The notes under the pieces are model-generated. The model was not told the origin of the DNA. It was given only the letters and a program-made list of their open reading frames with translations, and ran no database searches. From NCBI GenBank assembly GCA_003153415.1, contig PLYQ01000079.1:1-39503 (forward strand): a stretch of 39,503 bases of DNA. Reading direction: 5' to 3'. The translations under genes and the position numbers were made by a program. This stretch comes from Rhodospirillales bacterium. GTDB taxonomy: Bacteria; Pseudomonadota; Alphaproteobacteria; Reyranellales; Reyranellaceae. Positions 1-39,503 of this stretch are shown piece by piece. Position 1 is the first letter of the stretch; every line of letters begins with the position of its first letter.

Positions 1-199
1 TAAAAAAACGGTGATTAATTCAGCGTCTCCTAGGGGTTGTGTCCGCCGATCGTGCCTCGCGCCCGGCCGATAGTCGAACCGCCGACGCTGCCCTATATTT
101 GCATATTACGCAACAAAAGTCAATGCGAAAATCACCTCTATGGGTCCTACCGTTACCCTGTGTCATAGTTTGCACAACAAGAAACCAGGGAGGAAGACA

Positions 200-1420
200 A
201 TGACGACGAACAGGCGTGCGTTCCTGGGGGGCGCCTCGACGGCCGCCCTTCTCGCGACGGTCAAGACGGCATCGGCGCAGAAGAAATACGACGACGGCGC
301 CAGCGACAGCGAGATCAAGATCGGCAACACCAACCCCTATAGCGGGCCGGCCTCGTCCTACTCGGCCATCGGCAAGACGATGGAGGCCTATTTCAAGAGC
401 GTCAACGAAGCCGGCGGCATCAACGGCCGCAAGGTGAAGTTCTTCTCGCTCGACGACGGCTATAATCCGTCCAAGACTGTCGAGATGGTCCGCCAGCTGG
501 TCGAGCAGGAGAAGGTGCTGGCGCTGTTCCAGACACTGGGCACGCCGACCAACTCGGCGATCCACAAATACATGAACCAGAAGAAGGTGCCGCAGCTCTA
601 CGTGGCGACCGGCGCCTCGAAATGGGGCGACCCCAAGAACTTCCCGTGGACCATGGGCTTCCAGCCCGACTACCATACCGAAGCCGTGATCTATGCCAAG
701 CACATCCTGGCCAACGTCAAGGACGCCAAGATCGCCGTGCTCCATCAGAACGACGACTACGGCCGCGACTATTTCGACGGCTTCAAGGAAGGCCTCGGCA
801 AGGAGATCGGCCGCATCGCCCGGGTGGTGACCTATGAAGCCACCGACCCGACGGTCGACAGCCAGGTCATCCAGCTCAAGGACTCCGGCGCCAACGTCTT
901 CTTCGACGCCTCGGGCGCCAAGGCCGCCGCCCAGGCCATCCGCAAGGTGGCCGACATCAACTGGAAGCCGGCGCACTACCTCAACAACGTCTCGGCCTCG
1001 GTCGCCGCGGTCATGAAGCCGGCCGGCTTCGACAACGCCCAGGGCATCATCACGGCGGCGTACCTCAAGGACTCGACCGACAAGCAATGGGACGACGACG
1101 CCGAGATGAAGACCTGGCGCGCCTGGATGGACAAGTGGATGCCCGGCGCCAACAAGGCCGACGCCAACCACCTCTACGGCTACGCCGTGACGATGTTGAT
1201 GACCGAGACGCTGAGGAAATGCGGCGACGATCTCACGCGCGCCAATGTCATGAAGCAGGCGGCGAACTTCCAGAAATACCGCCTGCCGCTCCTGCTGCCG
1301 GGCATCCTGATCAGCACCAGCCCGACCGACTACTACCCGATCCAGGCGGTCCAGCTGCAGCGCTTCAAGGGCGAGACCTGGGAACTGTTCGGCGAGGTCA
1401 TGCACGCCGAGAGCAGCTGA
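200..1420 (+). CDS. ABC transporter substrate-binding protein, branched-chain amino acid (Leu/Ile/Val) type, twin-arginine-like signal
   Basis: ORF track 140..1420; likely start ATG at 200 after gggaggaag SD; N-terminus MTTNRRAFLGGASTAALLATVKTASAQ; periplasmic-binding signature IKIGNTNPYSGPASSYSAIGKTMEAYFKSVNEAGGINGRKV. Confidence 0.9.
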   Translation: MTTNRRAFLGGASTAALLATVKTASAQKKYDDGASDSEIKIGNTNPYSGPASSYSAIGKTMEAYFKSVNEAGGINGRKVKFFSLDDGYNPSKTVEMVRQLVEQEKVLALFQTLGTPTNSAIHKYMNQKKVPQLYVATGASKWGDPKNFPWTMGFQPDYHTEAVIYAKHILANVKDAKIAVLHQNDDYGRDYFDGFKEGLGKEIGRIARVVTYEATDPTVDSQVIQLKDSGANVFFDASGAKAAAQAIRKVADINWKPAHYLNNVSASVAAVMKPAGFDNAQGIITAAYLKDSTDKQWDDDAEMKTWRAWMDKWMPGANKADANHLYGYAVTMLMTETLRKCGDDLTRANVMKQAANFQKYRLPLLLPGILISTSPTDYYPIQAVQLQRFKGETWELFGEVMHAESS

Positions 1421-1443
1421 GGGCGGCGGCGCCGCTGAGGCTC

Positions 1444-1573
1444 TCCCCCTCCGCCCCTGCGGGGCACCTCCCCCGTAAGACGGGGGAGGAAAAGATATAG
1501 AGCGCGCTCGTCTCTCCTCATCCCTCCCCCGTCATACGGGGGAGGTGGCCGAAGGCCGGAGGGGGAAGGCCCC
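1444..1573. repeat. REP-like palindromic repeat family A, inverted pair
   Basis: ccccctccgcccctgcggggcacctcccccgtaagacgggggaggaaa (inverted) and ccctcccccgtcatacgggggaggtggccgaaggccggagggggaagg (direct). Confidence 0.9.
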
Positions 1574-2884
1574 TCAGGCAATCACAGCCACCGTGCGCGG
1601 CTGGTTGCGGCCGATGGTGAGCACGCAGATCGTGCCGATGGTGGCGACGACGGCGATCGGCATGATGGCGAGCGGGAAGCTGCCGGTCTCGTCCTTGATC
1701 CAGCCGATCATGTAGTTGAAGAAAAACGCCGACAGGTTGCCGAGCGCATTGATCTGCGCCAACCCCGCCGCGGCCACGGTGGGACCGAGCCACTCCGACG
1801 ACAGTGCCCAGAACGGGCCCTTGCTGGCATAGGTGCCCGCCGCGATCAGCGTCAGCAGCGCAATCATCGCCCACATGTTGCCGATCACGAAGAAGGTGCA
1901 GACCATCGCCACCACCATCCACGCCAGCGGCAGGGCGTTGTGCCACACGCGCTCGCCGGTGCGGTCGGAACTGCGGCCCCACAGGATCATCCACACCGCG
2001 GCAATGCCGAACGGCACGGCATTGACCAGCCCGGTGTTGAAGTTGCTGAGACCGAACGACTTCACCAGCTGCGGCATCCACAGCGCCAGCGCCGTCGAGG
2101 CGCCCGACGCGCCGGCATAGACCAGCGCCATGATCAGCACGTACTTGTTGGTCAGCACCTTCCACAGCGACAGGTGCGGCACGCGCGAGGCGCGCCGGCG
2201 CTCGCCCTCGAGCTTGGCGATCAGCCACGCCCGCTGCTCGGGCGCCAGCCACTTGGCGTGCACAGGCTTGTCGGTCAGGCACCAGAAGGTCGCCACGCCC
2301 AGCAGGAGGGTGGGCACGGCTTCGATAATGAAGATCCACTGCCAGCCGCCCAGCCCCAGGATGCCGTCCATGCCCAAAATCGCGCCGGACACCGGCGAGC
2401 CGATCAGCCCGGCCACCGGGATGGCCACCATGAAAATGCCGACGATCTTGGCGCGGTACTCCGCCGGGTACCAATAGGTGAGATAGAGGATGACGCCGGG
2501 GAAGAAACCGGCTTCGGCCGCGCCGAGCAGGAAGCGCAGGACGAGGAACGAAATCGGCCCGCCGATCAAAGCGAAGGCCCCCGACACCGCGCCCCAGGTC
2601 AGCATGATGCGGGCGATCCAGGTGCGGGCGCCGAAGCGCTGCAACGCGAGATTGCTCGGCACTTCGAGGATGAAGTAGCCGATGAAAAAGATGCCGGCGC
2701 CCAGGCCGTAGATCTTGGGATCGATGCCGACCGCCTTGTTCATCTGCAAGGACGCGAAGCCGACATTGACGCGGTCGATGTAGCACAGGAGATAGGCCAG
2801 CAGCAGGAACGGCATCAGCCGCCACGACACGCGCCGCATGGTCGCGGCCTCCACGAGCTTGTTCTGGGCCAGGTCTTGAGACAT
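1574..2884 (-). CDS. MFS transporter, anion:cation symporter (phthalate/tartrate-like) family
   Basis: 436-aa multi-TM ORF, LLAYLLCYIDRVNVGFASLQM motif, conserved loop GAAEAGFFPGVILYLTYWYPAEYRAK. Confidence 0.88.
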   Translation of the reverse strand: MSQDLAQNKLVEAATMRRVSWRLMPFLLLAYLLCYIDRVNVGFASLQMNKAVGIDPKIYGLGAGIFFIGYFILEVPSNLALQRFGARTWIARIMLTWGAVSGAFALIGGPISFLVLRFLLGAAEAGFFPGVILYLTYWYPAEYRAKIVGIFMVAIPVAGLIGSPVSGAILGMDGILGLGGWQWIFIIEAVPTLLLGVATFWCLTDKPVHAKWLAPEQRAWLIAKLEGERRRASRVPHLSLWKVLTNKYVLIMALVYAGASGASTALALWMPQLVKSFGLSNFNTGLVNAVPFGIAAVWMILWGRSSDRTGERVWHNALPLAWMVVAMVCTFFVIGNMWAMIALLTLIAAGTYASKGPFWALSSEWLGPTVAAAGLAQINALGNLSAFFFNYMIGWIKDETGSFPLAIMPIAVVATIGTICVLTIGRNQPRTVAVIA

Positions 2885-2979
2885 CGACTCTCCTCCACGC
2901 TTCTTCGTTGAGGAAGCTTAGGCCGCGCCGCTGTCGAAATGCACGGTGTCGGGTTCGAAGGGCGGAACGTTGGCGCGTG

Positions 2980-3096
2980 CCCCCTCCGTCGCCGTATTAC
3001 GGCGCCACCTCCCCCGAAGACGGGGGAGGAAAAGAGTCATTGCCTCCCCCGTCTCGGGGGAGGTGCCCCATCTTATGGGGCGGAGGGGGAAGGCGA
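2980..3096. repeat. REP-like palindromic repeat family A, inverted pair
   Basis: ccccctccgtcgccgtattacggcgccacctcccccgaagacgggggaggaaa and cctcccccgtctcgggggaggtgccccatcttatggggcggagggggaagg. Confidence 0.9.
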
Positions 3097-4347
3097 CCGG
3101 GCGATCTTGTCCAACACCGGCAACAGATACTTCCGGAACTGCGCCGGGTTCTCCGACATCGGGAAGTGGCCCAGCCCTTCCATGACCTGAAACGACGTCG
3201 CCTTCACCAGCTTGGCCAGCTCCGCCGACAGCGCCGGCGTGGCCGAGAGGTCGTACTCGCCGGTCAGCAGATGGAGCGGGCAGCGTTGGGTGTCGAGGCC
3301 GTCCAGCAGGCCGTTCCGCAGATCGCCGTCGGTGAAATAGTAGTGCAGGTCGCCCAGGAACACGCCCGGCCCGCCCTGCATGTAATGCCACAGCGTCTCC
3401 CACTTCCCGACCGATGGCGATGTCGGTGAAATAAGACAGGCCACCGTGCCGGCGGCGGCCTCCTGGCCATGCACGTCGGGCCGGAACAGCACGCCGAGAT
3501 CGCGCAGCCGCGGATCGGCGCCCGCCTCGGCATGGGTCGCCGACTGCAGCCCGATCGCCGCCCGGAAATAATCGCCATGGCGCAGCGCCAGATGCAGCAC
3601 GGCACGGCCGCCGATCGAGCAGCCCATCACGACAGGCCGCTCCAGTTTCAGCGCGCGGCAGACCGCCATGACGGTGTCGACATAGAGATCGGTGGTGAGC
3701 CGATAGGCGTCGCGCTCGTAACCGGGCGGCGGCGAGGACTTGCCGTGCCACGGCAGATCGAAGGCGATCACGCGGAAGCGCTTGGTGATCTCGGCGTCGT
3801 TCAGCAGAGCGCGATACTGCCGCCCGTCGGCGCCGGCGGTGTGCAGGCAGACCAGCGGGATGCCCTGCCCGGCTTCCTCGAAATAGATGCGATGTGGCTT
3901 GCCGTTGAAATCCATCCGCAAGTAACGCCCAACGACCGGCTCGATCACCGGCTCATGTCTTGCCGGACCGCGAGCCTCCGGCTCGCTCTTCTCTTTGTCA
4001 GCCGGCCGCAACGCCGCAAAAAGCTGCTCAAGAAATAGAAGATTACGCCCATAGGCGACCATGTCGCCGTCGACGCTGAGATGGCCGACGCGCTGCATGC
4101 CGACCAGGCTCTGATAGCCGACCGCCGGCACCGGCTTGGCGAACTCGGCCCAGGCCGCCGGCGCGGCGCTGAGGCTGAAGGCAGAACCGGGCGAGGCGCC
4201 GGAGCCGACGGTGATACGGGCGCCGATGCGCACGGTCGTGGCCTGATCGCCGCTCAGGACGGTGAGGGACAATGCCGCAAGCGCCGCGCGGCGTTGCAGG
4301 GCGGGGTTGGCGTCCAGCGCGGCAACCAACTTTTCGAACCTATTCAT
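3073..4347 (-). CDS. Alpha/beta hydrolase with about 130-aa N-terminal extension (possibly SCP2-like, uncertain)
   Basis: Nucleophile elbow GCSIGG, oxyanion HTAGADGRQYR, acid/His region GEYDLSATP..GLGHFPMSENP. Last codons and stop lie in a REP-like repeat. Confidence 0.85.
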   Translation of the reverse strand: MNRFEKLVAALDANPALQRRAALAALSLTVLSGDQATTVRIGARITVGSGASPGSAFSLSAAPAAWAEFAKPVPAVGYQSLVGMQRVGHLSVDGDMVAYGRNLLFLEQLFAALRPADKEKSEPEARGPARHEPVIEPVVGRYLRMDFNGKPHRIYFEEAGQGIPLVCLHTAGADGRQYRALLNDAEITKRFRVIAFDLPWHGKSSPPPGYERDAYRLTTDLYVDTVMAVCRALKLERPVVMGCSIGGRAVLHLALRHGDYFRAAIGLQSATHAEAGADPRLRDLGVLFRPDVHGQEAAAGTVACLISPTSPSVGKWETLWHYMQGGPGVFLGDLHYYFTDGDLRNGLLDGLDTQRCPLHLLTGEYDLSATPALSAELAKLVKATSFQVMEGLGHFPMSENPAQFRKYLLPVLDKIARSPSPSAP

Positions 4348-4404
4348 GGTTGCTCCAAATGCGCCGAATTAGCGGTCGACGAAGCGCTGACGAATTTCGA
4401 AAGA

Positions 4405-6501
4405 TCATTCAGAACGAGAAATGCTGGAGTTGACGGAAATATCCGGGCCAAGCCGTTCTAGAGCAGCGTTCGCACTAGCCAATGAGCTTGTGACTCGCTC
4501 TACGCTCAGCGGCGCCCGATCAGGTGTATATTCTTTAAGAGCCTCGGTGAGAGAATCGATCGCCTTTTCGAGGTATTCTCTACTTCGTGTCGCTTTGCCG
4601 AGAGCTAGATAGACAGTGCCTAAATTGAGCATTGTCATAGCCCACAGCATCGGCATTTTTTGGCGGGGGCGCATTTCTAGAGCGTTACAGCATGCTCCTA
4701 GAGCTGCCTCGAGGTACACCACATTGCCCGTCATCGCTCCCAGGGTCGCAAGAGCATTGCTCAGATTTCCCTGCGCTGCGGCCCAACTATCAGTCAGGTC
4801 GGCCGACGAATGCTCCGACAGAGCGGCTCCGTATGCTACGATTGCATCTTTGACACTTTGAATGTCCGGCCTACTCTCACCGTATGTAAGAAGCGCATTT
4901 CCCAAGTGGTCTTGAGTACTCGCCCAGCGTCGCGCGAAACTTTTCCGAGGTGTTGCGCTCGAGGCCTCTCGATAGACCGCAATGGCTTTCTCAATCGCCG
5001 AAAGATCGCCGTGGGTGCCACCGAGCTCGTTCAGCGCGCCACCCAGATTGTTCATAGCAAGTGTCCAACCATAAGGCGTCCGCTCAAAAGTCTGCTCTAG
5101 AAGAGCTAGCCGGTATCCGGAAATTGCGTCCTCTAGGTCCGATTTACTTCCAAACCGAATACCCAATATGCGAAGGATGTCGGACGCCGCACTTTGCATC
5201 TTCGCCCATTGAAGCGGTTGGCGGCCACGATCCACGCCGTCAAGGACTGCTCTGTATAGCGCTAGAGCTTCTTCGAGTTTGGATTTGTCACCGTACATAT
5301 CTCCGAGCCAAGTTAGCGCCTCCGCGAGTTCCACACTCACCGAATATTTCGCCTCCTTCAATGCGGGATCAATGAGAGCGGGCAATACGTTGTGACAAAG
5401 CTGTATTCCAGTCTCGACGATCGATCGGTCCCCACTAACATTGCCTCGTCTAATCGAGCAAATCGCCACCGCCGACCTGGCAAGAGTCTCCCGATCGGGG
5501 GTCGCACTAAGTTGCCCACTCTTCAGCGCTTCCTCTACCTTGGCCATAGGATTTAGCTGGACTACAGGATTCAGTTCCGCGTACGGCCCGAGCAGTTCCA
5601 ACTTCAGCAGATTCCATTCCCATCCGATGCGATCATCAGCGCTATCGCTCGATTCGAGCCTTTTCTGTATCCAACTCCTTACTCGCTCTCGCCAAGTCTC
5701 TGGATGCGCGATGACCCGCTCTGAGTTAATGGCGGCATAGAACGCATTCCCGATTTCATCAACGAAATCCGATCTGAGTGCCTTCGCGGAAGTGAGAATG
5801 GCCCAACACTTCTCCAAAGCACGCTCTAGAATTTCTCCATCCGGATCGCCTGGCTCATGGAGTGTGAACTCCAAGTATCGAAGAGTCGCTTGCGCTGTTA
5901 CCGTCCCGATCGAATTGGCGATTCCCTTCGGGAGCGCCGCGAGAAGAGTAAGCTTCTTCAAGGAATAACTTCCCAAAGGTCCAACTTCACTTTGCCTTGC
6001 TATTTGGTACCGCGGAATGCGGACTCCAAAGCGCAAATTGAAACTCGGAGAAGCGCCTAACGCTTCCAGCCATTCACCCCAAATAAGGACGTCAAAATTT
6101 GTCGCGGCAAGCCACAGTTGAATTTGGTTGGCTACGCGACGTCCTTCCGCGTCGCCGAGAAAGGACCGATATTCCAGGCTCCTTCGAAGGGGATATACGA
6201 CGATCGGCACATTTTCCTTGGCAGCCCATTCTGCCAATGCCTTACACAATACCTTTCGCCATCGGTCGCCTGGATCGCTCACGAGGTCAGCGATAAGAAG
6301 GTTAAGTTTGTTGCCCGCGGCCTTCGGTGCTCGATATGGCGCTTGCCACAAGACCAGAAGGCGCCACGACCCACCGAGGGTTAAGACAAGGGGCAGCGCA
6401 ATCATAAGATTGACTAGCAGGCCTTCCCAAGCCTGGTCAGACATTAGGCCGATGGTCTTTGATAGCCACGTTGCGATGTAGCCGACATAGTTGCCGAACA
6501 T
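4405..6501 (-). CDS. Membrane-anchored tetratricopeptide-repeat protein of unknown function
   Basis: 698-aa ORF; SD-like GAGG upstream; N-terminal TM LLVNLMIALPLVLTLGGSWRLLVLW; alpha/beta-like segment LNLLIADLVSD..FDVLIWGEW; multiple ~50-aa TPR-like units (W-A-x-x-x-x-N-L-G-x-A-L...AIxxYRxAL). Composition clearly lower GC than neighbours. Confidence 0.75.
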   Translation of the reverse strand: MFGNYVGYIATWLSKTIGLMSDQAWEGLLVNLMIALPLVLTLGGSWRLLVLWQAPYRAPKAAGNKLNLLIADLVSDPGDRWRKVLCKALAEWAAKENVPIVVYPLRRSLEYRSFLGDAEGRRVANQIQLWLAATNFDVLIWGEWLEALGASPSFNLRFGVRIPRYQIARQSEVGPLGSYSLKKLTLLAALPKGIANSIGTVTAQATLRYLEFTLHEPGDPDGEILERALEKCWAILTSAKALRSDFVDEIGNAFYAAINSERVIAHPETWRERVRSWIQKRLESSDSADDRIGWEWNLLKLELLGPYAELNPVVQLNPMAKVEEALKSGQLSATPDRETLARSAVAICSIRRGNVSGDRSIVETGIQLCHNVLPALIDPALKEAKYSVSVELAEALTWLGDMYGDKSKLEEALALYRAVLDGVDRGRQPLQWAKMQSAASDILRILGIRFGSKSDLEDAISGYRLALLEQTFERTPYGWTLAMNNLGGALNELGGTHGDLSAIEKAIAVYREASSATPRKSFARRWASTQDHLGNALLTYGESRPDIQSVKDAIVAYGAALSEHSSADLTDSWAAAQGNLSNALATLGAMTGNVVYLEAALGACCNALEMRPRQKMPMLWAMTMLNLGTVYLALGKATRSREYLEKAIDSLTEALKEYTPDRAPLSVERVTSSLASANAALERLGPDISVNSSISRSE

Positions 6502-6615
6502 GTCGGTGCCTCAACCACGGAGTGGCTAATCGTCGCTTCCACCTAGGTCATAGGCAAGTGAAATGTGGATCAAGCTTCGGTTAAAGACGACGTTGCGGCC
6601 GCGACCCGGAGCGCT

Positions 6616-8295
6616 TCAGGACGCCGCCGTGCCGACGCGCTGGCGCGCGCCGTCGAGCACGACGCCCTCGTATCCCTTCTCCGCCACCGAATTGATGCGC
6701 TCGACGTATTTCGGCGAGCCGCCGTTGTAGACGAAGTAGCGCACCTTGCCCTCTTCGTGGCCGGCGACGTTGGAGTTGTAGCCGGTGAACCAGCCCTTGG
6801 CCTTGCGCATCAGCATCATCGAGTACATGCCGACGACGTGCGCGGTCCAGCGCGCCTCGGCCTCGGCCGTCGCCTCGAAGCGCGTGTCGCCCAGCTTGCG
6901 GACATGCTGCAGGAAATCCGTGCACCAGTTGACGCCGGTCTCGATGCCGCGCGGATAGTTGGTCGAGGCCGAGCCCGATTGCGGGCCGGCGGGCATCAGG
7001 AGGTTCGGGAAGCCGTGGATCATCATGCCGAGGTAGCTCGAGCAGGAGTCGCGCCACTTGTCGCGCAGGGTCTGGACGGCTCCCGTGGCGTTGGGCGTGC
7101 CGCGAATGTCGATATGGTCGAAGGCGCCGGTGATGGCGTCGAAGCCGGTGGCGTAGACGATGATGTCGAAGTCGTAGTCTTGCTTGGCCGTGCGCAGTCC
7201 CGTCTCCGTCACCCGCGCCAGCGGCGTCTCGCCGATGTCGACCAGGTGCACGTTGGGTCGGTTGTAGGCCTCGAAATAGTGGGTCTCGAGCGGCACGCGC
7301 TGGATGCCGAAGCCGTGGTCCTTGGGGATCAGCTTCTCGGCCACGGCGGGATCCTTGACCCGCCGGCGGATGCGCTCGGCGATGTATTGCGAGAACTCGG
7401 CGTTGGCCGCCTCGTCGACGAAGATCTCGCGGAAGTTGGCGAGCCAGATGCCGAAGCCCGGCGCGTCGTAGAGCTTGTCCCACAGCGCGATCCTCTCCTC
7501 GCGGCTGACCTCGTAGAAGCCGCGGCGGTCGGGCTCGTGCTCGAAGCCGCCGGGCGAGCGCGCGCAGGCGGCGAAGATCTCGTCGTAGCGGCGGCGGATG
7601 TCGGCCATCTCGGCCTGCGAGATCCGGCTGTTGTTGAGCGGCGCGCTCCAGTTGGGCCGGCGCTGGAACACGGTGAGCTCGCCCACCTTGTCGGCGATCT
7701 CGCCGATCACCTGGATGGCGGTGGCGCCGGTGCCGATCACCGCGACTTTCTTGCCGGTGAGATCGACCGGCTGCTGCGGCCAGTAATAGGTGTGGAACGA
7801 TTGGCCCTTGAAGGTGGCCATGCCTTCGAGCCGGGGCACGGTCGGCTGCGAGAGCAGGCCGAGGGTCATGATCACGTAGCGGCAGGTGAACTCGCGGGTC
7901 GTGCCGTCCTTCTCGTTGCGGACCGCGAGATGCCACAGGCGGTTAGGCTCGTCCCACCGGGCGGCGACGACGCGGCTGTCGAACTGCATGTATTTGCGCA
8001 GGTCGAACTTGTCGGCGACGAAGTTCAGGTATTTGAGATTCTCGGGCTGGCTGGAGAAGCGCTCCTTCCAGTGCCACTCGTCCAAAAGCTCGCGCGAGAA
8101 GGAGTAGCCGTAGGTGTAGCTCTCCGAATCGAAGCGCGCGCCGGGATAGCGGTTCCAGTACCAGGTGCCCCCTAAATCGCCCGCCAGCTCGAGCACGGTG
8201 GCCTTCACGCCCAGATCGGCCAGGCGCTTGATCTGGTAGATGCCGCCGACGCCGGCGCCGATGACGATAACTTCGTAGTCTGGAGCGATGGTCAT
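6616..8295 (-). CDS. NAD(P)/FAD-dependent monooxygenase, Baeyer-Villiger/flavin-containing type
   Basis: GAGVGGIYQIKRLADLG (FAD Rossmann), BVMO-like fingerprint FKGQSFHTYYWP, second Rossmann VAVIGTGATAIQV; start MTIAPDYEVIVIG at 8295. Confidence 0.9.
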   Translation of the reverse strand: MTIAPDYEVIVIGAGVGGIYQIKRLADLGVKATVLELAGDLGGTWYWNRYPGARFDSESYTYGYSFSRELLDEWHWKERFSSQPENLKYLNFVADKFDLRKYMQFDSRVVAARWDEPNRLWHLAVRNEKDGTTREFTCRYVIMTLGLLSQPTVPRLEGMATFKGQSFHTYYWPQQPVDLTGKKVAVIGTGATAIQVIGEIADKVGELTVFQRRPNWSAPLNNSRISQAEMADIRRRYDEIFAACARSPGGFEHEPDRRGFYEVSREERIALWDKLYDAPGFGIWLANFREIFVDEAANAEFSQYIAERIRRRVKDPAVAEKLIPKDHGFGIQRVPLETHYFEAYNRPNVHLVDIGETPLARVTETGLRTAKQDYDFDIIVYATGFDAITGAFDHIDIRGTPNATGAVQTLRDKWRDSCSSYLGMMIHGFPNLLMPAGPQSGSASTNYPRGIETGVNWCTDFLQHVRKLGDTRFEATAEAEARWTAHVVGMYSMMLMRKAKGWFTGYNSNVAGHEEGKVRYFVYNGGSPKYVERINSVAEKGYEGVVLDGARQRVGTAAS

Positions 8296-8374
8296 GCGCC
8301 AAGGATGAGACCTTGCCGGTCGAAGGACAATGCCGAAGGTGGCCCGACCGTTGCCCCGGCGTTTCGCCTTACGG

Positions 8375-9040
8375 CTACCCCCGCCCCGCCAGCGCGCGAT
8401 TTTCAAGCCGGCTCAGCAGCCGCACCAGCGGCCACAGGATCAGAAAGTAGATCACCGCCGCCATGACGATCGGCGTCGGGTTGTAGGTGATGCTCTGCGC
8501 CTGGCGGGCCTGGTAGAGGAGCTCGGGCACGGCGACCACGCTGCCGAGCGAGGTGAGCTTCACCACTTCGAGCGTGTTGGAGAGCAGATCGGGCAGCACG
8601 TTGCGCACCGCCTGGGGCAGCACGATGTAGCCCATCGCCTGCAGGCCGCTGAGGCCCGTCGAGCGCGCGGCCTCGACCTGGCCGTGCGGGACTGAGTCGA
8701 TACCGGCCCGCAGGATCTCGCCGTAGTAGGAGCCGGTGTTGAGGAAGAAGGCGATGGCCACGCAGGCAAAGCCGCCCAGCTCCAGCCCGGCGAACGGCAG
8801 GCCGGCGAACAGCAGGACCAGCAGCACCAGGGGCGGGAAGGCGCGGAAGAAATCGACCCAGGCCATCAGCGGCCAGCGCACCAGTGGCGATTTCACCGAG
8901 GCCAGCATCGCCAGGACGAGGCCGCCAGCCAGGCCCAGCGGCACCACGATCAGCGACAGCAGGATGGTGTTGAAGAGCCCCGCCAGCACGATCGGCATGG
9001 CGGCGACGATGATCTCCGGGTTGAAGAAGGACTGGATCAT
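8375..9040 (-). CDS. Amino acid ABC transporter permease (polar amino acid family)
   Basis: HisM/GlnP-like motif GQVEAARSTGLSGLQAMGYIVLPQAVRNVLPDLLSNTLEVVKLTSLGSVVAVPEL. Confidence 0.92.
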   Translation of the reverse strand: MIQSFFNPEIIVAAMPIVLAGLFNTILLSLIVVPLGLAGGLVLAMLASVKSPLVRWPLMAWVDFFRAFPPLVLLVLLFAGLPFAGLELGGFACVAIAFFLNTGSYYGEILRAGIDSVPHGQVEAARSTGLSGLQAMGYIVLPQAVRNVLPDLLSNTLEVVKLTSLGSVVAVPELLYQARQAQSITYNPTPIVMAAVIYFLILWPLVRLLSRLENRALAGRG

Positions 9041-9050
9041 CGCGGCGTCC

Positions 9051-9731
9051 TCAGCGCTTCCACGCGAACTTCTTCTCGATCCAGCGGCCGGCCACGACGA
9101 CGGGCAGGAACAGCACGAGGTAGGCTGCCGCCCCCATCATCAGCGGCGAGGGATTGTAGGAGTTCGACATCGCCGACGAGGCCATGCCGAGGATTTCGCT
9201 CACGGCCACCACGGTGCCGAGCGCCGTGCCCTTGGTGATGGCGATGGTGCGGTTGGTGAGCGGCGGGATGGTGAGCCGGAGCGCCTGGGGCAGGATGACG
9301 TTGGTGAGTGTCTGGCCGAAGCCCAGGCCGGTCGAGCGCGCGGCCTCCCATTGCCCTTTGGGAATGGAGGTGATGCCGGCCCAGAAGATCTCCTCGGCGA
9401 AGGCCATCAGGACGAGGGCCAGCGACAGCCAGGTCGACACGAACCCCGAAGGCGAGATGTCGGCAGCCGGCAGGCCGAAATATATGAGCACGATGATGAC
9501 CAGCGGCGGCAGCGACCTGAAGAGATCGACGATGAAGATGATCAGCCAGTTGAGCGGGCGGATGGCGAGCGCGCGGATCAGCGCCAGCGCCAGGCCTGCG
9601 AGGAGGCCAGAGACGACGATCAGCACGGCAAGCTCGACCGTGACGCCGACGCCGTAGAGGATGTCCGGCCAGTACTTGGCCATGACCTTGGCGTTGAAGA
9701 AGGTGTCGGTGAAGCGATCCCAGCTACTCAT
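9051..9731 (-). CDS. Amino acid ABC transporter permease (polar amino acid family)
   Basis: GQWEAARSTGLGFGQTLTNVILPQALRLTIPPLTNRTIAITKGTALGTVVAVSEIL. Confidence 0.92.
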   Translation of the reverse strand: MSSWDRFTDTFFNAKVMAKYWPDILYGVGVTVELAVLIVVSGLLAGLALALIRALAIRPLNWLIIFIVDLFRSLPPLVIIVLIYFGLPAADISPSGFVSTWLSLALVLMAFAEEIFWAGITSIPKGQWEAARSTGLGFGQTLTNVILPQALRLTIPPLTNRTIAITKGTALGTVVAVSEILGMASSAMSNSYNPSPLMMGAAAYLVLFLPVVVAGRWIEKKFAWKR

Positions 9732-9733
9732 GG

Positions 9734-9788
9734 GAGCGCGCCACTCCAGTGGCGCTCATGAAAGATGCGCCACTGGAGTGGCGCGCTC
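9734..9788. repeat. Perfect 22-bp inverted repeat (11-nt spacer), each arm itself palindromic; repeat family B
   Basis: GAGCGCGCCACTCCAGTGGCGC - tcatgaaagat - GCGCCACTGGAGTGGCGCGCTC; between ABC permease and ATPase genes. Confidence 0.93.
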
Positions 9789-9798
9789 CGCTGAGTCA

Positions 9799-10530
9799 TC
9801 AATGCCTCTGGATCTGCCCGATGAACGCCCGCGTGCGTTCGTGCGCCGGGTTCTCGAAGATCGCAGCCGGCGGCCCCTGCTCCAAAATCAGGCCGTCGTC
9901 CATGAACACCACCCGATCGGCGGCGTTGCGAGCAAAGGCCATCTCGTGGCTGACCACGATCATGGTCATGCCTGATTCGCGCAAGGAGCGCATGACGGCC
10001 AGCACCGAGCCGACCAGCTCGGGATCGAGCGCGCTCGTGGGCTCGTCGAACAGCATGACGCGCGGCTCAAGCGCGATCGCCCGCGCGATGGCGACGCGCT
10101 GCTGCTGGCCGCCCGAGAGTTCGAGCGGCCGGTGCGTCGCTCTATCGGCCAGGCCGACGCGTTCGAGCGCGGCGAGCCCCAGCGCGTCGGCCTCGGCGCG
10201 CGACTTGCCCGCCACCTTGCGCAGCGCCAGCGCCACGTTGCCGAGCGCCGTCATGTGCGGATAGAGGTTGAAGGACTGGAACACCATGCCGATGCGCTGG
10301 CGGGCATGGTTGATGTCGGTTGCGGGCGCCAGCATGTCGATGCCGTCGACGGTGACGCTGCCGGCCGAGGGCTGCTCCAGCCGGTTGAGGCAGCGCAGCA
10401 GGGTCGACTTGCCCGAGCCCGAGGGGCCGATCACGAACACCAGCTCGCGCTCGGCAACCTCGAGATCGACGCCCTTCAGGACATGGAGATGGCCGAAGTG
10501 CTTGTGGATGCCTTTGGCGGAAACAATCAT
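9799..10530 (-). CDS. Amino acid ABC transporter ATP-binding protein (GlnQ-like)
   Basis: Walker [11 protein letters not shown]-loop, signature [16 protein letters not shown], Walker [15 protein letters not shown]. Confidence 0.96.
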
Positions 10531-10549
10531 TGGACCTTACCCCCTCCCC

Positions 10550-10603
10550 AACCCTCCCCCGTCAGACGGGGGAGGTGGCCCGAAGGGCCGGAGGGGGAAA
10601 GCG
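10550..10603. repeat. REP-like palindromic repeat family A, single copy
   Basis: aaccctcccccgtcagacgggggaggtggcccgaagggccggagggggaaagcg, between ABC ATPase and binding-protein genes. Confidence 0.88.
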
Positions 10604-10612
10604 CGAAAAGGA

Positions 10613-11464
10613 TCACCCGCCGCAATGTAATTCGTGCGGCGTCGGGTCGTAGCCCGGCATGCCGGGAACGCCGTAGCCGGGCGTGATGACCACGGCGAGG
10701 TCGTCGGCGTCGGGCTTTTGGCCAAACCACTTTTCGAACAGCTTGGCCATGGTGCCGTCCTTCTTCATGCAGTCCATGGCATCCTGCAGCTGGGCGCGCA
10801 GCTTGGGATCGTCCTTGCGCGTCGGCGCCGCCCAGTGGGCGCGCGTGTCCTTGAGCACGAGGTCGGCGACCAGCATCGGGTTCTTCGAGGCGGCGTAGAC
10901 GATCGAGGTGTTGCCGACTAGGGTGGCGTAGGCGCGGCCCGACAGCACGGCCTGCACGGCGTCGGGCTGGTTGTCGTAGGCCTGCACGGTAAATCCGTAC
11001 TTCTCGCCCATCTGCTTGCTCAGCGTCTCGTAGGGCGTGCCCTTGTTGACGGCGACCGCCTTGCCCTTGAGATCCTCCCAGCCCTTGATCGGGGCGCTGC
11101 CCTTCTTGATGCCGAACTGGAAGGAGGTCCAGAGATAGCCCGACGTGAACAGCATGTTCTCCGCCCGCTCCTTGGTGACGGTGGTGGGGGCGGCGATGAA
11201 ATCGTAGCGGCCGGCCTGCATGCCGGGGATCAGTGTCGAGAAGCTCACCGCGTCGATGGTGATGTCGCGGTGCATGCGCTTGGCGACCTCGTTGAAAAGA
11301 TCGATCTGGAAGCCCTCGATGCCGCCGCCCATCTTGGGCATGGCGTGCGGGGCGAAAGTGCCGTCGACGCCGGTCTTGAGCGGTGGCAGCTTGTCTTGGG
11401 CCAGGGCCGGAGCCGCGCAGAGAAATGTGGCCAGCGCGATCGCGGCCAGACGGCGTTGCATCAT
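10613..11464 (-). CDS. Amino acid ABC transporter substrate-binding protein
   Basis: Signal MMQRRLAAIALATFLCAAPALAQ; SBP family 3 pattern EGFQIDLFNEVAKRM..GRYDFIAAPTTVTKERAE. Confidence 0.9.
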   Translation of the reverse strand: MMQRRLAAIALATFLCAAPALAQDKLPPLKTGVDGTFAPHAMPKMGGGIEGFQIDLFNEVAKRMHRDITIDAVSFSTLIPGMQAGRYDFIAAPTTVTKERAENMLFTSGYLWTSFQFGIKKGSAPIKGWEDLKGKAVAVNKGTPYETLSKQMGEKYGFTVQAYDNQPDAVQAVLSGRAYATLVGNTSIVYAASKNPMLVADLVLKDTRAHWAAPTRKDDPKLRAQLQDAMDCMKKDGTMAKLFEKWFGQKPDADDLAVVITPGYGVPGMPGYDPTPHELHCGG

Positions 11465-11548
11465 TTGAATAGCCTCCCGAAAAATCCCCAGGCCCGGACG
11501 TTAGATCAGCCATTGTTGAATAGCAATTTCGAGGCCATGTTTGCCGAC

Positions 11549-12211
11549 ATGGAACGCATCCTCGTGATCAACCCCAACTCTAGCCAGGTCGTGACCGACG
11601 GCATCGACAAGGCGATGGAACCGCTGCGCATGACCGGCGGCCCTGCCATCGAGTGCGTGACCCTGAAGGAAGGCCCGCCCGGCATCGAGACACAGGCCCA
11701 TGTCGAGCAGGTCGTGGCGCCGATCGGCAGCATGGTGAAGAGCCGCGACAACGATTGCTCGGCCTTCGTCATCGCCTGCTATTCCGACCCCGGCCTGCAT
11801 GCCGCGCGCGAGATCACCGCCAAGCCGGTGCTGGGCATCGCCGAGTGCGGCATTCTTACGGCGCTCACGCTCGGGCAACGCTTCGGTGTGATCTCCATCC
11901 TGCGGAAGTCCATTCCGCGCCATCTGCGCTATGTCGGCCAGATGGGCCTCAGCGACCGCATGGCCGGCGACCGCGCCATCGGTTTGGGCGTGGCCGAGCT
12001 CAGCAACGAGGCGACAACTTTCGCCCGCATGGCCGAGGTCGCCGCCGAACTGCGCGACGAGGACGGCGCCGACGTGCTGATCATGGGCTGCGCCGGCATG
12101 GCCCGCTATCGTGACCGCCTGTCCCGCCACGTCGGCCTGCCGGTCGTCGAGCCGAGCCAAGCGGCGGTATCGATGGCAATCGGGCGTTCCAGGTTGGGCT
12201 GGTCGGCGTAG
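11549..12211 (+). CDS. Aspartate/glutamate/hydantoin racemase family protein
   Basis: MERILVINPNSSQVVTDGI, VIACYSDPGLHAAREI, ADVLIMGCAGMARY (two catalytic-type Cys). Alternative ATG at 11537. Confidence 0.88.
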   Translation: MERILVINPNSSQVVTDGIDKAMEPLRMTGGPAIECVTLKEGPPGIETQAHVEQVVAPIGSMVKSRDNDCSAFVIACYSDPGLHAAREITAKPVLGIAECGILTALTLGQRFGVISILRKSIPRHLRYVGQMGLSDRMAGDRAIGLGVAELSNEATTFARMAEVAAELRDEDGADVLIMGCAGMARYRDRLSRHVGLPVVEPSQAAVSMAIGRSRLGWSA

Positions 12212-12838
12212 CTATTCCGCAGCCTTGGCCTTCGGCCCCTCGGCGGCCGGAAATACGAGCCGGTCGTCGGTGCGGCAGTAGCGGTCGGCGAACATGCGGC
12301 CGACCGGGTGATACTTGTCCATGAGCACGCGCATCGCCTTGGGGTCCCACAGCTCGTCTCGGACGTGGAAGCGCAGGCCCTCGCCGATGACGAGCTGGCG
12401 GTCGTCCTTGACGTTGATGACCTGCCAGATCTTGCACTCCATCGACCACGGTGCGTCGGCCAAGCGCGGCGGCGCGATGTCGACCGAGGGCGCCAGCTTC
12501 AGCCCGAGATAGTCCGGCTCGCCGGTCTCCGGCGAAAAGTCGCCGCTCGACTCATGCATGGCGCGCGCCAACGGCTCGTCGGTCAGGTTGATCACGAACT
12601 GGCCGGTGCGTTCGATGTTCACCCAGGTGTCCTTCAACCGCCCATCCGGCCGCTTGTTGACGGCGAACACGCAGAGCGGCGGGTCCTCGGCGAAGACGTT
12701 GAAGAAGCTGAAGGGTGCGGCATTGACCACGCCGGTCGGGCCGATCGTCGTCACCCAAGCGATAGGGCGCGGCAGGACGAAGGAGATCAGGAGCTTGTAG
12801 CGCTCGTGCGCGGTGATGTCTTTGGCAGCGTATTGCAT
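12212..12838 (-). CDS. Flavin reductase family protein
   Basis: LPRPIAWVTTIGPTGVVNAAPFSFFNVFAEDPPLCVFAV and FVINLTDEPLARAMHESSGDF. Confidence 0.9.
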   Translation of the reverse strand: MQYAAKDITAHERYKLLISFVLPRPIAWVTTIGPTGVVNAAPFSFFNVFAEDPPLCVFAVNKRPDGRLKDTWVNIERTGQFVINLTDEPLARAMHESSGDFSPETGEPDYLGLKLAPSVDIAPPRLADAPWSMECKIWQVINVKDDRQLVIGEGLRFHVRDELWDPKAMRVLMDKYHPVGRMFADRYCRTDDRLVFPAAEGPKAKAAE

Positions 12839-12860
12839 CGTTGTTCCTTAGTTGCCCATT

Positions 12861-13803
12861 TTAGTTTGAGGGCTCGACTTTGACGCCCGTGCGCTCGCTG
12901 ATCAGCTTGTAGTGCTCGGGGCGGCGGTGTTTGGCGAAGTTGAAGGTAGTGTTGCGGATATATTCGCCGAGCGCGAGGTCGCAATCGTAGGAAACAACCT
13001 CGTCCTCCTCGGTCGTGCTCTTGCTCACGATCTCGCCGGTCGGCGCCACGATCGCCGTGCCGCCAGAAGCCGTCTTCCTTGCCGGCCTTGGCGGTGGCCA
13101 CGACCCAGATGCCGTTCTGGTAGGCCGCGGCCTGGATCGAGAGGTTGTTGTGGAAGACGCGCATGTAGGGCGGCTCGTGCGGCGCATAGACATTGTCGGT
13201 CGGCGTGTTGTAGCCCAGCACCACCATCTCGGCGCCCTTCAGCGCCATGACGCGGAACGTCTCGGGCCAGCGCCGATCGTTGCAGATACATTGGCCGACG
13301 ATGATGTCGTCCTTGAACATCTTCCAGACGTTGAAGCCGAGGTCGCCCACCTCGAAGTATTTCTTCTCGAGATGTTGGTAGGGCATCGTCGGCCGATGCT
13401 CGGCGTGGCCCGGCAGATGCACCTTGCGGTACTTGCCGATAATGCGGCCGTCGGGCCCGACCAGGATCGATGTGTTGAAGCGGTGGGTCTTGCCCTCCTC
13501 CTCGATCAGCTCGGCGTAACCGAGGTAAAAGCCGATGCCCTTCTGGCGCGCCACCTCGAACAGCGGCTGCGTCTCGAGGCTCGGCATCTGCGCCTCGAAA
13601 TACTTGTCGACCTCCTTCTGATCTTCCATCCAGTAGCGCGGGAAGAAGGTGGTGAGTGCGAGCTCCGGGAACACCACGAACTTCGAGCCGCGCGAATCGG
13701 CCTCCTTCAGCATCTCGACCAGCCGCGCCACCACGCTCTTGCGGCTGTCGGCGCGATGGATGGGGCCGAGCTGGGCGGCGGAAACTTTTACACGACGGGA
13801 CAC
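12861..13803 (-). pseudogene. N-carbamoyl-D-amino-acid hydrolase (nitrilase superfamily), frame disrupted near 13062-13068
   Basis: ORF 12787..13803 gives MSRRVKVSAAQLGPIHRADSRKS..FPELALTTFFPRYW..QCICNDRRWPE up to KEDGFW; ORF 12861..13193 continues in another frame with GGTAIVAPTGEIVSKSTTEEDEVVSYDCDLALGEYIRNTTFNFAKHRRPEHYKLI, the expected C-terminus. Could also be an assembly error. Confidence 0.8.
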
Positions 13804-13817
13804 TTTCTACTCCTTGT

Positions 13818-15287
13818 CTAGAACAACGGCTTGAGGCCAAAGCGCGACATCGCCTGCAGCTCGGGCGCGGTCATACCCTTGGGCTTGGCCGAGTCGGGCG
13901 AGTCGCAGGGCAGGAACTTGCCGCTGCCACGCTCGGCGTTGAGCTTGCCGTTCTCGACCACGACCCGGCCGCGACTCACCACGGTGATCGGCCAGCCGCG
14001 GATCTGGCGGCCGGCATAGGGCGTGTAGCCGACATTGTCGTGCAGCATCTTCCAGTCGAGCGTGACTTCGCGGTCGGCGTCCCAGATCGCGAAGTCAGCG
14101 TCGGAACCGACGGCAATCGTGCCCTTGCGCGGATAGAGGCCGTAGAGCCGCGCGTGGTTGGTCGAGGTGAGCGCCACGAACTGCTGCAGGCTGATGCGGC
14201 CCTTCTGCACGCCTTCGGAGAACAAGAGCGGCAGGCGGACCTCCAGGCCCGGCACGCCGTTGGCCATCTCCTTGAAAGTGGTCTTGTCGCCCTTGGGGAT
14301 CTTGCCGCCCGCGTTGAACTGGTAGGGCGCGTGGTCGGACGAGAAGGTCTGGAAGGTGCCGTCCTTCAGCGCCGCCCACACCGCCTCCTGCGCCGCACTG
14401 TCGCGCGGTGGCGGGCTACAGCACCACATCGCACCCTCGACGCCCGGCTTGTCCATGTCGTCGGCGGTCAGCGCGATATATTGCGGGCACGTCTCGCCGA
14501 AAATCTTCAGCCCTTTCTTCTGCGCCTGGCGCAACGTCTCGATCGCCTCGACCTCCGACATATGCACGATCAACAGAGGCGCATCGACCAGCCGTGCCAA
14601 CGAGATCGCTCTATTGGTCGCCTCGGCCTCGGCGACGCGGGCATGTGCGATGGCATGGAACTTGGGCGCGCCATGGCCCTGCTCGACCAAGTGATGGGCC
14701 AGCCAATTGATCATGTCGTGGTTCTCGGCATGCACCATGACCAGCGCGCCGTCACGCCGCGCCAAAGCCAGGATGTCGAGCATCTGGTAGTCGCTCACCT
14801 TCATGGCATCGTAGGTCATGTAGATTTTGAACGAGGTGTAGCCGTTCTTGATCAGCGCCGGCAGCTCCTGGCCCAGCGCCTGCGGGCTGGGGTCGGTGAT
14901 GATGAGGTGAAAGGCGTAGTCGATCACCGCCTTCGGAGTGGCCGCCTCATGATAGTCCTTCACCACCTGGCGCAGCGACATGCCGCGATGCTGGGCGGCG
15001 AAGGGGATCACCGTCGTCGTGCCGCCGAACGCCGCCGACACGGTGCCGGTGTAGAAATCGTCGGCGCACATGATACCGAAGCCCGACTTCTGCTCGATGT
15101 GGCAGTGGCTGTCGACACCGCCCGGCAGGACGAACTTGCCGGCAGCATCGATCTCGCGCGTCGCGGTGCCCTTGATGCCCGGCTCGACGGCGGCGACCTT
15201 GCCTTCCTTCACAGCGATGTCGCCATCGATCTGGCGATCCTCGGTGACGACCTTGGCGTTGCGAACGATCAACTCATAATCGTCCAT
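13818..15287 (-). CDS. Dihydropyrimidinase / D-hydantoinase (cyclic amidohydrolase)
   Basis: GGVDSHCHIEQ metal motif, SFKIYMTYD (carbamylated Lys region), FSSDHAPYQF. Confidence 0.92.
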   Translation of the reverse strand: MDDYELIVRNAKVVTEDRQIDGDIAVKEGKVAAVEPGIKGTATREIDAAGKFVLPGGVDSHCHIEQKSGFGIMCADDFYTGTVSAAFGGTTTVIPFAAQHRGMSLRQVVKDYHEAATPKAVIDYAFHLIITDPSPQALGQELPALIKNGYTSFKIYMTYDAMKVSDYQMLDILALARRDGALVMVHAENHDMINWLAHHLVEQGHGAPKFHAIAHARVAEAEATNRAISLARLVDAPLLIVHMSEVEAIETLRQAQKKGLKIFGETCPQYIALTADDMDKPGVEGAMWCCSPPPRDSAAQEAVWAALKDGTFQTFSSDHAPYQFNAGGKIPKGDKTTFKEMANGVPGLEVRLPLLFSEGVQKGRISLQQFVALTSTNHARLYGLYPRKGTIAVGSDADFAIWDADREVTLDWKMLHDNVGYTPYAGRQIRGWPITVVSRGRVVVENGKLNAERGSGKFLPCDSPDSAKPKGMTAPELQAMSRFGLKPLF

Positions 15288-15290
15288 GCT

Positions 15291-16262
15291 CTACTCCGCC
15301 GCCGCTTTGTGGCCGCGGCCCGAGGCAGCGAGCCTTCGTTCCAGTCGTGCGATCATCGCCTCGAGCTCGGCGCGATCCGTCGGGGTGAGCGATGAACCCG
15401 GCGCGCGCTGGCGCGGGCTCTTGATGGCGCCGCGCTTGAACAGAACTTCCTTGCGCAAAGCCAGCCCGATCGCCGGCTGCACCTCGTGGCGCACGAGCGG
15501 CAGATAGATGTCGAACAAGTCTTCGGCCTCCTCTGCCTTGCCAGCCGCGAACAGATCGTAGACCTGCACCAGCATCTCGGGGTACGCAAAGCCGGTCATG
15601 GCGCCGTCGGCGCCGCGCCGCAGCTCCTGCGGAAGATAAAGCCCGCCATTGCCGACCAGGATCGACACGCGCCGACGCCCCGGCCTTTTCTCGCCCTCGC
15701 GTACCTTGGTGAGCTTGGCCAGCCCCGGCGCATCCTCGTGCTTCAGCATGACGAGCTGCTTGAAGTCGTCGACCAGCCGCTCGAACACCGGCACGGGCAG
15801 ATAGACTCCCGTGGCCTGCGGATAGTCCTGATAGACCACGGGAATATCCGGCCCGAGGGCCGCAAAGACCTGCGCATAATAATTGTAGATGCCGTCGTCG
15901 CCCCTGAGCCCCGCCGGTGGCGCCACCATGACGCCCGACGCGCCGGCCACCATCGCCTCGTGCGACAGGCGCCGCACATTCTCCAGCCCGGCGTGGCTCA
16001 CGCCCACGATCACCTGCTTGTTGCCGGCGCGACGGATGACGCGATCGACCACGGAAATCGATTCCTCGACCGTGAGCTTATGCGCCTCGCCCATCATGCC
16101 GAGCAGCGTGAATCCATGTACGCCGCAGCCCAAATAAAAATCGGTCAGCGAATCGACGCTCGCGAGATCGAGCGCGCCCTCGTCGGTGAAGGGCGTGGCG
16201 GCGATGATGTAGACGCCCCTCGCATTTTCACTGAGGGCGCTTTCGGTAACTTTTGCGGTCAT
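15291..16262 (-). CDS. Dihydrodipicolinate synthase / N-acetylneuraminate lyase family protein
   Basis: IIAATPFTDEGALDLASV, GFTLLGMMGEAHKLT, IPVVYQDYP, Schiff-base Lys in VMLKHED. Confidence 0.88.
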   Translation of the reverse strand: MTAKVTESALSENARGVYIIAATPFTDEGALDLASVDSLTDFYLGCGVHGFTLLGMMGEAHKLTVEESISVVDRVIRRAGNKQVIVGVSHAGLENVRRLSHEAMVAGASGVMVAPPAGLRGDDGIYNYYAQVFAALGPDIPVVYQDYPQATGVYLPVPVFERLVDDFKQLVMLKHEDAPGLAKLTKVREGEKRPGRRRVSILVGNGGLYLPQELRRGADGAMTGFAYPEMLVQVYDLFAAGKAEEAEDLFDIYLPLVRHEVQPAIGLALRKEVLFKRGAIKSPRQRAPGSSLTPTDRAELEAMIARLERRLAASGRGHKAAAE

Positions 16263-16303
16263 GGCCCGATAATGCCAGTCTGGCTGCGGAAGGGTAAGGA
16301 CCG

Positions 16304-17773
16304 ATGAATATCAAAACGACCCGCATCGCGAACCTGGACCATGTCGTGGCGTGGGACGACTCAGATCAGCGACACGTCTATCTCGACAACGCCGACCTGG
16401 TGTTCAAGGGCAACGAGGTTGTCCATGTCGGCCCGGATTTTGCTGGTCCGGCCGATGCGACGATCCAGGGCAAGGGCTTCATGGCGATCCCGGGCTTCGT
16501 CAACGTGCACAGCCATCCCTTCTCGGAGCCGGCCAACAAGGGCCTGACCGAGGAGTACGGCAGCGACAAGCTGGGCCAGAGCTCGCTCTACGAATACCTC
16601 ACCGTCTATGGCCTCAATCCCGAGGATGCCGGCCCCTCGACCAAGGTGGCGCTGTCGGAGCTGCTGAAGAGCGGCGTGACCACCATCACCGATCTCTCCA
16701 TGGCGCGCGACGGCTGGGTCGACGACCTCGCCTCGACCGGCATTCGCGCCGTCGTCTGCCCGATGATGCGCCAGGGCGTGTGGTTCACCAAAAACGGCCA
16801 TACGGTCGACTATGCCTGGGACGAGAAGGCCGGAGAAAAGGCCTTCGAGAATTCGATGAAGACCATCGACGCCGCCGTGAAGCATCCCAGCGGGCGGCTG
16901 GGCGGAATGGTCGGCCCGGCGCAGATCGACACCTGCCGCGAGGGCTTCTTCAAGGAGGCCCACCAGGAGGCGAAGAAGCGCGGCCTGCCGATGCAGACCC
17001 ACGCCTGCCAGGCGGTCGTCGAGTTCTATGAAATGGTGCGCCGCCACGGCAAGACGCCGATCGAATGGCTCGAATCGATTGGCGTGCTGGGGCCCGACTT
17101 GGTGATCGGCCACGGCATCTTCCTCAACGACCATCCGCAGATCCATCATCCGCACGCCAACGACTTCGAACGGCTGCGCGATTCGGGCGCGGCTGTCGCG
17201 CACTGCCCCACCGTCTTTGCCCGTCGCGGCATGGTGATGAACTCGATCGGGCGCTACATGAACGCCGGCATCACCGTCGGCATCGGCACCGACACTTTCC
17301 CGCACAACATGCTGGATGAGATCCGCCTGGTCTGCTACGCCGCGCGCGTCTTCACCGGCAACTACAAGATGGGCACGACTCGGCATGCCTTCGAGGCGGC
17401 CACGATCGGCGGCGCCAAGATCCTGCGCCGGCCCGACCTCGGCCGACTGGCGCCGGGCACCAAAGCCGACTTCTCGCTGGTCGACATGAACCATCCCTAC
17501 ATGCAGCCGGCACACGAGCCGGTGCGCAGCCTGATCTACTCGGCGAGCGACCGCGCCATCCGCCATGTCTATGTCGACGGCGTGCAGGTCGTGAAGGACG
17601 GCAAGGTGCTGACGATCGACGTCGAGGCGGCAACCGCCGGCCTGATCGAGGGCCAGCGCAAGCGCCTCAAGACCGTGAGCCAGCGCGACTGGGCAGGCCG
17701 CGACGCCGACGGCCTCTCGCCGCCGGTCTACGTAAAGAAGGATCGCCTTCCGCAGTCGAGGCCGGTGCACTGA
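16304..17773 (+). CDS. Amidohydrolase family protein (AtzA/TrzN/cytosine-deaminase-like)
   Basis: GFVNVHSHPF, MQTHACQ, GHGIFLND, GIGTDTFPHNMLDEIR motifs. Confidence 0.9.
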   Translation: MNIKTTRIANLDHVVAWDDSDQRHVYLDNADLVFKGNEVVHVGPDFAGPADATIQGKGFMAIPGFVNVHSHPFSEPANKGLTEEYGSDKLGQSSLYEYLTVYGLNPEDAGPSTKVALSELLKSGVTTITDLSMARDGWVDDLASTGIRAVVCPMMRQGVWFTKNGHTVDYAWDEKAGEKAFENSMKTIDAAVKHPSGRLGGMVGPAQIDTCREGFFKEAHQEAKKRGLPMQTHACQAVVEFYEMVRRHGKTPIEWLESIGVLGPDLVIGHGIFLNDHPQIHHPHANDFERLRDSGAAVAHCPTVFARRGMVMNSIGRYMNAGITVGIGTDTFPHNMLDEIRLVCYAARVFTGNYKMGTTRHAFEAATIGGAKILRRPDLGRLAPGTKADFSLVDMNHPYMQPAHEPVRSLIYSASDRAIRHVYVDGVQVVKDGKVLTIDVEAATAGLIEGQRKRLKTVSQRDWAGRDADGLSPPVYVKKDRLPQSRPVH

Positions 17774-17778
17774 CCCGC

Positions 17779-17943
17779 CTTTCCTCCCCCGTCATACGGG
17801 GGAGGTGGCCCGCAGGGTCGGAGGGGGAGAGCCCCAGTCGAGGTGCGCGCCGATTCCAGATCTGAAATTTTCAAAGATCATCGTTGGGGCTTTCCCCCTC
17901 CGCCCCGTATGACGGGGCACCTCCCCCGTATGACGGGGGAGGA
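17779..17943. repeat. REP-like palindromic repeat family A, inverted pair (tail-to-tail)
   Basis: ctttcctcccccgtcatacgggggaggtggcccgcagggtcggagggggagagcccc ... ggggctttccccctccgccccgtatgacggggcacctcccccgtatgacgggggagga. Confidence 0.9.
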
Positions 17944-17944
17944 A

Positions 17945-18967
17945 TCAAGAATTCGGAATTCCCGACGTCGTCGAATATTCGAAGTGCAGCGGCGTCTCGG
18001 GATGGACCAGCGCATAGGCCGAGCGCGCGGCGATGGCGGCTTCGGCGAAACCGGTCAGGATCAGCTTCAACTTGCCGGGATAGGTGACGACGTCGCCGAC
18101 GGCAAAGATGCCCTGCTTGCTGGTCGCCGTCGTCGCCGGATCGATCACCAGCTGATTGTGCTCGAGCGCCAGGCTCCAGTCGGCGATCGGCCCCAGCGCC
18201 ATCGACAGACCGAAGAATGGCAACAGCACATCGGCCTCGATCTTCTTGGTCGCACCGTCGAGCGTGGCGACGGTCACGGACTTCAACTGGCCGCCAGCGC
18301 CTTCCAGGGCCGCCAACTGATAGGGCACGACGAGGTCGACCTTGCCGGCCTTGGCCAACGCCTTGAGCTGCGCTTCGCTCTCGGGCGCGGCTCGGAACTT
18401 GTCGCGACGATGGATCACCGAGACGCGGGCCGCGATCTCCGACAGCGACAGCGCCCAATCGACGGCGGTGTCGCCGCCGCCCGCGATCACCACCCGCTTG
18501 CCGCGGAAATTCTCGCGCTGCGTGACGTAGTAGAAGACGCTCCGCCCCTCGTAGGCCTCGATGCCGTCGAGCGGCGGCCGGTTGGGGCCGAAGGCACCGA
18601 CGCCGGCCGCGACGATCACCGCCTTGGCTTGCACGGCCGTGCCCTTCGAAGTGGTGACCTGCCAGAAGCCGCCGCTCAGCGCGTCGAGCGCCTGGACCTG
18701 CTCGCCGAGATGATAGACGGGGCGAAAGGGCGCGGCCTGAGCCTTCAGACGAACGACCAGCTCGGCCGCCTCGATGCGGGGAAAGCCCGGAATGTCGTAG
18801 ATCGGCTTCTCCGGATAGAGCGCGGTGCACTGGCCGCCGGCATCGTCGAGCACGTCGATCACATGGCAATTGAGCCGCACCATGCCGCACTCGAACACGG
18901 CGAATAACCCCACGGGCCCCGCGCCTACGATGACGACGTCGGTCTGGTGGGTGTGTCCGTTGGCCAT
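17945..18967 (-). CDS. Ferredoxin--NADP+ reductase, thioredoxin-reductase-like type
   Basis: TDVVIVGAGPVGLFAVFECGM, GGQCTALYPEKPIYDIPGFP, VVIAGGGDTAVDWALSL, IFAVGDVVTYPGKLKLILTGFAEAAIAAR; lacks TrxR CxxC. Confidence 0.9.
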   Translation of the reverse strand: MANGHTHQTDVVIVGAGPVGLFAVFECGMVRLNCHVIDVLDDAGGQCTALYPEKPIYDIPGFPRIEAAELVVRLKAQAAPFRPVYHLGEQVQALDALSGGFWQVTTSKGTAVQAKAVIVAAGVGAFGPNRPPLDGIEAYEGRSVFYYVTQRENFRGKRVVIAGGGDTAVDWALSLSEIAARVSVIHRRDKFRAAPESEAQLKALAKAGKVDLVVPYQLAALEGAGGQLKSVTVATLDGATKKIEADVLLPFFGLSMALGPIADWSLALEHNQLVIDPATTATSKQGIFAVGDVVTYPGKLKLILTGFAEAAIAARSAYALVHPETPLHFEYSTTSGIPNS

Positions 18968-19001
18968 GCCCTAACGTGGCGAAGAGAGACCACAAAATAA
19001 A

Positions 19002-19027
19002 GCCCCCGGCCGAGAACGACCGGGGGC
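19002..19027 (-). terminator. Rho-independent terminator downstream of the tRNA
   Basis: On - strand: GCCCCCGG-loop-CCGGGGGC stem followed by TTTATTTT. Confidence 0.75.
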
Positions 19028-19032
19028 GAAAT

Positions 19033-19109
19033 TGGTAGCTGGGGGCGGACTTGAACCGCCGACCCCGGCATTATGAGTGCCGTGCTCTAACCAGCTGAGC
19101 TACCCAGCC
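19033..19109 (-). tRNA. tRNA with CAT anticodon (tRNA-Met elongator, or Ile2)
   Basis: GGCTGGGTAGCTCAGCTGGTTAGAGCACGGCACTCATAATGCCGGGGTCGGCGGTTCAAGTCCGCCCCCAGCTACCA folds as a 77-nt cloverleaf; anticodon loop CTCATAA; CCA encoded. Confidence 0.96.
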
Positions 19110-19200
19110 ATGGGTGCGCGGTATTAAGGGTCCGGGTGCCGGGCTGTCAAGAAATGCGGCAAATGCGACGGTAGCCGGAATTGGGCGTCTTCACGCATCT

Positions 19201-19596
19201 CTACACGACGTAAAGCGTCTTAATCTTGTAGCTCTTAAAATGGAGCGCTTCCGGCCCTTTGTAGTCCTTCTGGCGAACCGGGACCGAAATCGCGCAGTCA
19301 TCTACGAAAATTATAGTAAGGGCGTCCTTTGTAAATTCGACGCTCCGCACAATTTTCGCGATTTGCTCACACAGTCTATTCCTAAACTGGTCCTCTCCAC
19401 TTCGTACTGACTTTCCGTTTTCGGTCACAGATATCGACGTGAGTACCGTGAATCCGTGCCCGCCAAAATCGAGTTGCCAGTAATCTTGGACGAATGTCAC
19501 TGAACTCAGCTGTTCGCCAACAATAAGTTGGACGACATTGTGCAAATCCTCATGCAGCGGAAGTTTGGGATTTTCCACGGTTTCCCTCTTTAACAC
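19201..19596 (-). CDS. Hypothetical protein, 131 aa
   Basis: ORF from a GTG start 12 nt after the VOC stop; contains VTFVQDYWQLDFGGHGFTVLTSISV; lower GC than surroundings. Confidence 0.6.
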   Translation of the reverse strand: MLKRETVENPKLPLHEDLHNVVQLIVGEQLSSVTFVQDYWQLDFGGHGFTVLTSISVTENGKSVRSGEDQFRNRLCEQIAKIVRSVEFTKDALTIIFVDDCAISVPVRQKDYKGPEALHFKSYKIKTLYVV

Positions 19597-19608
19597 CGCC
19601 GCACGGCG

Positions 19609-19977
19609 TCAGCTTGCTGATTTTTCCTTCATCGAGCGCACGTCCCACAGGCGCACGAGATAGCCGTCGGGGTCGGCGAGCTCCGCGCCATAACCCCAGA
19701 AGGATTTGCGCGGCCCGTGGGCGAAGGCGACGCCGCGAGCCGACCATTCGGCGAAGGTCGCATCGACGTCGTCGACCTGGAACCACAGTGCGATGCCGTT
19801 CGGCACGACATCCGTCTTTTCCTGCAGGAAGATCGCGAAGCCTTCGCCGTCCTGCAGCGCCACAGAGCGGCGCTCGGGCACTTCGAATTCGACCTTCAGG
19901 CCGAGCGTGGAGGTGTACCAGTCGCGCGAGCGGTCGAGGTTGCTGACCGGCAGGCTGAGATGGTCGAACTTCATCAT
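19609..19977 (-). CDS. VOC (glyoxalase/bleomycin-resistance) family protein
   Basis: [31 protein letters not shown]...[15 protein letters not shown]. Confidence 0.93.
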
Positions 19978-21104
19978 GACGCGAAGCGCCTGATGAACCC
20001 TCCCCCCAGTACACGGCTGCCATTGGCCGCGTCATAGACGACGCAGGCCTGGCCGGGGGAAACGCCAAGCTCGGGTTCGGCGAAGCGCACGACGGTCTCG
20101 TTGCCGGCACGCTCGATCTCAGCCGGCCGTAGCGCCTGGCTGGAGCGCACGCGGACTTGCACCGGTTGCGCACCGTCGAAATCGGGCCCAATCCAGTTCA
20201 TGTCATAGAGCGCGATCTCGCTGCGGCCGAGCGCCGAGCGCGGGCCGACGACGACGCGGCGCGTCTCGGGCTCCAGCCGCACGACATAGAGCGGATCGTT
20301 GTCGGTGCCGGTGCGCTCGCCAATGGCAAGGCCACGACGCTGGCCGACGGTGAAGCGCACGATGCCGTCGTGGCGGCCGACTGTATTGCCGGCCATGTCG
20401 ACGATATCGCCCGCCTCGATCGAATCGGGCCGGAGCTTCTGCACGACCGAAGCATAATCGCCGTTGGGAACAAAGCAGATGTCCTGACTGTCGGGCTTTT
20501 CGGCGACGGGCAGGTCGAAACGCTCGGCCAGCGCGCGCGTCTCGCTCTTGGGTAGGTGGCCGAGCGGAAAGCGCAGGAAGTCGAGCTGTTCGGCCGTCGT
20601 GCCGAACAAAAAGTAGCTCTGGTCGCGCGCCGGGTCGGCGCCGCGATGCAGCTCGGGGCCCGCCTCGCCGACGAGGCGCTGCACATAGTGGCCGGTCGCC
20701 AGCGTCGCGGCGCCCAATTCGCGCGCCGTCTTGAGCAGGTCGCGGAACTTCACCGTGCGGTTGCAGGCGATGCAGGGCACCGGCGTCTCGCCGCGCAGGT
20801 AGGAGTCGGCGAAGGAGTCCATGACCTCGGCGCGGAAGCGGCTTTCGTAGTCGAGCACGTAGTGCGGGATGGCCAGCCGCTGAGCGACCTGGCGAGCGTC
20901 GGCGATGTCCTGGCCGGCGCAGCAGGCACCGCTCTTGCCCACTGCGACGCCGTGATCGTAGAGCTGTAGGGTGACCCCCACGACGTCGTAGCCCTGCTCC
21001 TTGAGCAGCGCCGCCGTAACCGACGAATCGACGCCGCCCGACATGGCGACCACCACACGGGTGTCTCCGGGCGCCTTATCTATGTCGAGGGAGTTCCTGG
21101 CCAT
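19974..21104 (-). CDS. mnmA: tRNA 2-thiouridine(34) synthase MnmA
   Basis: [73 protein letters not shown]-like motif. ATGA overlap with VOC gene. Confidence 0.97.
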
Positions 21105-21155
21105 GGCGGGGCCTATATAAGGCCCGCCGGCGGCCGACGCCATATCAGGCCGGCA

Positions 21156-21848
21156 TCAGCTCCGCGGCTGGTAGTCCCGCTGGGGCGATTGAGGCGGGTA
21201 GTCCTGCTGCGGCGACTGCGGCGGGTAGTCCTGTTGCGACGGACTATCCGGCTGCGACTGGTAATCGCGCTGCGACCGGGAATCCCGCTGTGGCGGGGAG
21301 TCGCGCTGGTCGCGCTGGCCGACGTTGCCGCCGCTGCCGTTGTCGGGAACCGCCTTGGCGACTCCGTCGCGGCTATAAACGATCATCACGTGGTCGCCCG
21401 TCTGGATGCCGCCGTTGTCGGGCTGGGCGATGGTGACCCTCTGGCCGTCGTCCTTTTCCACCGTCACTTCGACGCCGCGCTGGGTCCCGGTCTGCTGGTT
21501 GATCGCGGTACCGGCGATGGCGCCGCCGACCGCACCGAGCAGGCCACCGATCAACATGCCGCCCAGCGAGTGGCTGATCGCAGCACCTGCCGCCGCACCG
21601 CCCGCCATGCCGATGCCGCCACCCGTCAGGGTGCCGTCATTCATGCCCGAACCGCCACCGCCTCGCAGCTTTGCTTCGTTGACGGAGATCACGCGACCCT
21701 GCTCGCCGCGATATCCATCCGGAACCCCGCCGGGAGCCGCGGTGTTGACGATGCCCGGCTGGAGCGCGCCGCTGCTTTCGTTGCAGGCGCCAAGACCCAC
21801 CGCCAGCGCCAGCGGCACCAGCAGGCTTACATGCCATTTGCCAGACAT
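21156..21848 (-). CDS. Glycine-zipper (SlyB-like) lipoprotein with Q/P/D/R-rich repetitive tail
   Basis: Lipobox VGLGAC; GGGIGMAGGAAAGAAISHSLGGMLIGGLLGAVGGAIAGTAI; C-terminal GDHVMIVYSRDGVAKAV. Confidence 0.85.
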   Translation of the reverse strand: MSGKWHVSLLVPLALAVGLGACNESSGALQPGIVNTAAPGGVPDGYRGEQGRVISVNEAKLRGGGGSGMNDGTLTGGGIGMAGGAAAGAAISHSLGGMLIGGLLGAVGGAIAGTAINQQTGTQRGVEVTVEKDDGQRVTIAQPDNGGIQTGDHVMIVYSRDGVAKAVPDNGSGGNVGQRDQRDSPPQRDSRSQRDYQSQPDSPSQQDYPPQSPQQDYPPQSPQRDYQPRS

Positions 21849-22066
21849 CGGATAATCCTCATTGCACAAGTGCCGTCATAAGGTGAACGCCGCAGATCAC
21901 GCGTTGTTGCGCGCCGTATCGCGCACCGCCGGGCGACGCCGTTGGCATCCTATTAGAAGCTCTACGCGATCACCGAACCGGACATCCCCATCGTCGCGCG
22001 AGGCGACCGGGCGGGCGTCGGCAATGGCCCGCCCCGCACGGCGAGTCCCCGGTGCAGATGCGTCGG

Positions 22067-22582
22067 CTACGAACGATTGGTGTTGTCGCGGACGGCCCGG
22101 GCGACGCCGTCGCGGTTGTAGACGATCATCACGCGGTCGCCGGGCGCGATCGAGCCGTCGTCGGACTGGGCGATGCTCACCGTCGTGCCGTCGTCCTTCT
22201 GTATCCGGACCTCGATGCCGCGCCGCCGCGAGCCGCCGCCGTCGATCGCGGTGCCGGCGATGGCGCCACCGACGCCGCCCAGCAAGCCGCCGACCAACGC
22301 GCCGCCCACCGAGTTGGTGATGGCGGCGCCGGCCACCGCGCCGCCCGCCACGCCCAGGCCGCCGCCGACCAGGGTGCCGTCGTTGATGCCCGACCCACCG
22401 CGCAGCTGGACTTCGTTGATGGACAGCACGCGGCCCGACTCGCCGCGATAGCCCTCCGGCGCACCCGGTGCCGCCGTGTTGACGACGCCGGGCTGGACCG
22501 CGCCGCTCGATTCGTTGCAGGCACCGAGACTCGCTGCCAGAGCCAGTGGCACCAAGAGGCTCAAAAGCCGTTTCCCGAACAT
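22067..22582 (-). CDS. Glycine-zipper (SlyB-like) lipoprotein, paralogue 2
   Basis: MFGKRLLSLLVPLALAASLGACNESSGAVQPGVVNTAAPGAPEGYRGESGRV...; close paralogue of 21156..21848. Confidence 0.85.
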   Translation of the reverse strand: MFGKRLLSLLVPLALAASLGACNESSGAVQPGVVNTAAPGAPEGYRGESGRVLSINEVQLRGGSGINDGTLVGGGLGVAGGAVAGAAITNSVGGALVGGLLGGVGGAIAGTAIDGGGSRRRGIEVRIQKDDGTTVSIAQSDDGSIAPGDRVMIVYNRDGVARAVRDNTNRS

Positions 22583-22637
22583 CGGATCATCCCCTCTTCG
22601 CTGGTCGTCGGACGTGGCGAACCGCGCCAAATCGTCG

Positions 22638-23201
22638 TCAGTTGGTCTTTCGTTCAGGGCCTGCCGGTGTGTTGTCGCGCAACGCCTTGGCGACGCCATT
22701 GGCATCCTGCACGATCTGCACGCGATCGCCGAGCTGGATATCGCCATCGTCGCGCTGGGCGACGGTGACCTTCTGGCCGTCGTCCTTCTGGACCACCACC
22801 TCGATACCGCGGCCGGGACCGCCGCCATGACGGTCGACGATGACGCCGGCGATGGCGCCGCCCACGGCGCCAAGCAGAGCGCCGACAAAACCGCCACCTT
22901 GCTGGATGAGGCCGCCGATGATGGCGCCGCCGGCGGCGCCCAATACGCCACCGACCAGCGGGCCGTTGCCGCTGCCGCCGCCCACGCCCTGGACCATCGC
23001 TTCGTTGATCGCGACCACGCGGCCGGTTTCACCGGTCGGCGTGCCGACCGGCGGCGCCGATGCAGTCTGGCCCCCGCCGCTCTGGCCGCTCGGCGTCGTG
23101 ATGTAGCCCTGAGGAACGCCGCCCGATGCGCAGGCTGAAAGAAGTCCCGCTGCCAACAACAGCGGCAATAGCAGCCAATGGCGCAAGCGCCTTGCGATCA
23201 T
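22638..23201 (-). CDS. Glycine-zipper (SlyB-like) lipoprotein, paralogue 3
   Basis: LLSACASGG lipobox; GGVLGAAGGAIIGGLIQQGGGFVGALLGAVGGAIAG; QLGDRVQIVQDANGVAKALRDN. Confidence 0.85.
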   Translation of the reverse strand: MIARRLRHWLLLPLLLAAGLLSACASGGVPQGYITTPSGQSGGGQTASAPPVGTPTGETGRVVAINEAMVQGVGGGSGNGPLVGGVLGAAGGAIIGGLIQQGGGFVGALLGAVGGAIAGVIVDRHGGGPGRGIEVVVQKDDGQKVTVAQRDDGDIQLGDRVQIVQDANGVAKALRDNTPAGPERKTN

Positions 23202-23277
23202 GATACGCGCCCTCCCAGGCGGCTATTTCGGCGATATTTTCGACGAAATTGCGGCTCCCGGCTAGGACGGATAGCGG

Positions 23278-23484
23278 CTAGTCGCGTTCCTCGATCCAGG
23301 CGGCCTGAATGGCCTCCAGGATCTTCTCGTTGGAACGGGCCGGATCGTCGGCAAAATCGGGCAATTCCAGCACCCAGCGGTGCAGGTCGGTGAAGCGCAG
23401 GTTGACGTTGTCGACCTCGGGATGACGCTCCTCGAGCTCAATCGCGATATCGTGAATGTCGGTCCAGCGCAGCTTGCCCGCCAT
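23278..23484 (-). CDS. iscX: Fe-S cluster assembly protein IscX
   Basis: LRWTDIHDIAIELEERHPEVDNVNLRFTDLHRWVLELPDFADDP. Confidence 0.95.
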   Translation of the reverse strand: MAGKLRWTDIHDIAIELEERHPEVDNVNLRFTDLHRWVLELPDFADDPARSNEKILEAIQAAWIEERD

Positions 23485-23504
23485 CGTCGTCCCCCGCTTG
23501 CCGG

Positions 23505-23840
23505 TTATTTATCGACCATCATGTTGCGCGTGGCAGCCGGCAGCTTGACCACCAGCCCGTCGAGCGCCTCGCTCATGCGGATCTGGCAGCCCAGCCGCGA
23601 CGTGTGAGTGAGGCCAAAGGCCAAATCGAGCATGTCCTCCTCATCTTCGCTCGCCGGTCCCAGTCTGTCGAACCACTCCTTCTCGACCACGACATGGCAG
23701 GTCGAGCAGGCAAGCGAGCCTTCGCAGGCGCCCTCGACGTCGACATGGTTGCGGTGGGCGATCTCGAGCACGGAGAGGCCCATCGGCGCCTCCACTTCCT
23801 TGCGCGATCCATCCCTGAGGATGAACGTCATCTTCGGCAT
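23505..23840 (-). CDS. fdx: 2Fe-2S ferredoxin, isc type
   Basis: [51 protein letters not shown]. Confidence 0.95.
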
Positions 23841-25735
23841 TACTCGCCCACCCGGCTTTCCAGTTCGCTGACCGATAGGCCCGACAGCGCCTCGCGGATG
23901 CCGCGGTCCATGCGCCGCTCGGCAAACGGCTTGCTAAGCGTCTCCAGCGCCTCGGCCGCCGCATTGATCTCGTCGCGAGAATCAGCCGCAACGGTCTGCT
24001 GCAAACGCTCGCGCGCGCCGTCAAGTTCCGCCCGCTCGGCCGGCTCGAGCAGCGCACCGTCCTTGGCAAGCGCCGCATCGAGCGCCAGCAAGGTGCGGTT
24101 GGCTTCGACCCTCGCCTCGGTCAGCAGGCGCAAATTCACGTCGGCCTCGGCATTGTCGAGGCTGTCGTAGAGCATGTCGGCCATGTCGTCGTGGCTGAGA
24201 CCATAGGACGGCTTCACTTCGATGCGCTGCGCCACGCCGGTCGTGCGCTCCTCGGCTGAAACGGTGAGCAGCCCATCGGCATCGACGGCGAAAGTGACGC
24301 GAATGCGTGCCGCCCCCGCCACCATCGGCGGGATGCCGGACAGCTCGAAGCGCGCCAGGCTCCGGCAATCGGCCACCATCTCACGCTCGCCTTGGACAAC
24401 CTGGATGGCCATGGCGTTCTGGCCGTCCTGATAGGTGGTGAATTCCTGCGCCAGCTGCACGGGAATCGGCGTGTTGCGCGGCACGATCTTTTCCACGATG
24501 CCGCCCATGGTCTCCAGGCCGAGCGACAGCGGCGTGACGTCGAGCAGCAGAGTGTCCGAGCCCCCGGTCAACGCCTCGGCCTGCAGCGCCGCGCCCAGCG
24601 CCACGACCTCGTCGGGGTCGATGTCGGTCAGCGCCGGCTTGCCGATCATTGCGGCCACCTGGGCGCGGACCAGCGGCAGCCGGGTCGAACCACCGACCAG
24701 CACGACGCCCTGCACGTCGCCGGCGCCCATGCCGGCATCGACGAGCACGTTGCGGGCAATGTCGAGCGTGCGGGCAATGAAGGGTTCGATCATCGCCTCG
24801 AATTCGTCGCGCGCGAGCGTGTGGAAGCTTGGTGTGCCCGAGAGTTCCAGCCGGCCCGAGGTCTTGTCGCGGTCGGAAAGCTGTTCCTTCATCTGGCGCG
24901 CTAGTGCGAGCGCCGATTTCACCGCTCCCTCGTCGACCTGGTCGGCGAGGCCGTCGCGCTTGCGATCAGCCAGCATGCGTTCGGCGATCAGGCGGTCGAA
25001 ATCGTCGCCGCCCAGCGCGGTGTCGCCGCCGGTCGCCAGCACCTGGAAGACGCCCTTCTCCAGCCGCAGCAGCGAGAAGTCGAAGGTGCCCCCGCCGAGA
25101 TCGTAGACCGCGTAAAGTCCTTCCGAGCCCTTGTCGAGGCCGTAGGCCAGCGCCGCGGCGGTCGGCTCGTTGACCAGCCGCAGCACTTCGAGGCCGGCGA
25201 CCCTGGCGGCGTCGCGCGTGGCCGTGCGCGCGGCGTCGTCGAAATAGGCGGGCACCGTGATGACAGCACGCTCGACCGGCTTTTCCAGCGCCGACTCAGC
25301 GCGCGCCCGCAGCGCCTTCAGGATCTCCGCCGAGATCTCGACCGGTGAGCGCGGCTTGCCGCCGATCCTGAGTTTCACCATGTCGGTCTGGCCGCTGCCC
25401 GGTTCGATCTCGTAGGGCAGCACACCCCCAACCGTATGCAGGTCGGCGGCACCGCGCCCCATCAGGCGTTTGATCGAGGCCACGACGTTGCGCGGTTCGG
25501 CGGCCGTCAGCGTGCGCGCATCGTCGCCCACCAGCACGCCGCCCGCGGCGGGATAGGCCACGACCGACGGCACCAGAGACTTGCCCGTTTCATCATGTAG
25601 CGCTGCCGGCACGCCGTCGCGGGCGATGGCGACCACCGAATTGGTCGTGCCGAGATCGATGCCGACGGCCAACGGCGCCTCGCCGGCATGCGGCAACGGC
25701 GTTTCGCCGGGCTCATGGATCTCCAGCAGACTCAT
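23840..25735 (-). CDS. hscA: Fe-S protein assembly chaperone HscA
   Basis: Hsp70 motifs [56 protein letters not shown]; operon context. Confidence 0.95.
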
Positions 25736-26244
25736 GCCTTCACTCGTTCGAGGTTGGTGTGCCTGGCCCGCGCCTCCTCGGCGAATTTGTCGAGGTAGCG
25801 CAGGCGAAGGAGCGTCTTTCTGATGACGGCTCCGTCGTTTGCCAAGAACAAACTGCCGAGGCTTCCCAGCGCGCATTGTATGTCCTGCCGCGCCTGGGCG
25901 GCGAGCGCCTCGACGGCTTGCGCAGTCTCTGCGTCATGCAACGCCTCGCGGGCCTCCATCGCTTCCATCAGCAGATCAGGATCGTCGATCGTCTTGCCGT
26001 CAGTCGGCATCTCGATGCCCTTGAGGTTCGCGAAATAGAACGCTCGCGATAGCGGATCCTTCAGTGTGCGGTAGGCGTCATTGAGTGCCGCCGCCTCGCT
26101 AGAGGCTTTGGAGCGCTCCTCCGGCGGCCGGCCCACGAAGCGGTCAGGATGCCATTGCCGCTGCAAGGCGAAGTAGACCCGGTCGAGCGCCGCAGGCTCC
26201 AGATCGAGCGCCGCCGGCAGTCCCAGCCGCGCGAAGTGATCCAT
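25732..26244 (-). CDS. hscB: Fe-S assembly co-chaperone HscB
   Basis: [36 protein letters not shown]-domain; overlaps hscA by ATGA. Confidence 0.94.
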
Positions 26245-26269
26245 GGCGATTGCTACAGAACGTGAGGCG

Positions 26270-26689
26270 TCAGACGTGGAAGGATTCGCCGCAGCCGCAG
26301 CGGCCCTTCTCGTTCGGGTTCTTGAACACGAAGCCCGACTTCAGCTTCTCTTCCTCGTAGTCCATCTCGGTGCCGATCAGGAACAGCGACGCCTTGGGAT
26401 CGATCAAGATCTTGATCCCGGCGGATTCGACGACCTCGTCCATCGGCTCCTGCTTGTCGGCGAATTCGAGCGTGTAGCTCATCCCCGAGCAGCCCTTGGA
26501 GCGCACGCCGATGCGGATGCCGACCGTCGGCTTGCCGCGGCCGTCGATCAGCGCCTTGACGCGCTCGGCGGCCGTCGGCGTCACCGACATGACTTGCGGC
26601 CGCGGCCGACGGGGCCGCGGTGCGGCGGGTGCCGGCGTCGCCGTGGCGGCCGCTGGTGCAGGGGTGGACGTCTCAGTGGTCGTGCTCAT
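26270..26689 (-). CDS. iscA: Fe-S assembly protein IscA with Pro/Ala-rich N-terminal extension
   Basis: IRIGVRSKGCSGMSYTLEF...CGCGESFHV. Confidence 0.94.
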   Translation of the reverse strand: MSTTTETSTPAPAAATATPAPAAPRPRRPRPQVMSVTPTAAERVKALIDGRGKPTVGIRIGVRSKGCSGMSYTLEFADKQEPMDEVVESAGIKILIDPKASLFLIGTEMDYEEEKLKSGFVFKNPNEKGRCGCGESFHV

Positions 26690-26710
26690 GACAACGTGCT
26701 CCGAACTCTA

Positions 26711-27124
26711 CTACTCGGCGGCTTCTTTCGACTCGTCCTTCTTGACCGACAGCTTGGCGCGATAGTCGGCAATTGCCGCCTTGATCGCGTCTTCGGCCAG
26801 GACCGAGCAATGAATCTTCACCGGCGGCAAAGCAAGATGCTTGGCGATGTCGGTGTTCTTGATGGTCTCGGCCTCGTCGATCGTCTTGCCCTTGACCCAT
26901 TCGGTGACGAGCGAGCTGGACGCGATCGCCGAGCCGCAGCCGAAGGTCTTGAACTTGGCGTCCTCGATCAGGCCGTCGGGCCCCACCTTGATCTGCAGCT
27001 TCATGACATCGCCGCAGGCCGGAGCGCCGACCAGGCCGGTGCCGACATCTTCGGAATTCTTGTCGAGCGACCCGATGTTGCGCGGGTTCTCGTAATGATC
27101 GATCAGCTTTTCGCTGTAAGCCAT
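26711..27124 (-). CDS. iscU: Fe-S assembly scaffold IscU
   Basis: AYSEKLIDHYENPRNIGSLDK, GAPACGDVMKLQIKV, LPPVKIHCSVLAEDAIKAAI. Confidence 0.97.
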   Translation of the reverse strand: MAYSEKLIDHYENPRNIGSLDKNSEDVGTGLVGAPACGDVMKLQIKVGPDGLIEDAKFKTFGCGSAIASSSLVTEWVKGKTIDEAETIKNTDIAKHLALPPVKIHCSVLAEDAIKAAIADYRAKLSVKKDESKEAAE

Positions 27125-27151
27125 GACTGCCTCCTCAATTCCTTCCGCGGC

Positions 27152-28390
27152 TCAGTGAGCCGCCCACTCGATCGACTTGATGTCGATACCCTCCTGGGAC
27201 ATCTCCCAGAGCGGGCTCATCTCGCGCAGCTTGGTCACGTGGTGCACCAGCTCGGCCACCGCGGTATCGACTTCCTGCTCGGTCGTGAAGCGGCCAAGCC
27301 CGATGCGCAACGAGGTGTGCGCCATCTCGACCTCGACGCCCAGCGCACGCAGCACGTAGCTGGGCTCGAGCGACGCCGAGGTGCAGGCCGAGCCGGACGA
27401 CACCGACAGGCCCTTGATGCCCATCATCAGCGACTCGCCCTCGACATGAGCGAAGCTGATATTGAGGTTGCCCGGGATGCGATGCTCGAGGTCGCCGTTG
27501 ACGTAGATTTCCGTCAGCTTGGCATTGAGGCCCTTCAGCATGCGGTCGCGCAGCTTGGTCAGCCGCTTGGCCTCGGCATCCATTTCCTTCATGGCGATCT
27601 CGCAGGCCTCGCCGATGCCGACACAAAGCGGCGTCGGCAGCGTGCCCGAGCGGAAACCGCGCTCCTGGCCGCCGCCGTGAATCATCGCCGCCAGCCGCAC
27701 CCGCGGCTTGCGGCGGACATAGAGCGCGCCGATGCCCTTGGGACCGTAGATCTTGTGACCCGAGATGCTCATCAGGTCGATGTTCATCGCCTCGACGTCG
27801 AGCGGGATCTTGCCGACGGCCTGGGCGGCATCGGTGTGGAAGAAGGCGCCCTTGGCGCGGCAGATCTTGCCGATCTCGGCCAGCGGCTGGATGACGCCGA
27901 TCTCGTTGTTCACCGCCATGATCGACACGACCACGGTCTTGTCGGTCACTGCCTCGCGCAGCACGTCGAGATCGATCAGGCCGTTCTTCTGCACCGGCAG
28001 ATAGGTGACGGTGAAGCCCTCCTGTTCGAGGTGGCGGCAGGTATCGAGCACGCACTTGTGCTCGGTCACGGTGGTGACGATGTGGTTGCGCCGGTCTTTG
28101 TAGAAGTCGGCCACGCCCTTGATCGCGAGGTTGTTCGATTCGGTGGCGCCCGACGTGTAGATCACTTCCTTCTCGTCGGCGCCGATCAGCTTGGCGATCT
28201 GGGCGCGAGCCTTCTCGACGCCCTCCTCGGCTTCCCAGCCATAGGAGTGGCTGCGCGAATGGGCATTGCCGAACTTGTAGGTGAAGTACGGCATCATCGC
28301 TTCCAGCACCCTCGGATCCATCGGCGTGGTCGCCTGATAATCCAGGTAAATCGGCTGGTCGTTGCGCCGGATCTGGTTAAACGCGTTCAT
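27152..28390 (-). CDS. iscS: Cysteine desulfurase IscS
   Basis: [65 protein letters not shown]. Confidence 0.97.
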
Positions 28391-28421
28391 GCTAACCCCT
28401 TGAGATTCCTTAGCGAAATTC

Positions 28422-29546
28422 CTAGGCCGCTCGGGCTTGGGCAATATCCGAGTGGGTTACTCGGATATATAGGTCCCGCCATGCGGCAATCAAGCGTTCG
28501 ATATCCTGTGAAACGGTGCTCCAGCCGAAACTTATCCTCAGCGCCGTCTCCGATTCAGCAACTTCCACGCCCATGGCCGCCAGCACCGCCGAGCGGCTCA
28601 CTTTGCCGGAAGAACAGGCCGCGCCCGCACTGACCGCGACTCCCGCGAGATCGAGCGCCATCACCTGGGTTTCCGCCCGGACACCGGGCATGGAAATGCA
28701 CACCGTATTGGGCAGTCGCAGTGCTCCAGCGCCGAACACTCGCGCCGCCGGAGCGATCGCGCGCAGTGACGCTTCCAAGTGATCGCGTAGCGCCTGCGTC
28801 GCCAGTCCGCTCTTCGCCTCGGCCGCCGCGATACCGAAGCCTGCAATACCCGCGACGTTTTCCGTCCCGGCGCGGCGGTTGGATTCCTGCCCGCCGCCAC
28901 GACGATCGGTGTGGAAGGGAGCGCCATCGCGTACCACGAGCGCGCCTACACCCGTCGGACCGCCAAACTTGTGCGCCGACAGGCTGAGATAATCCACTCC
29001 CATGCCATGCATATCGACCGGCACCTTGCCGGCGCCCTGCACGGCGTCACAGTGAATCAACGCGCCGGCGGCGCGCGCGATGCGCACGATCTCGGCAATC
29101 GGCTGGATGACGCCGGTTTCATTGTTGGCGAACATCACCGACACCAGGGCGGGCTCACGACTCGTTGCCAGCAGGCGCTGCAGAGCCGCGAGATCGACGA
29201 CGCCGTTGCCGTCGACGGCCACCAGCTCGAGGTTGCGCGCCGCGTTAAGCACGCTGTCATGTTCCACCGCCGACGCCAGCACGCGCCGGCGTCCGGCCCC
29301 TGAAAGCGCCAGATTGTTGGCCTCCGTGCCGCCCGAGGTGAACACGATTTCAGCCGGCAAGGCGCCAACCAGCGCCGCCACCTGACGGCGCGCCGTATCG
29401 ATCAGACCGCGCGCCGCGCGTCCGACCCTGTGCACCGACGACGGATTGCCGCTGGCGCGCAAGGCTTCGACCATGGCGTCGAACGCCGCTGGCCTAAGCG
29501 GGCTGGTGGCGTTGTGATCCAGGTATACCGACGCGACGACCGACAT
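28422..29546 (-). CDS. Second cysteine desulfurase (NifS/IscS-like)
   Basis: [61 protein letters not shown]. Confidence 0.93.
28444..28468 (-). promoter_or_regulatory. Perfect 10-bp inverted repeat resembling an IscR type-1 box, inside the 3' end of the second cysteine desulfurase gene
   Basis: ATATCCGAGT-gggtt-ACTCGGATAT; on - strand matches the iscR-upstream box at 17/25 positions counted by eye. Confidence 0.5.
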
Positions 29547-29554
29547 GAGACGAC

Positions 29555-30028
29555 CTAGCTGGCAGCGGCCATGGAGTCCGACTTGGCCTGAATCGGCGCC
29601 TCGATGATGCGGGTGCTGAGCTTGCGCTCCAGCACATCAAGCAGGCTGACCGAGCTCAGGAACGCGTGGATCTGGTTGCCGAGCTCTTCCCACAGATCGT
29701 GGGTCAGGCACTTGCTGCGATCGGCGCGACAGCCGGTGGCGCCCATCTCGGTGCAGCGCGTCGCCTTGATCGGCTCGTCGACTGCCAGGATGATCTCCGA
29801 GACGCGGGTGTCGGCGGAGGTCTTGGCGAGGCGATAGCCGCCGCCGGGTCCGCGCACACTCTTGACCAGCTCGGCGCGCCTGAGGCGGGCGAAGAGCTGC
29901 TCGAGATATGACAGGGAGATTTCCTGCCGTGTCGCGATGTCCGACAAAGACACCGGTTTTGCCTGCGCATGACGGGCCAAATCGACCATTGCCATCACGG
30001 CGTAACGACCTTTGGTGCTGAGCTTCAC
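29555..30028 (-). CDS. iscR: Rrf2-family Fe-S regulator IscR
   Basis: MKLSTKGRYAVMAMVDLARHAQ, ISLSYLEQLFARLRRAELVKSVRGPGGGYRLA, three Cys (CTEMGATGCRADRSKC). Confidence 0.96.
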   Translation of the reverse strand: MKLSTKGRYAVMAMVDLARHAQAKPVSLSDIATRQEISLSYLEQLFARLRRAELVKSVRGPGGGYRLAKTSADTRVSEIILAVDEPIKATRCTEMGATGCRADRSKCLTHDLWEELGNQIHAFLSSVSLLDVLERKLSTRIIEAPIQAKSDSMAAAS

Positions 30029-30163
30029 AGCATCCTCCTCGTGCCGGAGCTGGCCGGCTTGGCGTCCGAGCGCCTAAAGTTCTTGAAAACCAAGGCCTTG
30101 CTAAGATATTCCAGCCCCCCGGACATGGGATCTGGTAAAGACCGACTGACAGGCTAGGATTTA

Positions 30164-30190
30164 ATAAACCTGAGTAGGTTAGTCAAGTAT
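30164..30190 (-). promoter_or_regulatory. IscR type-1 operator overlapping the iscR promoter -35
   Basis: - strand ATACTTGACTAACCTACTCAGGTTTAT; matches the known form of the E. coli iscR site (ATAnTTGACnAAnnTACTCnGG); TTGACT -35 and TTAAAT -10 with 16-nt spacer. Confidence 0.75.
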
Positions 30191-30215
30191 CAAGATTCCG
30201 CAGTGAAACCGCCAC

Positions 30216-30240
30216 TATTGGCCGCGACCGGCGGCCAATA
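30216..30240. repeat. Perfect 10-bp inverted repeat upstream of the alpha/beta hydrolase
   Basis: TATTGGCCGC-gaccg-GCGGCCAATA. Confidence 0.85.
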
Positions 30241-30273
30241 GCAGCCAATAATGACGAATAATTCGGAGCCTCC

Positions 30274-30948
30274 ATGCCTGACGTGATGTTTACCGGCCCC
30301 GAGGGTCGCCTTGAGGGCCGCTATCACCAGAGCAAGGAGGAACATGCGCCGATCGCGCTGATTCTCCACCCTCACCCGCAGTATGGCGGGACGATGAACC
30401 ACAAGGTCGTGTTCTCGCTGTTCCATGTCTTCGTGAACCGGGGTTTTTCGGTCCTGCGCTTCAATACCCGCGGGGTCGGCCGCAGCCAGGGCCGCTTCGA
30501 CAACGGCATGGGTGAGCTGAGCGACGCCGCCGCGGCGCTCGACTGGCTGCAGGCCATGAACGCCGACGCGAAGTCGTGCTGGATCGCGGGTTACTCGTTT
30601 GGCGCCTGGATCGGCATGCAGCTCCTGATGCGCCGGCCCGAGATCGACTGCTTCATCTCGGTGTCGCCGCCGGCCAACTCCTACGATTTCGCCTTCCTCG
30701 CCCCCTGCCCGTCGTCCGGCCTGATCGTCGGCGCCGAGAAAGACGAGGTGGTGCCGCTCGCCGACATCCAGAAGCTGGTGGCGCGGCTGTCGCTGCAGAA
30801 GGGCATCACCGTCGACGCGCGCACTATCAAGGGCGCCAACCACTTTTATCACGACTCGCTCGATAAGCTCGCGGTCGAGGTCGACAAGTACGTCGCCAAG
30901 AGCCTGCTCCACCCGCCCGGTCGCGCGACGAGCAACAAGGAGCCGTAG
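30274..30948 (+). CDS. Alpha/beta hydrolase (dienelactone hydrolase-like)
   Basis: ALILHPHPQYGGTMNHKVV, NTRGVGRSQGRFDNG, AGYSFGAWIGMQL, NHFYHDSLDKL. Confidence 0.9.
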   Translation: MPDVMFTGPEGRLEGRYHQSKEEHAPIALILHPHPQYGGTMNHKVVFSLFHVFVNRGFSVLRFNTRGVGRSQGRFDNGMGELSDAAAALDWLQAMNADAKSCWIAGYSFGAWIGMQLLMRRPEIDCFISVSPPANSYDFAFLAPCPSSGLIVGAEKDEVVPLADIQKLVARLSLQKGITVDARTIKGANHFYHDSLDKLAVEVDKYVAKSLLHPPGRATSNKEP

Positions 30949-30951
30949 TCG

Positions 30952-31048
30952 CTGGGGGCGCGCCACTCAAGGCGGAGTTCACTCCGCCGCGGTGGCGCGA
31001 TCATCGTTGAAGCGAGCAAAGACGCGCGACTGGAGTCGCGCGCCCCAG
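30952..31048. repeat. Compound palindromic repeat, family B (related to 9734..9788)
   Basis: ctgggggcgcgccact...GGCGGAGTtcACTCCGCC...ggtggcgcg...GCGCGACTggAGTCGCGCgccccag; shares core GCGCnACTGGAGTnGCGC. Confidence 0.8.
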
Positions 31049-31104
31049 CAAAGAACTAACGCGAATGCAGGCGGTCGCTCGTTAGTGGCTGCAGCGCACG
31101 CTTC

Positions 31105-32430
31105 TCACAGCGCGCAGGTACGGAAGCCGGCAACAACGTCGTTGCGGTCGGGCGTGAAGAAATTGCGATAGCCCGGCCGGGCGATGCGCGCGCTGGTCGC
31201 CCAGCAACCGCCGCGCAAGACCTTGCGGCTGCCGAACCAGGGTTGCGAATAGTCTTTGTAGGGATCGGCGGCGAATCCCGCGAAAGGCATGAAGTCCGAG
31301 TTAGTCCATTCCCAGACATTGCCGATCATCTGACGGCAACCGAAGGCGCTGTCCCCGGCCGCACATGCTGCGACATCGAAAGGCCCGTCGAAGGCGTAAT
31401 CGAGATTGGCGCGCGCTGACGCAGCCGATGCGTCACCCCATGGCCAACGGCGACGTGTATCGGCCAGCCGCGCGCCGTCTGTCGTCGGCATGCCGATGGC
31501 GGCGGCTTCCCATTCGGCTTCGCTTGGCAGGCGACGGCCGGCCCACCGGCACCACGCCTCGGCCTCGAACCACGAGACGAATACGACCGGCGCATGCGGC
31601 ATCAGCGCTTCGAGCGTCCGATAGCGCCGGACGCTCCACACGCCGCCCTGCTTGGGCTGCCAGTAGATCGGTCGCTCGGCATTGCAGCGCTGCCGCCAGT
31701 CCCAACCGGCGTCGCTCCAGAATTCCCGGGCGCCGTAGCCGCCGGCATCGACGAAGGCCGCAAACTCGGCGTTGGTGACCGGAGCGCAAGCAATGCGGAA
31801 AGGCGCCATCGCGGTCTCATGCGCCCATTTCTCGTTGTCGAAGACGAAGCCATCGCCCGCCGCCGATCCCAGCCGCCAGATTCCACCCGGCACGGCAACG
31901 TCACCCGGCAAAGGACCCGCCTCCGGACGGCGTGCGTCGCCTAATTCCTGCGGCGGCGCACAGGTGAGCGTCTGGCGCGAATAGGTCAGCGCCTCGACAT
32001 GCATGTCTTCGTGACGGATCGCGAGGTCGTAGAAATAGCGCGCGCCGTCGTCGACTGTCCCGCCGCCGAGCGCGTCCTCTTGTCGGGCCAGCACGTCGGC
32101 CATGTAGCTGAAAGTGCCGGCACGATCGGGCAAGTCGAGCTGCCAGCGCGTAGCGTGCGCCACGGCGCTCGAATCCCATAACCGATCGCCGCGTTCGATC
32201 AGCGGGGCGCGGCCGTGGGCGTGACGCAGCGTCCAGTATTCGTGAAACCAGCCGACATGGCCGATCTCCCAGAGCACGGGATTGACGATATCGAGCCGGG
32301 GCCCCATCAATTCGGTCGATGACAGATCTTCCGTCAAACGCCGGGTGCGATGACGGACCTCGCGCAGTTGCGCAACGAGTTCGGCCGCGGATGCACCGCT
32401 GGTCGGCCGCTGGGCATGGGCTTGGTCCAT
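31105..32430 (-). CDS. senA: Selenoneine synthase SenA-like (EgtB/formylglycine-generating-enzyme-type, DinB + FGE-sulfatase domains)
   Basis: LMGPRLDIVNPVLWEIGHVGWFHEYWTLR, RHEDMHVEALTYSRQTL, PVVFVSWFEAEAWCRWAGRRLPSEAEWEAAA, GNVWEWTNSDFMPFAGF, VLRGGCWAT; adjacency to SenB-type glycosyltransferase. EgtB proper not excluded. Confidence 0.78.
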   Translation of the reverse strand: MDQAHAQRPTSGASAAELVAQLREVRHRTRRLTEDLSSTELMGPRLDIVNPVLWEIGHVGWFHEYWTLRHAHGRAPLIERGDRLWDSSAVAHATRWQLDLPDRAGTFSYMADVLARQEDALGGGTVDDGARYFYDLAIRHEDMHVEALTYSRQTLTCAPPQELGDARRPEAGPLPGDVAVPGGIWRLGSAAGDGFVFDNEKWAHETAMAPFRIACAPVTNAEFAAFVDAGGYGAREFWSDAGWDWRQRCNAERPIYWQPKQGGVWSVRRYRTLEALMPHAPVVFVSWFEAEAWCRWAGRRLPSEAEWEAAAIGMPTTDGARLADTRRRWPWGDASAASARANLDYAFDGPFDVAACAAGDSAFGCRQMIGNVWEWTNSDFMPFAGFAADPYKDYSQPWFGSRKVLRGGCWATSARIARPGYRNFFTPDRNDVVAGFRTCAL

Positions 32431-33397
32431 GACGATCGTCCTTATCACACCCGAGGGCCCGACTTCACGTACCGGCAACCGCGTCGCCGCCTCGCGCTGG
32501 GCGCGCATCCTGCGCCGCCTTGGCCATCGCGTGCGTATCGCATCCAATTATGACGGAAAGCCCGCCGACCTGATGGTGGCGGTGCACGCCTGGCGGAGCG
32601 CTGCAGCGATCGCGCGATTCAAGGCGAAATACCCCGCGCGTCCGGTGATCCTGCAGCTGAGCGGGACCGATATCTATGGCTACCTCGCTTCAGATCCGGT
32701 GCCGACGCTCCGCGCGATGCAACACGCAGACCGGTTGGTGGCGCTGAACGACCTCGCGTGGCGCGTCGTCCCCAAACGCCTTCGCACGCGCCTCTGCGTC
32801 ATCCAACAGTCGGCCGAGCCCTTGCCCTATCCGTACCGGCCGAGCCGCCGCGCGGTGGTCGTCTCGGTGATCGGCCATCTGCGCGACGTCAAGGACCCGC
32901 TGCGCACGGCCGCGGCGGCGCGCCTGCTGCCGGCCGACAGCTGCGTGCGCATCGAGCAGGTCGGCGGCGCCTACACTCCGGAGTGGGCCAACCGCGCGCG
33001 CGCCGAGATGGCTGCCAACCCGCGCTATCGCTGGCGCGGCGACGTGTCGGCGGCCGCCGTGCGCCGGCTGCTGGCGCGGAGCCATGCCATGGTCATCTCG
33101 TCGCTGAGCGAAGGCGGCGCCAACGTGATCTCGGAGGCAGCCGTCGCCGGGGTGCCGGTGTTGGCCTCGCGCATCGACGGCAATGTCGGACTCCTGGGTG
33201 CCGACTATCCCGGCTATTTCCCGGTCGGCGACACGCGGGCGCTCGCCCGCCTGCTGCAGAGGCTGGAGCGCGAGCAGCATTTCGTCGCACGACTGCGCAA
33301 GGCGCTGGTGTGGCGTGCGCCGCTGTTTCGGCCTGCTCGCGAGACGGCCGCGTGGCGCCGACTGCTCGCCGGGCTTACGGTCGCGCAAGCATGCTGA
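32429..33397 (+). CDS. senB: Selenosugar synthase SenB-like glycosyltransferase (TIGR04348-type)
   Basis: MTIVLITPEGPTSRTGNRVAASRWARILRRLGHRVRIAS, LMVAVHAWRSAAAIARFKAKYPARPVILQLSGTDIYGYL, SLSEGGANVISEAAVAGVPVLASRIDGNVGLLG. Confidence 0.82.
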   Translation: MTIVLITPEGPTSRTGNRVAASRWARILRRLGHRVRIASNYDGKPADLMVAVHAWRSAAAIARFKAKYPARPVILQLSGTDIYGYLASDPVPTLRAMQHADRLVALNDLAWRVVPKRLRTRLCVIQQSAEPLPYPYRPSRRAVVVSVIGHLRDVKDPLRTAAAARLLPADSCVRIEQVGGAYTPEWANRARAEMAANPRYRWRGDVSAAAVRRLLARSHAMVISSLSEGGANVISEAAVAGVPVLASRIDGNVGLLGADYPGYFPVGDTRALARLLQRLEREQHFVARLRKALVWRAPLFRPARETAAWRRLLAGLTVAQAC

Positions 33398-33930
33398 CAG
33401 AGTCTGACGCGCGGTTGCACAAGACGGGCCTCTGGAATGGCTTCGCCGGAGAACCTGTGAAAACACCAATCAGTGTCGCCGCGCTCGCGGCGTTTGTCGG
33501 CGCGGCGCGGCGCAATAGCTATGCCGACAAGAGCGCAGCAAAGGCACCGTCAACCAGGCTGCGATCATTCGACTATCGATTCGAGCGGGACGATCTCGCC
33601 TATCACGACACCTATTTCGGGATACGCGACTTTGTCGGCAAAGAGATCGTCTCCCGGCACGAGGAGCCAGTTTGGGGAATGAACTATTTCGGGATCATCC
33701 TCACCGCGGGTGCCGGCGAGCGCGAGGTCTACGATTTTCTCCGGGAGGCGCTGATGCAGGACTGTACCGGCATCGAGCCGGCACTCGGGCCAAGCCTTTA
33801 TCGACGTGACCGCTGGGCCTACGACAACGCCGTGGACGGAACGTTGGACGACTTCAACGGCACCGAGTTGATCAGTTGCGGCAGCGAGCTGGTCTACCGC
33901 TGTCGCTATCATGGCGGATGGATTTCTTGA
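33391..33930 (+). CDS. DUF5680-like domain protein
   Basis: FVGAARRNSYADKSAAKAPSTRLRSFDYRFERDDLAYHDTYFGIRDFVGKEIVSRHEEPVWGMNYFG; start ATG overlaps senB stop (ATGCTGA). Confidence 0.75.
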   Translation: MLTESDARLHKTGLWNGFAGEPVKTPISVAALAAFVGAARRNSYADKSAAKAPSTRLRSFDYRFERDDLAYHDTYFGIRDFVGKEIVSRHEEPVWGMNYFGIILTAGAGEREVYDFLREALMQDCTGIEPALGPSLYRRDRWAYDNAVDGTLDDFNGTELISCGSELVYRCRYHGGWIS

Positions 33931-33938
33931 CGCGATGA

Positions 33939-35021
33939 TCAGGGAAGGTGCAGCCGCCCGCCGGTGAGCGGCTGCGGTGCGCCGGTCGTCCCGGGAAAAG
34001 TCAGCGGCAAGCCGCGCAGTGACCGCACCGCGAGGAAGCCGAAAGCCTGTGCCTCCAGCGCATCGCCGTTCCATCCCAGACTGTCCGCCGTCACCACGCG
34101 GCCGCGCGTTTCGCCGGCGATCGCCTTGAGCAACGTCGGATTGCTCGCGCCGCCGCCCGAGATCACCCACTGCGAGACAGGCGCCGGGAAATGGCGTGCC
34201 GCCAGCGCGATGGCGCGCGCCGTGCCGCGCGTCAGGGTCGCCGCGCCATCGGCGGCGCTCAATCCCTCGGCCCACGACTCGTTGAAGTCGCCACGATCCA
34301 GCGACTTGGGTGGCTTCCTGGCAAAGTAGCGATGCTCGCCGAAGCGCTCGAGCCGCGTGCGATCGACCTTGCCTGACGCGGCGAGCGCACCGTCCTTGTC
34401 GAAGCGCTGGCCGGCGCGGCGCGCGCACCAGTCGTCGATCGGTCCGTTGCCTGGCCCAGTGTCGAAGGCGAGCAACGAATCGTCGACGCCAATCCAGGTC
34501 ACGTTGGCCACGCCGCCCACATTCACCACGGCCAGCGGCCGCGGCAGGTTGCGCACCAGGGCAGCGTGATAAATCGGCACCAACGGCGCGCCCTGCCCGC
34601 CCGCCGCCACATCGGCACCGCGCAGATCGTTGACCACGCGCACGCCCAGCGCCTTGGCAAGTACGGCGCCGTCGCCGATCTGCCAGGTGAAGTGCTTTTC
34701 CGGCCGATGCGTGATCGTCTGGCCGTGGAAACCCACGACATCCAGTGAGGAGAGCGCCACACCGTGCGTCTCCGACCACCGTCGGACGGCCGCCACATGC
34801 GCCTCTGTCACCGCCTGTTCGGCCGCTTCGGTCGCGGCGTTTGGCTGCTCGGCGCCGAAGGCTGCGCGGATGGTGCGGCGAACGTCGTCGGGATAGGCCA
34901 CGGTGAGGACGGGCCCGAAGGCCCCAAGCCGCTCGCCATCAGTCTCGATCAAGGCGACATCGACCCCGTCGACGGAGGTGCCGCTCATCAGGCCGAGCGC
35001 ACTCAGGAGGGATGAAGCCAT
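33939..35021 (-). CDS. anmK: Anhydro-N-acetylmuramic acid kinase
   Basis: [61 protein letters not shown]. Confidence 0.96.
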
Positions 35022-35075
35022 GGCGGGAATGTGTTACACCGCCGGCCCTTCACGGACAAACGGCCGAGCGGCGAG

Positions 35076-36329
35076 ATGGCGAGCTTCAAGTCGGATTTCA
35101 TGCGGATCGTGCACGAGCGCGGCATGGTGCATCAGTGTAGCGATGCCGCGCGCCTCGACGAGCTGCTCGCCAGCGGCATCCGCACCGCCTATATCGGCTT
35201 CGACTGTACGGCCGATTCGCTCCATATTGGTCATCTGATGCAGATCATGCTGCTGCGCTGGTGGCAGAAGACCGGTCACAAGCCGATCGCGCTGATGGGC
35301 GGCGGCACGACCAAGGTCGGCGACCCCTCCGGTCGCGACGAGACGCGCCAGCTGCTGACGGCCGAGCAGATCGACGCCAACATGGCGAGCATCAAGACGA
35401 GCTTCGCCAACTACCTCACGTTCGGCAGTGGTCCGACCGACGCGGTGATGGCCAACAACGCCGACTGGCTCGATACGCTGCTCTATATCCCGCTGCTGCG
35501 CGACGTCGGCCGACACTTCTCGGTCAACCGCATGCTGACCATGGACTCGGTGAAGCTGAGACTCGAGCGCGACCAGCCGCTCACCTTCCTCGAATTCAAC
35601 TACATGGTCCTGCAGTCGTACGACTTCGTGGAGCTGTACCGCCGCCACAAATGCATCGTGCAGATGGGCGGCTCGGACCAGTGGGGCAACATCGTCATGG
35701 GCGCCGACCTCGGCCGGCGCATGGAGAGCGCCGAGCTGTTCGCGCTGACATCACCCCTGCTCGCGACGGCTTCTGGCGCCAAGATGGGCAAGAGCGTCGG
35801 CGGCGCGGTGTGGCTCAACCCGGCACGGCTCACCCCCTACGACTTCTGGCAATACTGGCGCAATGCCGAGGACGCCGACGTCGGCCGCTTCCTGAAAGTC
35901 TTCACCGACATGCCTGTCGGCGAGATCGCCCGGCTGGAGGCGCTGAAGGGCCAGGAGATCAACGAGGCCAAGAAGATCCTGGCCACCGAAGTGACCCGCC
36001 TCGCCCATGGCGCGGCAGCGGCCGAGGCAGCCGCCGATACCGCACGCCGCACCTTCGAGGAAGGCGCCCGGGCCGAGGCGCTGCCGACGATCGAGGTGCC
36101 GCGCGCGCGGCTGGCCGCCGGCATCGCCGCCTACGAGCTGATGCACGAGGCGGGCCTGGCCGAAAGCCGCACCGAGGCGCGCAAGTTGATCAAGGGCGGC
36201 GGCGGGCGGCTGAACGACAAGCCGATTGCTGCCGACTCCGCGACGGTGGGCGAAGGCGATCTCGATTCGTCGGGCACGCTCAAGCTGTCGGCCGGCCGCA
36301 AGCGCCACGTGCTGGTGCGCGCGGTCTAG
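35076..36329 (+). CDS. tyrS: Tyrosine--tRNA ligase
   Basis: [19 protein letters not shown] (HIGH), [40 protein letters not shown] (KMSKS-like), C-terminal S4-like domain. Start could be 35031. Confidence 0.96.
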
Positions 36330-36437
36330 GGCGCCTTTTCCGGCTCCGGCCATGGCACGGTGCCGTCGGGCGGCGTCGTGAAGAGCTCGCGCAGCGCACC
36401 CGGCGTGACGGCCGGTGAATGGCGAAGTTCCGGGTGG

Positions 36438-36668
36438 CTATTTCGTGTTGGGCGGATCAGCAGTTGCGTTGTTCAATGTCTTGCTTGCATCGCTGTCGGC
36501 GCGATCGATCAGTTTGAGGAGTTCGTCCGGCAGGGGTTCGCTCGCGATTTCGTCGTACATCGCATGCAACTGCTTCCGTAGCCACATGTCAAAGGGACGC
36601 TCGTTTGACGCCGTCGTCCGGACGGTCTCACCGGCCCGGTCGATGCTTGGTTTGTCGTCAGCAGTCAT
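36438..36668 (-). CDS. nepR: NepR-family anti-sigma factor
   Basis: MWLRKQLHAMYDEIASEPLPDELLKLIDRAD matches the NepR core (LRxxYdexxxEPlPdxlxxLL). Confidence 0.85.
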   Translation of the reverse strand: MTADDKPSIDRAGETVRTTASNERPFDMWLRKQLHAMYDEIASEPLPDELLKLIDRADSDASKTLNNATADPPNTK

Positions 36669-36784
36669 CGCGTTCTCCGCCGAGAACGAAGACGATTCCC
36701 CGAGACTCTGGCCAACGCACTATCTTCACTCCCCGAATTTTCCGACCACTATTTCTCACGTTTAAGCCATGCTTGAACAGTGGC

Positions 36785-37381
36785 TTATCCCACTAATTCG
36801 TCTGACTTTTCAGTTGGGGTAGCGGCCTGCGCAGAGAGTTTGCGCCCCACGCTGTCCGTCGGATGCTGCTTCACATCGTCATCGAGCAGCAGGCGTTCGA
36901 GCATGTCGCGCGCACGAGAAACGCGGCTCTTGACCGTGCCAATCGACACGCCGGTGCGCTTCGCGATGACGTCATACGGCAGGCCCTCGAGGACTGCGAG
37001 CAACAACGCCTCACGTTGTACAGACGCCAGCTTGCCGAATGCCATGACGAATTCGCGCATGATCAGGGCGGTGTCCTGCTGCGGCAGATGCGAGAGCGAC
37101 TCGGCGATCTTCGAGTCGACCGGAACGGTCGGACGCCGGCGCCGCAGGCTGGAGATGAATTCATTACGCTCGATGCAGAACAGCCATGCGCCCAGGTTCG
37201 TGCCGATTTGGAATCTATGGCGGTTTGTCAGCGCTTTGATCACCGTATCGTGGACGAGATCGTCCGCTACGTCGCGATCGCGGGTCAACGTCAGCGCATA
37301 GCAGCGAAGGCGCGGTAGGAGCGTCTTGAGCTCCTCGTGGAAATCACGGATGTCGCTGACGGTCGACGTTTGGATGTTCAT
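36785..37381 (-). CDS. ecfG: ECF sigma factor, EcfG-type (general stress response)
   Basis: LLPRLRCYALTLTRDRDVADDLVHDTVIKAL, TNLGAWLFCIERNEFISSLRRR, LPYDVIAKRTGVSIGTVKSRVSRARDML. Confidence 0.88.
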   Translation of the reverse strand: MNIQTSTVSDIRDFHEELKTLLPRLRCYALTLTRDRDVADDLVHDTVIKALTNRHRFQIGTNLGAWLFCIERNEFISSLRRRRPTVPVDSKIAESLSHLPQQDTALIMREFVMAFGKLASVQREALLLAVLEGLPYDVIAKRTGVSIGTVKSRVSRARDMLERLLLDDDVKQHPTDSVGRKLSAQAATPTEKSDELVG

Positions 37382-37504
37382 AGGTCTCTCCTGACAAAGC
37401 CCTGATGAGCTGATGAAATGCCGGGAGGGGAATTTGGTTACATTAGAAGGTGCATTTCTCTAAGTCGTTGAAATAAAAAAGCTATTTCCAGGATTTACTG
37501 CCCG

Positions 37505-37966
37505 CTACTGGAGTTTTTCAGCAAGCTGCTTGCGTGCCCGCGATACCCGCGCTTTCAGCGTGCCGACCGCGCAGCCACACAGCCCCGCCGCTTCCTCGTA
37601 GGAGAAGCCGCCGGCGCCAACAAGGACGAGCGCTTCGCGCATCTGCGGACTGAGCCGCCACAGCACCACCGACAATTCCTTCAGCGCCATCGTTGCCTCG
37701 GGATTGTCGACCGCAGCAAGCGGAGCGGCCGCGTCGAGCGGTATCAGCCGGCGCCTTTGCTTGCGCAGATCCGAATAGAAGCGGGTGCGCATGATGGTGA
37801 ACAGCCAAGCTTTGAGGTTCGTGCCGGGCGTGAACTGGCTTTGCTTGTCCAGCGCGGTGAGGATGGTGTTCTGCACGAGATCGTCGGCGGCCTCGCGTTC
37901 ACGGCACAAGAAACGTGCGAACGCGCGCAGGTCCGGAAGCATCGCCACGATGTCGTCCTTAATCAT
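37505..37966 (-). CDS. ECF sigma factor, second EcfG-like paralogue
   Basis: LPDLRAFARFLCREREAADDLVQNTILTALDKQSQFTPGTNLKAWLFTIMRTRFYSDLRKQRR, FSYEEAAGLCGCAVGTLKARVSRARKQL. Confidence 0.88.
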   Translation of the reverse strand: MIKDDIVAMLPDLRAFARFLCREREAADDLVQNTILTALDKQSQFTPGTNLKAWLFTIMRTRFYSDLRKQRRRLIPLDAAAPLAAVDNPEATMALKELSVVLWRLSPQMREALVLVGAGGFSYEEAAGLCGCAVGTLKARVSRARKQLAEKLQ

Positions 37967-38035
37967 CGATCAGATTGCTCCCTTGGACGCGATGAGTTTA
38001 CAAGCGGTCTTTCCCCAATGTGCGAAACCGTACAG

Positions 38036-38060
38036 GGAACCGCCCTATGACGCGCGCGTC
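38036..38060 (+). promoter_or_regulatory. Near-consensus EcfG promoter
   Basis: GGAAC-N16-CGTC (one mismatch from GGAAC-N16-CGTT). Confidence 0.4.
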
Positions 38061-38158
38061 GGCGACGGGTTAACGCTCGGACCCGCCATAGGTAGCTTTT
38101 GAGCTTCCATGCGTGGCAGCAGGTTTCCGGACGGCCGACAGATTATTGATTTCGGCCG

Positions 38159-38183
38159 GGAACCGGCCGTAGCAACCAACGTT
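38159..38183 (+). promoter_or_regulatory. Consensus EcfG promoter
   Basis: GGAAC-cggccgtagcaaccaa(16)-CGTT, 31 nt upstream of the small ORF start at 38215. Confidence 0.8.
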
Positions 38184-38214
38184 TTGCTCCGAGGCTTTTG
38201 AAAGGAGCAGCTCG

Positions 38215-38295
38215 ATGGCCGCTGCCCTGCTGTGGCTCTTCGCAATTCCAATCCTTGTGCTGCTGCTGCTATGGGGATTGGGTCTGCTGCATTGA
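38215..38295 (+). CDS. Small single-TM protein, 26 aa (absent from the ORF track)
   Basis: SD aaaggagc then ATG: MAAALLWLFAIPILVLLLLWGLGLLH*; directly downstream of consensus EcfG promoter. Confidence 0.65.
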   Translation: MAAALLWLFAIPILVLLLLWGLGLLH

Positions 38296-38324
38296 CGCTG
38301 AACAATCGCCGAAGGAGATTATCA

Positions 38325-38546
38325 ATGTCGCTCAAGATCAATACGCCGCTAGCGGCGCTGATTGCCCTGGGACACCTGACGTCGGCTTGCGGCGAGCGGC
38401 CGATAGATCGCGCGCTAACCGGAGGCGCTATTGGCGCCGGCACCGGTGCGGTGGTCGGCTCGACGGTGGGTAACCCGATCGCTGGCGCGGTCATCGGCGG
38501 CGCTGCCGGTGCTACAATCGGTGCGGTGACGGCCCCGGAGAGGTAA
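38325..38546 (+). CDS. Small glycine-zipper lipoprotein
   Basis: SD gaaggag; MSLKINTPLAALIALGHLTSACGERPIDRALTGGAIGAGTGAVVGSTVGNPIAGAVIGGAAGATIGAVTAPER. Confidence 0.8.
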   Translation: MSLKINTPLAALIALGHLTSACGERPIDRALTGGAIGAGTGAVVGSTVGNPIAGAVIGGAAGATIGAVTAPER

Positions 38547-38595
38547 CATCTCGGGCGCCCGACAGCAGCGGATGTGAGCATAACGGGAGAGCGCA

Positions 38596-39396
38596 GTGTT
38601 GAACGGGTCGGAAACAAAGACGACGTCCGAGGCGATCGCCGGGACACTGCCGTTCCTCCGTCGTTATGCGAGGGCCGTCAGCGGATCCCAGAAGCGCGGC
38701 GACGAGTGGGTGCGCCTCTGTGCCGAGGTCGCCGTCGGCCAGCCCGAGCTGATCGCCGGTGCCGGAGACACAAAACATGGCGTATTCGCCCTGTTTCACC
38801 GCCTGCATCAGCCATTCGATAGCCTGGAGACGAACGGCACCGGGACGGACAGCGTCAGCGGTCGCCTGAAGGAATCGCTCCTGGAAATGGCGCCTCTGCA
38901 ACGCCAGGTACTGCTGCTGAGCGTGCTCGAGGGATTCACCATCGGTGAAGTAGCGCATATTCTCGACATCGACAGCGAAACCACCGAGCGCAGTCTCGCG
39001 GAAGCGCGTCGAGAGCTGCAGCGGGTCGCGGCCGTTCGCGTGCTGGTGATCGAAGATGAGGCGCTGGTCGCGCTCGACATCGCCAACACCGTCCGCGGCG
39101 CCGGCCATGAGGTTGTGGGCATCGCTGCGACGGAGAAATCGGCGGTCGAGCTCGCCAAGAAGCATTCGCCTCATCTCGTCCTGGCGGACGTTCAGCTCCG
39201 CGGTTCCGACAGCGGCATATCTGCCGTCAACGAGATCACGCGGACCATGACCGTTCCGGTGATCTTCGTTACCGCCTTTCCTGAACGACTGTTGACGGGC
39301 AAGGGGGTCGAGCCAGCATTCGTCATTTCGAAGCCGTTCGATTCTGAACTTCTTCGTGCAGCGATCGCCCAGGCCCTCCACACCGTCTCGCTCTGA
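38596..39396 (+). CDS. phyR: PhyR-type response regulator (sigma-like domain + receiver), GTG start
   Basis: N-terminal sigma-like LPFLRRYARAVSGSQKRGDEWVR, LEMAPLQRQVLLLSVLEGFTIGEVAHIL; receiver VRVLVIEDEALVALDIANTVRGAGHEVVG, LVLADVQLRGSDSGISAV, VIFVTAFPERLL. Confidence 0.95.
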   Translation: MLNGSETKTTSEAIAGTLPFLRRYARAVSGSQKRGDEWVRLCAEVAVGQPELIAGAGDTKHGVFALFHRLHQPFDSLETNGTGTDSVSGRLKESLLEMAPLQRQVLLLSVLEGFTIGEVAHILDIDSETTERSLAEARRELQRVAAVRVLVIEDEALVALDIANTVRGAGHEVVGIAATEKSAVELAKKHSPHLVLADVQLRGSDSGISAVNEITRTMTVPVIFVTAFPERLLTGKGVEPAFVISKPFDSELLRAAIAQALHTVSL

Positions 39397-39503
39397 GTTC
39401 GGGTCGGACCACTCGGCCTTTGGGTGCGTCTACGCCGTCAGGTCGACTTGTATCGCCCCCGAGACGTGCCGATATCAATGACTAGAGCAGATTTCGCTTG
39501 AAT

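Follow-up and report, generated by a model that had tools for sequence, protein, structure and literature searches.

Does the short open reading frame that separates the ecfG genes from phyR in a Reyranella-type genome encode a protein and, if so, what might that protein do in the general stress response (GSR)? The frame lies within the window (the whole stretch of DNA that was analyzed, 39,503 nucleotides) and its translation reads MAAALLWLFAIPILVLLLLWGLGLLH, followed by a stop codon. PhyR, two EcfG-like sigma factors and NepR are together the core genes of a GSR locus, and they flank the frame in the following arrangement.

36438-36668, minus strand: NepR anti-sigma factor (Pfam NepR, 33.9 bits, cut-off 25.7)
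36785-37381, minus strand: EcfG-like ECF sigma factor, second copy (Pfam)
37505-37966, minus strand: EcfG-like ECF sigma factor, first copy, divergent from the microprotein (Pfam Sigma70_r2, Sigma70_r4_2 and PhyR_sigma2)
38159-38183, plus strand: sigma-EcfG-type promoter GGAAC-N17-GTT, GGAACCGGCCGTAGCAACCAACGTT (exact match, ATG 31 nt downstream)
38201-38208, plus strand: Shine-Dalgarno sequence AAAGGAGC (from the sequence; GGAG to ATG, 7 nt)
38215-38295, plus strand: microprotein ORF of 26 codons, single transmembrane (TM) helix, LW-x-x-[GA]-x-P family (homology, coding constraint)
38325-38546, plus strand: glycine-zipper protein of 73 aa, probable lipoprotein (Pfam Gly-zipper_YMGG, E 1.5e-6, slightly under the cut-off)
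38596-39396, plus strand: PhyR, response regulator and anti-anti-sigma factor (NCBIfam NF006623, 289.9 bits, cut-off 240)

The microprotein opens a compact run of ORFs on the plus strand and is followed by the glycine-zipper lipoprotein and then by phyR. The glycine-zipper gene starts 29 nt past the microprotein stop and its product has a lipobox-like cysteine. On the minus strand, the tandem EcfG-like sigma factors are about 39% identical, with NepR past the second, and this double arrangement (36438-37966) is kept throughout the genus. The window genome has two more PhyR paralogues on another contig (C167; L200, 1549-2316 on the plus strand and 7278-6514 on the minus strand), with 58% and 52% identity to the PhyR of the window. 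They lie in opposite orientations and one adjoins another EcfG-like sigma gene.

Conservation of the reading frame in Reyranella

The original prediction placed an unlisted 26-aa single-TM protein at 38215-38295, and this is confirmed by homologous ORFs at the same place in relatives, with a dN/dS of about 0.07. The window has 161 ATG ORFs of 19-35 aa on its two strands, and none but the microprotein ORF reaches TM-grade hydropathy (best 19-residue mean, 2.79); the product of this ORF is with high confidence predicted to be an inner-membrane protein with a single TM helix. A search of relatives gives MGRAALLWLLGVPIPVLLLMWALGWLH as the genus consensus of the same-place homologues. Nonsense or frameshift mutations in relatives had been named as evidence that would speak against the frame, and the genus was checked for them. 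Across the 51 genomes of the genus whose phyR is canonical (71% or more identity with that of the window), an intact microprotein adjoins phyR in about 33, the window included and one copy being cut by a contig edge; two loci carry broken copies (a frameshift in G029 and a stop at codon 8 in G049, locus L040), and none was detected at 16 of the canonical phyR loci. Because it is absent or broken at 18 of the 51 loci, the microprotein is dispensable. The glycine-zipper lipoprotein often lies between microprotein and phyR, as in the window. Several phyR loci lacking the microprotein keep the EcfG promoter, either alone or with the glycine-zipper gene after it, so that this gene sometimes stays with the promoter where the microprotein is gone. 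Beside the window, these two arrangements were noted among L210, L215, L216, L222, L226 and L228.

In a DNA alignment of 30 Reyranella loci, the -35 and -10 boxes and the ORF are conserved, conservation drops from 0.87 to 0.12 within 20 nt of the stop codon, and no conserved block is found outside the promoter and the ORF. The dN/dS is 0.069 in Reyranella, 0.063 for the Bradyrhizobium type and 0.091 for the MGRY type. Low dN/dS together with the collapse of conservation after the stop is the signature of a protein-coding sequence and not of an RNA or a leader, and on these grounds 38215-38295 is almost certainly a real protein-coding gene. A leader peptide or upstream ORF controlling phyR translation or transcription would suit the position 5′ of phyR on what is presumed to be the same transcript. 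It is scarcely credible, however, as it is the amino-acid sequence that is conserved, homologues occur alone or before unrelated genes, and no Rfam element is present (Rfam gave one sub-threshold and implausible match only). Size, hydrophobicity, a stress-type promoter and the one to three copies found per genome would also fit a type I toxin, that is, a small hydrophobic peptide that depolarizes the membrane and is curbed by an antisense RNA. This is very improbable given the lack of a conserved block beyond promoter and ORF, the distance of about 30 nt from promoter end to ATG with a strong Shine-Dalgarno sequence, and the absence of a sigma-70-like promoter nearby on either strand in a scan that covers the GC-rich promoters of the genus poorly.

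The family motif and the divergence of the window copy

Homologues occur in Bradyrhizobium, Afipia, Mesorhizobium, Rhizobiaceae, Sphingobium and non-alphaproteobacteria, and share the core LW-x-x-G-[VI]-P-I-P in peptides of 24-28 residues. The tryptophan and the first proline are invariant, while the glycine is kept at 95% and the second proline at 86% (weighted). A scan of GTDB species genomes recovered 80 loci, in Reyranella, Bradyrhizobium, Afipia, Nitrobacter, Rhodopseudomonas, Mesorhizobium, Phyllobacterium, Ciceribacter, Sphingobium and other genera. The profile matches 57 of 387 evenly sampled alphaproteobacterial genomes at E 0.001. A reversed-profile control matches 1 of 271 genomes at E 0.01, which rules out an artefact of composition. 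Conservation along the peptide has no helical-face periodicity (p 0.74), although a classical one-sided packing surface should give one, and a conserved helical face was dropped as evidence of a packing interface.

The microprotein has no match in Pfam, NCBIfam, PHROGs or the PDB, and a literature search with sequence fragments did not find the peptide sequence in any paper, although it may sit in a large smORF catalogue without a described function. A search of plasmids for family members returned nothing. Three IMG/VR contigs (L241, L242, L243) encode a family microprotein, the viral origin of these genes being putative. At four loci of another alphaproteobacterial genus (L117, L119, L122, L133), the microprotein is followed by a conserved protein of about 115 aa without a known family, and an EcfG-type motif lies 117-127 nt upstream.

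The window peptide keeps the invariant core of the family (W7 and the first proline, P12), and has alanine for the majority glycine before the proline pair and leucine for the second proline. Among the intact copies seen in the genus it diverges the most, having lost R3, G11, P15 and W25. With alanine and leucine in the motif and R3 and W25 gone, it is a diverged member of the family. It lies in the ecfG-phyR intergenic region, the position of the genus branch, and a genome search places it in the family with a full-length match to the A2 profile (E 1.9e-5); the window peptide is itself among the 25 rows of that profile, and independent support comes from the single-sequence search of relatives. 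The possibility that the window copy is decaying and no longer functional, in a family that is otherwise real, is unlikely. The lost residues, a mean pN to relatives of 0.19 against 0.08 for the group, and the loss or breakage of copies in other genomes are in its favor. On the other hand, frame, start, Shine-Dalgarno sequence and promoter are all intact, pN is still well under the pS of 0.66, and the PIL variant of the window peptide is shared with another locus (L127).

EcfG promoter and link to the general stress response

A strong Shine-Dalgarno sequence and a consensus EcfG promoter 31 nt from the frame had both been predicted, and both are borne out (AAAGGAGC and 38159-38183, respectively), the fixed promoter distance being kept in relatives. 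The promoter is the sole GGAAC-N17-GTT match with such spacing in the 39.5 kb window, where 0.7 matches are expected by chance, so that the motif by itself is little proof. Across the family, 102 of 151 distinct copies have GGAAC-N15-18-GTT no more than 100 nt upstream, whereas the share among all ATGs of these loci is 2.3%; with a looser -10 box the values become 116 of 151 and 1.6%. As the copies are not phylogenetically independent, the p value computed for the stricter motif is too favorable, but the motif nonetheless recurs in many families. Its distances to the start codon cluster at 55-60 nt.

Peptide and PhyR also co-occur: 35 of the 387 alphaproteobacterial genomes have both (Fisher p 4e-17), the first PhyR search being an under-count as six candidates were scored per genome. 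Apparent absences of PhyR were re-tested with PF22029, which also matches EcfG-like sigma factors, and most of the apparently PhyR-negative genomes with the peptide carry an EcfG- or PhyR-like domain. Given the under-count and these PF22029 matches, PhyR-negative genomes were dropped as proof of GSR independence. A few genomes, mostly small, contain the peptide without a detectable PhyR or EcfG-like domain, which indicates that the family extends beyond the stress response. Membership of the general stress regulon, as originally proposed, is supported by the conserved frame, the Shine-Dalgarno sequence, the EcfG promoter and the linkage to phyR and ecfG in two lineages. Judged from these sequence features, the microprotein is very likely under EcfG control.

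Candidate partners and known small membrane proteins

The family recurs in three settings: the GSR core locus, a glyoxalase/GST unit and an operon with TM4, a multi-TM protein of about 300 aa. The first is represented by the phyR locus of Reyranella. In Bradyrhizobium and Afipia (Xanthobacteraceae), an MGRY-type paralogue lies between a CHASE/HWE kinase (PhyK type) and ecfG-nepR-phyR. The EcfG-promoted unit of the second setting is found in Bradyrhizobium, flanked by a glyoxalase-family gene on one side and a glutathione-S-transferase-like gene on the other. TM4 adjoins the microprotein in an apparent operon at 24 of 161 distinct loci. The microprotein comes before TM4, with a gap of mostly 8-20 nt, in Rhizobiaceae/Rhizobiales and others, and after it in non-alphaproteobacteria and in some second copies of Reyranella. 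That the two genes are paired in either order, and in more than one class, is the strongest hint at a partner. TM4 (for example L171:1588-2502, L094:3088-4014 and L064:3088-3999) has no Pfam or NCBIfam match, and its predicted structure is of low confidence (mean pLDDT 49). Neither in the window nor at the Reyranella phyR loci that were inspected does a TM4 gene adjoin the microprotein. Elsewhere in the window genome, a TM4 homologue opens another contig (C55, L239), the sequence before it being unassembled. Many family copies stand alone, without a conserved neighbor.

We lean slightly toward an inner-membrane microprotein of the EcfG regulon whose proline-bent helix is accessory to a larger inner-membrane protein. 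Under stress, freed sigma-EcfG would allow the microprotein, the glycine-zipper lipoprotein and phyR to be transcribed together. The 26 residues would insert as one TM helix, bent at the conserved central proline motif. The helix would act by packing on a larger inner-membrane protein, not by catalysis, and would adjust the activity or stability of that protein under stress. The copy in the window genome is diverging, perhaps as its role is partly redundant or altered. A precedent is AcrZ-AcrB, where the small TM protein depends on its proline bend to bind its partner (PMC7267776). Action through a membrane partner is, taken by itself, an evenly balanced proposition; TM4 is the leading, though tentative, candidate for that partner and PhyK-type kinases are the second. 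The original suggestion that such a protein modulates kinases or transporters stays hypothetical, its best anchors being the phyK neighborhood in Xanthobacteraceae and the TM4 operons elsewhere.

The lack of helical periodicity weakens the partner model and keeps alive a bulk modulator of the membrane like Escherichia coli YohP, which would have no specific partner and would accumulate under stress to alter lipid composition, fluidity or membrane potential. For YohP (27 aa), a decrease in membrane potential and fluidity and a protective effect under stress have been reported (PMC12719787). Size and stress association are as in YohP, the absent helix face suits self-action better than a one-sided interface, and many copies have no conserved neighbor. 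Such a mode of action is nevertheless somewhat unlikely: the invariant tryptophan and proline, together with the narrowness of the motif, point to a specific contact, TM4 operons recur, and the profile does not match the YohP sequence used here (score -1.7).

By analogy with MgrB/SafA, the microprotein might instead bind a PhyK-type sensor kinase and tune PhyR phosphorylation as a feedback regulator of the pathway. In Reyranella it opens the phyR transcription unit, and the Bradyrhizobium/Afipia copy lies directly 3′ of the HWE/CHASE kinase, beside ecfG-nepR-phyR. Most copies, however, are far from any kinase, no kinase adjoins the window locus, and members exist in genomes without detectable PhyR or EcfG-like domains, making such feedback rather improbable. 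A broader version, in which the family would be a core and overlooked part of the alphaproteobacterial GSR that is EcfG-induced and closes a membrane feedback loop on PhyK-type kinases or activates TM4, is doubtful.

The family offers a directly testable subject: genetically tractable genera carry it (Bradyrhizobium, Afipia, Sphingobium, Mesorhizobium and Rhizobiaceae), its motif is defined and an operon partner recurs. Prodigal requires a gene to have at least 90 nt, and with 24-28 residues the family falls under this common gene-caller minimum and is thus hidden from gene lists. The microprotein thereby shows a systematic blind spot. Regulon lists made from annotated genes are unlikely to include it, and many general stress genes are without a known function.

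Several known small membrane proteins invite comparison. YohP resembles the microprotein in length, in its single hydrophobic helix and in its association with stress, but lacks the LW-x-x-G-x-P motif, answers to another regulator and has no detectable profile similarity, as judged from the YohP sequence used here. E. coli AcrZ (49 aa) likewise has one TM helix, and proline is expected to bend that of the microprotein. AcrZ is larger, however, and tied to an RND pump, whereas genes for such pumps were not noticed beside the microprotein family; no homology is claimed. MgrB and SafA are small single-TM proteins that tune histidine kinases, and share with the microprotein their size, their single helix and their encoding in the regulon of the system possibly tuned. 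In contrast to both, the link of the microprotein to a kinase consists of gene adjacency only, in Xanthobacteraceae only. SEP6 of Sinorhizobium meliloti, with fewer than 30 aa and one TM helix, is conserved in Hyphomicrobiales and found in the membrane fraction by Western blot (PMC10117765). Compared by description only, SEP6 agrees with the Rhizobiaceae branch in length class, TM helix and taxonomic spread, and could be a translated homologue of the family. A sequence match would demonstrate that the family is translated and would take away some of its novelty.
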